NCBI RefSeq assembly: GCF_024721305.1
Contig: NZ_JAMXOD010000004.1
Span: 124,001 to 188,000, forward strand
Reading direction: 5' to 3'
Length of the DNA stretch: 64,000 nt
Source: Aequitasia blattaphilus
Lineage (GTDB): Bacteria > Bacillota > Clostridia > Lachnospirales > Lachnospiraceae
Positions within the stretch are counted from its first letter, which is position 1. The number at the start of each line of letters is the position of its first letter. The translations under genes were made by a program, and so were the position numbers. The notes beneath the pieces are model-generated. The model was given only the letters and a program-made list of their open reading frames with translations. It was not told where the DNA came from and did no database searches. Shown here piece by piece: positions 1 to 64,000 of the stretch.

Positions 1-317
1 TGGATAAAAATTATAATGTCGAAAAAGATTTTGATTTGATTGATTCGATATTAAAAACAATTATTGAAAAAGGTAAAGGTATTGAGATCAATAGTGCTGG
101 AATCAGAAAGGGATTAAAAGGTCCCCATCCTTCTATAGAAATTATCAGAAGGTATAAAGAATTGGGTGGCGAAATACTAACCATTGGTTCAGACGCACAT
201 ATCGCTTCGGATGTTGGCAGTGGTTTTTCTGTCATACGAGACATTTTAATGGCGCTGGATATACATTATTACACAATATTTTTGGACGGAAACAAAAAAT
301 TTTATAAAGTTTCCTAG
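1..317 (+). CDS. Histidinol-phosphatase (PHP family), C-terminal fragment
   Basis: The reading frame is open from the left edge of the window (first full codon at base 3) and stops at 315-317, so only about the last 104 residues are present. The segment contains GIEINSAGIRKG followed by ILTIGSDAHIASDVGSGF. In HisJ/HisK-type PHP phosphoesterases the Asp-Ala-His of the GSDAH motif is a metal ligand near the C-terminus. Family knowledge says the enzyme dephosphorylates histidinol phosphate in histidine synthesis. Other PHP phosphoesterases share this tail, so the exact substrate is inferred. It is followed by a separate promoter, so it is not part of the gapA operon. Confidence 0.75.
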   Translation, partial: DKNYNVEKDFDLIDSILKTIIEKGKGIEINSAGIRKGLKGPHPSIEIIRRYKELGGEILTIGSDAHIASDVGSGFSVIRDILMALDIHYYTIFLDGNKKFYKVS

Positions 318-343
318 TTTTTCACAAATAACACGCAAAACCC

Positions 344-372
344 TTGAAATATTGTATGCGTTTTAGTACAAT
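344..372 (+). promoter_or_regulatory. Promoter of the gapA operon
   Basis: TTGAAA at 344-349 and TACAAT at 367-372 are separated by 17 bp, a good sigma-70/sigma-A type match. Transcription would start near 379, giving a leader of about 80 nt before gapA. Confidence 0.7.
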
Positions 373-390
373 AAACAGTGGTTGATGTTT

Positions 391-407
391 CTTTAACGAA
401 GTTAAAG
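391..407 (+). promoter_or_regulatory. Dyad in the gapA leader (possible operator)
   Basis: CTTTAAC (391-397), GAA, GTTAAAG (401-407) is a perfect 7-3-7 inverted repeat about 12-28 nt downstream of the predicted transcription start. It is too AT-rich and lacks the U-tract for a terminator. An operator for a glycolytic regulator is possible but no cognate protein is identifiable here. Confidence 0.4.
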
Positions 408-460
408 GGATTCACAAATAATGACTGATAACAGTTAAATTACTTAGGAGGAAATTAAAG

Positions 461-1474
461 ATGGCAGTTAAAGTAGCGATTAATGGATTTGGACGTATTG
501 GACGTCTTGCATTCAGACAAATGTTTGTAGCAGAAGGATATGAGGTAGTAGCAATCAATGACCTTACATCACCAAAGATGCTTGCTCACTTATTAAAATA
601 TGATACAACTCAAGGAAAATTTGAATTGTATGATAAAGTAACAAACACAGATGATTCTATCATTATTGATGGACATGAAATTAGAATTTATGCTGAAGCG
701 GATGCTTCAAAACTTCCATGGGGAGACTTAGACGTAGACGTTGTTCTTGAATGTACTGGATTCTATACATCTAAAGCTGCTGCATCAGCACACATTACAG
801 CAGGAGCTAAAAAGGTTGTTATTTCTGCACCAGCAGGAAATGATTTGCCAACAATCGTTTACAATGTAAACCACAAAATTTTAAAACCAGAAGATACAGT
901 TATTTCTGCTGCTTCTTGTACAACAAACTGTTTAGCACCTATGGCTGACACTTTAAACAAATTGGCTCCAATCAAAGGTGGAATCATGGCTACAATCCAT
1001 GCTTACACAGGAGATCAAATGCCTCTTGACGGACCTCAAAAGAAGGGTGATTTAAGAAGATCTCGTGCTGCTGCTGAAAACATCGTACCAAACAGTACAG
1101 GTGCTGCAAAAGCAATCGGTCTTGTTATTCCAGAGTTAAACGGAAAATTAATCGGAGCTGCTCAAAGAGTTCCTACACCAACAGGATCTACAACACTTCT
1201 TATGGCAGTAGTTGAAGGTGAAGTTACAGCTGATCAGATTAATGATGCTATGAAAGCAGCTGCAAATGAATCTTTCGGATATAACACAGACGAAATCGTT
1301 TCTTCTGATATCGTAGGTATCAAATATGGTTCATTATTTGATGCGACTCAAACAATGGCTATGCCTTTAGGTGATGGAACAACAGAAGTACAGGTTGTTT
1401 CTTGGTATGATAATGAAAATTCATACACAAGCCAAATGGTTCGTACAATTAAGTATTTAGCTGAATTAAACTAA
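461..1474 (+). CDS. gapA: Glyceraldehyde-3-phosphate dehydrogenase, type I
   Basis: Catalyses NAD-dependent oxidation and phosphorylation of glyceraldehyde 3-phosphate to 1,3-bisphosphoglycerate in cytosolic glycolysis. The 337-residue length is normal. The N-terminal Rossmann motif NGFGRIGR is at residues 8-15 and Asp34 sits where NAD-preferring enzymes bind the adenine ribose. The active-site motif SCTTNC places the catalytic cysteine at Cys153. The start is fixed by AGGAGG at 446-451, nine bases upstream of the ATG. It is the first gene of gapA-pgk-tpiA-gpmI, downstream of a good promoter and a leader dyad, and is separated from pgk by a strong stem-loop that may make its mRNA more abundant than the rest. 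Confidence 0.97.
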
Positions 1475-1497
1475 TATAAGTAGACTCAAAAAAGAAT

Positions 1498-1528
1498 GGG
1501 GTCCGGTCTATCCAGACCGGACCTCTTT
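1498..1528 (+). terminator. Intercistronic stem-loop between gapA and pgk
   Basis: Bases 1498-1508 pair with 1515-1525 (core GGTCCGGTC/GACCGGACC, 9 bp perfect, 11 bp with one G-U) around the loop TATCCA, followed only by TTTAATT. The stem is GC-rich in an AT-rich region but the U-tract is weak. It looks like a partial terminator or an mRNA-stabilising/processing element rather than a full stop, because pgk follows 22 nt later without a promoter. Confidence 0.75.
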
Positions 1529-1549
1529 AATTATGTAAGGAGGAAATAC

Positions 1550-2743
1550 ATGCTAAACAAAAAATCAGTTGATGATATTAATGTAAAAGGGAAAAGAGTT
1601 TTGGTTCGTTGTGATTTTAATGTTCCTTTAATCGATGGAAAAATTACAGATGAAAATAGATTAGTTGCAGCACTTCCAACCATAAAGAAATTAATTGCTG
1701 ATGGCGGAAGAGTAATTCTTTGTTCTCATCTTGGAAAACCAAAAGGAGAGCCAGTTCCTGCGTTATCACTTGCGCCAGTTGCAGCTCGCTTAAGTGAACT
1801 ACTGGGACAAGACGTGAAATTTGCAGCTGACAAGGAAGTGGTTGGCGAAAACGCAAAAAATGCAGTCCAAAATATGAACGATGGAGATGTAATTCTTCTT
1901 GAAAACACAAGATATCGTAGCGAAGAGACGAAAAACGGCGAAGCATTTTCAAAGGATTTGGCTTCACTTGCAGATATTTTTGTAAACGACGCTTTCGGTA
2001 CTGCTCATAGAGCACACTGCTCGAATGTTGGTGTTACAAAATATGTGGATGTGGCAGTTGTTGGATACTTGATGCAAAAAGAAATTGACTTTTTGGGAAA
2101 TGCAGTAAATAATCCAGCAAGACCTTTTGTTGCAATTTTAGGTGGAGCAAAGGTTTCAAGTAAAATATCTGTTATTGAAAATCTCTTAGATAAAGTAGAC
2201 GTACTAATTATCGGTGGTGGTATGGCGTATACATTTATCAAAGCAGAAGGCGGAAAAATCGGAAAATCTTTATTGGAGGCTGATTATTTGGACTATGCTT
2301 TAGAGATGAAAAAGAAAGCAGAAGAAAAGAACGTTAAGTTTTTACTTCCTGTTGATACCATTATTGCAGACGATTTTTCAAATGATGCTAATTCTAAAAC
2401 AGTTAATATTGATGAAATTCCTGATGGATGGTTAGGACTTGATATTGGACCAAAGAGTGAAGAAATATTTGTGGATGCAGTAAAAGATGCAAAAACAGTT
2501 GTTTGGAATGGTCCAATGGGAACCTTTGAAATGCCGAAATTCGCTCACGGTACTGAGGCAGTTGCAAAAGCTTTAGCAGATGTGGATGCAACAACAATTA
2601 TCGGTGGTGGAGATTCAGCAGCAGCAGTAAATCAGCTTGGGTATGGGGATAAAATGACTCATATTTCAACAGGTGGTGGTGCTTCACTGGAATTCCTTGA
2701 AGGAAAAGAACTTCCTGGAGTTGCAGCAGCAAACGATAAATAA
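1550..2743 (+). CDS. pgk: Phosphoglycerate kinase
   Basis: Transfers the acyl phosphate of 1,3-bisphosphoglycerate to ADP, the first ATP-yielding step of glycolysis. The protein has 397 residues, the usual length. RCDFNVP is at residues 20-26 and SHLGKPKG at 59-66 (substrate side), with the C-terminal nucleotide-site motif GGGDS at 352-356. The ATG at 1550 is chosen because AGGAGG at 1538-1543 precedes it by six bases. An in-frame ATG at 1496 would begin just before the intercistronic hairpin and add 18 unrelated residues. It is the second gene of the glycolytic operon. Confidence 0.97.
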
Positions 2744-2766
2744 AACCAAAAGAGGAGAATAAGAAA

Positions 2767-3516
2767 ATGGCAAGAAGAAAAATTGTAGCAGGAAACTGGA
2801 AAATGAATAAGACACCAAGTGAGGCAGTAGCATTAGTTGAAGAGCTTAAGCCACTTGTAAAAAGTGAGGATGTTGATGTAGTATTCTGCGTACCTGCAAT
2901 CGATATTATTCCAGTTGTTGAGGCAACAAAGGGAACGAATATTAAGGTGGGTGCTGAAAATATGTACTACGAAGAGAGCGGCGCTTTTACCGGAGAGATT
3001 TCTCCAGCTATGTTAACAGATGCTGGTGTAGAATACGTTGTTTTAGGACACTCTGAAAGAAGAGAGTATTTTGCAGAGACAGATGAAACTGTAAATAAGA
3101 AGATGTTAAAGGCTTTTGAACATGGATTGACACCTATTATGTGCTGTGGAGAAACTTTAGAGCAAAGAGAACAAGGTGTTACGATGGATTTCATTCGTCA
3201 GCAAGTTAAAATTGGTTTCCTGAATGTAACAGCTGAGCAAGCAAAGAAAGCCGTTATTGCATATGAACCAATCTGGGCTATTGGAACAGGAAAAACAGCG
3301 TCAACAGCTCAAGCTCAAGAAGTGTGTGCTGATATTCGTAAGTGCATCGCAGAAGTGTATGATGAAGCAACTGCAGCGGCAGTTCGTATTCAATACGGCG
3401 GTTCTGTAAATGCAGATACTGCTGCTGACTTATTCTCCCAGAATGATATTGATGGAGGCTTGGTAGGTGGAGCTTCTTTGAAGGCAGATTTTGGAAAAAT
3501 CGTAAATTATAAATAG
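2767..3516 (+). CDS. tpiA: Triose-phosphate isomerase
   Basis: Interconverts dihydroxyacetone phosphate and glyceraldehyde 3-phosphate in the cytosol. The 249-residue length is typical of a TIM barrel. Asn10 and Lys12 lie in GNWKMN, the electrophile His95 in GHSERR and the catalytic base Glu167 in [14 protein letters not shown]. The phosphate-binding GGSVN and GGAS motifs are near the C-terminus. It starts 23 nt after pgk behind AGAGGAG, so translation follows from the same transcript. Confidence 0.97.
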
Positions 3517-3529
3517 TAAGGACAAAAAC

Positions 3530-5065
3530 ATGAAAAAACCAACAGTTTTAATGATTCTAGATGGATATGGATTAAATAGTGAGACGAAAGGAAATGCCGT
3601 TGCCGAAGCAAATACTCCTGTTATGGATGATTTGATGAGCACATATCCCTTCGTTGAAGGAAATGCCAGCGGAATGGCGGTAGGTCTTCCAGAAGGACAA
3701 ATGGGAAATTCTGAAGTTGGTCATTTGAACATGGGTGCCGGACGTATTGTTTATCAGGATTTAACGAAAATTACAAAAGCAATTCAAGACGGAGACTTTT
3801 TCGAAAATCAAGCGCTTTTGAAAGCTTGTGAAAATGCAAAGAAGAACAATAGTGCTCTTCATTTGATGGGTCTTGTCTCGGATGGTGGAGTACATAGCCA
3901 TAATACACATATTTATGGGCTGTTAAAACTTGCAAAACAACAAGGGATTGAAAAGGTCTATGTTCATTGCTTCTTAGATGGCAGAGATACGCCACCTGAA
4001 TCAGGAAAAGAATTTGTTCAGGAATTAGAAAATGAAATGGCAAAAATTGGAGTTGGAAAAGTAGCTACTGTGATGGGTAGATACTATGCTATGGACAGAG
4101 ATAATCGCTGGGAAAGAGTACAAGAAGCATATTATGCTATAGCAAAAGGTAATGGAGAAGAGTCTACCAGTGCAACGGATGCAATTCAAGCATCTTATGA
4201 CAATAGCGTTACGGATGAATTTGTAAGACCGACAGTAATTATGGAAAATGGAGCACCGGTTGCACATGTATTAGACGGTGATTCTGTGATTTTCTTTAAT
4301 TTTAGACCTGATCGTGCAAGAGAAATTACAAGAACATTCTGTGATGATAAATTTGAAGGCTTCAATAGAGGAACACGAATTAAAACAACCTTTGTGTGTT
4401 TTACAGATTATGATGTTACTATCACAAACAAGTTCGTGGCATTTACCAAAGATGAAATCACAAATACCTTTGGTGAATTCCTTGCATCTCATAATATGAC
4501 TCAAGCAAGAATTGCAGAAACTGAAAAGTATGCTCACGTAACCTTCTTCTTTAATGGAGGGGTCGAAGAGCCAAACAAAGGAGAGAGTCGTATCCTTGTT
4601 AAATCACCCAAGGTTGCTACCTATGATTTACAACCTGAAATGAGTGCTTTTGAAGTATGCGATAAGCTTGTAGATGCGATTGTTTCACAAAAATATGATG
4701 TGATTATTGTAAACTTTGCAAATCCGGACATGGTAGGTCATACTGGAATTGAAAGCGCAGCAATTAAAGCAATAGAGTCCGTAGACGAGTGCGTTGGAAG
4801 GACTGTTCAAGCGATTAAAGAGGTGGATGGACAGATGTTTATCTGTGCAGATCATGGAAATGCAGAGCAACTGATTGATCCAAAAGACGGAGAGCCTTTT
4901 ACAGCACATACTACAAATCCAGTTCCATTCATTTTAGTAAATGCAGACCCTTCTTATAAATTAAAAGAAGGCGGCGCTCTTTGCGATATTGTTCCAACGC
5001 TTATCGATATGATGGGAATGGAGCAGCCTGCTGAAATGACAGGGCATTCATTACTTGAAAAGTAA
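3530..5065 (+). CDS. gpmI: 2,3-bisphosphoglycerate-independent phosphoglycerate mutase
   Basis: Converts 3-phosphoglycerate to 2-phosphoglycerate through a phosphoserine intermediate, using two Mn ions. Its 511 residues match the iPGM family. The alkaline-phosphatase-like metal site begins at Asp11 (LMILDGYG), the phosphorylated serine is Ser61 in MGNSEVGH, and the C-terminal ADHGNAEQ motif supplies further ligands. It is the last gene of the operon, 13 nt after tpiA with only a weak AAGGA binding site. Enolase, which often completes this operon in Firmicutes, is not in the window. Confidence 0.96.
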   Translation: MKKPTVLMILDGYGLNSETKGNAVAEANTPVMDDLMSTYPFVEGNASGMAVGLPEGQMGNSEVGHLNMGAGRIVYQDLTKITKAIQDGDFFENQALLKACENAKKNNSALHLMGLVSDGGVHSHNTHIYGLLKLAKQQGIEKVYVHCFLDGRDTPPESGKEFVQELENEMAKIGVGKVATVMGRYYAMDRDNRWERVQEAYYAIAKGNGEESTSATDAIQASYDNSVTDEFVRPTVIMENGAPVAHVLDGDSVIFFNFRPDRAREITRTFCDDKFEGFNRGTRIKTTFVCFTDYDVTITNKFVAFTKDEITNTFGEFLASHNMTQARIAETEKYAHVTFFFNGGVEEPNKGESRILVKSPKVATYDLQPEMSAFEVCDKLVDAIVSQKYDVIIVNFANPDMVGHTGIESAAIKAIESVDECVGRTVQAIKEVDGQMFICADHGNAEQLIDPKDGEPFTAHTTNPVPFILVNADPSYKLKEGGALCDIVPTLIDMMGMEQPAEMTGHSLLEK

Positions 5066-5084
5066 GGTAATAAACATATAGAAG

Positions 5085-5134
5085 ACTCCCCAACCAATGC
5101 TGAGGCGATGCAGGCATTGGTTGGGGAGTTTCTA
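5085..5134. terminator. Bidirectional terminator of the glycolytic operon and the activase gene
   Basis: ACTCCCCAACCAATGC (5085-5100) pairs perfectly over 16 bp with 5114-5129 around a 13-nt loop. It is followed on the plus strand by TTTCTATGTGTTT and on the minus strand by a T-rich run. It lies between two converging genes, so it probably stops both transcripts. Confidence 0.85.
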
Positions 5135-8100
5135 TGTGTTTGCTTCCTGTGCTTTTAAGTTTTTATTTGCTGTGGAGAGCATTAGTTTTAAACGATTGAG
5201 CTGGTTTACTTCGCTGGCTCCCGGATCAAAATCAATTGCCACAACATTGGAGAGAGGATGTCTTCTTCTTAAATCCTTGATTACACCTTTTCCTACGATA
5301 TGATTCGGTAAGCAGGCAAATGGTTGTGTACAAACGATATTTGGAACATTATTTTCAATCAGTTCCAGCATTTCACCCGTTAAGAACCAGCCTTCACCAG
5401 TTTGATTTCCAATGGATACAATTTCCGAGGTCATATCAGCCAACTCTTCAATCTTAGCAGGTGGAGTGAAGTGCTTGCTGTTTTTGTAAGCTTGAGTAGC
5501 CGATTTTCGAAGCCATTCAATTGCCTTAATACCGAGATTTCCTGTTCGAGCCTTTGATTTATCAAATCCCAGATGGGAAGATTTAAAGTTTTGGTTATAA
5601 AAGCTATATAAAAAGAAATCGATTAAGTCGGGAACAACGGCTTCTGCACCTTCACGCTCCAATAATTCAACCAAATAGTTATTTGCTGCCGGCAAGAATT
5701 TTACTAATATTTCGCCAACCACTCCAACGCGGGGTTTCACCTCATCTGTAATAGGAATTTGGTCAAAATCTTCAATGATTTCCTGACACATATGGTTGAA
5801 CTTTCTTCTGGAAGGATATCTTTTGGAGACAAACTCAATACATTTTTTCTCCCATTTTTCATGAAGAGCATTGACACTTCCAGGTACTTGTTCATATGGA
5901 CGCATCCGATACGTACATTTCATAAAGATATCTCCAAATACTGCGGCGTACACGAGTCGAATTCCCATAAAAGGTGTGATTTTAAAGCCAGAATTCTTTT
6001 CAAGACCACTCAGGTTCATTGAGATTACAGGTATGTGCTCATAACCAGTTTTCTTTAAGGCTCTTCGTATAAATCCGATGTAGTTAGAGGCGCGGCAGCC
6101 ACCACCAGTTTGGCTGATGATAACAGCAAGGTTATCGGTATCATATTGACCGGAAAGAATAGCCTCCATAATCTGTCCGACAACCATCAACGAAGGATAG
6201 CAAGCATCGTTGTTAACGTATTTAAGTCCTACATCAACGGCTTGTTTATTATCATTTGGCAGCACCTGTAAATTATATCCACTTGCCTGAAATGCTGGTT
6301 CCAAAAGATTAAAGTGGATAGGAGACATTTGCGGACAAAGAATGGTGTATTTTTGACGCATCTCCTTGGTAAATTCTACTTTTTTAATACCGGAAGGATT
6401 TATTTTTCTTTTTCCTTTTCGTTCTTCTCGAACACGAATCGCTGCAAGAAGAGAACGTACGCGAATTCGAGCAGCACCTAAATTACTGACCTCATCAATT
6501 TTCAGGGAGGTGTAAATTTTATCGGAACCAATTAAAATATCTGAAACTTCATCCGTTGTTACAGCATCTAAGCCACATCCAAAGGAATTTAATTGAATTA
6601 AATCCAAATCATCTCTTGTCTTTACATAGGATGCAGCAGCATAAAGTCTGGAGTGATACATCCATTGATCCATTACATTTAAAGGCCGTTCCACATTTCC
6701 CAGATGAGAAATACTGTCTTCTGTTAAAACCGCAATGTCGTAGGAATTAATTAATTGTGGAAGACCGTGATTAATTTCTGGATCAATATGGTAGGGCCGA
6801 CCTGCCAAAACAATTCCCCGTTGATTGGTCTCTTCAAGATATTTTATGGTTTCCTCGCCCTTACGACACATATCCTGTCTTGCATCTTCCAATTCTTTCC
6901 AAGCTTTTGAAACAGCAGTATCGATTTCGTCTTTGGATAGTGTGAAAGCCTCACCCATTTCATCAAATAATCGTTCTGAAATAGTATCAGGGTTTGCTAA
7001 GGATAAAAAGAATCCCATGAAATTCACTTCTTTATTGACAATAGCATCAATATTGTTTTTTATATTTTCCGGATAAGAGGTTACAATCGGACAGTTGTAG
7101 TTGTTATTTGCATCTTCAAACTCATTTCGTTCATAAGGAATACAAGGATAAAAGATATTCTTAATTCCCTTATCGATAAGCCATTGTACATGGCCATGGG
7201 CAAGTTTTGCAGGATAACACTCCGATTCACTGGGAATGGATTCAATACCAAGCTCATAAATTTTCCGGTTTGATAAAGGAGATAGCGTTACCTTAAAACC
7301 AAGTTCTGTAAATAATACGTGCCAGAATGGATAATTCTCATACATGTTCAGAACTCTGGGAATTCCTATTTCTCCACGCGTTGCATCCTCATCCGAGAGA
7401 GAAGTGTAATCAAAATAGCGCTTTAATTTGTAATCGAAAAGATTTGGAAGTTTGTTCTCAATCTTTTCTTTACCGATTCCTCGTTCACAGCGATTCCCTG
7501 TGATGAACTTACGATTTCCACTAAAATGATTAATTGTCAAACGACAATTATTGGTACACTTACGGCATTTTGTCATCGTTGTTGAATATTCCAACTCACG
7601 TATGTCCTCAATGGAAAGCATGGTTGTTTCTTTCTCTTCCGTAAAGCGCTCTCTTGCAATCAAAGCCGCACCAAAAGCTCCCATAATACCTGCTATGTCA
7701 GGGCGAATTGCTTCACAATTAGATATCATTTCAAAGCTTCTTAAGACAGCATTATTGTAGAAGGTACCACCTTGTACTACGATATGTTGGCCAAGTTCTT
7801 TTGCATCCGATACTTTTATAACCTTATAAAGAGCATTCTTAATAACAGAATAAGCAAGGCCGGCAGAAATATCAGAAACATCTGCACCTTCTTTTTGGGC
7901 TTGTTTTACCTTGGAATTCATAAACACAGTACATCTTGTACCAAGATCAATAGGGTTCTTTGCAAATAGAGCTTCATGAGCAAAATCCTCTACGGAATAA
8001 TTCAAGGACTTTGAAAATGTTTCGATAAAAGAACCACAACCGGAAGAGCATGCTTCATTAAGCTGCACAGAGTCCACCGTCTGATTTTTAATCTTGATAC

Positions 8101-9388
8101 ACTTCATATCTTGTCCACCGATATCAAGGATACAGTCAACCTGAGGTTCAAAATAAGAAGCAGCATAATAGTGAGAGACTGTTTCTACTTCACCCTCATC
8201 CAATAGAAGAGCAGACTTAATTAAAGCCTCCCCATAACCAGTCGAACAGGAATAGGCGATTTTGGTATCTTGACCTATATGATCATAAATTTCTTTAATT
8301 GCTTCAATTGTAGTCCCAAGAGGGTCTCCTTCATTTCCCTTATAGAAAGAGTATAAAAGAGTTCCATCTTCGCCAACAAGTGCAGCTTTTGTTGTCGTTG
8401 ATCCAGCATCGATTCCAAGAAATACATTTCCCTTGTAAGAAGCAAGATCCTTTACAGGAACCTGATGTTTTTCATGACGTGCTATAAAAGCATGGTATTC
8501 ATCCTCAGTTTGAAAGAGAGGATCAAGGCGATCCACTTCAAATTCCATTTTAATTCGTCCGGCAAGGCGTTCTTGCATTTCAATCAGAGGAACGGAGGTT
8601 TTTTCGTCTGCATTCATAGCCGAACCAATGGCTGCAAAAAGATGAGAGTGTATTGGTGCAATAATATGCTCATCATCCAGTTTTAGCGTACGGACAAAGG
8701 CCTCTTTTAGTTCGGATAAAAAGTGGAGAGGACCACCAAGAAATGCCACGTGTCCTCTTATAGGCTTCCCACATGCCAGGCCGCTGATGGTTTGATTCAC
8801 TACTGCTTGAAAAATAGAAGCAGCTAAATCTTCTTTTGCAGCGCCTTCATTAATAAGGGGCTGAATATCTGATTTGGCAAAAACACCACATCTTGCAGCA
8901 ATAGAATAAAGTGCCGAGTAATCTTTTGCATATTCATTTAAACCGGAGGCATCTGTCTGTAAAAGAGATGCCATTTGATCAATGAATGAGCCTGTTCCAC
9001 CGGCACAAACCCCATTCATTCTCTGCTCTACATTTCCACCTTCAAAGTAAATGATTTTCGCATCTTCTCCACCCAGTTCAATAGCCACATCTGTTTGAGG
9101 TGCATAGTCCGATAGTGCTGCAGACACAGCGATAACCTCTTGTACAAATGGAACATTTAAATGCTTGGCAAGAGTAAGTCCACCTGACCCTGTAATAACT
9201 GGCGAAACGTTTATAGAGCCCAACTTATAAACTGCTCGTCCTAATAAATCCGACAAAGTCTCTTGTATATTTGCAAAATGACGCTCATAATCAGAAAATA
9301 AAATCTCGTTTTCTTTATTTATAATCGCAATTTTCACTGTTGTGGAACCAATATCGATTCCTAAAGCATATGTATTATGCTGATTCAT
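5132..9388 (-). CDS. Tandem acyl-CoA dehydratase activase / HgdB-like fusion protein
   Basis: A 1418-residue cytosolic iron-sulfur protein. Two BadF/BadG/HgdC-type ATPase domains come first. Domain 1 has GIDIGSTT at 10-17 with Cys128 and Cys167; domain 2 has GIDAGSTT at about 325 with Cys447 and Cys486. These match the cysteines that ligate the bridging [4Fe-4S] cluster of HgdC. They are followed by a cysteine-rich stretch (CRKCTNNC), a DUF2229-like region with SECYPAK, and an HgdB-like C-terminal half with ACYPS and [10 protein letters not shown]. HgdC uses ATP to push an electron into 2-hydroxyacyl-CoA dehydratases; the substrate of this fused family is unknown to me. The start follows AGGAGA (9395-9400). 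It is a monocistronic gene with its own promoter, converging on gpmI. Confidence 0.85.
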
Positions 9389-9458
9389 ATATTATCTCCT
9401 AACGTAATTAAAACTTTTTGGTTTCTTCCTATTAAAAGAAGGAAAGACAATCTAATGT

Positions 9459-9487
9459 ATTATACACCAATTATTTTAAAAAAACAA
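9459..9487 (-). promoter_or_regulatory. Promoter of the activase fusion gene
   Basis: Read on the minus strand: TTGTTT (9487-9482), 17 bp, TATAAT (9464-9459). The -10 is consensus and the -35 fair. It is divergent from the promoter of the rhomboid-like gene. Confidence 0.6.
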
Positions 9488-9499
9488 ACACTCCATAAT

Positions 9500-9528
9500 T
9501 TGACAAAAGAGAGGCCTTAGATTAGAAT
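9500..9528 (+). promoter_or_regulatory. Promoter of the rhomboid-like/pyk operon
   Basis: Consensus TTGACA at 9500-9505, 17 bp, TAGAAT at 9523-9528. Because the -10 box covers an in-frame ATG at 9527, that codon cannot be the translation start, which sets the start of the next gene at 9560. Confidence 0.75.
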
Positions 9529-9559
9529 GTTTAAGAAAGAAAGTAAGAGGTTGATAGAC

Positions 9560-10429
9560 ATGAATTGGTTAAACAAATTAGAAAGAAAGTTTGGCAGGTA
9601 TGCAATTCCAAATCTTATGATGTACATCATAATTCTATACGCAGCGGGGTTTTTGATTTATTTTATGAACCCTGATTTTTATACAATGTATTTGAGTTTA
9701 GATGCTGCAGCAATATTAAGAGGACAAATATGGCGTGTAATTACATTTATTATGATGCCACCTTCCTACAATATACTATTCTTCCTAATTTCCCTGAATC
9801 TGTACTATGTTATTGGAAGACAGGTTGAGATGACATGGGGTGCATTCCGCTTTAATGTGTATATATTCTTGGGTATTATCCTACATGTCTTAGCGGCATT
9901 GATTACTTATGCGTTCACTGGTTTAAATCTGCACCTGGGAACAACGTATCTAAATCTTTCATTGTTTTTGGCTTTTGCAATGTTATATCCAGACACAGAA
10001 CTTTTACTGTTTTTTGTGATACCGGTAAAAATAAAGTGGTTAGCTCTTGTAGATGGATTATTTTTCCTCTATGCAATATTGCAGGCATTTTTACCTGCAT
10101 ATGGAGGAGCTTATAATGGAATTTATTATAAGGCAAATGCTTTGGCAGCATTTATATCACTCTTAAATTTCTTGCTTTTCTTCCTTACAACAAGAGGACA
10201 TGGGAAATTATCACCCAAAATGACAAGACAAAGAAATGAATATCGAAAAAAGATGAAACAGGCGAAAGACAGAAATGTTATTTACCCAAATGGTGCAAGG
10301 CATAAGTGTGCTGTTTGTGGTCGAACCGAATTGGATGATCCCAATTTGGAATTCAGATATTGTTCAAAATGTAAAGGCAGTTATGAATACTGCCAAGAAC
10401 ATTTATTTACACATAATCATGTGCAATAG
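9560..10429 (+). CDS. Rhomboid/Derlin-like membrane protein without catalytic residues, C-terminal zinc ribbon
   Basis: The 289-residue protein has about six hydrophobic segments followed by a soluble tail. Rhomboid-fold features are visible: a WR motif after TM1 (RGQIWRVITF), and TM2-TM3 reading NLYYVIGRQVEMTWGAFRF, like the rhomboid NxxxLxxxGxxxE pattern. Where active rhomboids carry GxSG this protein reads LGTTYLN, and no TM6 histidine is seen, so it is probably not a protease. The tail holds CAVCG and CSKCKG plus histidines in HLFTHNH, a likely zinc site. The ATG at 9560 follows AAGAGG by nine bases. It lies 20 nt upstream of pyk in the same transcript. The role is unknown; a membrane chaperone or adaptor is a guess by analogy with Derlins. 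Confidence 0.7.
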   Translation: MNWLNKLERKFGRYAIPNLMMYIIILYAAGFLIYFMNPDFYTMYLSLDAAAILRGQIWRVITFIMMPPSYNILFFLISLNLYYVIGRQVEMTWGAFRFNVYIFLGIILHVLAALITYAFTGLNLHLGTTYLNLSLFLAFAMLYPDTELLLFFVIPVKIKWLALVDGLFFLYAILQAFLPAYGGAYNGIYYKANALAAFISLLNFLLFFLTTRGHGKLSPKMTRQRNEYRKKMKQAKDRNVIYPNGARHKCAVCGRTELDDPNLEFRYCSKCKGSYEYCQEHLFTHNHVQ

Positions 10430-10449
10430 ACAAGGAGAAATTTTAAAGT

Positions 10450-11886
10450 ATGAAGAAAACAAAAATCATTTGTACCATGGGACCAAACACGAATGATCCC
10501 AAATTAATGAGAGAACTGGTAAAACGAGGTATGGACATAGCAAGGTTTAACTTTTCTCATGGAGATTACGAAGAACAGAAATCTCGTATGGATTTATTGA
10601 AAAAAATTCGTGACGAGGAAAACGTTCCAGTCGCAATTCTTTTGGATACAAAGGGACCGGAGATCAGAACCGGTATGTTGAAAGACGGAAAAAAAGTCAA
10701 GCTGAAAACAGGGGATAAATTTATCTTAACCACTGATATTGTAGAAGGATCTAAGGATAAGGTAAGTATTAGTTATACAGGATTAAAAGATGATGTAGAA
10801 GTTGGAAATGTAATATTAATAGATGATGGATTAATTGGACTTAACGTAGAAAGTGTGACAGGAAATGACATTGTCTGTAGTGTTACAAACGGCGGGGAAC
10901 TAGGAGAGAAGAAAGGTGTAAACATACCGAATGTACCCGTCCGCCTGCCAGCCATTACCGAAAAAGATAAGGATGATATCCGTTTTGGAGTAGAACAAGG
11001 CATTGATTTCATTGCAGCTTCATTTGTACGAAATGCTGAATGTATTCTTGAAATACGTGCTTATTTAAATGAATTGGATGCGCCTTTCACACCAATCATT
11101 GCAAAGATTGAAAATGCAGAAGGTATTAAAAATATAGAAGAAATCGTAAGAAGCTCTGATGGCGTCATGATAGCAAGAGGAGATCTTGGAGTTGAGATTC
11201 CAGCAGAAGAGGTTCCTTATTTGCAAAAGATGATTATCGAAAAATGCAGTGAAAATTACAGACCGGTTATTACGGCAACACAGATGTTAGATTCTATGAT
11301 CCGTAATCCCCGTCCTACCAGAGCAGAGGTAACGGATGTGGCTACCGCTGTTTATGATGGAACAGATGCCGTTATGCTTTCAGGTGAAACGGCTCAAGGA
11401 AAGTATCCAATAGAGGCTCTTGATATGATGGTACATATCGTAAAAGACACAGAACAGCATCTGGATTATGAAGAGTTTTTGTATAAGAGAAAAGACCTCC
11501 ATATGAAGAGTATTTCCAGTGCAATAGGACATGCTTCCGTTAATACTGCATATAATATTCAGGCAAAGTGTCTGGTGACTCCAACTGTATCTGGGGCGAC
11601 TGCAAGAGTTGTATCAAAGTTTAAACCCAAAACTCAAATTTATGGTTTAAGCCCAGATGAAAGAACACTTCGTAGAATGCAGATGTACTGGGGAGTATAT
11701 CCTCTTCGAACAATGGAATACAATTCAACGGAAGAAGTCTGCAGCGGTGTGTTAGACCTTGTGCGTGCAAAATCTTTAGTTGAAATAGGTGATGTTGTTG
11801 TCATTACTGCGGGTATTCCACCTACAAGAGTGCAAGCACGTTCCAGCACTTCAAGCAATACGATGAGAATTGCCGTTGTAGAATAA
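10450..11886 (+). CDS. pyk: Pyruvate kinase
   Basis: Transfers phosphate from phosphoenolpyruvate to ADP, giving pyruvate. The 478 residues cover the A, B and C domains. The extra C-terminal PEP-utiliser domain of Bacillus-type enzymes (about 585 aa) is absent. NFSHG is at 34-38, TKGPEIRTG at 67-75, the metal-site motif MIARGDLG at 240-247 and TATQMLDSM further on. AAGGAG precedes the ATG. It is cotranscribed with the rhomboid-like gene and ends at a strong terminator, separately from the gapA operon. Confidence 0.96.
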   Translation: MKKTKIICTMGPNTNDPKLMRELVKRGMDIARFNFSHGDYEEQKSRMDLLKKIRDEENVPVAILLDTKGPEIRTGMLKDGKKVKLKTGDKFILTTDIVEGSKDKVSISYTGLKDDVEVGNVILIDDGLIGLNVESVTGNDIVCSVTNGGELGEKKGVNIPNVPVRLPAITEKDKDDIRFGVEQGIDFIAASFVRNAECILEIRAYLNELDAPFTPIIAKIENAEGIKNIEEIVRSSDGVMIARGDLGVEIPAEEVPYLQKMIIEKCSENYRPVITATQMLDSMIRNPRPTRAEVTDVATAVYDGTDAVMLSGETAQGKYPIEALDMMVHIVKDTEQHLDYEEFLYKRKDLHMKSISSAIGHASVNTAYNIQAKCLVTPTVSGATARVVSKFKPKTQIYGLSPDERTLRRMQMYWGVYPLRTMEYNSTEEVCSGVLDLVRAKSLVEIGDVVVITAGIPPTRVQARSSTSSNTMRIAVVE

Positions 11887-11900
11887 AAGACAAATATTTT

Positions 11901-11937
11901 AGACAAGATTTCATCTTTTTGAAATCTTGTCTTTTTA
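11901..11937 (+). terminator. Terminator of the pyk transcript
   Basis: AGACAAGATTTCA (11901-11913) pairs with TGAAATCTTGTCT (11920-11932) over 13 bp around a six-base loop, followed by TTTTA. Confidence 0.88.
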
Positions 11938-11959
11938 TACGTTTTGATAATTATAGCTC

Positions 11960-11988
11960 TTGACAAAATCCCAAAAAAGGAGTAAGGT
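11960..11988 (+). promoter_or_regulatory. Promoter of the trmB-lysA operon
   Basis: Consensus TTGACA (11960-11965), 17 bp, then a poor -10, TAAGGT (11983-11988). The strong -35 and weak -10 would suit a regulated promoter. Confidence 0.5.
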
Positions 11989-12021
11989 GTTCCTGTACAA
12001 AACTACGTTGGAGGTGATGGT

Positions 12022-12732
12022 GTGTATACCACAAAATTTGTAGAAAGTTTAATGCAATTCGGTTTAACAAGACAAGAGTCTTTGGTTTATCAATGCTTAA
12101 TTACGGAAGGGACAATTTCCGGGTATGAAGTAGCAAAGCAATTAGGTATTTCTCGGTCAAACGCTTATAATTCTCTTGCGTCTTTAGCGGAAAAAGGCGG
12201 TGCTTATACAGTTGAAGAGGGTAGCACTAAAAAATACGTTCCGGTTGAGTTAAGAGAATTTACAAGAAATCATATTCGTGAGATAGAAGATGCCAGAATG
12301 TGGCTGATTAGTCATATGCCAGAACAAAAAGAAGTATCCGAAGGTTATATTACTATTGAAGGAGAGAATAACATCTTAAATAAGCTCAAGAATCTTTTAA
12401 AGAGCACAAAGGAGCATGCATATTTATCCTGTACCAGGAGTTACCTTCTTTATTTTGTAAGAGAACTAAGAGAGCTAAGTGAACAAGGAAAAAAAGTTGT
12501 GATTTTAACGGATCAGGCAGTCTCCGTTGAAGATTTTAAAGTATATTTCAGCGAAGATAGAGGAACAAGCATTGGCCTGATTATTGATTCCCAATATGCG
12601 ATTACAGGAGAATATGGTGAGGGGAGTCAAAATACTTGCTTGTATTCCGGGCAAAAAGTATTTGTTGAGTTGTTTAAAAATGCCCTGGGAAATGAAATTA
12701 AATTATTATCATTAAATGAGGAGAGTTATTAA
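12022..12732 (+). CDS. TrmB-family transcriptional regulator
   Basis: A 236-residue putative DNA-binding protein. Residues about 9-70 form a TrmB-type winged helix (FGLTRQESLVYQCLI, then EVAKQLGISRSNAYNSLASLAEKGG). Residues about 110-230 resemble the C-terminal effector-binding region of the family. Translation starts at GTG 12022, seven bases after GGAGGT (12010-12015); no in-frame ATG fits. TrmB proteins are better known as sugar-responsive regulators in archaea, with bacterial members less studied. The stop is one base before the lysA ATG, so it may regulate lysA and its own promoter in response to lysine or a related metabolite. That role is inference. Confidence 0.8.
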   Translation: MYTTKFVESLMQFGLTRQESLVYQCLITEGTISGYEVAKQLGISRSNAYNSLASLAEKGGAYTVEEGSTKKYVPVELREFTRNHIREIEDARMWLISHMPEQKEVSEGYITIEGENNILNKLKNLLKSTKEHAYLSCTRSYLLYFVRELRELSEQGKKVVILTDQAVSVEDFKVYFSEDRGTSIGLIIDSQYAITGEYGEGSQNTCLYSGQKVFVELFKNALGNEIKLLSLNEESY

Positions 12733-12733
12733 A

Positions 12734-14029
12734 ATGGAGAAAAAAACATTTGTAACAAAAGAGCAAGTTGAAGAAATTGTTAAATCATATCCTACACCCT
12801 TTCATCTTTATGACGAAAAAGGGATACGGGAAAATATAAAGGCCTTAAGAGATGCTTTTTCCTGGAATAATGGATTTAAGGAATATTTTGCAGTAAAAGC
12901 GACCCCAAATCCATTTTTAATAAATATATTAAGAGAGTATGGCTGCGGCTGTGATTGCTCTTCTTATACAGAGCTGATGCTTTCAGAAGCGATTGGAGCT
13001 ATAGGGAAAGATATCATGTTTTCTTCTAATGATACACCGATGGAAGAATACGTATATGCCAATCAATTAGGTGCAATCATTAATTTAGATGACATTACTC
13101 ATATTGATTTTCTCGAGGAGGCGATTGGTACGTTTCCAGAAACGATGAGTTGTCGTTATAATCCAGGTGGACTCTTTAAAATCTCCAATGATATCATGGA
13201 CAATCCAGGAGATTCTAAATATGGACTTACAACAGAACAGCTTTATGAAGCTTTTAAGATTTTAAAATCAAAAGGTGTAAAAGAGTTTGGTATTCACGCA
13301 TTCTTAGCAAGTAATACCGTTACAAATGAATATTATCCTACTCTTGCTAAAGTACTCTTCGAGCTTGCTGTGGATTTGCAGAAAGAAACAGGGGTTCACA
13401 TCAAGTTCATTAACCTTTCTGGGGGAATCGGAATACCTTATCAGCCTGGTCAAGAAGGTAATGATATTAAAGTGATAGGAGAAGGAGTCCGTAAAGTCTA
13501 TGAAGAAGTTTTAACTGCTGCCGGTATGGGAGATGTTGCCATCTATACAGAGCTTGGTCGATTTATGATGGGTCCTTATGGCTGCCTGGTAACAAAAGCA
13601 ATTCACGAAAAACACACGTATAAAGAATATATTGGTGTTGATGCTTGCGCAGTGAATTTAATGCGCCCTGCTATGTATGGCGCTTACCACCATATTACTG
13701 TATTAGGAAAAGAAGAAGAACCCCGGGATTATCAGTATGATGTAACGGGTTCACTATGCGAAAACAATGATAAATTTGCTATTGATCGCATGCTTCCAAA
13801 AGTAGAAATGGGTGACTATATGGTGATTCATGATACTGGAGCACATGGTTTTGCCATGGGATATAACTATAATGGAAAATTGAAATCTGCTGAGTTACTT
13901 TTAAAAGAAGACGGAAATGTTGAATTAATACGAAGAGCAGAAAAGCCAATGGATTACTATGCAACTTTTGATTTTTCGGATTTCCACAAGAAAATAAAAG
14001 AGATAAGCGAGAGAGAGTCAAAAATCTAA
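12734..14029 (+). CDS. lysA: Diaminopimelate decarboxylase (fold III PLP enzyme)
   Basis: Decarboxylates meso-diaminopimelate to lysine, the last step of lysine synthesis. The 431-residue protein has the alanine-racemase-like barrel with PLP-lysine Lys55 in FAVKATPNP, the glycine motif NLSGGIGIPY, ELGRFMMGPYG, and a C-terminal SLCENNDKF corresponding to the family CESxD motif. The ATG at 12734 follows GAGGAGAG (12718-12725) by eight bases; an in-frame ATG at 12716 would overlap the upstream gene. Related decarboxylases act on other diamino acids, so the substrate is likely but not certain. It is coupled to the TrmB-type regulator. Confidence 0.82.
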   Translation: MEKKTFVTKEQVEEIVKSYPTPFHLYDEKGIRENIKALRDAFSWNNGFKEYFAVKATPNPFLINILREYGCGCDCSSYTELMLSEAIGAIGKDIMFSSNDTPMEEYVYANQLGAIINLDDITHIDFLEEAIGTFPETMSCRYNPGGLFKISNDIMDNPGDSKYGLTTEQLYEAFKILKSKGVKEFGIHAFLASNTVTNEYYPTLAKVLFELAVDLQKETGVHIKFINLSGGIGIPYQPGQEGNDIKVIGEGVRKVYEEVLTAAGMGDVAIYTELGRFMMGPYGCLVTKAIHEKHTYKEYIGVDACAVNLMRPAMYGAYHHITVLGKEEEPRDYQYDVTGSLCENNDKFAIDRMLPKVEMGDYMVIHDTGAHGFAMGYNYNGKLKSAELLLKEDGNVELIRRAEKPMDYYATFDFSDFHKKIKEISERESKI

Positions 14030-14049
14030 AACCATTGCAAAAATTTTGC

Positions 14050-14078
14050 TTGTAAATTATCAAATCATATGATATTAT
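14050..14078 (+). promoter_or_regulatory. Promoter of tRNA-Leu
   Basis: TTGTAA (14050-14055), 17 bp, TATTAT (14073-14078), placing the transcript start just before a leader hairpin and about 20 nt upstream of the mature tRNA. Confidence 0.5.
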
Positions 14079-14082
14079 AGTT

Positions 14083-14101
14083 TCTGGCTGACAAAGCCAG
14101 A
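14083..14101 (+). other. Leader hairpin directly upstream of tRNA-Leu
   Basis: TCTGGCT (14083-14089) pairs perfectly with AGCCAGA (14095-14101) around GACAA. It ends three bases before the first tRNA base, so it would form the 5' leader removed by RNase P. There is no U-tract. Confidence 0.55.
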
Positions 14102-14104
14102 TGC

Positions 14105-14187
14105 GCGGATGTGGCGGAATGGCAGACGCACAAGACTCAAAATCTTGCGTAGGTGACTACGTGAGGGTTCAAGTCCCTCCATCCGCA
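14105..14187 (+). tRNA. tRNA-Leu(CAA)
   Basis: A class II tRNA of 83 nt. The acceptor stem is GCGGATG (14105-14111) with CATCCGC (14180-14186) and discriminator A. The anticodon stem CAAGA/TCTTG encloses loop CTCAAAA with anticodon CAA at 14138-14140, which reads UUG. A long variable arm (TAGGTGACTA region) and the T-arm GAGGGTTCAAGTCCCTC are present. CCA is not encoded. Confidence 0.96.
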
Positions 14188-14196
14188 GTATAATAG

Positions 14197-14236
14197 AAAT
14201 GCTCCAACCTTGTATATTAGGTTGGGGCATTTTTGT
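14197..14236 (+). terminator. Terminator of tRNA-Leu
   Basis: AAATGCTCCAACCT (14197-14210) pairs with AGGTTGGGGCATTT (14219-14232), 14 bp with one G-U, loop of eight, followed by TT and a mostly T-rich tail. Confidence 0.85.
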
Positions 14237-14262
14237 AATACAGAATATTAAAATTGAGTGAA

Positions 14263-14291
14263 TTGAAATAATCGAATGAGTATGATAGAAT
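14263..14291 (+). promoter_or_regulatory. Promoter of the GNAT acetyltransferase gene
   Basis: TTGAAA (14263-14268), 17 bp, TAGAAT (14286-14291). Its -10 and start region are overlapped by a perfect dyad. Confidence 0.65.
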
Positions 14292-14314
14292 AGTTAGTTG
14301 TAGATAACTATTCT
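14287..14314 (+). promoter_or_regulatory. Operator-like dyad over the -10/+1 of the GNAT promoter
   Basis: AGAATAGTTA (14287-14296) and TAACTATTCT (14305-14314) form a perfect 10-bp inverted repeat with an 8-bp spacer. It covers the -10 box and the predicted start site, the classic place for a repressor. No cognate regulator is adjacent. Confidence 0.5.
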
Positions 14315-14338
14315 GTTGTATAAAATTCGAGGTGTTAA

Positions 14339-14962
14339 ATGTATAGAATTAGAAGTTATAAGGAAAAAGATTTAAAGGACTGTACAAAGTGCTTTTATGA
14401 AGGCTTTTTTGAATCGAAAGCAGAAGAAAGGGATTGGCTTTTATTAAAAGACTATACTCAGGTCATGTTGGAAAAAAGCAATTTTAATCTGGTCGCTGAA
14501 AAGGATGGAATGGTAGTAGGTTTCGTAAGTGGAATCTATAACAAATCATTCAATAAAAAACTGGCCAAAACTTATGAACAAAAACAACATTATGGTGCTT
14601 TTATAAAACTAAGCCTAAAATTCTATTTAAAGAGATACAATACGTCTCCTGATTTCAAAAAAGAGTTTGAACTATTCTTTCAAAAAATGATGGAACGAGA
14701 ACCTTCAACATTCGGTTACTGCGATTGTGAACTAGCCGCTTTGTCTTCAAGAAAAGATTATAGAAAAGGATTAGGAACCGCCCTTGTAAATGGAATGGTA
14801 GAGAAATGCACTCACGAGAAAGTCAAAAATATACGTTTATTTACGAATACAGATGCTTCCTACAAGTTTTATGACAAATACGGACTTACGAAAATATATG
14901 AAAAACCTTATTCCTTTGATGAAAGACAAGGAAAATCTATGATATATGAATTGCTTCTCTAA
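14339..14962 (+). CDS. GNAT-family N-acetyltransferase
   Basis: A 207-residue soluble protein with the GNAT fold pattern. The N-terminal beta strand reads MYRIRSYKEKDLKDC, the central strand GFVSGIYNKS, and motif A LSSRKDYRKGLGTALVNGMVE carries the acetyl-CoA pyrophosphate loop (RKGLG for RxxGxG/A). The C-terminal segment NTDASYKFYDKYGLTKIYEKPY is the usual 'xxxFYxKxGF' motif. The family moves an acetyl group from acetyl-CoA to an amine; the acceptor cannot be read from sequence. The gene has its own promoter with a dyad across it, suggesting induction by a specific signal. Confidence 0.82.
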   Translation: MYRIRSYKEKDLKDCTKCFYEGFFESKAEERDWLLLKDYTQVMLEKSNFNLVAEKDGMVVGFVSGIYNKSFNKKLAKTYEQKQHYGAFIKLSLKFYLKRYNTSPDFKKEFELFFQKMMEREPSTFGYCDCELAALSSRKDYRKGLGTALVNGMVEKCTHEKVKNIRLFTNTDASYKFYDKYGLTKIYEKPYSFDERQGKSMIYELLL

Positions 14963-14975
14963 CAGGGTGCTTTAA

Positions 14976-15004
14976 TTGACGTTCCATTTTAGATATGGTA
15001 TAAG
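14976..15004 (+). promoter_or_regulatory. Promoter of the DUF454 gene
   Basis: TTGACG (14976-14981), 17 bp, TATAAG (14999-15004), directly after the GNAT gene; near-consensus. Confidence 0.65.
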
Positions 15005-15030
15005 AATAGAATAAAAGGGAGGGATTATCG

Positions 15031-15447
15031 ATGAAACAGGGTCCACTTAAAATTTTCTGGATTACTTTAGGATTAATTAGCTTGGGCGTTGGAATAATTG
15101 GTGCGATTCTTCCTTTACTTCCAAGCTTTCCTTTTTTAATGCTTACCTTATTCAGTTTTGCAAAAAGCTCAGAAAAACTACACAGCTGGTTTCTTGGCAC
15201 CAAAATTTATAAAGAGAATCTTGAATCTTATGTTGTAAGTAAATCTATGAAGATGAGTACCAAGATTAGAATTATTTTTACCGTTACAGTCGTTATGGGG
15301 TTTGGCTTTTATATGATGGATAAAGTTCCTGTTGGCAGAATTGTTCTTGGATTCGTGTGGGTTTTTCATGTCCTGTATTTTATCTTTGGTGTAAAAACAT
15401 TAAAGCATGAAAATAGAAAGAGCAAAGAAGAAATACGTTATGATTAA
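15031..15447 (+). CDS. DUF454 (YbaN-like) small membrane protein
   Basis: A 138-residue protein with an N-terminal hydrophobic hairpin (WITLGLISLGVGIIGAILPL then PSFPFLMLTLFSFA), the signature SSEKLHSWFLGTKIYKENL, and two closely spaced C-terminal membrane segments. This is the DUF454/YbaN layout; the function is unknown. GGGAGGG precedes the ATG. It has its own promoter and no obvious partner. Confidence 0.8.
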   Translation: MKQGPLKIFWITLGLISLGVGIIGAILPLLPSFPFLMLTLFSFAKSSEKLHSWFLGTKIYKENLESYVVSKSMKMSTKIRIIFTVTVVMGFGFYMMDKVPVGRIVLGFVWVFHVLYFIFGVKTLKHENRKSKEEIRYD

Positions 15448-15476
15448 AATTCTTTAATGAATCTACCATGATATGA

Positions 15477-15482
15477 TACAAT
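15477..15482 (+). promoter_or_regulatory. Probable -10 box of the SDR gene promoter
   Basis: TACAAT at 15477-15482 in GATATGATACAATG. The -35 is poor (TTTAAT about 18 bp upstream), suggesting a weak or activator-dependent promoter. Confidence 0.35.
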
Positions 15483-15496
15483 GAATTTAACAACCT

Positions 15497-15530
15497 GAGT
15501 ATATTCTCTTTTGAACAAAGGAGTATACTC
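15497..15530 (+). promoter_or_regulatory. Two tandem palindromes upstream of the SDR gene
   Basis: GAGTATATTC (15497-15506) and GAGTATACTC (15521-15530) are two near-identical palindromic 10-mers with starts 24 bp apart, between the probable promoter and the SDR ribosome binding site. They could be a double operator, or the arms of one stem (GAGTATA/TATACTC). Confidence 0.4.
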
Positions 15531-15561
15531 CTAATTCATATTAAAAGGGAGGTTTTAAACT

Positions 15562-16332
15562 ATGATGTATGATTTAAAAGGTAAGGTAGCAGTTATAACT
15601 GGAGCTTCTAGCGGTCTTGGGGCTGACGCAGCTAGAGGTTACGCCAAAGAAGGAGCCAATGTAGCTCTTTTAGCAAGGAGAGTCGAAAAACTAGAGGCTC
15701 TAGCAGAAGAATTAAAAGCATTCAACGTTGATGTTTTCATTCACTCCTGCGATGTTACAGATGAAGAGAGTGTAAAAACTGCAATGGAAGCAGTACATAG
15801 TCACTTTAAAAGAGTGGATATTCTCCTAAACAATGCCGGGATTGCAGTAAGAGGTGGTGTCCACGACATGTCAGTGGAAGACTGGGACAAATCTCTGAAC
15901 ACAAACTTGAAAGGAATTTTCTTGTCTTCAAAATATGTAATTCCTTATATGATGGAGCAAGAGTATGGGAAAATTGTGAATATTGCATCTATAAATGCTG
16001 TGATTGCAGATAAGCAGGATGTATTTATTCGTCACTCATACAATGCATCCAAAAGCGGAGTATTGGGAATTACAAAAGGAATGGCGGCATCCTACGGAAA
16101 ATACAATATCACAGTTAATGCTGTAGGACCAGGATTATTTGAATCAGAAATGACGGAGAATACTTTATTTAAATCTTCTGATTTCCTAAACGGATACAAT
16201 TATCAATGCCCTATGGGAAGACCAGGAAAAAGAGGAGAATTAAACGGTGTGATTTTATTCTTTTCAAGCGAAATGTCCAGTTATGTAAGCGGACAATTTG
16301 TAATTGTAGACGGCGGAACAAGTATTGTATAA
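15562..16332 (+). CDS. Short-chain dehydrogenase/reductase
   Basis: A 256-residue classical SDR that would use NAD(P) to interconvert an alcohol and a ketone. The cofactor loop TGASSGLG lies near the N-terminus, followed by NNAG. The catalytic residues are Ser143 (NIASIN), Tyr160 and Lys164 (YNASK). The sequence resembles sugar-acid or polyol dehydrogenases (gluconate 5-dehydrogenase-like), but the substrate is not determinable. GGGAGG lies nine bases before the first of two adjacent ATGs, favouring 15562. It is monocistronic, with tandem palindromes upstream and a terminator downstream. Confidence 0.9.
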   Translation: MMYDLKGKVAVITGASSGLGADAARGYAKEGANVALLARRVEKLEALAEELKAFNVDVFIHSCDVTDEESVKTAMEAVHSHFKRVDILLNNAGIAVRGGVHDMSVEDWDKSLNTNLKGIFLSSKYVIPYMMEQEYGKIVNIASINAVIADKQDVFIRHSYNASKSGVLGITKGMAASYGKYNITVNAVGPGLFESEMTENTLFKSSDFLNGYNYQCPMGRPGKRGELNGVILFFSSEMSSYVSGQFVIVDGGTSIV

Positions 16333-16349
16333 AAAAGTGTTGGATCATG

Positions 16350-16383
16350 AAAGAGGTTGCTAAAATAGTAACCTCTTTTATTT
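16350..16383 (+). terminator. Terminator of the SDR gene
   Basis: AAAGAGGTTGCTA (16350-16362) pairs with TAGTAACCTCTTT (16366-16378), 13 bp with one G-U and a 3-nt loop, then TATTT. Confidence 0.85.
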
Positions 16384-16402
16384 GGTATCTTTATTCAGGA
16401 TA

Positions 16403-16411
16403 TGATATACT
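16403..16411 (+). promoter_or_regulatory. Possible extended -10 promoter of polA
   Basis: TGATATACT gives an extended -10 (TGn-TATACT) about 33 bases before the polA ATG. No convincing -35 lies 17 bp upstream, where the preceding terminator tail sits. Confidence 0.35.
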
Positions 16412-16443
16412 TAACGTGTATGTAATAAAGAAAGGAAGACACT

Positions 16444-18990
16444 ATGAAGGATAAGATATTATTAGTTGACGGCCATAGTATATTGAATCGGGCTTTTTAT
16501 GGTCTGCCAGACCTTACAAATGCTGAAGGGTTACACACAAATGCAATATACGGTTTTTTGACAATGCTTTTTAAAGTCATGGACGAAGAAAAACCAGATT
16601 ATTTAACGGTAGCATTCGATGTATCAGCAAAAACTTTTCGGCACGAGATGTTTAAAGAATATAAAGGCACAAGAAAACCCATGGCAGATGAACTGAGGGA
16701 ACAAGTTCCTATTATGAAGGAAGTTTTAACTGCTATGGGTATTACCATTATTGAAAAAGAAGGTCTTGAAGCAGATGATATCTTAGGAACCTTATCTGTC
16801 AAATGTGAATCTCAGGATTTCGATGTGGTAATTCTGTCTGGAGACCGAGATTTGTTACAGTTAGCAACAAAGCGCGTGAAAATTCGTATTCCGAAAACCA
16901 GCAAAGGAAAAACAGAAGTATATACCTACTATGATGAAGATGTAGTAGCCCAATATCACGTTACACCAGACGAATTTATCGACGTAAAAGCGTTGATGGG
17001 AGACTCTTCTGATAATATACCTGGTGTCCCTAGCATTGGTGAAAAAACAGCCACAAAAATTATTGTAGAATATAAAAGCATTGAGAATGCATATGCACAT
17101 ATTGAGGAGCTCAAGCCCCCAAGAGCTGCAAATGCATTAAAAGAACATTATGACTTAGCAACACTAAGTAAAGAATTGGCAACCATCGAAAAAAATGGAG
17201 ATTTTCCCTTTGAATTAAGTGAAGCCAAACTTGAAAATATCTTTACAAAGGAAGCCTATGAATGGTTTCAAAAACTGGAGTTTAAAAATCTTTTTTCTAA
17301 GTTCGAGGAGGAAGACAAAGAAAACTCTCATGATATAAACCTTAAAGTTGTAGAAGACAAGAAAAAAGCCCTTGAAATCTTTGATGCAGCGAAGAAGGTA
17401 CCTCTCGTTGGTTTTGCATTGAAAGAAAACTATGGAATCAGCCTGTGCTACAATGAGCAAACCTATGTAATTTTAGGGGATTATAAAGATGAGGTCGAAA
17501 AATTATTTTCTTCCCCAACCCAAATAGGTGCTTTTCAGATAAAAGATATCTCAAAAGAGCTTGTAATCCACACATCCTCAAATCTTTTCGACGGCATTAT
17601 TGCTGCATATTTGATGAATCCATTGAAAAACGACTATACCTACAAAGATGTGGCGAGAGAACAATTAAATCTTATGTTAGACGAGATGGAACCGCAAAAA
17701 GATTTGGGTTATGAGGCATACACGGCATTCCACAGCCAGCCAATTCTGGAAGCAAATTTAAAGCAAAGTAATATGTACGAGCTTTTCACCAATCTGGAAA
17801 TGCCCTTGGTTCTCACCTTGGATCGTATGGAAAAAGCAGGTGTGATGGTAGATGCAAAAGAGTTGGAAGAGTATGGAAACGAATTACAAAAAAGTATATC
17901 CCTGTTGGAAACAGATATTTATAAAGAAGCCGGGGAAGAATTTAATATAAATTCACCTAAACAGTTGGGAGTTGTTTTGTTTGAAAACTTAGGACTTCCT
18001 CATGGAAAGAAAACAAAAACCGGTTATTCAACCGCTGCCGATGTTCTGGAAAAACTAGCAAAAGAATTTCCAATAGTAGACAAAATATTAGAATATCGTC
18101 AATTAACAAAACTAAAATCTACATACGCAGATGGGTTAGCCCACTTTATAGGTACAGATGGTCGGATTCACGGCAAATTCCATCAAACGATTACTGCAAC
18201 CGGACGTTTAAGCAGTACCGAACCTAATCTTCAAAACATCCCCATCCGTATGGAGCTTGGACGAAGAATTCGAAAAGTCTTCAAAGCAAAAGAAGACTAC
18301 GTCTTTGTAGATGCCGATTATTCACAGATCGAATTACGAATACTGGCAGTTTTGTCCAAGGATGAAAACCTTATAAAAGCCTATCAAGATCAAAGTGATA
18401 TTCATAGAATCACGGCCTCTAATGTTTTCAATGTTCCCTTTGATGAAGTAACACCTTTGCAACGAAGAAATGCGAAAGCAGTGAACTTTGGAATCGTATA
18501 TGGTATCAGCTCCTTTGGTTTAAGCCAAGATTTAAGTATTACGAGAAAAGAAGCGGAAACCTATATTGAAAATTATTTCAAAACCTATCCTGGCATTAAA
18601 AAGTTTTTGGATACACAAGTGGAACAAGCCAAAGAAAATGGATATGTTACGACTCTGTATCACAGGAGAAGGCCAGTTCCAGAGTTGTCTTCAAGCAACT
18701 ATATGCAAAGATCCTTTGGAGAACGAGTTGCTATGAATGCACCGATTCAGGGGACGGCAGCCGACATTATGAAAATGGCAATGAATCAAGTAAGTGATGA
18801 ACTGGAAAAACAAAATTTAAAATCAAAGCTTGTTTTACAAGTTCATGATGAGCTTTTAATTGAGACCCATAAAGACGAAGTTCAAAAAGTAAAGGAAATA
18901 CTGGTCAACCACATGGAGAAAGTTGTGGATTTAAGTGTTCCTTTAGAAATTGATATACACGTGGGTGAAAACTGGTACGAAGCAAAATAA
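16444..18990 (+). CDS. polA: DNA polymerase I, proofreading domain degenerate
   Basis: An 848-residue repair and Okazaki-fragment polymerase. Residues 1 to about 290 are the 5' nuclease (VDGHSILNRAFYGLP, EADDILG, SGDRDLLQL, MGDSSDNIPG). The 3'-5' exonuclease-like region (about 300-450) reads GFALKE at 323-328 where active enzymes carry Asp-x-Glu, so proofreading is probably lost, as in many Firmicutes. The polymerase has motif A VDADYSQIELR (Asp625), motif B RRNAKAVNFGIVYG and motif C VHDELL (Asp802). It is followed 21 nt later by coaE, a common gene pair in Firmicutes. Confidence 0.97.
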   Translation: MKDKILLVDGHSILNRAFYGLPDLTNAEGLHTNAIYGFLTMLFKVMDEEKPDYLTVAFDVSAKTFRHEMFKEYKGTRKPMADELREQVPIMKEVLTAMGITIIEKEGLEADDILGTLSVKCESQDFDVVILSGDRDLLQLATKRVKIRIPKTSKGKTEVYTYYDEDVVAQYHVTPDEFIDVKALMGDSSDNIPGVPSIGEKTATKIIVEYKSIENAYAHIEELKPPRAANALKEHYDLATLSKELATIEKNGDFPFELSEAKLENIFTKEAYEWFQKLEFKNLFSKFEEEDKENSHDINLKVVEDKKKALEIFDAAKKVPLVGFALKENYGISLCYNEQTYVILGDYKDEVEKLFSSPTQIGAFQIKDISKELVIHTSSNLFDGIIAAYLMNPLKNDYTYKDVAREQLNLMLDEMEPQKDLGYEAYTAFHSQPILEANLKQSNMYELFTNLEMPLVLTLDRMEKAGVMVDAKELEEYGNELQKSISLLETDIYKEAGEEFNINSPKQLGVVLFENLGLPHGKKTKTGYSTAADVLEKLAKEFPIVDKILEYRQLTKLKSTYADGLAHFIGTDGRIHGKFHQTITATGRLSSTEPNLQNIPIRMELGRRIRKVFKAKEDYVFVDADYSQIELRILAVLSKDENLIKAYQDQSDIHRITASNVFNVPFDEVTPLQRRNAKAVNFGIVYGISSFGLSQDLSITRKEAETYIENYFKTYPGIKKFLDTQVEQAKENGYVTTLYHRRRPVPELSSSNYMQRSFGERVAMNAPIQGTAADIMKMAMNQVSDELEKQNLKSKLVLQVHDELLIETHKDEVQKVKEILVNHMEKVVDLSVPLEIDIHVGENWYEAK

Positions 18991-19011
18991 GCGGAAGGAA
19001 GGTAGACTATT

Positions 19012-19602
19012 ATGATGGTGATTGGCATAACAGGAGGAATTGGTTCCGGAAAATCAGATGTACTGGAGTATCTACACGATCAATACGGAGCAACTATTGT
19101 AAAGGCAGATGAAGTGGCCAAGAAACTACAAAAAAAAGGAACAGACCAATTTCAACAGATTGTTGAACTATTTGGCGCGGATGTTCTGGATGGACGCGGC
19201 GCGTTAGACCGTAAGAAACTATCGCAAATTGTTTTTTCCAATAATGACAAACTTCTAAAACTAAACCAAATCATGCACCCCGGTGTAAAAACAGAGGTTA
19301 AGCGTATGATTGAAAAGGAAGAAAAGAAGGGAACAAACTTCTTTTTTATTGAAGCTGCCCTTTTGCTTGAAGATCATTATGAAGAAATATGTGAAGAAAT
19401 CTGGTATATCTATGTGGAAGATGATATACGCATGCAGCGGCTTAAATATGCGCGGGGATACAGCTCTGAGAAAGCTATGAGCATTATGAAAAACCAAGAA
19501 TCTAAGGATGCCTTTTTCAAAAATTGTGACCGTGTAATTGATAATAACAGTACATTTTTAGAAACCACCGAGCAAGTGGATGACATAATGAAAACATTAT
19601 AG
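19012..19602 (+). CDS. coaE: Dephospho-CoA kinase
   Basis: Phosphorylates the 3'-hydroxyl of dephospho-CoA, the last step of coenzyme A synthesis. The 196-residue P-loop protein has GGIGSGKS at 8-15 and the typical DEVAKKLQ and HPGVKTEV segments of the CoA domain. Two ATGs are adjacent (19012 and 19015); the first is given, with GGAAGG upstream. It lies between polA and a WalJ-like hydrolase gene with short spacers, so it is probably in the polA operon. Confidence 0.93.
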   Translation: MMVIGITGGIGSGKSDVLEYLHDQYGATIVKADEVAKKLQKKGTDQFQQIVELFGADVLDGRGALDRKKLSQIVFSNNDKLLKLNQIMHPGVKTEVKRMIEKEEKKGTNFFFIEAALLLEDHYEEICEEIWYIYVEDDIRMQRLKYARGYSSEKAMSIMKNQESKDAFFKNCDRVIDNNSTFLETTEQVDDIMKTL

Positions 19603-19614
19603 GAGTATAAATAG

Positions 19615-20412
19615 ATGAGACTTTGCAGTATCGCCAGTGGAAGCAGTGGCAATTGTGTTTATGTGGGAAATGAAAATACACATCTCCTAGTAGATACGGG
19701 AATCAGTAAAAAAAGGATAGAAGAAGGCTTAAATGAACTGGAGATCAAAGGGGATGAAATCAACGGAATACTAGTGACTCACGAACATATTGATCATATA
19801 CAAGGGCTTGGCGTTTACAGTAGAAAATATGGAGTACCTATTTATGGGACAAAAGGAACTCTGCAAGGGATTTCCTGCTGCAAAAGTCTGGGGAAAATGC
19901 CGGAAGGTCTTCTTAATGAAATCGAAACAGACAAGTCCTTTTCACTTGGAAACTTAGAGATACACCCCTTTGCGATTTCTCATGATGCAATGGAGCCTTG
20001 TGGATACCGGGTTGAAAGTGGAAATAAAAAAGTGGCTATCGCTACAGACCTTGGAAAATATGATGATTACATCGTTCATGCACTAACAGATTTGGATGCG
20101 ATTTTATTAGAGGCAAACCACGACACTCATATGCTGGAATTAGGACCATATCCCTATCCCTTGAAGCGTCGGGTTTTAGGAGACAAAGGGCATTTATCGA
20201 ATGAATTGTCAGGAAGATTGCTTTGTGATATACTACATGATAAAATGCAGTGCATAGTTCTTGGTCATCTAAGCAAAGAAAATAATTATGAAGAATTAGC
20301 CTATGAAACTGTGAAGCTTGAAATAAGCATGGGAGATAATCCTTATAAAGGTGAGGACTTTCCTTTAATGGTAGCAAAGCGAAACTGTGTTTCAGAGATA
20401 ATATCGATATAG
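19615..20412 (+). CDS. Metallo-beta-lactamase fold hydrolase, WalJ/YycJ type
   Basis: A 265-residue cytosolic hydrolase. It opens with CSIASGSSGNCVYV and has the metal-binding motif THEHIDH at 55-61, with further ligand motifs SHDAM, TDLG and the late GHLSKENN. This arrangement matches the YycJ/WalJ family, suggested to act on DNA ends or nucleic acids (linked to the WalRK operon in Bacillus and mismatch repair in others). Here it is next to polA-coaE, which fits a DNA-related role, but this is inference. It starts 13 nt after coaE behind AGGAG. Confidence 0.83.
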   Translation: MRLCSIASGSSGNCVYVGNENTHLLVDTGISKKRIEEGLNELEIKGDEINGILVTHEHIDHIQGLGVYSRKYGVPIYGTKGTLQGISCCKSLGKMPEGLLNEIETDKSFSLGNLEIHPFAISHDAMEPCGYRVESGNKKVAIATDLGKYDDYIVHALTDLDAILLEANHDTHMLELGPYPYPLKRRVLGDKGHLSNELSGRLLCDILHDKMQCIVLGHLSKENNYEELAYETVKLEISMGDNPYKGEDFPLMVAKRNCVSEIISI

Positions 20413-20431
20413 TTTTTAAGGAGAAAAGATA

Positions 20432-20704
20432 ATGAAAAAATGTGTATTAACAGTGGTAGGAAAAGACAGAGTTGGTATTATTGCTAAAGTTTGTAATTAT
20501 TTAGCAGATGCAAACATAAACATTCTAGATATCAGCCAGACAATTGTAGATGGATACTTTAACATGATGGCAATTGTAGATGCAGGCAATGCAACAAAAG
20601 ATATCGCAATTGTAAACAGTGAGTTAGAAGAAATTGGATTATCAATCGGTGTAAGCATTCGTTGCCAAAGAGAAGAAATTTTCGAAAAAATGCATAGAAT
20701 ATAG
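20432..20704 (+). CDS. ACT domain protein (UPF0237 family)
   Basis: A 90-residue single ACT domain. It begins CVLTVVGKDRVGIIAKVCNYLADANINILDISQTI, the amino-acid-sensing ACT pattern with VGKDRVGI as the ligand-loop region. UPF0237 proteins are commonly encoded directly before a UPF0210 protein, as here with a 15-nt gap. A regulatory partner or ligand sensor for that protein is likely; the ligand is unknown. AAGGAG precedes the ATG. Confidence 0.85.
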   Translation: MKKCVLTVVGKDRVGIIAKVCNYLADANINILDISQTIVDGYFNMMAIVDAGNATKDIAIVNSELEEIGLSIGVSIRCQREEIFEKMHRI

Positions 20705-20719
20705 GAAGGATAACCGAGA

Positions 20720-22084
20720 ATGATTAATATATATGAAGTAAATGAAACTTTACAGATGATAGAAAACGAAAATCTGGATGTACGTACCATTACTCTTGGA
20801 ATTAGTCTTATGGATTGTATTGATTCTGACTTAGAAAAGGTCAAATCAAACATTTATAACAAGATAACTACCATGGCAAAGGATTTGGTACGTGTGGGAG
20901 ACGAGATTGGAAAAGAATTTGGCGTTCCTATTGTAAATAAAAGAATTTCTGTTACGCCAATCGGTTTGATTGGCGGTTCTGCTTGTAAAAGCGAAGAGGA
21001 CTTTGTAGAAATTGCGAAAGTATTAGATACCTGTGCCCAGGAAGTGGGAGTAAACTTTATTGGAGGTTATTCCGCATTAGTATCCAAAGCGATGACGAGA
21101 AGCGATGAACTTTTGATTCACTCCATTCCAAAAGCACTTTCTTGTACCGCAAGAGTATGCAGCTCAATTAATGTTGGTTCTACCAGAACCGGTATCAATA
21201 TGGATGCAGTACGTCTATGTGGTGAAATCGTAAAGGAAACAGCAGAGGCATCAAAAGATCAAGATTCTCTTGGATGTGCAAAATTGGTTATCTTTTGCAA
21301 TGCCCCAGATGATAATCCATTTATGGCAGGTGCATTTTTAGGTGTAACAGAAGGAGATGCAGTCATAAATGTTGGTGTCAGTGGTCCGGGAGTGGTGAAA
21401 AAAGCCCTCGAAAAAGTGCGTGGAGAAGGTTTTGAAGTTCTCTGTGAAACCATTAAGAAAACGGCTTTTAAAGTAACACGAGTGGGACAGCTTGTTGCAG
21501 AAAAAGCATCAAAACGTCTTGGGGTTCCTTTTGGAATCGTTGATTTGTCCTTGGCTCCTACTCCAGCAATTGGTGATAGTGTTGCTGAGATATTAGAAGA
21601 GATTGGATTGGAAAGAGTCGGCGCTCCTGGTACAACAGCAGCACTTGCTCTGTTAAATGATCAAGTTAAAAAAGGTGGAGTTATGGCTTCTTCCTATGTG
21701 GGCGGGTTAAGCGGTGCATTCATTCCCGTCAGCGAAGATCAGGGGATGATAGATGCAGTCAATGCCGGTGCACTTACCTTGGAAAAACTAGAGGCTATGA
21801 CCTGTGTTTGTTCTGTAGGTCTCGACATGATTGCCATCCCAGGTAAGACAAAACCCCAGACAATATCTGGGATTATTGCCGATGAAATGGCAATTGGTAT
21901 GATAAATCAAAAAACAACTGCCGTTCGATTAATTCCGGTCATTGGAAAAGATGTGGGAGAAATTGTTGAATTTGGTGGACTATTAGGCTATGCACCAATT
22001 ATGCCAGTCAATGAATTTGATTGCAGCAAATTAGTTGAAAGAAAAGGTAGAATACCAGCTCCGATCCACAGCTTTAAAAATTAA
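20720..22084 (+). CDS. UPF0210 (PFL-like) family protein
   Basis: A 454-residue cytosolic protein. Recognisable family stretches include [11 protein letters not shown] near the N-terminus, [27 protein letters not shown] in the middle, and [20 protein letters not shown] and [20 protein letters not shown] late. These glycine- and cysteine-bearing loops resemble glycyl-radical-enzyme barrels, the reason for the PFL name, but no glycyl radical motif is visible. No reaction is established to my knowledge. It is tightly paired with the ACT protein, suggesting an amino-acid-related function. Confidence 0.85.
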
Positions 22085-22102
22085 TCGAGAGGAACTATAA
22101 AA

Positions 22103-22957
22103 ATGGAAAAAATAGCGATTGTTACAGACAGTAACAGCGGAATTACACAAAAAGAAGCAAAGCAGCTGGGAATATGGGTGGTTCCTATGCCATTTACGAT
22201 AAATGGAGAAGTCTATTTTGAAGATGTGACATTGTCTCAAAGCGAGTTTTATCAACGGTTAGCAGACGATAGTGATATTCATACATCTCAACCTGCTGTT
22301 GGGGATTTGATCGAACTCTGGAACTCAATTTTAGAATCCTTCGATAAGATTATTCACATTCCCATGTCCAGCGGCTTAAGCGGATCCTGTGAAACAGCCT
22401 ATGTGCTTTCCCAAGAGTTTAAGGGACGTGTTCATGTCATTGATAATCAAAGAATTTCTGTTACACAAAAGCAATCTGTTCTTGAGGCAATTGACATGGT
22501 AGATGGGGGATTCAGTGCCGCTGAGATTGAAGAAAGACTTATGAAGAACAAGTTAGAAGCCAGCATCTATATTATGGTAGATACATTAAAGTATTTAAAA
22601 AAAGGTGGACGTATTACACCGGCAGGTGCTGCAATCGGTACGGTTTTAAAAATCAAACCCGTTCTTCAGATTCAAGGTGAAAAACTAGATGCCTTTGCGA
22701 AAGTAAGAGGAACAAAGAGCGGAAAGCGTATTATGCTGGATGCGATTGAAAAAGATATTATGACACGCTTTTCTGGCGAAGAGGTACATATGGCAATTGC
22801 CCATACCTGCGAGACAGAAGAGGTGGAAAAATGGGTCGAGGAAGCAAAAGAGCGCTTCCCTGACACCCCTTTCGTGGTGGATCCTCTTTCTCTAAGTGTT
22901 TCCTGTCACATTGGACCAGGAGCTTTAGCAATAGCCTGTACAAAAAAATTAAAGTAA
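22103..22957 (+). CDS. DegV family (FakB-like) fatty-acid-binding protein
   Basis: A 284-residue protein with the two-domain DegV pattern: IAVTDSNSGI-type start (IAIVTDSNSG), THTSQP-like IHTSQPAVGD, IPMSSGLSGSCETA contacting the lipid carboxylate, and the C-terminal SHIGPGA-like CHIGPGALAIA. FakB proteins present exogenous fatty acids to the kinase FakA; no fakA is in this window, so the role is inferred from the family only. Its stop overlaps the last codons of the convergent tmcAL by nine bases, and its terminator lies within tmcAL. Confidence 0.88.
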   Translation: MEKIAIVTDSNSGITQKEAKQLGIWVVPMPFTINGEVYFEDVTLSQSEFYQRLADDSDIHTSQPAVGDLIELWNSILESFDKIIHIPMSSGLSGSCETAYVLSQEFKGRVHVIDNQRISVTQKQSVLEAIDMVDGGFSAAEIEERLMKNKLEASIYIMVDTLKYLKKGGRITPAGAAIGTVLKIKPVLQIQGEKLDAFAKVRGTKSGKRIMLDAIEKDIMTRFSGEEVHMAIAHTCETEEVEKWVEEAKERFPDTPFVVDPLSLSVSCHIGPGALAIACTKKLK

Positions 22958-24157
22958 TACCATGCTCTGGGAAGGTTCCCGGAGCATTTTTTTTTGAAAT
23001 TTATAGCTGACAACATTTTCATAGTAATCAGAAGCGGCAATGTCTTGTGAAATTAAGTTGGAATTATTCTCAGAATTGATTTTTGTTACCAGAGAAATAT
23101 TCCCAGCCTCTTTAATTCTCCGAAGCAATTCCTGGGAATCCTTTCGAAATCCCAAAACACGAACTGCGTCAATTAAGGTCTCCAAAGAGACAGAAAGCAT
23201 ATTCTTTTTTATGTCCAATAAAATATGTATCAGACAACGGCTGATTCTGGAGTATGTCATTTCTTTTGTTTTCAGAAGCATGGAAAAGCCGCTAAAATTA
23301 GTGAAAGAATCACGTTTATTTAAAATTCTGTTTGCCAGTTCTGTAGAAACATCTAAATATGAAATCAAACTTTCTTTCGTTTCCCTTAAAAGCTTCGTTT
23401 TTAAGAGAAGGGAAAAATCATCCAAAAAAACAGGATACCGAATATTATATGCATCCCTGAAAATAGAATACAGTTCAGGCGGAATATGATTTTCTATTTC
23501 CACTGGATAACCCTCCTTGAAAAGCTTGCGTATTGCCGTCGCAGAGCTATAGATTGGGCTTAAATCTTCATCATGATAATTCGAGTCCTCACGTTTGATT
23601 GCAACCCCTTTCATTGAGCTGTTTAAAGAGAGCAGTGCTTTACTATATTCAATTCCTAATATGTCATTAGAAGAAAACTGCTTCACACCAAAGCTTTCTT
23701 CCGGAAAACAAGCCGCTAAAGCATATTGCATAGACTTTGGAAAAGTGTTTCCTTCACGAAGCTTTTCTTTTAATACCTGTCGATATTCTTTCGGTTCATC
23801 AAGAAGAATCCTTGCAGTTTTTTCTAGTCTACTGTAATTTCCGGTTTCGCTTCCAAAGCAAAGAACATCTACAATACCTAATTTATCCAAAATGGTTACG
23901 GCTCCCTGTGCAAACAATTCCGCACTCCCAGTAGCAAAAAGAAGAGGAAGTTCCAAGACAAGCGAAGCACCACACTTCAGTGCCATCTGTGCCCGTAAAT
24001 GTTTGGGCATAAGAGCTGGTGCACCTCTTTGCACGAAATCTCCACTCATAATAACAACAACTTCATCTGCACCTGTAACTTCTTTTGCTTTTTGTATATG
24101 GTATAAATGTCCTTTGTGGAATGGGTTGTATTCTGTAATTAAACCTACCGTTTTCAT
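22949..24157 (-). CDS. tmcAL: tRNA(Met) cytidine acetate ligase
   Basis: Family knowledge: activates acetate with ATP and acetylates the wobble cytidine (ac4C34) of elongator tRNA-Met. The 402-residue protein has the nucleotidyltransferase motif HKGH at 14-17 within TEYNPFHKGH and SGDFVQRG at 38-45. The ATG at 24157 follows AAGGAGA (24169-24163); the frame stays open upstream for 66 codons but that part is hydrophobic, unrelated and covers the promoter. The last C-terminal codons (MVLL and neighbours) are encoded by the terminator region of convergent degV. The acetate substrate connects it loosely with pta-ackA nearby. Confidence 0.93.
   Translation of the reverse strand: MKTVGLITEYNPFHKGHLYHIQKAKEVTGADEVVVIMSGDFVQRGAPALMPKHLRAQMALKCGASLVLELPLLFATGSAELFAQGAVTILDKLGIVDVLCFGSETGNYSRLEKTARILLDEPKEYRQVLKEKLREGNTFPKSMQYALAACFPEESFGVKQFSSNDILGIEYSKALLSLNSSMKGVAIKREDSNYHDEDLSPIYSSATAIRKLFKEGYPVEIENHIPPELYSIFRDAYNIRYPVFLDDFSLLLKTKLLRETKESLISYLDVSTELANRILNKRDSFTNFSGFSMLLKTKEMTYSRISRCLIHILLDIKKNMLSVSLETLIDAVRVLGFRKDSQELLRRIKEAGNISLVTKINSENNSNLISQDIAASDYYENVVSYKFQKKMLREPSQSMVLL
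22962..22996 (+). terminator. Terminator of the degV transcript
   Basis: ATGCTCTGGGAA (22962-22973) pairs with TTCCCGGAGCAT (22976-22987), 12 bp with one G-U, followed by eight further T residues. It lies inside the 3' end of the opposing tmcAL coding sequence. Confidence 0.88.
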
Positions 24158-24188
24158 ATATTTCTCCTTGTAACTCAGTATGAAATTG

Positions 24189-24217
24189 ATTATACTATAT
24201 GTTGTATAATTGTGCAA
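24189..24217 (-). promoter_or_regulatory. Promoter of tmcAL
   Basis: Minus strand TTGCAC (24217-24212), 17 bp, TATAAT (24194-24189). It overlaps the mgtE promoter region on the other strand, where a TATAAT lies at 24205-24210. Confidence 0.65.
24205..24210 (+). promoter_or_regulatory. Probable -10 box of mgtE
   Basis: TATAAT at 24205-24210, about 37 bases before the mgtE start. The matching -35 is poor and would coincide with the -10 region of the divergent tmcAL promoter. Confidence 0.4.
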
Positions 24218-24246
24218 AAGACAGGATTTGAAAGGGGGAAATAGAA

Positions 24247-25596
24247 GTGGAAGATCGAATGACAAAAGAAGAGATTCTAACGCTTTTAGAAGAGAGAAAG
24301 TACAAAGAATTGAGAGAAGCCCTGACAAATCACATGCATCCCATTGATCTGGCAATACTGTTAGAAGAATTTGATCAAAAGCATATGGTAATTATATTTC
24401 GTTTGCTTCCAAAGGATGATGCCGCTGAAACTTTCACAAATTTAAATAGTGATATGAGAGAACATCTAATCAACGCCTTAACGGATTCTGAACTAGAAGA
24501 AGTAATGGAAGAGATGTATGTAGATGATACCGTAGATGTTCTGGAGGAGCTGCCTGCTAACGTAGTTGATCGTTTGCTAATGGCTACCGATGTAGAAAAA
24601 CGTGCTCAAATAAACCAACTTCTGCAATATCCGGAGGATAGTGCGGGAAGTATTATGAATATTGACTACATCGCTTTTCGAAAAGAAATGACTGTGTCAG
24701 AAGCAATCTTGAAAATCAGGCAAGTGGGTTTAAATCGTGAGACCATCTATACTTGTTATGTTACGGAAAAAAGGGAATTGATTGGAACGGTAGATTTGAA
24801 AGATTTGTTAACCTCTGGAGAATCAAGAACCATTGAAGAGGTTATGGATACGAATGTTATGTATGCCACAACCACCGATGACAAGGAAGAGGTTGCACAA
24901 ACCATTCACAAATACGGTATGATGGCTCTGCCCATCGTTGACCATGAGAATCGGATGGTGGGTTTAGTAACCGTTGACGACGCTATGCAGGTTATGGAAG
25001 ATGAGACCACCGAAGATATTAGTATCATGGCCGGTTTAAGTCCAAATGAGGAGTCTTATTTTGGGACAAGTGTGTGGCAGCACGTAAAAAACCGCCTGCC
25101 CTGGCTTATCTTTTTAATGCTTTCGGCCACTGTCACTCAAATGATTATGGGACATTACGAAATGGCTCTTGCTGTTATGCCTCAGCTTGCTGGATTTATT
25201 CCTATGCTTATGGGTACGGGCGGAAACTGTGGTTCTCAAAGTTCAACTCTTGTAATTCGGGGACTTGCAGTTGGAGAAATAAAATTTAATGATTTATTTC
25301 GTGTTATTTTCAAAGAGATAAGAGTCGCTCTTATTATCAGTGGAATTTTATCGGTCATAAATGGACTTCGTATCTTACTTATGAAACAAGGTGACCCGCT
25401 TATTTCTCTGACAATAGGATTAACAATGGCTTGTACGATTGTCATTGCAAAAGTCGTAGGATGTTCCCTTCCGCTGATTGCAAAAAAGGTAGGGTTGGAT
25501 CCAGCTATTATGGCAACACCTCTTATTTCAACTCTCGTTGATATCAGTACAGTAACCGTATATTTTTCGATTGTAAGCGTCGTATTCTCGTTGTGA
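24247..25596 (+). CDS. mgtE: Magnesium transporter MgtE
   Basis: A 449-residue Mg2+ channel/transporter of the cytoplasmic membrane. The order is an N domain (about 1-130, EEILTLLEERKYKELREAL), a CBS pair (about 135-255) and about five membrane helices (from residue 280). The pore region has LAGFIPMLMGTGGNCGSQSSTL. In known MgtE structures the N and CBS domains sense cytosolic Mg2+ and close the pore. GTG 24247 is used because GGGGG lies eight bases upstream; the in-frame ATG at 24259 is 20 bases away. The 89-nt upstream gap is too small for an M-box riboswitch. Confidence 0.94.
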   Translation: MEDRMTKEEILTLLEERKYKELREALTNHMHPIDLAILLEEFDQKHMVIIFRLLPKDDAAETFTNLNSDMREHLINALTDSELEEVMEEMYVDDTVDVLEELPANVVDRLLMATDVEKRAQINQLLQYPEDSAGSIMNIDYIAFRKEMTVSEAILKIRQVGLNRETIYTCYVTEKRELIGTVDLKDLLTSGESRTIEEVMDTNVMYATTTDDKEEVAQTIHKYGMMALPIVDHENRMVGLVTVDDAMQVMEDETTEDISIMAGLSPNEESYFGTSVWQHVKNRLPWLIFLMLSATVTQMIMGHYEMALAVMPQLAGFIPMLMGTGGNCGSQSSTLVIRGLAVGEIKFNDLFRVIFKEIRVALIISGILSVINGLRILLMKQGDPLISLTIGLTMACTIVIAKVVGCSLPLIAKKVGLDPAIMATPLISTLVDISTVTVYFSIVSVVFSL

Positions 25597-25643
25597 AAAT
25601 AATAACAAGGGATTGTACGTAAAAATGCACAAAATAAGCCTTT

Positions 25644-25679
25644 TAAAGACCTTGATAATCAAGGTCTTTATGTTATAAT
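25644..25679 (+). terminator. mgtE terminator-like dyad overlapping the pta promoter
   Basis: TAAAGACCTTGA (25644-25655) pairs with TCAAGGTCTTTA (25659-25670), 12 bp around TAA, followed by the weak tail TGTTATAATT. The same bases give a promoter: TTGATA (25652-25657), 16 bp, TATAAT (25674-25679). The dyad may act as weak terminator, operator, or both. Confidence 0.6.
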
Positions 25680-25713
25680 TAAGCTACTGAAAAAAGAAAG
25701 GAGTCTATTAATC

Positions 25714-26715
25714 ATGGGATTCATAGATGAGATTAAAGCAAAAGCAAGAGCAAACAAAAAAACTATCGTACTACCAGAAACCGAAGATATCCGTACCTAC
25801 GAGGCATGTGAAACAATTTTAAAAGAAGGTACTGCAAATGTTGTATTAGTTGGGAGTAAGGAAGAGGTAGAACAAAACAAAGGGTCTTTTGATGTGAGTG
25901 GGGCAACCATCGTTGATCCAAAAACAGACGAACACACAAGTGCTTATATCGAAAAGCTTGTAGAACTTAGACAGGCAAAGGGAATGACAGCACAAGAAGC
26001 GGAAAAACTTTTAACAACAAATTATCTTTACTACGGTGTGATGATGGTTAAGATGAAAGATGCAGATGGAATGGTAGCAGGAGCTTGTCATTCAACTGCT
26101 GAGACATTAAGACCAAGTCTTCAAATTTTAAAGACAAAACCAGGTACAAAACTAGTATCTTCCTTTTTCGTAATGGTTGTTCCAAATTGCGATATGGGAG
26201 CAGATGGTACATTTGTATTTTCAGACTGTGGTTTGGAACAAAATCCAGATTCAGAAAAGTTAGCGTCTATTAGTTTGTCTGCAGCGGAATCTTTCCGTTC
26301 CTTAGTTGGAAAAGAGCCCATTGTTGCTTTATTATCTCATTCAACAAAAGGAAGCGCAAAGCATCCTGACGTTGATAAAGTTGTGGAAGCTGTTAAAATT
26401 GCAAAAGCAGATGCACCTGAAGGTCTTATGATTGATGGAGAATTCCAACTTGATGCAGCAATCGTTCCCGAAATAGGAAAATCCAAAGCACCCGATAGCC
26501 CAGTAGCTGGTAATGCGAATGTATTAATTTTCCCAGATTTAGATGCTGGAAATATCGGTTACAAACTCGTACAAAGATTAGGAAATGCAGAAGCTTATGG
26601 TCCACTTACACAAGGTATTGCAGCTCCAGTTAATGATTTGTCCAGAGGATGTAGCGCACAGGATATCGTAGGTGTGGTAGCAATTACTGCTGTTCAGGCA
26701 ACTATCAACGAATAA
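25714..26715 (+). CDS. pta: Phosphate acetyltransferase
   Basis: Converts acetyl-CoA and phosphate to acetyl phosphate and CoA. The 333-residue protein is the short Pta form without the N-terminal DRTGG/P-loop extension. Family motifs are ETEDIRTYEA near the start, DGMVAGACHSTA, MGADGTFVFSDCG and the C-terminal LSRGCSAQDIVGVV. It is the first gene of pta-ackA, expressed from the promoter within the preceding dyad, and provides ATP from acetyl-CoA in fermentation. Confidence 0.96.
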   Translation: MGFIDEIKAKARANKKTIVLPETEDIRTYEACETILKEGTANVVLVGSKEEVEQNKGSFDVSGATIVDPKTDEHTSAYIEKLVELRQAKGMTAQEAEKLLTTNYLYYGVMMVKMKDADGMVAGACHSTAETLRPSLQILKTKPGTKLVSSFFVMVVPNCDMGADGTFVFSDCGLEQNPDSEKLASISLSAAESFRSLVGKEPIVALLSHSTKGSAKHPDVDKVVEAVKIAKADAPEGLMIDGEFQLDAAIVPEIGKSKAPDSPVAGNANVLIFPDLDAGNIGYKLVQRLGNAEAYGPLTQGIAAPVNDLSRGCSAQDIVGVVAITAVQATINE

Positions 26716-26733
26716 AGAGAGGTAAATGAGAAA

Positions 26734-27921
26734 ATGAATGTATTGGTAATTAATTGCGGAAGCTCTTCACTGAAATTTCAATTAATTGACACAGACAGCA
26801 AGGATATGCTTGCAAAGGGTATCTGTGAAAGAATCGGTATTGACGGAAGACTTGTGTATCAAAAGGCAGGCGGAGAAAAGGAAAAATCAGACAAGGCTAT
26901 GCCAACACATAATGAGGCAATCAAATATGTGCTGGAAGCATTACAAAATGAGGCAACTGGTGTAATCAAGTCGTTGGATGAAATTGGTGCAGTTGGGCAT
27001 AGAATTGTCCATGGTGCGGAAAATTTCACTGAATCTGTTGTTTTAAATGATGAAATCCTTGCAAAGATTGAAGAATGTAATGATTTAGCACCTCTTCACA
27101 ATCCAGCAAATTTAATCGGTGTACGTGCATGCCAGGATGCAATGCCAAGCACACCTATGATTGGTGTTTTTGACACAGCATTCCATCAGACAATGCCAGA
27201 ACATGCTTACATTTATGGTCTGCCATACGAATATTATGAAGATTATAAAGTGAGACGCTATGGTTTCCACGGAACAAGTCACAGCTTTGTTTCTAAAAGA
27301 GTAGCTGAAATCGTAGGAAAACCTGTTGAAGATTTAAAAATAATCGTTTGTCACTTAGGAAATGGATCCAGTATCTGTGCAGTTAAAAACGGAAAATCTG
27401 TAGATACATCCATGGGTCTTACTCCTCTTGAGGGGCTTGTAATGGGAACAAGATGCGGGGACGTAGATCCTGCTATCTTAGAATATCTTCATAATAAAAA
27501 AGGTTTTGATGTAGATGATATCATGAAGGTATTAAATAAAGAATCTGGAGTATATGGAATCTCTAAATTGTCCAGTGACTTCCGAGATTTAACAGATGCA
27601 AAACTAAAAGGCGACCATAAGGCAACCTTAGCATTAACTGTATTTGCTTACCGTGTTGCAAAATACATTGGAAGTTATGTAGCTGCCATGAACGGTGTTG
27701 ATGTAATTGCATTTACAGCAGGAATTGGAGAAAATGATGAGCTTGTGCGAGCTGATGTTATGCCATATCTTGGATATCTTGGAATCGAACTGGATGAAGA
27801 GGCAAACAATATTAGAGGTGAAGAAGTTACAATCTCAACAAAGGACTCAAAAGTGCAAGTAATGGTTGTTCCTACAAATGAGGAATTGGCAATTGCAAGA
27901 GAAACTGTAAATCTTCTTTAA
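26734..27921 (+). CDS. ackA: Acetate kinase
   Basis: Forms acetate and ATP from acetyl phosphate and ADP. The 395-residue ASKHA-fold enzyme starts VLVINCGSSSLKFQL, with VGHRIVHG, GVFDTAFHQTMP, the adenosine/phosphate loop HLGNGSSICAV, GTRCGDVDP and the C-terminal FTAGIGEN. It starts 18 nt after pta behind GAGAGG. A new promoter begins right after the stop and no hairpin is visible in between. Confidence 0.97.
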   Translation: MNVLVINCGSSSLKFQLIDTDSKDMLAKGICERIGIDGRLVYQKAGGEKEKSDKAMPTHNEAIKYVLEALQNEATGVIKSLDEIGAVGHRIVHGAENFTESVVLNDEILAKIEECNDLAPLHNPANLIGVRACQDAMPSTPMIGVFDTAFHQTMPEHAYIYGLPYEYYEDYKVRRYGFHGTSHSFVSKRVAEIVGKPVEDLKIIVCHLGNGSSICAVKNGKSVDTSMGLTPLEGLVMGTRCGDVDPAILEYLHNKKGFDVDDIMKVLNKESGVYGISKLSSDFRDLTDAKLKGDHKATLALTVFAYRVAKYIGSYVAAMNGVDVIAFTAGIGENDELVRADVMPYLGYLGIELDEEANNIRGEEVTISTKDSKVQVMVVPTNEELAIARETVNLL

Positions 27922-27926
27922 TTTTA

Positions 27927-27954
27927 TTGACAAATCCTTTTTATTTGATATAAT
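27927..27954 (+). promoter_or_regulatory. Strong promoter of yceD-rpmF
   Basis: Perfect TTGACA (27927-27932), 16 bp, perfect TATAAT (27949-27954) preceded by TGA (extended -10). It is the strongest promoter match in the window. Confidence 0.85.
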
Positions 27955-27980
27955 AGTTTAGGTGTGAATAGGAGCGAACG

Positions 27981-28433
27981 ATGTTGATTAATCTATCCGA
28001 TGTTTTGTCTGACAATCATAATGATATTGACCTACAGGTTCATGTTGATTTAAAGGAATTTGAAATTGGACAAAAAGTTTTCCAAGTTCTAAATAATCCT
28101 TCTCTGTCTGTGTTCATTCAGTATGCAGGCGAAGGAAAAGTAGATGTAAAAGGAGAAACTTGTCTTGAATTTATGATTCCCTGCGACAGATGCTTATCGG
28201 AAGTGAAAGAAATAATACCTGTTCATATTGACAGAAGGCTTGATACAAATGAAATTGACGGATATAGCCTGGATATTAACGAACTCATCATGGATGAGCT
28301 TGTTGTAGGGTGGCCCACAAAGATTCTTTGTAAGGATGACTGCAAAGGAATTTCATGGGATAATCCAGATGCAGATTTGGATCCACGAATGTCAGTTATC
28401 CGCGATATATTTAAGAATTGTAAGGAGGTGTAA
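27981..28433 (+). CDS. yceD: YceD/DUF177 family protein
   Basis: A 150-residue protein with the DUF177 core: CDRCL (residues about 71-75), then a late DCKG/C motif (LCKDDCKGISWDNPDADLDPRM), which probably binds a metal. The family is nearly always encoded just before rpmF, as here, and has been linked to 23S rRNA processing or accumulation in bacteria and plants. The function is inferred from that literature. AGGAGC precedes the ATG; transcription would start about 20 nt upstream. Confidence 0.9.
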   Translation: MLINLSDVLSDNHNDIDLQVHVDLKEFEIGQKVFQVLNNPSLSVFIQYAGEGKVDVKGETCLEFMIPCDRCLSEVKEIIPVHIDRRLDTNEIDGYSLDINELIMDELVVGWPTKILCKDDCKGISWDNPDADLDPRMSVIRDIFKNCKEV

Positions 28434-28436
28434 CCT

Positions 28437-28616
28437 ATGTCAATTTGTCCAAAGAATAAATCTTCTAAAGGCAGAAGAGATAAGAGAAGAGCAAACTGGA
28501 AAATGAGCGTACCAAACTTAGTAAAGTGCAGTAAATGTGGTGAACTTATGATGCCTCATAGAGTATGTAAGGCTTGCGGCTCTTATAACAAAAAGGAAGT
28601 AATTAGTGTAGACTAA
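28437..28616 (+). CDS. rpmF: Large ribosomal subunit protein bL32
   Basis: A 59-residue protein: MSICPKNKSSKGRRDKRR at the start, then a zinc-binding CSKCGE...CKACG, the four-cysteine form of L32. It begins four bases after the yceD stop, with TAAGGAGGTG spanning that stop as binding site, so the two are translationally linked. It is short but has full family length. Confidence 0.97.
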   Translation: MSICPKNKSSKGRRDKRRANWKMSVPNLVKCSKCGELMMPHRVCKACGSYNKKEVISVD

Positions 28617-28625
28617 GGAATATGC

Positions 28626-28665
28626 AAAAGATGCAACGCAAAACGTTGCATCTTTTCTGTTTTTC
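28626..28665 (+). terminator. Terminator after rpmF
   Basis: AAAAGATGCAACG (28626-28638) pairs perfectly over 13 bp with CGTTGCATCTTTT (28644-28656) around CAAAA, followed by CTGTTTTTC. Confidence 0.88.
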
Positions 28666-28674
28666 TAGTAGAAT
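28646..28674 (+). promoter_or_regulatory. Promoter of plsX inside the rpmF terminator
   Basis: TTGCAT (28646-28651, in the right arm of the terminator stem), 17 bp, TAGAAT (28669-28674). CTAGTA (28665-28670) and TACTAG (28686-28691) flank the predicted start as an inverted repeat that might bind a lipid regulator. Confidence 0.5.
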
Positions 28675-28704
28675 TACTTTTAGAGTACTAGGAGGAAATA
28701 AAAG

Positions 28705-29715
28705 ATGCAGGAAATAACAACAGTAGCCCTAGATGCTATGGGTGGTGATAATGCACCCCAGGAAATTGTTCTTGGTGCCGTAAAAGCAACAAATGAGAGA
28801 AGGGATTTAAAAGTTCTTTTGGTAGGAGATGAAGCGGCGATAAAAAATTCTCTTTCTTCTCACAGCTATAAAGAGAACCAGATAGAGATTGTCCCGGCAA
28901 GTGAAGTAATTGAAACTTCTGAAGCCCCAGTAAATGCCATTCGAAAGAAAAAAGATTCCTCTATTGTAGTGGGAATGAAATTGGTTAAGGAAAAGAAAGC
29001 CGATGCCTTTGTATCTGCAGGAAGTTCCGGTGCTATTTTAGTAGGTGGGCAAGTCATTATTGGACGTATCAAGGGAGTGGAACGCGCTCCAATGGCTCCG
29101 CTGATTCCAACCGATAAAGGAATTTCACTTTTGGTGGACAGTGGTGCTAATGTAGATGCTAGAGCTTCTCATTTAGTACAGTTTGCAAAGATGGGCTCTA
29201 TTTATATTGAACACGTAATTGGGAAAAAGAATCCAAAAGTCGCCCTTGTTAATGTGGGTGCTGAAGAAGAAAAAGGAAATGCTCTTGTAAAGGAAACCTT
29301 TCCTCTTCTTAAGGCAGAAAAAGATATTAATTTTGTTGGAAGCGTAGAAGCTCGGGATATTCCTTATGGAGAAGTGGACGTAGTTGTAGCAGAAGGCTTT
29401 GCCGGCAATATTATTATAAAAATGTATGAAGGTGTTGGCGGAGTACTTTTTAAGAAGATAAAGGACAGTTTATTATCGAATCTTAGAAGCAAAATAGGAG
29501 CATTACTCATTAAACCAGCCTTAAAAGGAATGATGAAATCCTTTGATGCAACGGAATATGGCGGTGCGCCGCTGTTAGGTTTAAACGCTCTGGTTGTAAA
29601 AACCCATGGGAATGCAAAATCGAAAGAAATTCGTAACACCTTGATTCAATGTATCACCTTTAAAGAACAAAAAATAAGCGATAAAATTCGAGAAAGTATC
29701 GTAAAGGAGGACTAA
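28705..29715 (+). CDS. plsX: Phosphate acyltransferase PlsX
   Basis: Makes acyl phosphate from acyl-ACP and phosphate, the donor for PlsY in phospholipid synthesis; a peripheral membrane enzyme. The 336-residue protein starts VALDAMGGDNAP, the PlsX signature, with SAGSSGAILVG and EGFAGNIIIKMYEG later. AGGAGG precedes the ATG. It is followed three bases later by acpP, whose product carries its substrate, and then rnc-smc-ftsY, a common Firmicute order. fabD/fabG/fabF are not here. Confidence 0.95.
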   Translation: MQEITTVALDAMGGDNAPQEIVLGAVKATNERRDLKVLLVGDEAAIKNSLSSHSYKENQIEIVPASEVIETSEAPVNAIRKKKDSSIVVGMKLVKEKKADAFVSAGSSGAILVGGQVIIGRIKGVERAPMAPLIPTDKGISLLVDSGANVDARASHLVQFAKMGSIYIEHVIGKKNPKVALVNVGAEEEKGNALVKETFPLLKAEKDINFVGSVEARDIPYGEVDVVVAEGFAGNIIIKMYEGVGGVLFKKIKDSLLSNLRSKIGALLIKPALKGMMKSFDATEYGGAPLLGLNALVVKTHGNAKSKEIRNTLIQCITFKEQKISDKIRESIVKED

Positions 29716-29718
29716 GGT

Positions 29719-29952
29719 ATGGAGTTTGAAAAGTTAAAGGAGATTATTGTGGATGTTCTAAATACGAACCCATCTGAAATTACCACAGACACCACTTTTG
29801 TGGATGATTTAGGAGCAGATTCTTTAGATATTTTTCAAATAATAATGGGAATCGAAGAAACCTTCGATATTGAAATCAGCAATGAAGATGCCGAAAAAAT
29901 TGTAACAGTTGGAGATGCAGTTGAGCAGATAAAAAATGCATCAAATGATTAG
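29719..29952 (+). CDS. acpP: Acyl carrier protein
   Basis: A 77-residue acidic four-helix protein with the phosphopantetheine site Ser35 in GADSLDIFQ. It carries growing acyl chains in fatty-acid synthesis and supplies PlsX. It is three bases downstream of plsX, with GGAGGAC within the plsX end as ribosome binding site. A terminator-like hairpin follows immediately, before rnc. Confidence 0.96.
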
Positions 29953-29959
29953 AGGATTG

Positions 29960-29988
29960 GGGGTTGTTGTTTTACGACAACCCCTTTT
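29960..29988 (+). terminator. Terminator/attenuator between acpP and rnc
   Basis: GGGGTTGTTGT (29960-29970) pairs with ACGACAACCCC (29974-29984), 11 bp with one G-U and loop TTT, followed by TTTT. No promoter is visible before rnc, so some transcripts must read through. Confidence 0.75.
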
Positions 29989-29999
29989 ATGAGGCGCAT

Positions 30000-30695
30000 A
30001 TGGAAAAAGATTATCAAAAATTAATGGAAGAAATCAAGTATCGGTTTCACGATGAAAAACTATTACTAAACGCACTGAGGCATAGTTCTTATATTAATGA
30101 ACACAATTTACCAAAGGAGGATAGCAATGAACGTTTGGAATTTTTGGGAGATGCCGTTTTAGAATTGATTTCAAGTGAATTTTTGTTTTATGAGCATCCA
30201 GGTATGGCAGAAGGAAATCTCACGAAACAAAGAGCCAGCATGGTGTGTGAACCGGCTCTGGCATACAGTGCAAGAAAAATAAACTTAGGTGACTATTTAT
30301 ATTTAGGTAAAGGTGAGGACAATACCGGTGGAAGAAAACGTGATTCGGTAACGTCTGACGCTTTTGAAGCTTTGATTGGAGCAATATACTTAGATGGTGG
30401 TCTTGCTAGTGCAAAAGAGTTTATTCATCAATTTGTTTTAGATGATGCTGAAAAAAAGAAGCTCTTTTATGATAGCAAGACTATCCTTCAAGAACTGATA
30501 CAAAGCAACTATAAAGATCCAATAGAATATATACTCTTGGGAGAAGAAGGACCTGACCATGATAAATCCTTTTACGCTCAAGTAAAAGTGGGAAAACAAA
30601 CCTTTGGAAAAGGTAAAGGACGTACGAAAAAAGCGGCTGAACAAGAGGCGGCATATCATACGATATTGTCCTTGAATAAGAAAATCAAACGATAG
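30000..30695 (+). CDS. rnc: Ribonuclease III
   Basis: Cleaves double-stranded RNA in rRNA and mRNA processing, with Mg2+. The 231-residue protein has the catalytic signature NERLEFLGD at 43-51 (Asp51), the second acidic motif [10 protein letters not shown], and a C-terminal double-stranded-RNA-binding domain from about residue 157 ([13 protein letters not shown] to [14 protein letters not shown]). ATG 30000 follows GAGG; an in-frame TTG at 29964 lies within the terminator stem and is unlikely. smc follows at once. Confidence 0.95.
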
Positions 30696-30703
30696 GGGAT
30701 AGT

Positions 30704-33700
30704 ATGTATCTAAAAAGTATAGAAGTGCAAGGATTTAAGTCCTTTGCCCATAAGATAAAATTTGATTTCAGTAATGGAATTACTGCAATTGTTGGTCCGA
30801 ATGGAAGCGGTAAAAGCAATGTTGCGGATGCCGTTCGCTGGGTTTTAGGAGAGCAAAGAATAAAGCAGCTTCGAGGCGGAACAATGCAGGACGTTATTTT
30901 CTCTGGCACAGAGAATCGAAAGCCACTAAGCTATGCTTCTGTTGCCATTACCTTGGATAACACAGATCACCAATTAGCAATTGATTATAAAGAAGTTACG
31001 GTAACACGAAAACTCTACCGCTCTGGTGAAAGTGAATATTTGATTAATGGCTCAACTTGCCGTCTAAAAGATATTAATGAGCTTTTTTATGATACTGGAA
31101 TCGGAAAAGAAGGTTACTCTATCATTGGACAAGGTCAAATCGATAAGATTCTCAGCGGAAAACCAGAGGAAAGACGAGAACTTTTTGATGAAGCAGCAGG
31201 AATTGTTAAGTTTAAACGCAGGAAAAATGCGTCTTTGAAAAAGCTGGATGATGAAAGACAGAACTTGGTACGTGTCAGAGACATTCTATCTGAATTAGAA
31301 ATGCAGGTCGGACCTTTAGCGAAGCAATCTGAAAAAGCAAAAAAGTACTTAGAAAAAAAAGCCGAGCTAAAATCTTATGATATCAATCTGTTTTTGGTGG
31401 AAAGCCAACGTATAAAAGGGCAGTTAAAAGAGCAAGAGGCTCTTTTAGCAAATGCAAAATCAGAACTTTTAGAAAATACCAAAAAGTATGACCAAATGAA
31501 AATAGAATATCGAGAAATTGAAAATGCCCTGGAAAAAATTGAGCAGGAAGTTGAACAATTCTCCAGTAAGAGAAATGAAACCCTTCTCTTAAAGCAAGAA
31601 CTGGAAAATAAAATTGCTCTCTATAATGAACAGATTCGAAGTGCCAAGCAAAGCGATGAACACTTTGAAAGCAGACAGAAGACTTTGTTGGATGACATTC
31701 AGACAAAAGAAGAAGTGCTGGCGAATTACAAAAAGGAAGAAGAGGAGCTGCTCTTAACACTTGCAAAAAAGAAAGAAGAAAGAGACCTCCAAAAAAATTC
31801 ATTGGTTGATGCTCAAACTCAAATTGCAACCTTAAGTAATGAAGTGGAAACAAAAAAGGCAGATATCATCGACCTGTTAAACACAAGAGCGTCTACGAAG
31901 GGTAAAATACAAAAGTACCGAACCATGCTGGAACAGCTGGAGGCCAAAAGTAAGGAACTAAAAACCCGTATTATTGATGAAAAAAACGAAGAAAAAAGCG
32001 TTGAAAACGCTGTGAAAGAGCATGAGTCTGAGTTGAAAAATATTTCCGGAATTATTCTGGAGAAAAAAGCAGACATTGACAGTAGAGAAGCTGGAATAAA
32101 AGAGCAAGAAACTCTTTTAAAGGAAAAAAATGATTCTTTTGCTTTAGGACAAAAAACATTTCACCGAGAGCATTCCCGACTTGAATCTTTGAAGAATATT
32201 ACGGAAAGATACGATGGATACGGCAATAGTATCCGAAAGGTCATGGAACGAAAAAAGGAAGAAATCGGTCTTGTAGGTGTTGTAGCTGATATCATCCAGG
32301 TAGATAAGGACTACGAGATTGCAATCGAGACGGCACTAGGAGGAAGCATTCAAAACATCGTTACGGAAGATGAGAGTACCGCCAAAAGAATGATAAATTA
32401 TCTCAAGAAAAACAAATTCGGCCGTGCTACGTTTCTACCTCTTACCTCCATTCGTACTTATAAATCATTTTACAATCAAGATGCTTTAAATGAGTCAGGG
32501 GTAGTTGGACTCGCCAGCAGCCTGGCAAAAACACAGGACAAATATCAGGACCTATGTGAATTCCTGTTGGGTAGAACCTTAGTCGTTGATCACATTGATT
32601 CTGGCGTAAAAATCGCAAAAAAATACAAGCAATCTCTGCGGATTGTTACGTTAGAAGGAGAGCTTATCAATCCCGGTGGGAGTATGACTGGAGGTGCTTT
32701 TAAAAATACCAGCAACCTTCTTAGTCGAAAAAGAGAGATTGAAGAATTTGAAAAATCCGTTAAGCTTTTGAAGCAAGAAATGGATGCCTTGGAAGGTGAA
32801 ATTTCTCAGATCAAAGAACAAAGAGCCAAACTTTACAAGGAAATTGATGAAATAAATGCAAATTTGAAGGAAGAATTTGTACGGCAAAACACCGCCAAAA
32901 TGAATTTAGATGCCTCTATTGCAAGACAGAAATCATTGGAATTTAAACTTGAAAACAACCTTGCAAATCTGGAGGATACCAACCGTCAAATTGATGAGAT
33001 TAAAGAAAACCAGGAATCGATTCAAGTGGAATTGGATACCTCTGAGAATCTGGAGCAAAATTTACAAAAAGAAATCGAGGAACGCCAAAATTCTTTGCGT
33101 ACTTTAAATGATGAGGAAAAAAAGGCCCTAACCCTTTCCGAAAAAGGGCAACTGGATCTTGCCGCAATGGAGCAAAAACATTCTTATACACAAGAAAATA
33201 TTGAGCGTGTATTGGGAGAAATTGCGAAGGACAATGAGGCTTTGAAAGAACTTGCTCAAAGCAAAGGAGACTCAAAAAAAGAAGTTGAAGAAAAGGAAGC
33301 CCAAATTGAAGCACTTTTAAAGAACATTGAGGATTCAAAAGAAATCGTCATTGAAATCGATGGTGAAATTGAAAAACAAAAAAAGCTGCGTGAAGAGCTC
33401 AATAGTAAAAACTCAACATTTCTTGAGAACCGAGATGAAGTCTCTGCTCATATGAGTGAGCTGGAAAAAGAAATTTTCCGTCTAGAAAGCCGTGAAGAAA
33501 ATCTGAACCAATCGAAAGATAAACTGATTGGATATATGTGGGAAGAATATGAACTCACTCTTAACGGAGCAATGGAATTAAAAGATGAAACTCTTACTGA
33601 TCTTGGGAAAATGCGTAAACGAATCGGAGAGCTCAAGAGTGAAATACGGAGCCTTGGAGATGTTAATGTTAATGCAATCGAAGATTATAAGCAGGTTCAA

Positions 33701-34264
33701 AGCCGTTATGAATTTTTAAAGACACAGCATGATGACTTAATTGAAGCCGAAAAAACATTAATGCAAATCATTGAAGAATTAGATCAAGCAATGAGGAAAC
33801 AATTCAACGATCAATTCGGCCGCATTTGTGAAGAGTTTAATAAGGTGTTTAAGGAGTTGTTCGGTGGTGGAAAAGGGACTTTAGAGCTAACGGAAGGTGA
33901 AGACATTCTTGAGGCTGGCATTAAAATCATTGCGCAACCACCTGGAAAAAAACTGCAAAACATGATGCAGTTGTCTGGTGGAGAAAAAGCATTGACAGCT
34001 ATATCATTACTCTTTGCCATTCAAAACTTAAAGCCTTCACCATTTTGTCTCTTAGACGAAATTGAGGCGGCATTAGATGATAGTAATGTCGGCCGTTTCG
34101 CCAATTATCTCCATAAGCTGACGAAAAACACCCAGTTTATTGTCATTACCCACAGACGTGGTACCATGACTGCTGCAGATAGACTCTACGGTATTACCAT
34201 GCAGGAAAAAGGAATATCAACCTTAGTATCTGTTAGCTTACTGGAAAACGAATTGAGTAAATAA
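30704..34264 (+). CDS. smc: Chromosome partition protein SMC
   Basis: An 1186-residue ATPase that forms the ring of the chromosome-condensing SMC-ScpAB complex. Walker A GPNGSGKS is at 31-38, followed by [10 protein letters not shown]. Two long coiled coils (about 170-500 and 680-1020) flank the hinge with GNS-rich SMTGGAF near its end. The ABC signature LSGGEKA is at 1090-1096, followed by the Walker B region [13 protein letters not shown]. It lies 8 nt after rnc and 14 nt before ftsY, the usual rnc-smc-ftsY order. Confidence 0.97.
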
Positions 34265-34278
34265 GGAAAGGATTGTAA

Positions 34279-35214
34279 ATGGAAAACGAAAATAAAAAGG
34301 AAGGTTTTTTTTCAAAACTAGTATCTGGACTTACGAAAACAAGAGATAATATTATTTCAGGTATTGACAGTGTTTTTAACGGATTCTCAAATATCGATGA
34401 AGAATTTTATGAAGAACTGGAAGAAATCCTTATTATGGGAGACTTAGGAGTTGAAACCACGGAAAATATCTTAGACGAGTTAAAGGCCAAGGTAAAAGAA
34501 AATCATATTAAGGAGCCAAAGGATTGTAAGGAATTACTTTTAGAAAGTATTAAAAATCAAATGTCTTTATCGGAAGATGCGTATGATTTTGAGGATAAAA
34601 GAACTGTCATTTTAGTGATCGGTGTAAATGGAGTAGGAAAAACAACAACCATTGGAAAGCTCTCCAGTCAATTTAAAGAAAAAGGGAAAAAGGTTATTTT
34701 AGCAGCGGCAGATACTTTTCGTGCTGCAGCGACAGAACAGTTAAAAGAATGGGCAAATCGCGCCGGTGTTGATATTATAAGCGGTAGTGAGGGCGCCGAT
34801 CCCGGCTCAATAGTGTTTGATGCTGTTGCAGCAGCAAAAGCGCGAAATGCAGACATTTTAATCTGTGACACGGCTGGACGACTCCATAACAAAAAGAACC
34901 TAATGGATGAATTAGGGAAATTAAATAAAATTATTAATCGGGAATTTGAAGGTGTTAATCGGGAAACCTTTGTCGTTTTAGATGCAACCACAGGACAAAA
35001 TGCTCTTATGCAGGCTAAGGAATTTAACGAAGTTGCAGATGTTACAGGAGTCATTTTAACAAAAATGGATGGAACTGCAAAAGGCGGCATTGCGATTGCC
35101 ATAGAGTCAGAACTTGAGATACCTGTTAAATATATCGGGGTAGGAGAAGGAATCAATGATTTGCAAAGATTTGATCCCGAAACCTTCGTCTCAGCTTTAT
35201 TTGCTGAATCATAA
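34279..35214 (+). CDS. ftsY: Signal recognition particle receptor FtsY
   Basis: GTPase that docks the SRP-ribosome complex at the membrane. The 311-residue protein has a short N-terminal extension, an N domain (about 15-95) and the NG GTPase domain: P-loop GVNGVGKTT at 115-123, DTAGR at 197-201 and TKMD at 261-264. The insertion box (ADTFRAAATEQL) is present. It lies 14 nt after smc behind GGAAAGGA. Confidence 0.97.
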   Translation: MENENKKEGFFSKLVSGLTKTRDNIISGIDSVFNGFSNIDEEFYEELEEILIMGDLGVETTENILDELKAKVKENHIKEPKDCKELLLESIKNQMSLSEDAYDFEDKRTVILVIGVNGVGKTTTIGKLSSQFKEKGKKVILAAADTFRAAATEQLKEWANRAGVDIISGSEGADPGSIVFDAVAAAKARNADILICDTAGRLHNKKNLMDELGKLNKIINREFEGVNRETFVVLDATTGQNALMQAKEFNEVADVTGVILTKMDGTAKGGIAIAIESELEIPVKYIGVGEGINDLQRFDPETFVSALFAES

Positions 35215-35234
35215 AAGGAAAAGGAGGAAAAAAT

Positions 35235-36449
35235 ATGTTAACACTAAAAAGTTTTGAACGTGCCAGTGAACTTGTCAAAAAAGTCACAAGCCCAACAAAA
35301 CTCGTACCAAGTGAATATCTTTCCGCACAAACCGGTGCAAAGATATATTTAAAGCCAGAGAATATGCAATATACAGGCTCTTACAAAGTGAGAGGTGCAT
35401 ATTATAAAATTAGTCAATTATCTGATGAGGAGAGAAAAAAGGGATTAATTACGGCTTCTGCCGGAAACCATGCTCAGGGAGTTGCCTACGCAGCGCAAAA
35501 ATATGGCTGTAAAGCCGTTATTGTAATGCCCATGGTTACGCCACTGATTAAAGTAAATCGTACCAAAAGCTATGGAGCAGAAGTGATACTTCATGGAGAT
35601 GTCTATGATGATGCTTGTTCCTATGCTTATGAATTAGCAAAAGAAAAGGGCTATACCTTTGTACATCCCTTTGATGACTTAGCCGTTGCAACGGGGCAGG
35701 GTAGTATTGCTATGGAAATTGTAAAAGAACTTCCAACAGTGGATTATATTATCGTTCCAATAGGAGGTGGTGGGCTTTCTACTGGTGTGGCAACTCTCGC
35801 AAAAATGCTTAATCCAAGTATTAAAGTCATTGGTGTAGAGCCGGCAAATGCCGCTAGTATGTCTGCCGCTTTTGAAGAAGGCGAACCAGTTACTTTAGGA
35901 AGTGCCGACACCATTGCTGATGGTACGGCTGTAAAGAGAATTGGAGAGAAAATTTTCCCTTATGCAAAGAAAAACATTGATAAAATTATTACGGTGGAAG
36001 ATGATGATTTGATTGCAGCCTTTTTAGATATGGTTGAAAATCATAAAATGATTGTTGAAAACTCAGGACTACTGTCTGTTGCAGCATTGAAACAACTTAA
36101 TTTGAAAGACAAGAAAGTTGTTTGTGTTTTAAGTGGCGGAAATATGGATGTTATTACCATGTCCTCCATTGTTCAGCACGGGCTTATTAAAAGAGATCGC
36201 ATTTTCTCTGTATCGGTATTACTATCTGATAAGCCGGGAGAATTAGTGAAAGTTGCGTCTATTATTGCTGAGGTACAAGGGAATGTTATAAAGCTTGACC
36301 ACAATCAGTTTGTAAGCACCAACCGAAATGCAGCGGTAGAACTTCGTATCACAATGGAGTCTTTCGGAACTGAGCATAAAGAACAGATATTAAAGGCTTT
36401 AGAAGACGCAGGATATAGACCACGATTAATTGGAGCAAAATTATACTAG
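35235..36449 (+). CDS. ilvA: Threonine ammonia-lyase with C-terminal ACT domain
   Basis: Deaminates threonine to 2-oxobutyrate with PLP. The 404-residue protein has PLP-lysine Lys51 in [18 protein letters not shown], the phosphate-binding glycine loop GGGGLSTG and a C-terminal ACT-like domain (about 325-404, [16 protein letters not shown]). The single short ACT domain resembles the 400-residue TdcB/IlvA group rather than the 500-residue enzyme with two ACT-like domains. It could serve isoleucine synthesis or threonine catabolism. AGGAGG precedes the ATG, and icd follows 22 nt later. Confidence 0.88.
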
Positions 36450-36471
36450 ACTTAACTTAAAGGAGACTCAA

Positions 36472-37668
36472 ATGGAAAAAATTAAAATGACAACCCCAAT
36501 AGTAGAGATGGATGGAGATGAAATGACAAGAATTCTATGGAAAATGATTAAAGATCATCTTCTTACTCCATACATTGAGCTTAACACAGAATATTACGAT
36601 TTAGGCTTAGAGCACCGTAATGAAACGAATGATCAGGTAACTGTTGATTCGGCTAATGCAACAAAAAAACATAAAGTAGCAGTTAAATGCGCAACAATCA
36701 CTCCAAATGCAGCCAGAATGGACGAATATACCTTGAAAGAAATGTGGAAAAGTCCAAACGGAACAATACGTGCAATCTTAGATGGTACCGTTTTCCGTGC
36801 TCCTATCGTTGTAAAAGGAATTGAACCTTGTGTTAAAAATTGGAAAAAACCAATCACAATCGCAAGACATGCTTATGGTGATGTATATAAAGGTGTGGAA
36901 ATGAAAATTCCCGAAGCAGGAAAAGTGGAGCTCGTTTATACGAAAGAAAACGGCGAAGTAGAAAAGGAATGCATTCACAACTTTACTGGCTCAGGTATTG
37001 TACAAGGAATGCATAATGTTAATGAATCCATCGAAAGCTTTGCAAAAAGTTGTTTTAACTATGCTTTAGACGTAAAGCAGGATCTTTGGTTCGCAACAAA
37101 AGATACCATTTCAAAAAAATACGATCATACTTTTAAAGACATTTTCCAGGAAATTTTTGAGAAAGATTTTAAAACGAAATTCGAAGAAGCTGGAATCCAG
37201 TATTTTTACACTTTGATTGACGACGCGGTAGCAAGAGTTATGAAGTCAGAAGGCGGTTATATTTGGGCATGCAAAAACTACGATGGTGATGTTATGAGTG
37301 ATATGATAAGCTCCGCATTCGGTTCCCTTGCTATGATGACTTCTGTTTTGGTGTCTCCTGAAGGCTACTACGAATATGAAGCAGCTCATGGAACGGTACA
37401 AAGACATTACTACAAACATCTGAAGGGAGAGGAAACCTCCACCAACTCTGTAGCTACTATTTTCGCTTGGACAGGTGCACTTCGAAAAAGAGGAGAACTT
37501 GATAACAACACTGAATTGATGGCATTTGCTGACAAACTGGATCACGCAACTCTTAAGACGATAGAAGATGGTAAAATGACAAAAGATTTAGCTCTTATCA
37601 CAACATTTGAAAATCCCGTTGTACTAAACAGCGAAGATTTCATTAAAGAAGTTGCAAAAAATCTATAA
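36472..37668 (+). CDS. icd: Isocitrate dehydrogenase (NADP-type, class II)
   Basis: Oxidatively decarboxylates isocitrate to 2-oxoglutarate. The 398-residue sequence is the dimeric type II form also found in eukaryotes: [16 protein letters not shown] at the start, [17 protein letters not shown] around the substrate site, [24 protein letters not shown], and [11 protein letters not shown] at the cofactor site. ATG 36472 follows AAGGAG by eight bases; a further upstream in-frame ATG (36430) would overlap the deaminase gene. No citrate synthase or aconitase is adjacent. It probably supplies 2-oxoglutarate for glutamate. Confidence 0.94.
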
Positions 37669-37675
37669 AAATCAA

Positions 37676-37708
37676 GACCAGCTCACATGAGCTGGTCCCA
37701 TTTTTTAT
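37676..37708. terminator. Bidirectional terminator between icd and the ABC-F gene
   Basis: GACCAGCTC (37676-37684), loop ACAT, GAGCTGGTC (37689-37697), followed by CCATTTTTTA on the plus strand. Read in the other direction the same stem is followed by TTGATTTTTATAG. It spans the last codons and the TGA stop of the minus-strand gene. Confidence 0.82.
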
Positions 37709-39581
37709 AGGCATCTTCTAAAGTTTTTTCTAAAGCTTCTTTTTCTGTAGCGAGCTCCTGACATTTCACACTATTTGTATAAATTTCTTCCTGACACAAG
37801 AGTCCATCAATTTCCTCCACCCTTGCCTCTGCCTCTAATATTTCGTTTTCAATCTTTTTACGATCATTCTCTCTTTTTAATTCACGTGCTTTTTCTTCTT
37901 TTTGTTCCTGCCATGAAAGCTTTCCCTTATTATCATCAGCGCTTTCTGTATTCTCCAATTCAATCAAGGACTCTCTCTCCAGATGCTTTTCCAGATAATA
38001 ATCATAATTTCCAATATAATTTTCAAACCCATGATTTTTTAATTCTAAAATTCTTGTTGCTGTCTGATTAATAAAGTAACGGTCATGAGATACATATAAC
38101 ACAGTACCTTCAAAGCTTTGTAATGCTTCTTCCAGGATTTCTTTTGAATCAACATCTAAATGGTTTGTAGGCTCATCCAATATGAGAAGATTTGCTTTTG
38201 AAAGCATTAATTTAGCCAAAGAGACCCGTCCCTTTTCTCCACCACTAAGAGATGAAATCAGCTTTTGCACATCATCACCAAAGAATAGAAATCCTGCCAG
38301 AAGGTTACGGATTGCGGTATTGCTTAAATCAGGATAAGCATCTGATATTTCCTCGAACACTGTATTCTTTTCGTTTAGTATATGATGTTCCTGATCATAA
38401 TAGGCAATATCCACACTTGCTCCTATGGAAAGTGTTCCGGCATCTTGACTCACCATTCCATTTATAATCTTTAAAAGAGTGGTTTTTCCGGTTCCATTAT
38501 TTCCGATAATGGCCACCTTTTCCCTTCTTTTAATCTCAAAGCTCAAATTAGAAAAAAGAAGCTGATGACCAAAAGACTTGCTTAAGCCTTCACATTTTAA
38601 AACATCATTTCCACTGCGGCTACCGGGGGAGAATTCGAGTCCCATCCTGGAATTAACCTCTTGGGGTTTTTCAATCCGTTCAATTTTATCTAACATCTTT
38701 TCACGGCTTTCAGCACGTTTAATGGATTTTTCCCGATTAAAAGATTTTAGTTTTTCAATCACTTTCTTCTGATGATTGATTTCATCTTGCTGTTTTAAAT
38801 AGGCTTTCATTTTTCCATGCCGTATTTCTTTTCGCTTTTTGGCATAGTCTTCATAATTGCCCTTATAAACATTCAACACTCCCATATCTATTTCAAGAAC
38901 CTTTGTGACTACTTTATTCAAAAAATAGCGGTCATGGGATACAATAATGACGCCGCCTTTATAGTTTAGCAAATACGTTTCCAGCCAGGATACAGAGCTT
39001 AAATCCAAATGGTTGGTAGGCTCGTCTAAAAGAAGTAAGTCTGGCTTCGTCAAAAGCAGTTTTCCCAGAGCTACCCTGGTTTTTTCCCCGCCGGACAGAG
39101 TGTTAACACTTTTTGAAAAGTCTTCTTCCAAAAAGCCAAGGCCTTTTATTACACCAGCTATTTCACTTTCTACTGCGTAGCCATTTTGGTATTCGAATTC
39201 AGCCATAAGGCTATGATACAAAGCCATGGTTTTCTCTAGCTCCTCACCCTTTTGTACACTTAATATCCCTTCCAAATCACGGATGCGTTCTTCTAAGGCA
39301 ATGAGCTCCCTTTTTGCTGTTTTTACCTCTTCATAAATGCTGCGATGAGAATCAATATTTTGGTGCTGTGGAAGATAACCAATCGTCTTATTTTTGGCAA
39401 TAGAAAAAGAACCAGAGTCCGCCTTGATTTCTCCAATTAAAATCTTTAGGAGCGTAGACTTTCCTGCACCATTTACACCAACCACTGCAACCTTCTCATA
39501 ATCCTCAATATTAAAAGAAGCTTCTTTTAAGATACTGTCTTCTAAAAAAGCTTTTGAAATTTTATTTGTTTGCAATAACAT
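37683..39581 (-). CDS. ABC-F family ATPase (translation factor type)
   Basis: A 632-residue soluble protein with two ABC cassettes and no membrane segments. Walker A1 GVNGAGKS is at 35-42 and Walker A2 GNNGTGKT at 360-367, with signatures LSGGEKTRV and LSGGEKGRV and switch segments LLLDEPTNHLD and LILDEPTNHLD. The interdomain linker and C-terminal part (about 540-632) are charged coiled coil. ABC-F proteins act on ribosomes, as translation factors or antibiotic protection. The length and C-terminal coiled coil suggest a housekeeping YdiF/Uup-like member, but a resistance role cannot be excluded. GGAGG precedes the ATG. Confidence 0.9.
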   Translation of the reverse strand: MLLQTNKISKAFLEDSILKEASFNIEDYEKVAVVGVNGAGKSTLLKILIGEIKADSGSFSIAKNKTIGYLPQHQNIDSHRSIYEEVKTAKRELIALEERIRDLEGILSVQKGEELEKTMALYHSLMAEFEYQNGYAVESEIAGVIKGLGFLEEDFSKSVNTLSGGEKTRVALGKLLLTKPDLLLLDEPTNHLDLSSVSWLETYLLNYKGGVIIVSHDRYFLNKVVTKVLEIDMGVLNVYKGNYEDYAKKRKEIRHGKMKAYLKQQDEINHQKKVIEKLKSFNREKSIKRAESREKMLDKIERIEKPQEVNSRMGLEFSPGSRSGNDVLKCEGLSKSFGHQLLFSNLSFEIKRREKVAIIGNNGTGKTTLLKIINGMVSQDAGTLSIGASVDIAYYDQEHHILNEKNTVFEEISDAYPDLSNTAIRNLLAGFLFFGDDVQKLISSLSGGEKGRVSLAKLMLSKANLLILDEPTNHLDVDSKEILEEALQSFEGTVLYVSHDRYFINQTATRILELKNHGFENYIGNYDYYLEKHLERESLIELENTESADDNKGKLSWQEQKEEKARELKRENDRKKIENEILEAEARVEEIDGLLCQEEIYTNSVKCQELATEKEALEKTLEDAYKKWDQLM

Positions 39582-39645
39582 AATTTATCCTCCATATCTT
39601 CACGACTAATTATATCGGATATAGTATAAAAAACAACCAAAAAGT

Positions 39646-39674
39646 TTGACTTATCTACTATATTTTAATATAAT
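39646..39674 (+). promoter_or_regulatory. Promoter of rex
   Basis: TTGACT (39646-39651), 17 bp, TATAAT (39669-39674). A TTG in this -35 box is in frame with rex but must be non-coding. Confidence 0.78.
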
Positions 39675-39705
39675 AGCTTGTAGAAACAAGACAGGAGGGG
39701 AATCT

Positions 39706-40353
39706 GTGGAAAAAAAAGAAATATCTCAGGCGGTAATCACTCGATTGCCAAGGTATTATAGATATTTAGGTGAGCTGTTAGAAAATAGTATCGAAAGAAT
39801 ATCATCAAACGAACTGAGTAAACGAATGCAGGTAACTGCTTCACAAATCCGACAGGATTTAAATAATTTTGGTGGCTTTGGTCAACAAGGCTATGGATAT
39901 AACGTAAAATACTTACATACTGAAATCGGTAAAATTCTTGGATTGGATGATAAACACAATCTCATTATTATAGGAGCAGGTAATTTGGGGCAAGCACTTG
40001 CAAACTATACTTCATTTGAACGAATTGGTTTTGTAATAAAAGGTCTTTTCGATATTAATCCCAAACTTAACGGAATAACAGTGAGAGGTATTCCTGTAAA
40101 GAGGATGGATGAAATGCAGAATTTTATCAAAGAACATTCTATCGATATGGCAATTTTAACAATTCCAAAAGAGCGTGCTATAGAAGTAGCTACGATGTTA
40201 GTGGATTTCGGAATAAAGGGTATTTGGAATTTTGCTCATACTGATTTAAACGTTCCAGACGATGTTGTTGTTGAAAATGTACATTTATCTGAAAGTTTAA
40301 TGCGCTTATCTTATAATTTGAAGCAAGAAGAAAACAAAAATAACGTAAAATAA
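39706..40353 (+). CDS. rex: Redox-sensing transcriptional repressor Rex
   Basis: Homodimeric repressor that binds DNA when NADH/NAD+ is low and lets go when NADH binds, controlling fermentation genes. The 215-residue protein has an N-terminal winged helix (ISQAVITRLPRYYRYL, ASQIRQDLNNFG) and a Rossmann domain with GAGNLGQALANY. GTG 39706 is the start, with AGGAGGGG (39693-39700) six bases upstream; upstream codons fall in the promoter. A near-consensus Rex site lies in the alcohol dehydrogenase promoter at 51908-51925. The genes downstream of rex (NADHX repair) also concern NAD(P)H. Confidence 0.96.
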   Translation: MEKKEISQAVITRLPRYYRYLGELLENSIERISSNELSKRMQVTASQIRQDLNNFGGFGQQGYGYNVKYLHTEIGKILGLDDKHNLIIIGAGNLGQALANYTSFERIGFVIKGLFDINPKLNGITVRGIPVKRMDEMQNFIKEHSIDMAILTIPKERAIEVATMLVDFGIKGIWNFAHTDLNVPDDVVVENVHLSESLMRLSYNLKQEENKNNVK

Positions 40354-40422
40354 TCTGAAGTGGACGTGTATAGATGAGTGAGAACTATCTTGCACGTTCT
40401 TTTGCCATGTGAAGGAGACACA

Positions 40423-41928
40423 ATGATTTATTTGCCGACTGGCTCACAGATGAGTGAGGCAGATCTCTATACGATTGAAAAAGAAAACATTCCCTCACGA
40501 ACCCTGATGGAACGAGCAGCCTCTTCCTGTGTAGATGTGTTAATAGAAGAGGAGTTAGATCTTTCATCCACACTCATTGTTTGTGGTGTGGGAAATAACG
40601 GCGGAGATGGTCTTGCAATTGCACGGCTTTTATCTGAACAAGGCTTATCCGTTGCGGTTTGGCTTGTTGGGGATACCACCCGTATGAGCTTTGAAGCAAA
40701 AGAACAGCTTTCACAGCTTCAAAACACAAAAGTAATCATTGACTCACAATATCCAAAAGGATTTTATTCTTTGATTATAGATGCAATTTTTGGTGTTGGA
40801 CTAAAACGTGAAATTCAAGGAAGCTATAAGGAATGTATTTCCTTTCTAAACCAACAGAAAGTAACGAAGGTAGCCGTGGATATTCCAAGCGGTATTTCTT
40901 CCGCAAATGGTCAAGTTTTAGGTGTTGCACTGCAAGTAGATTTAACAATTGCGATACAATGTCAAAAGCTTGGCATGGCACTTTATCCAGGCAATGAGTA
41001 TTGTGGGCGGATTATCACAAAAAAAATCGGAATTAGTACCTTACCTTTTGAAAAGGAGAAAAAGACTGTTTTATGCTTTCATAATGATGATTATTACAAT
41101 CTTCTTCCAGAAAGACCCGCTCATGCAAACAAAGGGACTTTTGGAAAAGTGTTGGTAATTGGCGGTTCAAAAGGTATGGCTGGCGCGGCCTATTTGAATG
41201 CTTTTTCGGCTTACAAAATGGGAGCCGGACTGGTACGCTTTTATACGCCGGAGACGAACAGATCCATTCTACAAACTCTTCTATGTGAAGGGATTATGAC
41301 AACCTATGAATCTTTTCATGAAAAGGAATGTATCGAGCTTCTGTCCTGGGCTGATGTGGTCCTTATTGGATCAGGACTGGGACTTTCCGAAACTGCAAAA
41401 GAAATACTGTTTTGTGTATTAGAGAACCATGAAAAGAAGCTGGTCATAGATGGAGATGCATTAACGCTTATCAGTCAATGTTCAAATTGGCGGGAACGGG
41501 TAAAGGCCAAAGAAATCATCTTGACACCTCATATGAAAGAAATGAGCCGGCTTCTTCATTGTGATGTTTCAACCATTCAAGAAAACCGAACAGAAGTATT
41601 AACTTCATATGTTAACAAGAATCAACTTTGCTGTGTTCTGAAAGATGAACGAACACTTGTTGGAGCAAGTAATCAGAATCCTGTTTTAAACACAAGTGGA
41701 AATAATGCCATGGCAAAGGCAGGTTCAGGTGATGTATTGACGGGAATAATCGGTGGTTTGCTCAGTCACGGACTCAATGCTTATGAGAGTGGAGTACTCG
41801 GCGTCTATCTTCACGGGCTTTGTGGAGATATTGGACGGGAACATAAGGGTGAATTTGGTTTAATGGCAAGTGACCTGGCCGTATATTTAAAGGATGCAAT
41901 CAACTATGTTAAAGAGGTGAGAAAATGA
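40423..41928 (+). CDS. nnrD: Bifunctional NAD(P)H-hydrate epimerase/dehydratase
   Basis: Repairs damaged NADHX/NADPHX: the N-terminal YjeF domain epimerises, and the C-terminal kinase-like domain dehydrates with ADP or ATP. The 501-residue protein has the epimerase segments RTLMERAA and CGVGNNGGDGLAIAR, and in the second half KGTFGKVLVIGGSKGMAGAA and NAMAKAGSGDVLTGIIGGLL. ATG 40423 follows AAGGAG. It overlaps alr by four bases (ATGA), so translation is coupled. Its place next to rex fits NADH homeostasis. Confidence 0.94.
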   Translation: MIYLPTGSQMSEADLYTIEKENIPSRTLMERAASSCVDVLIEEELDLSSTLIVCGVGNNGGDGLAIARLLSEQGLSVAVWLVGDTTRMSFEAKEQLSQLQNTKVIIDSQYPKGFYSLIIDAIFGVGLKREIQGSYKECISFLNQQKVTKVAVDIPSGISSANGQVLGVALQVDLTIAIQCQKLGMALYPGNEYCGRIITKKIGISTLPFEKEKKTVLCFHNDDYYNLLPERPAHANKGTFGKVLVIGGSKGMAGAAYLNAFSAYKMGAGLVRFYTPETNRSILQTLLCEGIMTTYESFHEKECIELLSWADVVLIGSGLGLSETAKEILFCVLENHEKKLVIDGDALTLISQCSNWRERVKAKEIILTPHMKEMSRLLHCDVSTIQENRTEVLTSYVNKNQLCCVLKDERTLVGASNQNPVLNTSGNNAMAKAGSGDVLTGIIGGLLSHGLNAYESGVLGVYLHGLCGDIGREHKGEFGLMASDLAVYLKDAINYVKEVRK

Positions 41929-43088
41929 AAGAGTACAGAAGAGTCATAGCCCAGGTAGATTTAGATGCAATTGAATGGAACTTTGAAAAACTTTATGGAA
42001 ACGTAGAGAACAAAACGAAGATGATGGCCGTTATAAAAAGTGATGGTTATGGACATGGAGCTTTTGAAGTTGCACAAACCTTAGAAGCAAAGGATTGTCT
42101 GTGGGGATTCGCTGTTGCTACACTTGATGAGGCTGTAAGCCTTAGAAAACAGGGGATTCAAAAAAATATTATGGTTTTGGGATGTGTATTCCCTGAACAA
42201 TTTAATGACCTTGTAAAATATGATATTCAGATGACAATTTATACAAAAGAACTGGGTGAGCTGGCTGCAAAGTTTGCTCTCGAAAATGAGGCAGCAATCA
42301 ATGCTCATATAAAAGTAGACAGTGGTATGGGACGAATTGGCTTTCCGTGTAACGAAGCAGGTGTCGCTGACATAAAAACAGTATGTCAGCTAGATGGACT
42401 TCGAATCTTGGGATTATTTACACATTTTGCAAAGGCTGATGAAACAGATAAAACTTTTACAGATAAACAGCTTCAAAATTTTAATGGAATGATTCGCAGC
42501 CTTGGAGAAAAAGGCATTGAATTCCCCTATTATCACGCCTCAAATAGTGCAGGTATTATTGATGTTAAGGAAGGAAATTATGATTTGGTACGGGCAGGCA
42601 TCGCTACCTATGGTCTTTATCCTTCTGAAGATGTAAAAAAAGAACAAGTGATTCTAAAACCCGCACTTACACTAAAAAGTCATGTGATTTTCACCAAATG
42701 GGTAGAAGCCGGAACACCTATTAGTTATGGCGGAACCCATATCACCCAAAGGAAAACCCATGTTGCCACGATTCCAGTTGGCTATGGTGATGGTTATCCC
42801 AGAAGCCTTTCAAACAAAGGGCATGTGTTGATTAAAGGGAAAAAAGCCCCTATCCTTGGACGCGTCTGTATGGATCAATTCATGGTAGATATAACAGCAA
42901 TCGATGGTGTGGAAATGTTTGACGAAGTGACCTTGGTGGGAAAAGACCAAAATGAGTGTATTACCGTGGAAACCTTAGGAGATTTAAGCGGACGCTTTAA
43001 CTATGAGTTTGTCTGCTGTCTGGGAAAACGAATACCAAGAGAGTATTTAAGACACGGTGAAATAATAAATCAAAAGGATTATTTTTAG
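41925..43088 (+). CDS. alr: Alanine racemase
   Basis: Makes D-alanine for peptidoglycan with PLP. The 387-residue fold III enzyme has PLP-lysine Lys38 in AVIKSDGYGHG and the opposing catalytic tyrosine Tyr268 in ISYGGTH; RVCMDQFMVD near the C-terminus is the other family motif. GAGGTGAG inside the nnrD end is its ribosome binding site. It is translated from the nnrD transcript. Confidence 0.96.
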   Translation: MKEYRRVIAQVDLDAIEWNFEKLYGNVENKTKMMAVIKSDGYGHGAFEVAQTLEAKDCLWGFAVATLDEAVSLRKQGIQKNIMVLGCVFPEQFNDLVKYDIQMTIYTKELGELAAKFALENEAAINAHIKVDSGMGRIGFPCNEAGVADIKTVCQLDGLRILGLFTHFAKADETDKTFTDKQLQNFNGMIRSLGEKGIEFPYYHASNSAGIIDVKEGNYDLVRAGIATYGLYPSEDVKKEQVILKPALTLKSHVIFTKWVEAGTPISYGGTHITQRKTHVATIPVGYGDGYPRSLSNKGHVLIKGKKAPILGRVCMDQFMVDITAIDGVEMFDEVTLVGKDQNECITVETLGDLSGRFNYEFVCCLGKRIPREYLRHGEIINQKDYF

Positions 43089-43109
43089 ACAAAAGAAGGA
43101 GAAACAAAA

Positions 43110-43904
43110 ATGGAAGAAGGCAGTATATTTCAGCGAATGAAGAATATTTTTTCAGAAGAAGAGGAAATGGATGAAATATTAACCCAGGAAGCGAAAGGTT
43201 TAATCAAGAATATATTTCGTTATATGTCAAAAGATGCAAAAGATATTATGACACATCGAAAAAATATAGTTGCAATTGATGAAGACACCCCTTTATCTGA
43301 AGGACTTCGCTTTATGTTAGATGAAAATTATTCTCGATTTCCTGTTTATAGAGAAAGTATTGATGAAATCGTAGGAATAATTCACCTGAGAGAAGGAATG
43401 AAATGTTATCTCAATCCCGAAAAAAAAGAGCTTCCTTTAAAAGATCTTGGCGAATGCCTAAGAGATGTTTCCTTTATTCCTGAAACAAAAAGCATCGATT
43501 CAATATTCAAAGAAATGCAAAACGAAAAGAATCATATTGCCATTGTTTTAGATGAGTATGGACAAACCTCTGGCCTCGTTGCCATGGAAGACATTCTGGA
43601 AGAAATCGTTGGAAATATTTTAGACGAGCACGATGATGAAGAAGAGACCGTTGCAAAACAACTGGATGGAAGTCTGATTGTGGATGGATTAATGGATTTA
43701 GAAGAAGTGGAAGAAATTCTTCCCCTTCACTTCGAGAAAGAAGAATATGGAACTCTTAATGGTTTTATTATCGATCTTTTAGATCGTATTCCCACAGAGG
43801 GAGAAGAGTGTGAAGTTTTCTATCAAGGATATCGATTTAAGGTCTTATCAATTGAAAACAATACAATTGATCGTGTGAAGATTGAAAAAGCGATGGAAGA
43901 GTGA
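43110..43904 (+). CDS. CorC/HlyC-type CBS-domain protein without membrane domain
   Basis: A 264-residue soluble protein: an acidic N-terminus (residues 1-45), the CBS pair (about 50-175, DIMTHRKNIVAIDEDTPL and FRFPVY-like SRFPVYRES), the IVLDEYGQTSGLVAMEDILEEIVG signature and a C-terminal CorC_HlyC domain (about 185-264). Full hemolysin-C/CNNM-like transporters carry a DUF21 membrane domain in front; this one lacks it, as in CorC. A role in divalent-cation handling is family inference. It lies 21 nt after alr. Confidence 0.87.
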   Translation: MEEGSIFQRMKNIFSEEEEMDEILTQEAKGLIKNIFRYMSKDAKDIMTHRKNIVAIDEDTPLSEGLRFMLDENYSRFPVYRESIDEIVGIIHLREGMKCYLNPEKKELPLKDLGECLRDVSFIPETKSIDSIFKEMQNEKNHIAIVLDEYGQTSGLVAMEDILEEIVGNILDEHDDEEETVAKQLDGSLIVDGLMDLEEVEEILPLHFEKEEYGTLNGFIIDLLDRIPTEGEECEVFYQGYRFKVLSIENNTIDRVKIEKAMEE

Positions 43905-43943
43905 TAAAATAGATTGTATTTTTAATTGAAAAGGAGAAACGCA

Positions 43944-44669
43944 ATGTCAGGACATTCAAAATTTGCAAACATTAAACATAAAAAAGAAAAAAATGATGCA
44001 GCAAAAGGAAAGATTTTCACAAAAATAGGTAAAGAATTAGCTGTTGCTGTTAAAGAAGGAGGCAGCACTGATCCCACTAACAACAGCCGGCTTCGAGACG
44101 TAATCGCAAAAGCAAAAGCGAATAATATGCCCAACGATACGATTGAACGTAATATCAACAGAGGGAATATGGATAGTTCAAACTATGAGCACATTACCTA
44201 CGAAGGATATGGTCCCAATGGAACAGCAATTATTGTTGAAACCTTAACGGATAATAAAAACCGGACAGCTTCCAATGTTAAGAATGCATTTACAAAAGGA
44301 AGTGGGAATGTGGGTACTCCAGGTTGTGTCTCTTTTATGTTTGATCAGAAAGGTCAAATTGTAATCGATAAAGAAGCTTATGAGACAGACAGTGACGAGC
44401 TTATGATGCTTTCATTAGATGCTGGTGCTGAGGACTTCCTGGAAGAAGAAGACAGTTATGAAATTCTGACTACTCCAGAGGATTTCAGCCGGGTACGTTT
44501 GAATTTAGAAGAAAATAAAATTCCGATGGTTCATGCAGAAATCACAATGATTCCTCAAACCTATGTATCCTTAACAGCAGATGATGATATAAAAAATATA
44601 AACAAGACCCTGGAGCTTTTGGAAGAAGATGATGATGTCCAAAATGTCTATCATAACTGGGAGGAATAA
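43944..44669 (+). CDS. yebC: YebC/PmpR family protein
   Basis: A 241-residue cytosolic protein beginning [14 protein letters not shown], the family start (usually SKWANIKH), followed by [16 protein letters not shown] and [14 protein letters not shown]. Family members have been described as DNA-binding regulators and as ribosome-linked factors easing difficult translation; which applies here is open. ATG 43944 follows AAGGAG. The next gene starts 9 nt after the stop. Confidence 0.94.
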
Positions 44670-44678
44670 GGAGAAATC

Positions 44679-45443
44679 ATGGAAATTATAAAAACCACAC
44701 TGAAAGAATTCTTTGATGAGAATTTGGGAGAAATCGGAAACTTCAAAAAGAAAAGTTATGATGATGCATTTAAAGGCATGATGGAGAAATACAGACCGAA
44801 GCTTATAGCATTTAATTCTTATTTTGAAGAGCTTCCAGAAGAAGAACGAGAAGCCGCTATTGAAGAAATTTCCTTAGTGATTCCTGAGTATGCTTATGAA
44901 AAAATAAATCGTGAAACGAAACGAAAAAAAGATTCTTTGGCAATTGATTACAATATGACGATGGCAGTCTATGTGATTCCTGGTATATTCCAGTTGGAAA
45001 ATCCATATTGGAATCAAGTAGCGAAAAAAACGGTGGAGGAGTGGAATAAGAAAGAGGTAACCTCTCTTAACTTAAGCGAGTCTCGATATGAAACCATAAC
45101 TTCTGGTTTCAAAAAGAAGCTTTGCTTTATTACAACAGCTGTTTGCGATAGTATGAACAAACCAGATGATTGCTATGAACTTTCTACCTTACGCCAGTAC
45201 CGGGATTCCTATCTTATGAATTTCGAAGAAGGAAAAGCTCTCGTAGAAGAATATTACGATATTGCTCCCATATTGGTTTATATAATGAACATGCAGACAA
45301 ACAGCAGCTTGATTTATGAAAAAATATATCAAGATTATCTTTTAAAGTGTCTAAAGGAAATCGAGGAAAACAAATTCTCGGACTGCGAAGACACCTATAA
45401 GACTATGGTTCTGGATTTGAAATCAAGATACCTTCCATCATAA
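44679..45443 (+). CDS. CFI-box-containing protein of unknown function
   Basis: A 254-residue acidic soluble protein. Residues 149-156 read CFITTAVC, followed by DDCYELSTLRQYRDSYL, the pattern of the CFI-box C-terminal domain. That domain is attached to many unrelated N-terminal parts, and its two or three cysteines are well conserved. The N-terminal 145 residues (MEIIKTTLKEFFDENLGEIG onward) match nothing I recognise. No signal peptide or membrane helix is visible. It sits between yebC and metY with 9- and 16-nt gaps, so it is likely in that operon. The function is unknown. Confidence 0.75.
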   Translation: MEIIKTTLKEFFDENLGEIGNFKKKSYDDAFKGMMEKYRPKLIAFNSYFEELPEEEREAAIEEISLVIPEYAYEKINRETKRKKDSLAIDYNMTMAVYVIPGIFQLENPYWNQVAKKTVEEWNKKEVTSLNLSESRYETITSGFKKKLCFITTAVCDSMNKPDDCYELSTLRQYRDSYLMNFEEGKALVEEYYDIAPILVYIMNMQTNSSLIYEKIYQDYLLKCLKEIEENKFSDCEDTYKTMVLDLKSRYLPS

Positions 45444-45459
45444 AGCTAGGAGATAAAGA

Positions 45460-46740
45460 ATGAACAATTACAAAATCGAAACAAAATGTATCCAATCCGG
45501 TTATCAGCCTAAAAATGGAGAGCCAAGAGTTCTGCCAATTTATCAAAGTACCACTTTTAAGTATGATTCCAGTGAACAAATGGGAAGACTTTTTGATCTG
45601 GAGGAAGCAGGATATTTTTATACTCGTTTACAGAATCCTACAAATGATTGTGTTGCTGCAAAAATTTGTGATTTAGAAGGAGGAGCAGCTGCAATGCTTA
45701 CTTCCTCTGGACAGGCAGCAAACTTTTATGCGATTTTGAACATTGCAAAGGAAGGGGATCACATCCTCTGCGCCTCTGCACTTTATGGAGGAACTTATAA
45801 TCTTTTTGCTCATACAATTAAACAGATGGGAATTGATGCTACCTTTATAGATCCTGATTGCAGTGAAGAAGAACTCAACGCTGCCTTCAAAGAAAACACA
45901 AAGGCTGTATTTGGTGAAACCATCGCAAATCCAGCTCTTGTCATTTTGGATTTGGAGAAATTTGCAAAAGCAGCACATAACCACGGTGTTCCTTTTGTTG
46001 TAGATAATACCTTTGCAACACCTATTCACTGCAGACCTTTTGAATGGGGGGCGGATATTGTAACCCATTCTACAACGAAATACATGGATGGTCACGCCAC
46101 AAGTGTGGGCGGAGCTATTGTGGATAGTGGTAATTTTGATTGGGATGCTTACAGCGAGAAGTTTCCCGGACTTACCACTCCTGATGAAACGTATCATGGG
46201 GTAATCTATACGAAGCAATTTGGAAAAGGAGCTTATATCACTAAGGCAACGACACACCTTATGAGAGACCTTGGTTCAATACCTTCCCCTCAGAATGCTT
46301 TTCTTTTAAATATTGGATTAGAGACCTTACATCTTCGGGTAGAAAGACATTGTGAAAATGCCCAAAAGGTTGCTGAGTTTTTAGAGAACCATCCAAAAGT
46401 AGCCTGGGTTAATTATCCGGGATTAAAGAACGATCCTTACCATGCCCTTGCAAACAAATATACTCCAAAGGGAACGTGTGGTGTTCTAACCTTTGGAATA
46501 AAAGGAACAAAAGAGGATACGGTAAAAGTAATGGATCAACTGAAACTTGTTGGGATTGCTACACACGTTGCAGATGCAAGAAGTTGTGTGCTTCATCCAG
46601 CGAGCCATACCCACAGACAGATGTCTGAGGAAGAATTAAAAGCTGCCGGTGTAAAACCGGATTTAGTACGTTTTAGTGTAGGAATCGAGAATGCAGAGGA
46701 TATTATTGCAGATATCGATCAGGCATTAAATGCAATATAA
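45460..46740 (+). CDS. metY: O-acetylhomoserine sulfhydrylase
   Basis: Makes homocysteine from O-acetylhomoserine and sulfide with PLP, bypassing cystathionine. The 426-residue protein has the Cys/Met-metabolism fold: YTRLQNPT, SSGQAA, DNTFATP and PLP-lysine Lys207 in HSTTKYMDGH. The length of about 426 aa and VGGAIVDSG stretch favour MetY over methionine gamma-lyase or MetB (about 380-400 aa). The 16-nt upstream gap leaves no space for a SAM riboswitch or T-box. Confidence 0.9.
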   Translation: MNNYKIETKCIQSGYQPKNGEPRVLPIYQSTTFKYDSSEQMGRLFDLEEAGYFYTRLQNPTNDCVAAKICDLEGGAAAMLTSSGQAANFYAILNIAKEGDHILCASALYGGTYNLFAHTIKQMGIDATFIDPDCSEEELNAAFKENTKAVFGETIANPALVILDLEKFAKAAHNHGVPFVVDNTFATPIHCRPFEWGADIVTHSTTKYMDGHATSVGGAIVDSGNFDWDAYSEKFPGLTTPDETYHGVIYTKQFGKGAYITKATTHLMRDLGSIPSPQNAFLLNIGLETLHLRVERHCENAQKVAEFLENHPKVAWVNYPGLKNDPYHALANKYTPKGTCGVLTFGIKGTKEDTVKVMDQLKLVGIATHVADARSCVLHPASHTHRQMSEEELKAAGVKPDLVRFSVGIENAEDIIADIDQALNAI

Positions 46741-46761
46741 GGGAAGTAGGAGAGTATAACA

Positions 46762-49008
46762 ATGGCTGCTAGGTCGGGAAAAAAAAGGGGAACTAAAAAA
46801 AAGACAACTACAAACCCAAATGATAATTCTGTTTCAAAGGAAATTTTCATTTGGGTCACTCTTGCTGTCAGTATTCTTTTGATGTTAAGTGTGTTCGGGG
46901 TTGGAGGATTTATTGGAAAAGGAATCGGAAATATCATGGATATCTTGTTTGGATACATGTCCTATATATTCCCCTTTTTCCTTTTCCTTTGGACCGCCTT
47001 CCTAATTTCAAATATGGAAGACAAGAGAGTTTATCTGAAACTAACGGTATCAGCTGTACTCTTTGTCTTTGTATGTACCTTCTGTGCCCTTATTTTCGAT
47101 GAGGGCGGTGTTATTGGTGCTTTTTTACAGAGATTGTTAGTTCCGGCTTTTGGTAAGGCTGGTACTTACGTTATTTTAATTATATCTATTTTGATTGGAA
47201 TTGTGTTGCTAAGCGGAAAATCACTTTTAAAGCCCCTAAAGCAAAACAGCCAAAAAGCTTATACCAGAGCCAAAACAAAAGTCACTGCACCTCGAAAGCC
47301 AAAAGAACCCAAGGCAGCAAACTTAAAAAGGGTTGGTACAAAAGCTCAGGGCGTTTCTTTTGATACAACGTTAAAAACAGAACAGCAAACCACTCCACCA
47401 ATTATAGAACTGGAAGTCCCAGAGGAAGAGCCTGTTAAGGTTGAAGAACCTAAGAAAAAAGTAAAAAAGGCAAAGACCGTTCGAAAACCTCTGATTGATA
47501 AACCGGAAGAAATTGTTCTTCCTGATGTGAAGCTTCCTACCGTTGCACCAAATTCAGATTATCATTTTCCATCCACTGATTTATTAAAAAAGGCTCGTCC
47601 TTCTACTGGGGAGTCTGATAATCATTTACAAGAGACAGCCAATAAACTGGAACAAATTTTACAAAATTTCGGTGTAAATGTTACCGTAACAGATGTAAGT
47701 AGTGGACCATCCGTTACCCGCTATGAACTGCAGCCAGAAATGGGTGTTAAGGTAAGCAAAATTGTTGGTCTGGCTGATGACATTAAGCTTAACCTGGCAG
47801 CTCCTGATATACGAATTGAAGCTCCTATACCGGGGAAAGCTGCTGTAGGAATCGAAGTAGCAAATAAAACAACTTCCATGGTAAGTCTCCGTGAATTGAT
47901 TGAGTCCAAGGAATTTTCGGCATCCTCTTCAAAAATTGCTTTTGGTGTAGGAAAAGATATTGGCGGAAAAATTATTATTGCTGATATTGCCAAAATGCCC
48001 CATGTATTAATTGCAGGTGCCACCGGATCTGGTAAATCGGTCTGTATTAACACATTGATTATGAGTATTCTATTTCGTGCAAGTCCGGACGAAGTCAAGT
48101 TTTTAATGATTGATCCAAAGGTTGTTGAGCTCAGTGTTTATAACGGAATCCCTCATCTTCTTCATGATGTGGTTACAGACCCTAAAAAAGCAGCCAATAC
48201 TCTTAACTGGGCTGTTGTGGAAATGCAAAGAAGGTATCAGGAATTTGCAAAACATCAAGTACGGGATATGAAGGGATACAATAAACTTGCTGAATCCGAT
48301 GAAGAACTTAAGAAAATGTATCAGCTCGTAATTATTGTAGATGAGCTTGCCGACCTAATGATGGTGGCTTCCAATGAAGTAGAAGAGGCTATTATACGTT
48401 TGGCACAACTGGCAAGAGCCGCAGGAATTCATCTGGTTATTGCAACTCAACGTCCATCTGTTAATGTAATTACTGGATTGATTAAAGCAAACATGCCTTC
48501 CCGAATTGCCCTTTCTGTTACTTCTGGTGTAGACTCAAGAACGATTATTGATATGAATGGAGCAGAAAAACTGTTGGGGAATGGTGATATGCTTTTCTAT
48601 CCCCAAGGCTATCAAAAACCCGTACGTGTACAGGGGGCTTATGTTTCTGACAAAGAAGTACAGCAAGTTGTTGAGTACTTAAAAAATCAGAGTGAAGAAG
48701 TGGTTTATGATACGGAAATTCAAGAGGCTATTAATACCTCTGCAATTGCCAGTGCATCCATTCCTTCCTCTTCGGAAGAAGAAGGAAATGATGCTTACTT
48801 TAAAGAAGCCGGTCTTCTGATTATCGAAAAAGAAAAAGCATCCATCGGGATGCTTCAACGAAACTTTAAAATAGGATTTAATCGGGCCGCTCGAATTATG
48901 GACCAGCTTCACTCTGCCGGTGTTGTGGGTGGGGAAGAAGGCACAAAGCCCAGAAAAATTCTAATGAATGCAGAAGAGTTCAATCAGTATATGGAAGAGC
49001 AACAATAA
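46762..49008 (+). CDS. ftsK: DNA translocase FtsK/SpoIIIE
   Basis: Membrane-anchored ATPase that pumps DNA at division or sporulation septa. The 748-residue protein has about four N-terminal membrane helices (residues about 25-150), a charged linker, then the motor with Walker A GATGSGKS at 419-426 and Walker B VIIVDELADLMM. A C-terminal gamma winged helix follows (about 685-748, ASIGMLQRNFKIGFNRAARIMDQL), which reads orienting DNA sequences. It is the short SpoIIIE-like form. It lies 21 nt after metY. Confidence 0.96.
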   Translation: MAARSGKKRGTKKKTTTNPNDNSVSKEIFIWVTLAVSILLMLSVFGVGGFIGKGIGNIMDILFGYMSYIFPFFLFLWTAFLISNMEDKRVYLKLTVSAVLFVFVCTFCALIFDEGGVIGAFLQRLLVPAFGKAGTYVILIISILIGIVLLSGKSLLKPLKQNSQKAYTRAKTKVTAPRKPKEPKAANLKRVGTKAQGVSFDTTLKTEQQTTPPIIELEVPEEEPVKVEEPKKKVKKAKTVRKPLIDKPEEIVLPDVKLPTVAPNSDYHFPSTDLLKKARPSTGESDNHLQETANKLEQILQNFGVNVTVTDVSSGPSVTRYELQPEMGVKVSKIVGLADDIKLNLAAPDIRIEAPIPGKAAVGIEVANKTTSMVSLRELIESKEFSASSSKIAFGVGKDIGGKIIIADIAKMPHVLIAGATGSGKSVCINTLIMSILFRASPDEVKFLMIDPKVVELSVYNGIPHLLHDVVTDPKKAANTLNWAVVEMQRRYQEFAKHQVRDMKGYNKLAESDEELKKMYQLVIIVDELADLMMVASNEVEEAIIRLAQLARAAGIHLVIATQRPSVNVITGLIKANMPSRIALSVTSGVDSRTIIDMNGAEKLLGNGDMLFYPQGYQKPVRVQGAYVSDKEVQQVVEYLKNQSEEVVYDTEIQEAINTSAIASASIPSSSEEEGNDAYFKEAGLLIIEKEKASIGMLQRNFKIGFNRAARIMDQLHSAGVVGGEEGTKPRKILMNAEEFNQYMEEQQ

Positions 49009-49023
49009 GGAGGGTAATATAGA

Positions 49024-50694
49024 ATGAAAACAGATATTCAAATAGCACAGGAAGCCACTTTAGTCGATATTCGTGAAGTCGCAAAAAGTATTGGCATTCA
49101 CGAAGATGACTTAGAACTTTATGGAAAAACCAAGGCAAAAATCACCGATTCTGCCTTGGAAAAAATTGCAGATAAAGAAAAAGGAAAGCTTGTTTTAGTA
49201 ACAGCGATTAATCCAACTCCCGCAGGGGAAGGAAAGACAACCACAACGGTTGGTTTAGGAGATGCCCTGACTCAGCTTGGAAAGAAAAGCATCATTGCTC
49301 TTCGCGAACCTTCTCTTGGCCCATGCTTTGGTATTAAAGGTGGCGCTGCTGGTGGCGGGTATGCTCAAGTCGTTCCAATGGAAGATTTGAACCTTCACTT
49401 CACCGGAGATTTTCATGCAATCACAACTGCTAACAATCTTTTAAGTGCTCTTCTTGACAACCATATTCAACAAGGAAATGAGTTAAATATTGATCCAAGA
49501 CAAGTGGTTTGGAAACGCTGCCTCGATATGAATGACAGGGTTCTGCGCAATACCGTTGTAGGCCTTGGAAACAAAATGGATGGGATGGTAAGAGAAGATC
49601 ATTTTGTTATTACTGTTGCATCTGAGATAATGGCAATTCTTTGTCTTGCCAAAGACATTGAAGATTTAAAAAACCGTCTTGGTCGTATTGTGGTAGCATA
49701 TAATTTTAAAGGCGAACCAGTAACAGCCGGCGAATTAAACGCAACTGGATCTATGGCCGCTTTGTTAAAAGATGCTTTAAAACCAAATTTAATACAAACC
49801 TTAGAACATACTCCAGCCATCGTCCACGGTGGACCTTTTGCAAATATTGCTCACGGATGCAATAGTGTAAAGGCAACTAAAACTGCACAAAAACTTGCAG
49901 ATATTGCTATCACAGAAGCAGGCTTTGGTGCTGATTTGGGTGCAGAGAAGTTTTTCGATATCAAATGTCAAATGGCCGATTTGAAACCTGATGCAGTCGT
50001 ACTAGTAGCGACAATACGTGCATTAAAATATAATGGCGGAGTGGCAAAATCTGAATTGAATACAGAAAATCTAGAAGCTCTAAAATGTGGTATAAAAAAT
50101 CTTGAAAAGCATATTGAAAACATCAAAAAATACAATGTGCCTGTAATTGTTACACTGAATGCATTCGTAAGTGATACGGAGGCCGAAAATGAATTTGTTA
50201 AGAATTTTTGCGAAAGTAAAGGCTGCGAATTTGCATTATCAAAAGTATGGGAGTCCGGCGGTCAGGGTGGAATTGAACTGGCAACCAAGGTATTAGATGT
50301 TCTGGAGAGAGAGGAAGGAAATTTCACACCTCTTTATCCCTTCAATCTTCCTCTGGAAGAAAAAGTCGAGAAAATTGCCACAGAAATTTACGGTGCCGCA
50401 AAGGTAGAATATGAGCCCCTTGCCCTAAGACAACTTAAAAAAATAAAGGAGATGGGATTTGATACTCTTCCAATCTGTATGGCAAAGAATCAATATTCCT
50501 TATCGGATGACCCAACAAAACTTGGAAGACCAGAAAATTTCACTCTTCATATAAGAGAAGTTTATGTGAGTGCAGGTGCAGGCTTCGTTGTTGCATTAAC
50601 CGGAAGTATCATGACAATGCCAGGACTTCCAAAGGTTCCTGCCGCAAACCATATTGATGTTTCCAATGATGGAACAATCACAGGTTTATTTTAA
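49024..50694 (+). CDS. fhs: Formate-tetrahydrofolate ligase
   Basis: Makes 10-formyl-THF from formate, ATP and THF, supplying one-carbon units; in acetogens it is part of the Wood-Ljungdahl pathway. The 556-residue protein has the ATP loop [11 protein letters not shown] at 65-75, [18 protein letters not shown] and [30 protein letters not shown] precedes the ATG. The 5-formyl-THF cyclo-ligase at 62492 is the other folate gene here. Presence of fhs alone does not show acetogenesis. Confidence 0.97.
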
Positions 50695-50718
50695 ATATTT
50701 TATGGAGGCCAAGCTATC

Positions 50719-51879
50719 ATGAAGTGTCGATATTGTGAGCAAGAAATAAAAAACGGCGCTCTTTCGTGCCCCTACTGTGGTAAAGAAGTTCGTATTGTTC
50801 CTGATTATAATCCGATTGAGGATGAATTGGAAAATGGATTAAAGGACATGCTAAATGGAAATAGTCCATCTACCAGGCTAGAAAGCGACCGGGATATTAC
50901 GGGCGCTCGCCTAAGAAGAGCACAAACGAATCATAGAAGGCAAAGAGAAGAGGAGCGTCTGCGCAAGAAAAAAAAGAAACGAAAAATGATACTAATAACA
51001 GTTTTACTTCTAATCTTTGTAGTAGGTATAACAACTTTTTTCGTATATAAAAATTCATATGCAGGGATTGTAAGTGCTGGAAATCGTGCTTTAGACGCAG
51101 GTTCCTATGAAACCGCATCTTCTTATTTTGAAAAAGGGATTCGCATAAATCCAGACAAAGCACCGGCTTATTCAGGTATGGGTAAGGTCTATTCAAAAAC
51201 AGATGATTTAGAAGCAGGAGAAGAAATGTTTCTAAATGCCGTAGAAGGCAGAGAAGACAATGTAGACTTGTATCGTGCTTTTATCAATTTTTATATTGAA
51301 AATGATTGGCCCGATAATATTCCATATCTTCTTCAAGATGCCGAAGATAATGTTCGGGGGAAACTGTCCCAGTATATTGTAAATCCTCCTGAATTTAGTC
51401 TGTCAGATGAAACCGTATTTGACGAAGTACAACAAGTGGAAATAACAACGGATGAGGATCATATGTATTATAGTACCGATGGATCCAAGGCAGGTCTGGC
51501 CAGTACGCCATACGTTGAGGCGATTCAACTAAATGACGAAGGGGAAACCGTTGTTTCAGCAATTGCAGTAAACAGTGATGGTATTCCCAGCCTGCCCACT
51601 ACGAAAACTTATACCATTCAGTTTCCGAACATGGATGCCCCCAGTGTGTCTCCTTCAACAGGGCAGTATGATACTGCTTCACAGATTGAAATAAAAGTAC
51701 CGGAAGGATATACTGCTTATTATACAACAGACACCAGTGAACCCACATTGGAATCAACCCTTTACGAAGGACCTATTGATATGCCTGAAGGTTCAACCAT
51801 CTTTAAAGCCGTACTCGCTGACGGAAAAGGAAGATTAAGTGCAATTACCACCAGAAACTATATTCTTAATTTTGAGTGA
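50719..51879 (+). CDS. Zinc-ribbon, single-membrane-span protein with TPR and CHB_HEX-type repeats
   Basis: A 386-residue protein built as follows. A cytosolic zinc ribbon has Cys3, Cys6, Cys17 and Cys20. A charged linker (about 60-89) ends in a Lys/Arg run. One membrane helix spans about 90-112, giving an outside C-terminal part. TPR-like helices (about 118-210, with ASSYFEKGIRINPDKAPAYSGMGKVY) are followed by two repeats of the chitobiase/hexosaminidase C-terminal type (YYSTDGSKAG near 240-300 and YYTTDTSEPTLESTLYEG near 335-386). The role is unknown; an envelope scaffold or sugar-binding sensor is possible. GGAGG precedes the ATG; fhs ends 24 nt upstream. Confidence 0.78.
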   Translation: MKCRYCEQEIKNGALSCPYCGKEVRIVPDYNPIEDELENGLKDMLNGNSPSTRLESDRDITGARLRRAQTNHRRQREEERLRKKKKKRKMILITVLLLIFVVGITTFFVYKNSYAGIVSAGNRALDAGSYETASSYFEKGIRINPDKAPAYSGMGKVYSKTDDLEAGEEMFLNAVEGREDNVDLYRAFINFYIENDWPDNIPYLLQDAEDNVRGKLSQYIVNPPEFSLSDETVFDEVQQVEITTDEDHMYYSTDGSKAGLASTPYVEAIQLNDEGETVVSAIAVNSDGIPSLPTTKTYTIQFPNMDAPSVSPSTGQYDTASQIEIKVPEGYTAYYTTDTSEPTLESTLYEGPIDMPEGSTIFKAVLADGKGRLSAITTRNYILNFE

Positions 51880-51905
51880 AATAAATATAAAAAAACAAAT
51901 CTCTA

Positions 51906-51934
51906 TTGCGTTAAATTATTAACAGGAGTATACT
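51906..51934 (+). promoter_or_regulatory. Promoter of the alcohol dehydrogenase gene
   Basis: TTGCGT (51906-51911), 17 bp, TATACT (51929-51934). The spacer is occupied by a Rex-type palindrome. Confidence 0.6.
51908..51925 (+). promoter_or_regulatory. Rex operator (ROP box)
   Basis: Core GTTAA (51910-51914), ATTA, TTAAC (51919-51923) matches the Rex consensus TTGTTAA-N4-TTAACAA at most positions, including the entire GTTAA-N4-TTAAC centre. It lies between the -35 and -10, so bound Rex would block RNA polymerase until NADH rises. The consensus is established knowledge; binding here is inference. Confidence 0.75.
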
Positions 51935-51976
51935 ATGGTTAACTCGAAAAAATTTTAACGAAGGAGAGGTATTATC

Positions 51977-53158
51977 ATGAGTAGATTTACATTGCCACGA
52001 GACATTTATTATGGTGCAGGAACACTGGAAGAGTTAAAGAACTTAAAAGGTAAAAAAGCGATTCTGGTAGTTGGCGGAGGCTCAATGAAGAAGCAGGGAT
52101 TTCTCAAACGAGCAGAAGACTACTTAAAAGAGGCTGGCATGGAAGTGTTGTTATTTGAGGGTGTTGAACCAGATCCATCGGTAGAAACAGTTCAAAAAGG
52201 TGCACAGGCAATGAGAGAGTTCGAACCGGACTGGATTGTCTCTATGGGTGGCGGATCACCTATTGATGCTGCAAAAGCAATGTGGGCATTTTACGAGTAC
52301 CCAGATACTACTTTTGAAGAGTTGATTATCCCATTTAATTTTCCAGAGTTGCGGACAAAAGCAAAATTTGCTGCTATTCCCTCTACCTCAGGTACTGCAA
52401 CAGAAGTAACTGCTTTCTCTGTTATTACAGACTACGATAAAGGAATCAAATATCCTCTTGCTGATTTTAATATAACACCGGATGTTGCAATTGTTGACCC
52501 GGATTTAGTTTCTGCACTTCCTTTAAACCAAGTTGCCTATACCGGTATGGATGCATTGACTCATGCAATTGAGGCTTACGTTTCAACCCTTCATGGACCT
52601 TTTACAGATCCTCTTGCAATGCAGGCTATTGAAATGGTTTTCAGTTATTTATTAGACTCTTATAACAAAGATATGAAAGCAAGAGAAGAAATGCACTATG
52701 CTCAGTGCCTTGCAGGAATGGCTTTTTCCAACGCACTTCTTGGAATTGTTCATTCTATGGCTCATAAGACAGGAGCTGCTTTTGCCACAGGACACATTCC
52801 ACACGGCTGTGCAAATGCATTATATCTTCCTTATGTAATTAAGTATAATGCAAAAGAGAAAGAAGCAGCAGAACGTTATGCTTATATTGCAAAAAGAGTC
52901 GGGCTTACAGGAAATACCACGACAGAATATATTGATGCTCTTTGCAATAAAATTGATGCTTATAATGTAGCAATGGGTATTCCAAAAACATTAAAAGAAT
53001 TTGGTATTGATGAAAAAGAATTCCAGGAAAAAATCTCCAACATATCAGCCCTTGCCATTGAGGATGCATGCACAGGTTCAAATCCACGTGCCATAGATGC
53101 TGCTTCAATGGAGAAATTATTTAACTGTATTTATTACGGAACAAAGGTTGATTTTTAA
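51977..53158 (+). CDS. Iron-containing alcohol dehydrogenase
   Basis: A 393-residue group III NAD(P)-dependent alcohol dehydrogenase. The cofactor region has SMGGGSPIDAAKAMW, and the iron ligands are Asp192, His196 (DALTHAIEAY), His259 (VHSMAH) and His276 (PHGCAN). Members include ethanol, butanol and 1,3-propanediol dehydrogenases; the sequence alone does not fix the substrate. It would recycle NADH by reducing aldehydes. It has its own promoter with a Rex box and its own terminator, so it is a single-gene redox-controlled unit. AAGGAGAGG precedes the ATG. Confidence 0.93.
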   Translation: MSRFTLPRDIYYGAGTLEELKNLKGKKAILVVGGGSMKKQGFLKRAEDYLKEAGMEVLLFEGVEPDPSVETVQKGAQAMREFEPDWIVSMGGGSPIDAAKAMWAFYEYPDTTFEELIIPFNFPELRTKAKFAAIPSTSGTATEVTAFSVITDYDKGIKYPLADFNITPDVAIVDPDLVSALPLNQVAYTGMDALTHAIEAYVSTLHGPFTDPLAMQAIEMVFSYLLDSYNKDMKAREEMHYAQCLAGMAFSNALLGIVHSMAHKTGAAFATGHIPHGCANALYLPYVIKYNAKEKEAAERYAYIAKRVGLTGNTTTEYIDALCNKIDAYNVAMGIPKTLKEFGIDEKEFQEKISNISALAIEDACTGSNPRAIDAASMEKLFNCIYYGTKVDF

Positions 53159-53173
53159 TCATTTTTCAAAAAA

Positions 53174-53228
53174 AAGTGAGTATCTATTGAAGCAAAGTTT
53201 TTGTTTCGAGGATACTCACTTATTTTTC
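53174..53228 (+). terminator. Terminator of the alcohol dehydrogenase gene
   Basis: AAGTGAGTATC (53174-53184) pairs perfectly over 11 bp with GATACTCACTT (53211-53221), enclosing a 26-nt loop with a small internal GAAGCAAA/TTTGTTTC pairing, followed by ATTTTT. Confidence 0.82.
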
Positions 53229-53238
53229 GCGTAATTTG

Positions 53239-53267
53239 TTGATATTTTCACATAAATCCAGTATGAT
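53239..53267 (+). promoter_or_regulatory. Promoter of nfnAB
   Basis: TTGATA (53239-53244), 17 bp, TATGAT (53262-53267). It sets the nfnA start at 53302 because the open frame otherwise extends back to 53236, upstream of transcription. Confidence 0.65.
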
Positions 53268-53301
53268 GTATAAAGAATATTTGAATTTAGGAGGAGAAAG
53301 G

Positions 53302-54195
53302 ATGTACAAGATAGTCAAAGCCGAAAAATTGGCCGACCTGATTTATCTGATGGACGTAGAAGCACCCCGTGTAGCTAGGCACTGTCAACCGGGTCAATTT
53401 GTGATTGTTAAAATTGATGAAAAAGGGGAACGTATTCCCTTAACTATTTGTGACTATGACAGAGAAGCAGGGACTGTTACAATTGTTTTGCAAACAGTAG
53501 GAGCTTCAACTGAAAGAATGGCGTCATTAAAAGAAGGAGATTACTTCAGAGATTTCGTTGGACCTCTTGGTGTTGCATCAGAGTTTGTCCACGAAGATTT
53601 AGAAGAGTTGAAAAAGAAGAAAATACTCTTTGTAGGTGGTGGTGTTGGGGCCGCGCCTGTTTACCCTCAGGTAAAGTGGTTAAAAGAACAAGGTGTTGAT
53701 GTTGATGTTGATGTTATCATCGGTTCCAAGACAAAGGATATGCTGATCTTGCAGGATGAGATGAAAGCCGTTGCAGGAAACTATTATCCATGTACAGATG
53801 ACGGTTCTTATGGTCATAGTGGAATGGTTACGACAAAAATAGAAGCTTTAGTAAATGAAGGCAAAAAGTATGATGTATGTGTGGCAATTGGTCCGATGAT
53901 CATGATGAAATTCGTCTGTCTCCTTACAAAAAAACTTGAAATCCCTACCATCGTTAGTATGAATCCAATTATGGTTGATGGAACCGGGATGTGTGGAGCT
54001 TGTCGGTTACACGTAGGTGACGAAGTGAAATTTGCCTGTGTAGACGGACCTGAGTTCGATGGACATTTAGTGGATTTTGATGAATCAATGCAAAGACAGG
54101 CACTCTACAAAACACAGGAAGGCCGTGCAATGCTTAAGCTAAAAGAAGGCGATACCCACCATGGTGGATGTGGAAATTGTGGAGGTGATGAATAA
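53302..54195 (+). CDS. nfnA: NADH-dependent reduced ferredoxin:NADP+ oxidoreductase, small subunit
   Basis: The flavin- and [2Fe-2S]-binding subunit of the electron-bifurcating transhydrogenase, which exchanges electrons between NADH, ferredoxin and NADPH. The 297-residue protein has the FAD segment RIPLTICDYD, NAD site FVGGGVGAAPVYPQ and a C-terminal cluster motif with Asp226, Cys231, Cys234 and Cys246. Asp in place of the first Cys of PyrK-type proteins is characteristic of Nfn. A hexanucleotide GTTGAT repeats three times (53695-53712), giving VDVDVDV. AGGAGG lies six bases before the ATG. It overlaps nfnB by one base. Without the Asp it could be read as a dihydroorotate dehydrogenase electron-transfer subunit. 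Confidence 0.85.
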   Translation: MYKIVKAEKLADLIYLMDVEAPRVARHCQPGQFVIVKIDEKGERIPLTICDYDREAGTVTIVLQTVGASTERMASLKEGDYFRDFVGPLGVASEFVHEDLEELKKKKILFVGGGVGAAPVYPQVKWLKEQGVDVDVDVIIGSKTKDMLILQDEMKAVAGNYYPCTDDGSYGHSGMVTTKIEALVNEGKKYDVCVAIGPMIMMKFVCLLTKKLEIPTIVSMNPIMVDGTGMCGACRLHVGDEVKFACVDGPEFDGHLVDFDESMQRQALYKTQEGRAMLKLKEGDTHHGGCGNCGGDE

Positions 54196-55583
54196 TGGCT
54201 GATATATTAAAGAGCACGCCTGTGCGTGAGCAGGATCCTGCTGAAAGAGCAAGAAACTTTGAAGAAGTATGTTATGGATATAATCAAGAAGAAGCTATGG
54301 ACGAAGCAACCAGATGCCTAAACTGTAAGAATGCAAGATGTATTCAAGGGTGCCCGGTGTCGATTAATATTCCTGGTTTTGTTATGAAGGTAAAAGATGG
54401 TGACATCAAAGGTGCCTATGATGTAATTAGTGAATCATCTGCTTTGCCTGCAGTATGTGGACGTGTTTGTCCTCAGGAGTCACAGTGTGAAGCGAAATGT
54501 GTTCGTGGTATAAAGGGAGATGCTGTATCCATCGGTAAATTAGAAAGATTTGTTGCCGATTATGCATTGAAAAACAACATTAACCCTAAGACACCTGAAA
54601 ATAAAAACGGACATAAGGTTGCTGTAATCGGATCTGGTCCTGCTGGATTAACTTGTGCCGGCGATCTTGCAAAGATGGGCTATGAAGTTACTGTTTTTGA
54701 AGCTTTACATGAGCTTGGTGGAGTTTTGGTTTACGGCATTCCTGAGTTCCGTTTACCAAAGCAAAAAGTAGTACAAAAAGAAATCGACAAGGTAAAAAGT
54801 CTTGGCGTAAAATTTGAAACAAATGTTGTAATCGGAAAATCTACTACCATCGATCAACTTATGGAAGAAGAAGGATTTGAAGCTGTATTTATTGGTTCCG
54901 GAGCAGGTCTTCCTATGTTTATGGGAATTCCAGGCGAAACAGCAAATGGTGTATTTTCTGCAAATGAGTATTTAACAAGAAGTAACTTGATGAAGGCATT
55001 TGATGATTCTTATGATACTCCAATATCTGCTGGAAAAAAAGTGGCAGTAGTTGGTGGTGGAAACGTTGCAATGGATGCTGCCAGAACCGCCCTTCGCCTA
55101 GGCGCAGAGGTTCATGTAGTGTACCGTCGTAGTGAAGAAGAACTTCCTGCCAGAGTAGAAGAAGTTCACCATGCAAAAGAAGAGGGTATTATCTTTGATT
55201 TATTGACTAATCCAACTGAGATTCTTGTTGATGACAAAGGCTGGGTAAAGGGAATGAGCTGTATTCGTATGGAACTTGGCGAACCAGATGCTTCTGGAAG
55301 AAGAAGACCTGTAGAAATCCCTGGATCAGAATTCGAAATCGAATTAGACACAGTGATTATGTCTCTTGGTACTTCACCAAACCCATTAATCGCTTCCACT
55401 ACAACAGGACTTGAAACAAACCGCAGAAAATGTATCGTTGCAGATGAAGAAAATGGTGCAACATCTAAAGCTCTTGTGTACGCAGGCGGAGATGCTGTTA
55501 CAGGTGCCGCAACTGTTATTCTTGCTATGGGAGCTGGAAGAGCAGGGGCAAAGGGTATTGATGAGGCTCTTTCAGGCAAATAA
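54195..55583 (+). CDS. nfnB: NADH-dependent reduced ferredoxin:NADP+ oxidoreductase, large subunit (GltD-like)
   Basis: The 462-residue large subunit. The N-terminal [4Fe-4S] region has CLNCKNARCIQGCP and CGRVCPQESQCEAKC. It is followed by the FAD loop GSGPAGLTCAGDLA, EALHELGGVLVYGIPEFRLP and the NADPH loop GGGNVAMDAARTALRLG. Alone it would be annotated as a glutamate synthase small subunit, but no gltA-like large subunit is present and it is fused by overlap (TAATG) to the NfnA-like gene. In the complex it holds the bifurcating FAD and the NADPH site. Confidence 0.87.
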   Translation: MADILKSTPVREQDPAERARNFEEVCYGYNQEEAMDEATRCLNCKNARCIQGCPVSINIPGFVMKVKDGDIKGAYDVISESSALPAVCGRVCPQESQCEAKCVRGIKGDAVSIGKLERFVADYALKNNINPKTPENKNGHKVAVIGSGPAGLTCAGDLAKMGYEVTVFEALHELGGVLVYGIPEFRLPKQKVVQKEIDKVKSLGVKFETNVVIGKSTTIDQLMEEEGFEAVFIGSGAGLPMFMGIPGETANGVFSANEYLTRSNLMKAFDDSYDTPISAGKKVAVVGGGNVAMDAARTALRLGAEVHVVYRRSEEELPARVEEVHHAKEEGIIFDLLTNPTEILVDDKGWVKGMSCIRMELGEPDASGRRRPVEIPGSEFEIELDTVIMSLGTSPNPLIASTTTGLETNRRKCIVADEENGATSKALVYAGGDAVTGAATVILAMGAGRAGAKGIDEALSGK

Positions 55584-55588
55584 GACGA

Positions 55589-56068
55589 ATGAAAATAACC
55601 CTTATAACCGTCGGAAAAATAAAAGAAAAATATTGGAAAGATGGGATAGCTGAATATTCAAAAAGACTTCAAAAATACTGTAAACTGGAGGTTCTTGAGG
55701 TTCCGGATGAAAAAACTCCTGATCAGGCAAGTGAGGCTGTTGAAAATAAGATTCGGGAAAAAGAGGGTGAGCGTATTCTTCGATTGATTCGAGAGGATTC
55801 TTACGTGATTGCTCTTGCAATCGAAGGATATAAACTGTCTTCTGAGGAATTATCTAAGAAAATCAATTCTCTTGGAATTAGTGGATGCAGCCATATATGC
55901 TTTGTAATTGGTGGATCAATAGGGCTTAGCGAGACGGTCTTAAAACGGGCGGACTATTCTCTTAGTTTTTCAGATATGACATTTCCTCACCAGATGATGA
56001 GGGTCATACTTTTGGAACAGATTTATCGTAGCTATCGTATCATTCATAATCAACCGTACCATAAATAA
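55589..56068 (+). CDS. rlmH: 23S rRNA (pseudouridine-1915-N3)-methyltransferase RlmH
   Basis: A 159-residue SPOUT methyltransferase acting on the assembled 70S ribosome at helix 69. It starts MKITLITVGKIKEKYW; the knotted SAM site is FVIGGSIGLSETV, followed by FSDMTFPHQMMRVILLEQIYRSYRI and HNQPYHK, the family C-terminus. It starts 5 nt after nfnB, so it is probably on that transcript, and is followed by a terminator. Confidence 0.96.
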   Translation: MKITLITVGKIKEKYWKDGIAEYSKRLQKYCKLEVLEVPDEKTPDQASEAVENKIREKEGERILRLIREDSYVIALAIEGYKLSSEELSKKINSLGISGCSHICFVIGGSIGLSETVLKRADYSLSFSDMTFPHQMMRVILLEQIYRSYRIIHNQPYHK

Positions 56069-56072
56069 ATAG

Positions 56073-56112
56073 AAGAGGAGGCGTTGTAGTAAGTTCTACA
56101 ATACCTCCTTTT
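56073..56112 (+). terminator. Terminator after rlmH
   Basis: AGGAGG-CG-TTGTAG (56076-56089) pairs with CTACAA-TA-CCTCCT (56096-56109) around TAAGTT, with one internal mismatch and one G-U, followed by TTT. Confidence 0.75.
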
Positions 56113-56116
56113 CTAT

Positions 56117-56274
56117 TATGATACCTACGGATTGTTTCCCACTTCGTGCTCTCACAATCCTAAAAACATTCGGAATCCGCCCGATCGGGCTACTTCCTCA
56201 TGTTTTTGCGACTTTCAAGGTCATGCTTCTGCATACGCGTATGCAAGCATGACTTTGAAAGTCTTGGTATCATA
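56117..56274. repeat. 158-bp cloverleaf-like structured element of unknown type
   Basis: An outer stem of 9 bp (TATGATACC 56117-56125 with GGTATCATA 56266-56274) encloses three hairpins. Stem A: GGATTGT (56129-56135)/ACAATCC (56154-56160) with inner CAC-TTC-GTG. Stem B: AAAAACAT (56162-56169)/ATGTTTTT (56200-56207), then GGAA/TTCC and inner palindrome GCCCGATCGGGC (56179-56190). Stem C: 56210-56236 with 56239-56263, about 25 bp with one G-U and a 2-nt bulge. Junction linkers are only one to three bases. It overlaps the final two codons and stop of the minus-strand gene. It may be a dispersed palindromic repeat, a non-autonomous mobile element or a structured RNA; no second copy was noticed in this window. 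Confidence 0.7.
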
Positions 56275-58774
56275 TGATGTGATTTTGTACCGCAATGTAG
56301 ATTGCGTCGGCTCTATTTTTAGCACCTAGTTTAATGTAAATGTTATTAATAAATTTTTTTACTCCATTAAGAGAAATGCCTAGTTGTTCTGCAATTTCGT
56401 TTCTTGTAAACCCTTGGGATAGGAGATTTAAAACAACGCGTTCTCTTTTTGTCAGGGCGAAGGTGTTGCTTCCAATTTTTCTTTTAGCGCTTTTATATGC
56501 ACTTCGAATATATTGTCGGCTGTCTTCATGTCTTTTTGCTTGAACTTCTAATTCTTTTACCCACTCCAAGTCAATGTCTAAATCTGTTCTTTGTTTAACG
56601 TAATAAAGAGTGGGAACAATTTGATTCCCAAATTCTACTATAGGCATCACAATTTTATTTTCATATACGTAATTATAGGTCTTGAGAAAATGTTCTACCG
56701 CTTTTTCTTTTTCCTGTTCCTGCATAAAATAAATTGCACTGATGACATGGTAATATATTTTCAAAATAAAGAGGCCTCTTTGCCCGAAGAGTGGCTCAAG
56801 GTGGAAGAGCATAGAGGCACTTTTTGTATAGTTGCTTATATGCATATTATAAAGTGCACTAAAGAAATAATTCCGCCCATTGCGAATTGGATACTCTTTA
56901 TACGATTCAAATTCTCCTTCTTTAATCCAATCAGCCACCTTATTCTCATCATCAACTTGAAAGTAAATTCCAGCATTTAAGAGTTCTTTCAATTTTGAGA
57001 GTGACAAATTTTGGTCTCCGGATACATACGTATTTAATAAATTCGTTTCCTGTACAACACCCTCGTAGTTTTTCTCACACAGCGCAATAAGAGCTAAAAT
57101 ATAGTGAGCTTGCATCGTAATATCGAACTGCTTCGTTAAAACAGATTTACTTATTGCAAGTCTTGCTGCCACTTTGCATTTATTAAATTCCTTTGTGTAA
57201 TAATAGGCCTCTGCTTCAAATAGATGTTCGAAACCATAATTACAATTCACACGTATTTTATCTCTTAGTTTGACAAAAGTATGAATATAATCAATCATTT
57301 CCTCCACATTTTTACTTCCATCACTTGGAAGATAGAAAACTGGATTTTCATCAAAATTTGCAAGGGTTCGATTGCCAATCAAAATATTCTCTTCCCATTC
57401 ATTAAGAGCACAATTTATGTATTCCATAGCCATTGTGTTATTCTTAATCAAGCTGATATCAGCCAGCATACAGTATATTTCCACAACTAGCTTCTTGCAA
57501 GGATTCTTTTTCTTTTCTACGGTTTTCAGCAAAGCTAAAAACATTCCTTTAGCATAATCTATTTGTCCACAGGTTACATATGTTTGCGCCAGATAAAAAT
57601 CAATCCATAAATTATCCTCCAATAATTCCTGAGGAGTGGAACCGTAAAAACTTTGTAAGTCTTTAGATAATGTATAAGAAGAACGGTCGAGTGATACAAG
57701 AGGTAATGTTTTTAAAAAGCCCTCGTGGTTTTCAACTTTCATAAACATTTCCATTGCCTCTTCATATTTTTTGCATTTAAAATACCATTCAGCAGCAGCA
57801 TTTAAGATGTTTCTTCTGTCTTCCTCACTTAAAACAATCAATTTCCCCTTTAGAAAGGTGTGATAGACTTTATGAAACGTAAAAACCTCTGTGTTGAAGT
57901 TAAAATCTACCAGTATATTCAATGAAATTTCCGAAAGAGTCTCTTCTGACGGATTTGGAAGAATCTGCTTCATTAGTCCTAATGAAAAGGAAGAAAAGAG
58001 GGAGCATTTAATCAAGGCAATCTGTATCTCCTGACTATAGTTTCCATAATAATGGTTTTCAAACAGTTCAAATAAGATCATATACGTTTTATTTTCATCC
58101 ATTGTTTCGCAAAGCATATCCAAAAAAATCGGCCAGCCATCTGTTTTTTTGAGAACCTCATCTAAAAATCTCCCATCAAGTACATAGTTATTTATTTCCA
58201 TATATTTTTTTGCATCTTCATAATCAAAAGCCAAATCATTTGCTGTTATTCTTGTATAAGATCCCGGATTTTTATAATCATCATAAAATGGATTTTTGTA
58301 GGAAGAGAGCCGCTCACAGCTGAGTAATATATGATGGGGAATAAATGCCTTCTCAAAGGTGTCAAGTTTAATACAGCGGTTGATAAATTGAAGGATATCT
58401 CTATTGGTTAAGATTTCATAATTGTCATAGATCACTGTAATTTCGATTTGCTCCTTGCTACAGGAACGCAAAAGGTGATAAAATTGAGTGAAATCTTCTA
58501 TATTCACCGGCATGGATATGTTTTTCAAAACAGACGCAACTCCTGGAAAACTACCAATCAGAGCACGAGAAAAAGTATTCCAGAAAAAATCGATATCATT
58601 TTCTAATTCTGTTATATTTATCCATATGCATGGAGTAGATAGTCGCGATATATACTCTCGAACCACAGTAGTTTTGCCGTATCCCGGAGGAGCCACAACT
58701 GTAATCAATGGACTCTGCAGTCCAGTCGTTAATAATGCTTCAACCTTTTCTTTAATTAAAATATGTTCTGCCAT
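56270..58774 (-). CDS. MalT-like ATP-dependent LuxR-family regulator
   Basis: An 834-residue large LuxR-type transcription factor. An N-terminal STAND ATPase has Walker A APPGYGKTT at 28-36 and IYDNYE further on. A long middle part of TPR-like helices (about 330-750) follows, and a C-terminal LuxR helix-turn-helix (about 772-830) reads LTKRERVVLNLLSQGFTRNEIAEQLGISLNGVKKFINNIYIKLGAKNRADAI. MalT uses such a layout to sense a small molecule with ATP; the inducer here is unknown. GAGGTG precedes the ATG. No structural genes are adjacent on its strand. A structured element overlaps its stop, and a palindrome lies near -41.5 of its promoter. Confidence 0.9.
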   Translation of the reverse strand: MAEHILIKEKVEALLTTGLQSPLITVVAPPGYGKTTVVREYISRLSTPCIWINITELENDIDFFWNTFSRALIGSFPGVASVLKNISMPVNIEDFTQFYHLLRSCSKEQIEITVIYDNYEILTNRDILQFINRCIKLDTFEKAFIPHHILLSCERLSSYKNPFYDDYKNPGSYTRITANDLAFDYEDAKKYMEINNYVLDGRFLDEVLKKTDGWPIFLDMLCETMDENKTYMILFELFENHYYGNYSQEIQIALIKCSLFSSFSLGLMKQILPNPSEETLSEISLNILVDFNFNTEVFTFHKVYHTFLKGKLIVLSEEDRRNILNAAAEWYFKCKKYEEAMEMFMKVENHEGFLKTLPLVSLDRSSYTLSKDLQSFYGSTPQELLEDNLWIDFYLAQTYVTCGQIDYAKGMFLALLKTVEKKKNPCKKLVVEIYCMLADISLIKNNTMAMEYINCALNEWEENILIGNRTLANFDENPVFYLPSDGSKNVEEMIDYIHTFVKLRDKIRVNCNYGFEHLFEAEAYYYTKEFNKCKVAARLAISKSVLTKQFDITMQAHYILALIALCEKNYEGVVQETNLLNTYVSGDQNLSLSKLKELLNAGIYFQVDDENKVADWIKEGEFESYKEYPIRNGRNYFFSALYNMHISNYTKSASMLFHLEPLFGQRGLFILKIYYHVISAIYFMQEQEKEKAVEHFLKTYNYVYENKIVMPIVEFGNQIVPTLYYVKQRTDLDIDLEWVKELEVQAKRHEDSRQYIRSAYKSAKRKIGSNTFALTKRERVVLNLLSQGFTRNEIAEQLGISLNGVKKFINNIYIKLGAKNRADAIYIAVQNHII

Positions 58775-58792
58775 ACAATCACCTCTAGACTT

Positions 58793-58834
58793 ATAATATC
58801 ATGATTAAAAAGACATTTGGTACCCAAAAGGGTA
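58793..58834 (-). promoter_or_regulatory. Promoter of the LuxR-type gene with activator-site-like dyad
   Basis: Minus strand TATTAT (58798-58793) as -10 with a very poor -35 (ACCAAA 17 bp upstream). The perfect dyad TACCC-AAAA-GGGTA (58821-58834) is centred at 58827.5, about 41.5 bases upstream of the predicted start near 58786, the standard position of an activator contacting RNA polymerase. Confidence 0.4.
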
Positions 58835-59081
58835 GTGTTTTTTAGAATTTTTTCTTCAAAAGGTTAGTACATGCACTTTCATACCATGATAAATTATACC
58901 TGTACAAAGGAATGGATTTCACTCCATAAATGGCTGTTTCATTGTGTATGTCGTTTGTTGTAAGCACACTAAATAACTTCGTTTATTGCCTTATCCCCAA
59001 TAAAGCAAATATTAGTATTATATGATTCAGCCATTACCTGTACACTCATAATAAAATAAACGTGGAAATTTCTCCTAAAGA

Positions 59082-59103
59082 TGGTAAAATGTATATGTTA
59101 TAC
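59082..59103 (+). promoter_or_regulatory. Extended -10 promoter of phoH with adjacent dyad
   Basis: TGG-TAAAAT (59082-59090) is an extended -10; the -35 region is weak. It is directly followed by the inverted repeat GTATA-TGT-TATAC (59091-59103) across the predicted start. Confidence 0.4.
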
Positions 59104-59127
59104 ATACCACTTTAAGGAGATTTTTTT

Positions 59128-60120
59128 ATGAATACAATGGAAGCAGTAATAGAAATACCTTCAGAATATGAAAGTAATGTTTTTGGAATACAGGATTTAT
59201 ATGCAAAAAAAATCGAAAGAACACTTCATGTTACATTAATATCCAGAGACAACCATGTGAAACTTATGGGAAACCCGCCTCAAGTTGAGGGGGCAAAAAA
59301 AGTATTACAAGCTCTGGTTGATCTTGCAAAACGCGGGAATGACATTACGGAACAGAATGTCGATTATGCATTGTCTCTTGTTTTAGAAAATAGTAATGCC
59401 GATTTGGTTGAAATTGATAAAGATGTTGTGAACCATACCCTTCAGGGAAGACCCATTAAACCGAAAACATTTGGTCAAAAAAAATACATCGATTCCATAC
59501 GAAAAAACATGATTACTTTTGGAATCGGACCTGCCGGAACCGGTAAAACTTACCTTGCTATGGCTATGGCTATTGCAGCATTTAAAACAAATGAGGTAAG
59601 TCGGATTATATTAACCAGACCTGCTATTGAAGCCGGTGAAAAGCTAGGATTTCTTCCTGGTGATTTACAAAGTAAAATCGATCCCTATTTACGCCCATTA
59701 TATGATGCACTCTATCAGATTATGGGGGCAGAGAGCTTTATTAAGAACTCGGAAAAGGGTCTAATAGAAGTAGCTCCCTTAGCTTATATGAGAGGAAGAA
59801 CTCTGGACAACGCATTTATTATTTTAGACGAGGCACAAAATACCACCCCAGCGCAGATGAAGATGTTTTTAACCCGTATTGGGTTTGGCTCAAAAGTTGT
59901 TGTCACTGGTGATGCAACCCAGAAAGATTTACCGAAAGGACAAGCTTCCGGACTAGATGTAGCCGTAAATATTGTTGGTAAAATTGATGACATTGGTATC
60001 TGTCAATTAAGCAGTAAAGATGTCGTAAGACATCCCTTGGTGCAGAAAATCGTAAAAGCTTATGAAGATTTCGAAAAGAAAGAAAAGGGAAGAGGACAGA
60101 GGAAGAGGAAACGACTATGA
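59128..60120 (+). CDS. phoH: PhoH-like ATPase
   Basis: A 330-residue cytosolic P-loop protein with an N-terminal KH-like part (about 1-75) and the PhoH domain: Walker A GPAGTGKT at 134-141, LTRPAIEAGEKLGFLPGDL and the Walker B region FIILDEAQNTTPAQMK. PhoH proteins are RNA-linked ATPases, usually encoded with ybeY as here. The stop overlaps the ybeY ATG (ATGA), so the two are translationally coupled. AAGGAG precedes the ATG. Confidence 0.95.
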   Translation: MNTMEAVIEIPSEYESNVFGIQDLYAKKIERTLHVTLISRDNHVKLMGNPPQVEGAKKVLQALVDLAKRGNDITEQNVDYALSLVLENSNADLVEIDKDVVNHTLQGRPIKPKTFGQKKYIDSIRKNMITFGIGPAGTGKTYLAMAMAIAAFKTNEVSRIILTRPAIEAGEKLGFLPGDLQSKIDPYLRPLYDALYQIMGAESFIKNSEKGLIEVAPLAYMRGRTLDNAFIILDEAQNTTPAQMKMFLTRIGFGSKVVVTGDATQKDLPKGQASGLDVAVNIVGKIDDIGICQLSSKDVVRHPLVQKIVKAYEDFEKKEKGRGQRKRKRL

Positions 60121-60605
60121 CACTATACTACGATGAGACCGGGGACACGAAGCTCCCTTTTGAATCTTTATCAATTGCTGAAACCGTTATACAAGGAACA
60201 TTACGTTATCTGGAGTCTCCATATGATGCCGAGGTAAATCTATTATTAACCATGAATAATGAAATACGTGAAATCAATCAGGAACATAGAAATATAGATA
60301 AGGCAACTGATGTTTTGTCTTTTCCTGCAATTGATTTTGAAGTTCCAGGTGATTTCTCGGATGTCTCAACCTTTGATTTAAACCCTGAAACCAAAGAATT
60401 AATTCTGGGTGACATCGTAATATCAAAAGAAAAAGTTCTGTCACAAGGGGATGAATATGGTCACAGCCCCCTGCGAGAATACGCTTTTCTAATCGTTCAT
60501 TCTGTGTTACACTTAGTTGGATATGACCATATGGAAGAAGATGAAAAAGAAACAATGGAACGGATTCAAAAAGCCATTATGGAATATTTGAAAATTAGTA
60601 GATAG
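60117..60605 (+). CDS. ybeY: Endoribonuclease YbeY (rRNA maturation factor)
   Basis: A 162-residue zinc-dependent RNase involved in 16S rRNA 3' end maturation and ribosome quality control. The zinc motif HSVLHLVGYDH has His128, His132 and His138. Upstream, NKATDVLSFP (as DKATDVLSFPA) and LGDIVIS are family signatures. It overlaps phoH by four bases, and a flippase gene follows 11 nt later. Confidence 0.95.
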   Translation: MTLYYDETGDTKLPFESLSIAETVIQGTLRYLESPYDAEVNLLLTMNNEIREINQEHRNIDKATDVLSFPAIDFEVPGDFSDVSTFDLNPETKELILGDIVISKEKVLSQGDEYGHSPLREYAFLIVHSVLHLVGYDHMEEDEKETMERIQKAIMEYLKISR

Positions 60606-60616
60606 TGGAGTGAAGA

Positions 60617-62272
60617 ATGAGCAATACAAATAAGTCAAAAGGAAACAACTTTTTATTACAAGGTTCTATTTTAGCAATCGCAGGAATCATCACAAAAATC
60701 ATTGGACTTGTTTACCGGGTTCCATTAAATAATATTATCGGACCAGAGGGGATGGGATATTACTCCGTTGCATACGGAATCTATGTCGTCGCTCTAACGC
60801 TCACATCTTACAGTCTGCCATTGGCTGTTTCAAAGCTTGTGTCAGCACGTGTAGCAAAAAGACAGTATAAAAATGCATACAAGGTATTCTTAGGAGCACT
60901 TTTCTTTGCTTTAGTCGTGGGCGGGCTCACGACTCTGTTTTTGTTTTTTGGCGCAGGATTTCTTTCGTCTTACGTTATGAATATGGCCATGGCCGCTTAT
61001 TCCCTTCGTGTTTTAGCACCCTGCATCGTGATTGTTGCATTGCTTGGTGTAATACGTGGTTTTTTTCAAGGAATGGGCTCTATGGTTCCAACGGCAATCT
61101 CCCAAGTCATTGAACAAATTGTAAATGCAGTTGTCAGTATTTCCGGAGCTTATCTGCTATTTAAAGCAGGAACAGCCCTTGGTAAAGAACAAAATAACCC
61201 TTCCCTTGCTTATGCATATGGAGCCACTGGTGGTACACTTGGAACAGTAATGGGTGCTTTCTTTGCCCTTGTTTTTATGGCTCTAATTTTCTTTAGCTAC
61301 AAAAAATACTACAAAAGGAAAATGCAAAAGGACGTAACGAAAAAGACAGAATCTTACAAAAGTCTTTTTATTGCATTAATACTAACCATAACCCCTGTTA
61401 TTTTAAGTTCGGCAATCAATAGTATCAGCGATATTTTAGATGTTGCCATCTACAACGGTGTGATGGCCGCTCAAGGTGTACCAAAACGGGAATTTGCTAA
61501 AATCCTAGGTGAATTCAGTGGAAAATACGTAACAATAACTCTTGTTCCTTTGTCGGTTTCCATGGCAGTATCTTCCTCCTTTATTCCCAGCCTTGTAGCT
61601 GCAATGCAGGAAGGAAAGAAAAAGCCTGTTTTTCAGAAAATCGATGCTAGCATACGCTTTAATATGATGATTGCAATTCCAAGTGCCGTAGGTCTCTTTG
61701 TCCTGGCACGTCCTATACTAGATTTACTTTTTACTTCGGATAATACCTTGGCGGGCAGTATGCTTCATCTAGGTGCAGTCAGTGTGATTTTTTTCTGTCT
61801 GGGAAATATTACAACCTCTATCTTAATTGGACTAGACGAGATGCTGCTGCCAGTGAAAAACTCAGTAATTGCCCTTATTATTTATATTGCCAGTTTATGT
61901 CTTATGCTAATCGTATTTAAATGGGGAATCTATTCGGTTATTTGGGGACGTATTATTTTTTCTTTGGCATTAAGCATCTTTAATAGTCGTTCTATTAAGC
62001 ATTGTATCGGGTACGTACAAGAGCTTAAAAGAGCAGTTATTATTCCAGGTATTGCATCACTTATTATGGGAGTTGTTACATTCCTCATACATTTAGTGAT
62101 CGAATTATTTATCCCTGGTAAGCTGGCAACTCTGATTGCTTGCCTGGTTGCCGTAAGTACCTATAGCATTTCACTGGTATTACTTGGTGGAATCACTCAA
62201 GAAGAAATGAATGCAATGCCTAAGGGACGCACCTTAGTGAAAATCGCAAAAAAATTACATCTATATAGATAG
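60617..62272 (+). CDS. Polysaccharide/lipid flippase of the MOP superfamily (SpoVB-like)
   Basis: A 551-residue integral membrane protein with about 14 hydrophobic helices. It starts KGNNFLLQGSILAIAGIITKIIGLVYRVPLNNIIGPEGMGYYSVAY, the start pattern of Firmicute SpoVB/YabM/MurJ-like lipid II or polysaccharide flippases. It probably moves a lipid-linked cell-wall precursor across the membrane. Whether it is SpoVB (spore cortex) or a vegetative member cannot be told from sequence. GGAG precedes the ATG. Confidence 0.85.
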   Translation: MSNTNKSKGNNFLLQGSILAIAGIITKIIGLVYRVPLNNIIGPEGMGYYSVAYGIYVVALTLTSYSLPLAVSKLVSARVAKRQYKNAYKVFLGALFFALVVGGLTTLFLFFGAGFLSSYVMNMAMAAYSLRVLAPCIVIVALLGVIRGFFQGMGSMVPTAISQVIEQIVNAVVSISGAYLLFKAGTALGKEQNNPSLAYAYGATGGTLGTVMGAFFALVFMALIFFSYKKYYKRKMQKDVTKKTESYKSLFIALILTITPVILSSAINSISDILDVAIYNGVMAAQGVPKREFAKILGEFSGKYVTITLVPLSVSMAVSSSFIPSLVAAMQEGKKKPVFQKIDASIRFNMMIAIPSAVGLFVLARPILDLLFTSDNTLAGSMLHLGAVSVIFFCLGNITTSILIGLDEMLLPVKNSVIALIIYIASLCLMLIVFKWGIYSVIWGRIIFSLALSIFNSRSIKHCIGYVQELKRAVIIPGIASLIMGVVTFLIHLVIELFIPGKLATLIACLVAVSTYSISLVLLGGITQEEMNAMPKGRTLVKIAKKLHLYR

Positions 62273-62292
62273 TATAAAAAAAAGAGGATTCT

Positions 62293-62514
62293 ATGGACGA
62301 AAAAAAAATCAAACGCATTAATGAATTATATAAAAAATCAAAAGAAGGTAAACTCTCGGTAGAGGAACAAAAGGAACAGCAAATTTTACGGAAAGAATAT
62401 ATTGAAAGTGTGAAAGGGAATCTGAAAAATCATCTTCATAATATATCCATTAAAGAAAAGGACGGGAGTATCACACATCTTGGAGAAAAGTATGGAGACA
62501 AAAAGGGAAATTAG
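62293..62514 (+). CDS. DUF896 (YnzC-like) small protein
   Basis: A 73-residue, highly charged two-helix protein: KIKRINELYKKSKEGKLSVEEQKEQQILRKEYIESVKGNLKNHL is the DUF896 pattern of a helical hairpin. In Bacillus YnzC is linked to the SOS operon; the function is unknown. AAGAGG precedes the ATG. Its 3' end overlaps the cyclo-ligase gene by 23 bases. Confidence 0.88.
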   Translation: MDEKKIKRINELYKKSKEGKLSVEEQKEQQILRKEYIESVKGNLKNHLHNISIKEKDGSITHLGEKYGDKKGN

Positions 62515-63037
62515 AGCGCTCTTATTGAAAAAACGCGGGGAGCTCTCCAAGGACTTTATGTTACAAAGCAGTGCAGAGATTACAGCAAAAATTCTTACTT
62601 TAAAAGAATTTATCAATACGAATAATATTTATCTTTACTGTGATATGCGTAACGAAGTTCTTACAACAAATTTAATACAAATTTCCATGAAACAAAATAA
62701 AACAGTATGGCTTCCTAAAACCTATGGTAAGACCATGAAGTTTCACCGTTTTACAGGATTTGATGATTTAACTATCGGAAATTTTCAAGTACGTGAGCCA
62801 AATAATCGGGATGTTCCCAGGGAAGAAAATGGATTCGTTTTAGTCCCAGGTTTAGCCTTTGACCTGAAAAAGCACCGTTTAGGTTATGGAATGGGTTATT
62901 ATGACCAGTATTTAAAGGAACATAATACGCTTACAAAAGCTGGAATTGCATATGATTTCCAGCTTCTTGCCACGCTCCCAAAAGAGTCTTATGATGTTCC
63001 TATGGATTACATTGTAACAGATAGGAGATTAATATGA
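62492..63037 (+). CDS. 5-formyltetrahydrofolate cyclo-ligase
   Basis: Converts 5-formyl-THF to 5,10-methenyl-THF with ATP, returning a storage form to the one-carbon pool. The 181-residue protein has KREIRALLLKKR at the start, an ATP-site NNIYLYCDMRNE region and the signature LVPGLAFDLKKHRLGYGMGYYDQYL. ATG 62492 is preferred, with GGAG seven to ten bases upstream; TTG 62480 is the only earlier option. It overlaps the DUF896 gene and, by four bases, the DUF4250 gene, so the small cluster is translated together. Confidence 0.92.
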   Translation: METKREIRALLLKKRGELSKDFMLQSSAEITAKILTLKEFINTNNIYLYCDMRNEVLTTNLIQISMKQNKTVWLPKTYGKTMKFHRFTGFDDLTIGNFQVREPNNRDVPREENGFVLVPGLAFDLKKHRLGYGMGYYDQYLKEHNTLTKAGIAYDFQLLATLPKESYDVPMDYIVTDRRLI

Positions 63038-63216
63038 TAATGAAACTACCTACAGACCCTGTTATTTTGTTAAGTGTTATCAATACAAAATTACGGGATT
63101 TTTATTCCACTTTAGATGATTTGTGTGAAGATATGTCGATTGAAAAGACGGAATTGGAGAATACCTTAAACAGTATAGATTACCAATACGATAAGAAAAG
63201 AAATCAGTTTGTTTAG
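63034..63216 (+). CDS. DUF4250 family protein
   Basis: A 60-residue protein, LPTDPVILLSVINTKLRDFYSTLDDLCEDMSIEKTELENTLNSIDYQYDKKRNQFV in outline, with the DUF4250 pattern of a small helical domain. It is common in Clostridia; the function is unknown. Start ATG 63034 overlaps the cyclo-ligase stop (ATGA). A second in-frame ATG at 63040 is possible. miaB follows 18 nt later. Confidence 0.8.
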   Translation: MIMKLPTDPVILLSVINTKLRDFYSTLDDLCEDMSIEKTELENTLNSIDYQYDKKRNQFV

Positions 63217-63234
63217 GAAGGAAAAAATAAAGCG

Positions 63235-64000
63235 ATGTCATACAATAAAGAACTACATGACAAAATTGAAAATATTGACTTAAATAGCGAAGCACCAATA
63301 GAAGAGCCACAAAGACAGTATTATTACATAAAAAAAGCAAAGAGCTATATTACAGCCTTATCCCAGAAGCTGGGACGCCCTTTGACTCATAAGGTTGTAA
63401 ATTTCGGTTGTCAGATGAATGCTCGAGATGCCGAAAAGCTCGAGGGAATCTTAGAAGAAATTGGATACGTAAAAGGAGAAGATGAAGATTCAGACTTTGT
63501 TATCTTTAATACCTGTACCGTAAGAGAAAATGCCAACACAAAAGTGTACGGCCGCTTAGGACGATTAAAACCATTGAAGAAGAAAAATTCAAATATGATG
63601 ATTGGTCTGTGTGGCTGCATGATGCAGGAAGAAAACGTAGTTGAAAAACTACGTCAAAGCTATTCCTATGTAGATCTTATTTTTGGCACCCACAATGTAT
63701 ATAAACTGGCTGAGTTAATTGTGAACCGCCTGGAATCAAAGAGCTCCGTCATTGATATATGGGAGGATACCAATAATATTGTGGAGGATCTGCCTTCAGA
63801 ACGAAAATACTCTTTTAAATCCGGTGTCAATATTATGTTTGGATGTAATAATTTCTGTAGTTACTGCATTGTTCCCTACGTAAGAGGACGGGAGAGAAGC
63901 AGAAAAAGCAAAGACATTATAAAAGAAATCCAAGCATTAGTTGCAGACGGCGTGGTAGAGGTCATGCTTCTGGGACAAAATGTAAACTCCTATGGTAAGA
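63235..64000 (+). CDS. miaB: tRNA-2-methylthio-N6-dimethylallyladenosine synthase (N-terminal part)
   Basis: A radical-SAM methylthiotransferase that modifies A37 of tRNAs reading UNN codons. The frame runs off the right edge after 255 codons. After a short N-terminal extension (about 60 residues) the UPF0004 domain has NFGCQMNARDAEK, FNTCTVREN and GLCGCMMQEE, whose three cysteines hold the auxiliary cluster. The radical-SAM motif CNNFCSYC, followed by IVPYVRGRERSR, is near residues 204-211 and typical of MiaB rather than MtaB or RimO. GGAAGGA precedes the ATG. Confidence 0.95.
   Translation, partial: MSYNKELHDKIENIDLNSEAPIEEPQRQYYYIKKAKSYITALSQKLGRPLTHKVVNFGCQMNARDAEKLEGILEEIGYVKGEDEDSDFVIFNTCTVRENANTKVYGRLGRLKPLKKKNSNMMIGLCGCMMQEENVVEKLRQSYSYVDLIFGTHNVYKLAELIVNRLESKSSVIDIWEDTNNIVEDLPSERKYSFKSGVNIMFGCNNFCSYCIVPYVRGRERSRKSKDIIKEIQALVADGVVEVMLLGQNVNSYGK

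Follow-up and report, generated by a model that had tools for sequence, protein, structure and literature searches.

What would a closed four-way junction be doing at the very end of a regulator gene, and how did it get there? The segment that raises the question occupies positions 56117–56274 of a 64,000-nucleotide stretch of the Aequitasia blattaphilus genome (the whole of the stretch that we analyzed, hereafter the window). The original prediction, made from the letters of the sequence, took it for an element with no known family that could be either a dispersed palindromic element or an RNA of cloverleaf shape. That interpretation survives in part: the element does have a family, and both alternatives hold for the family as a whole, which is dispersed and apparently mobile in many Lachnospiraceae genomes and has stems that covary.

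Results

A Structured RNA at the End of a luxR-Type Gene

The inverted repeats are where they had been predicted, as both a repeat search and folding confirm. The search returned the 9-bp arms of an outer stem (56117–56125/56266–56274, 100% identity), the 19-nt arms of a long hairpin (56210–56228/56245–56263, 95%) together with a 9-bp inner palindrome, and a quasi-palindrome at 56162–56207; a pair of 7-bp arms (56129–56135/56154–56160) is visible in the fold. When the segment 56110–56280 is folded alone, it closes into a four-way junction on either strand, with energies of −71.2 kcal/mol on the plus strand (z −10.5) and −72.8 kcal/mol on the minus strand (z −9.5), and on neither strand was any of 200 dinucleotide shuffles as good. 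An ordinary terminator is ruled out, the element being a four-way junction without a U-run of its own.

The absence of a family did not stand up to a search of Rfam. With cmscan, positions 56119–56272 of the minus strand match RF01699, the Clostridiales-1 RNA, over the full model (1–166), at 114.6 bits against a gathering cut-off of 48 (E 2.4e-25); we therefore reject the idea of an element without a family. In the alignment, the element shares the four-way junction and the conserved loops of RF01699, and its host family, Lachnospiraceae, fits the range of the RNA (Clostridiales). The name Clostridiales-1 dates from 2010, when the RNA was described as one of 104 candidates; a table of the describing paper enters it as "RNA? 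y, cis-reg n, switch n" (PMC2864571). As a family, it is already known; in the openly licensed main text of PMC articles, we found no report of its function or mobility, and neither the mobility nor the stop-codon bias of low-copy forms was found there in print.

Read on the minus strand, the outer stem P1 consists of a 5' strand at 56266–56274 and a 3' strand at 56117–56125, an inverted repeat of 9 bp that includes two pairs beyond the Rfam model. The long hairpin, P2, is defined by the repeats and the fold at 56210–56263; it had been predicted at about 25 bp, and the hairpin is indeed present, its length being 23–24 pairs. The tip of P2 sets the window copy apart from the family, departing from the usual GCUUGC found in most of 24 aligned copies. 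Fold and alignment together place the hairpin P3 at 56162–56207, its internal loops AUGAG/CGAAU being near-invariant among the 24 copies, and the hairpin P4 (GGAUUGU.../...ACAAUCC), with a conserved purine-rich internal loop, at 56129–56160.

The RNA lies directly 3' of, and in sense with, an ORF at 56270–58774 on the minus strand, which encodes a LuxR-type regulator of 834 aa (Pfam GerE, PF00196, E 5.9e-15) that we assume to resemble MalT. The stop codon of this gene (56270–56272) coincides with bases 1–3 of the RNA and is situated inside P1; the RNA is presumably the 3' UTR of the gene and cotranscribed with it. In a scan of 55900–56600, the nearest promoter-like match on the minus strand is ~235 nt upstream of the element, within the luxR-type gene. 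The convergent neighbor is an ORF at 55589–56068 on the plus strand, which we take to be rlmH-like, and between it and the element there is a terminator-like hairpin (56070–56115) that folds at −24.9 kcal/mol on the minus strand, where it is the next structure after the RNA in the 3' direction. An rlmH terminator beside the element had been part of the original prediction, and as a terminator-like hairpin it is there; since the scan for consensus terminators lists it on neither strand, we only infer that termination takes place at it. In a genus-mate (G077), a matching pair of genes stands tail to tail with ~90 bp between the stop codons and no match to the RNA between them; the rlmH protein is 60% identical to that of the window and the other protein of the pair, 43%.

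Distribution and Copy Number

The window element is the single copy of RF01699 in its own genome (all 37 candidates scored), and two genomes of the same genus have no copy. A draw of 398 genomes of the host's family, the host's own among them, contained 214 with a match of E ≤ 0.001, 177 of these with one above the curated cut-off; a phylum-wide draw of 398 gave 4 genomes with a match, all in the host's family. Clostridiales-1 is found here only in Lachnospiraceae. At least 120 matching stretches were recorded; of the 80 titles among the matches listed, most name Lachnospiraceae or Clostridiales/Eubacteriales without further classification, a few give a genus, and one reads Lactobacillus rogosae. 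Ten genomes from other genera, chosen for the RF01699 matches that the family draw had found in them, hold 3, 10, 15, 20, 21, 31, 67, at least 87, at least 93, and at least 96 copies; at most 6 candidates per genome were scored in the 398-genome draw and at most 106 in the rescoring, and the high copy numbers are lower bounds.

A plasmid search with the window copy gave no match, and a phage search with it gave one record, covering 26% of the query. Eight unannotated human-gut phage records (H2–H9) match 23–86% of a mobile copy and are a possible route of the element between hosts. A Butyrivibrio fibrisolvens plasmid carries a copy between histidine kinase and response regulator genes on the same strand, one of three places in that record. 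Over the compared stretch, the loci L207 and L208 have the same sequence even as their genomes (G155 and G317) come from different listed genera, which reflects either transfer or contamination of an assembly.

A Mobile Form in High-Copy Genomes

In several high-copy genomes, the element measures mostly 184–205 bp (range 183–211, from TGAT to CATC), starting with GATRCCAGGGTCAAAAGG and ending in the inverted counterpart, ...CCCCWACATC. Among 53 copies with both ends, selected by the 3' end pattern and not by duplication, 36 are flanked by a 7–8 bp direct repeat, against a mean of 1.2 and a maximum of 7 in shuffles. The first base is not T in five copies, three of which repeat the odd base downstream; that base therefore belongs to the target duplication. 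Some copies are arranged head to tail with one duplication between them. In G271, the 5' end motif has 90 sites and the reversed control 0. The motif is not universal, as G282 has 20 copies of the RNA yet no site of it. With G282 set apart, the high-copy relatives carry both the terminal inverted repeats and the target duplications by which MITEs are recognized, and their sequences suggest that Clostridiales-1 is a high-copy mobile element in many Lachnospiraceae genomes.

Nine mini-elements of 50–120 bp, found in G392 (2), G232 (4), G319 (2), and G271 (1), share these ends but retain little of the RNA core or nothing of it, and by eye, a direct repeat surrounds seven of the nine. Such mini-elements suggest that nothing beyond the ends is required and that the RNA core is cargo. 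A locus without the element was found in G791, where 89 bp lie between aligned coding blocks that in its genus-mate G038 are separated by 279; the excess of 190 bp is about the size of an element and its duplication. The G791 locus is ~70% identical to that of G038 at the DNA level, and since both G791 and G077 are divergent, the absence of the element from them could be loss.

No autonomous element with the same ends was seen in three inward-facing pairs of ends 1.4–2.1 kb apart: the intervals hold, judging from their translations by eye, dehydrogenase- and peptidase-like genes, a MATE-like transporter, and other ordinary-looking genes. A transposase of the IS1634/IS4 type was rejected as a candidate, DDE_Tnp_1 having 0 matches in G271 (87 scored copies) and 4 in G038. 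Several G271 copies (e.g., C1:3382829) share a longer 3' extension of another kind where the short arm of the inverted repeat would be expected, and one (L117:3110–3365) has, by eye, ~60 extra bases inserted within the RNA.

The flanks of the window copy were inspected for the same features. They contain no terminal inverted-repeat arm, no 3' arm after the outer stem, and, according also to a direct-repeat test, no target-site duplication, and the end motif is near control level in the genome (17 sites vs. 12). Its mobile origin consequently rests on homology, and the best reading is that of a relic of a structured mini-transposon, no longer mobile and without transposon ends.

Low-Copy Forms at Stop Codons

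Low-copy forms were collected by hand from 39 of the 214 positive genomes, those with few but mostly strong matches. Rescoring gave 1–6 matches in each and 73 in all, of which 50 were fetched; 20 of the 23 left out were below the curated cut-off and 3 above it. The final 50 loci exclude L208, which duplicates L207, and include the window copy; L011, L014, L016, L019, and L020, all from multi-copy genomes, were kept out. Genes were defined mechanically as open frames of at least 100 residues. Most low-copy forms have no recognizable transposon ends, and direct repeats are not in excess among them (6 of 50, shuffle mean 4.9).

Of the 50 loci, the window's among them, 24 have an element that starts within −30 to +10 nt of a sense stop codon; the antisense mirror image was seen in one (L197), and this locus is itself also adjacent to a stop codon in sense. 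Between co-directional genes, 25 low-copy loci are in sense and 6 in antisense (44 loci have genes on both sides). The mobile-type copies, on the other hand, include 4 sense and 7 antisense cases next to stop codons (n = 53) and 11 and 14, respectively, between co-directional genes. Comparing 24:1 with 4:7 gives a Fisher p of 2.8e-4, a value that overstates independence because the genomes are related.

A second sample, from named genomes, comprised 59 copies without a recognized end, 53 of 123 matches having been dropped as too near an edge or with no outer stem found. Within a distance window of −25 to +12, it contains 20 sense stop-adjacent copies (18 distinct genes, L320 and L325 being counted twice) and 2 antisense ones; between co-directional genes, 26 are in sense and 10 in antisense. 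One of its loci, L292, is the site of L192. The copies classed here as nonmobile include some with diverged ends (e.g., L252, L270, L317, and L319), and a shared 7-mer flanks 17 of the 59 (shuffle mean 5.8, maximum 14); given this excess, the set still holds mobile-type copies that the end pattern missed.

By eye, about one-quarter of the 50 loci in the low-copy set follow a T-run like that of a terminator, a position that a 3' UTR role in its simple form leaves unexplained. In L205, L207, L211, L212, L219, L220, L228, L232, and L235, the element starts immediately downstream of a terminator-like hairpin and its T-run; in L205 and L232, downstream bases pair with the tail of the T-run and lengthen the outer stem. 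The 3' flanks of L193, L226, L233, L235, and L019 contain a partial second copy of the inner hairpins, as if the element had grown by local duplication.

A Pfam match was found for 36 of the 41 upstream proteins scanned, leaving 5 without one. The upstream genes include groEL (3) and thiolase (2); those for EF-G, S11, RNA polymerase beta', DnaN, and RuvA; phosphoglycerate kinase (pgk), phosphofructokinase (pfk), and flagellar proteins; and one gyrB-type gene that is followed by a gyrA-type gene. Many of the proteins in this listing serve core functions.

Pairing Constraint and Strand

In an alignment of 24 copies made without reference to structure, 94.9% of the cells in 31 pairs of P1, P3, and P4 are paired, and 25 of the 31 tested pairs change on both sides; none of 500 shuffles reaches either measure, and all slid versions are also below. 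P2 was omitted from the covariation count as too variable to align, and an automatic model (R1) that missed both P1 and P2 was set aside. A chance or strain-specific palindrome, the fallback of the original prediction, would have neither further copies nor compensatory changes; the 214 matching genomes of the family and the 25 co-changing pairs provide both. Across 51 sequences (49 low-copy ones plus L011 and L019, the window copy excluded), the outer stem is Watson–Crick in 328 of 357 cells, with all four Watson–Crick pair types at four of its seven positions and three types at the other three. The stem often runs on into the host flank, at least four extra pairs being present in 13 of 50 loci (shuffle mean 0.8, maximum 4). 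It is possible that inverted repeats perfected by template switching would mimic such covariation.

If this strand were selected as RNA, an excess of G–U over A–C cells would be expected. The stems of 43 copies from multi-copy genomes have 30 G–U and 7 A–C cells, and the strand test found 97 vs. 36, with 39 of the G–U cells in one column; by genome, the counts are 20 vs. 3 in G038 (19 copies) and 14 vs. 9 in G271 (33 copies). The low-copy set, where the alignment is poor, shows no excess (28 vs. 26). At the level of sequence, the pattern suggests, rather than proves, selection on this strand as RNA.

Discussion

We read the window element as a formerly mobile copy of the Clostridiales-1 mini-transposon that has been retained at the 3' end of the luxR-type mRNA as a folded element, perhaps a barrier to decay; in our judgment, the chances that this reading is right are about even. 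It starts from the family membership of the element, the marks of mobility in its relatives, the pairing constraint on P1, P3, and P4, and the sense bias of low-copy forms at stop codons. The mobile form would insert beside stop codons in both orientations, and mainly the sense copies would persist, as folded 3' UTRs or intercistronic segments; with the low-copy copies at stop codons nearly all in sense, their selective retention is the simplest reading. Once there, the compact four-way junction behind the terminating ribosome could hinder the passage of 3'-to-5' exonucleases, and it may thereby keep the upstream message while the downstream gene can still be transcribed. In the window, the luxR-type mRNA would have the RNA as its tail, and the hairpin shared with rlmH would close it on the 3' side.

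By analogy with two groups of known repeats, REP and bcr3, a barrier to 3'-to-5' decay seems the likeliest function. REP/BIME palindromic repeats are described in PMC3733652 as lying mostly downstream of genes and as proposed to stabilize mRNA, and in their position and palindromic nature they resemble Clostridiales-1. The same paper gives REPs as 20–40 bp long, many with GTAG tags and RAYT transposases, whereas Clostridiales-1 is a four-way junction of 150–200 nt, set apart by size and description, and its mobile form has inverted-repeat ends and target duplications. The repeats of Bacillus cereus, the best documented parallel, are, according to PMC3446304, MITE-like and often located in UTRs or between genes within operons; housekeeping genes and longer half-lives are associated with bcr3, no such link with half-life was seen for bcr1, and the cause was left open there. 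Eighteen bcr types of 100–400 bp and a TTTAT-associated site are given in PMC6542083. The likeness of bcr1–bcr3 to Clostridiales-1, as MITE-like repeats in UTRs and operons, is one of description; they belong to another taxon, and their TTTAT-associated site differs from the 7–8 bp A/T-rich duplications of Clostridiales-1.

The inverted-repeat ends, target duplications, and high copy number would also suit a purely selfish or by now dead mini-transposon, the structure of which serves transposition, as folded single-stranded DNA or a cruciform, and the sense bias of which comes from the removal of harmful antisense copies. We think this unlikely: the core seems unneeded in cis, given that the nine mini-elements share the ends without most or all of it, and the low-copy forms, mostly without ends, still keep the outer stem paired. 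Should the RNA instead be the functional unit, it could be an independent small RNA that is transcribed from a promoter of its own and acts in trans; the tabulated entry in PMC2864571, as an RNA and not a cis-regulatory one, points that way, and so do the internal-loop nucleotides, conserved beyond the needs of pairing. The proximity of the sense stop codon in 24 of 50 low-copy loci leaves little intergenic room for a promoter, however, and the nearest promoter-like match on the minus strand of the scanned part lies inside the luxR-type gene, which makes a trans-acting RNA quite improbable in our view. The near-invariance of the P3 and P4 loop nucleotides across 24 copies has one more possible meaning, namely, that the mRNA contains a sensor or an element to which a protein binds, with a partner at the conserved GA-rich loops and a regulatory role rather than that of a passive barrier. 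No common pathway is evident among the 36 upstream genes that Pfam recognizes, though, and we give such an element a similarly low probability.

The retained 3' element of the luxR-type mRNA would be one case of something wider. Tentatively, and with more doubt than for the window itself, we propose that this noncoding RNA of Rfam is the cargo of a transposon, an inserter at stop codons whose survivors are mainly in sense and have repeatedly been adopted as the 3' ends of core genes, the tail of the window's luxR-type gene being one of them. The candidates for such adoption are the genes of GroEL, RNA polymerase beta', EF-G, and gyrase across the Lachnospiraceae. A catalogued "noncoding RNA," then, can be a mobile element, and if the copies at stop codons shape the half-life of mRNAs, many operons of gut bacteria would carry a mobile, ready-made 3' regulatory part.
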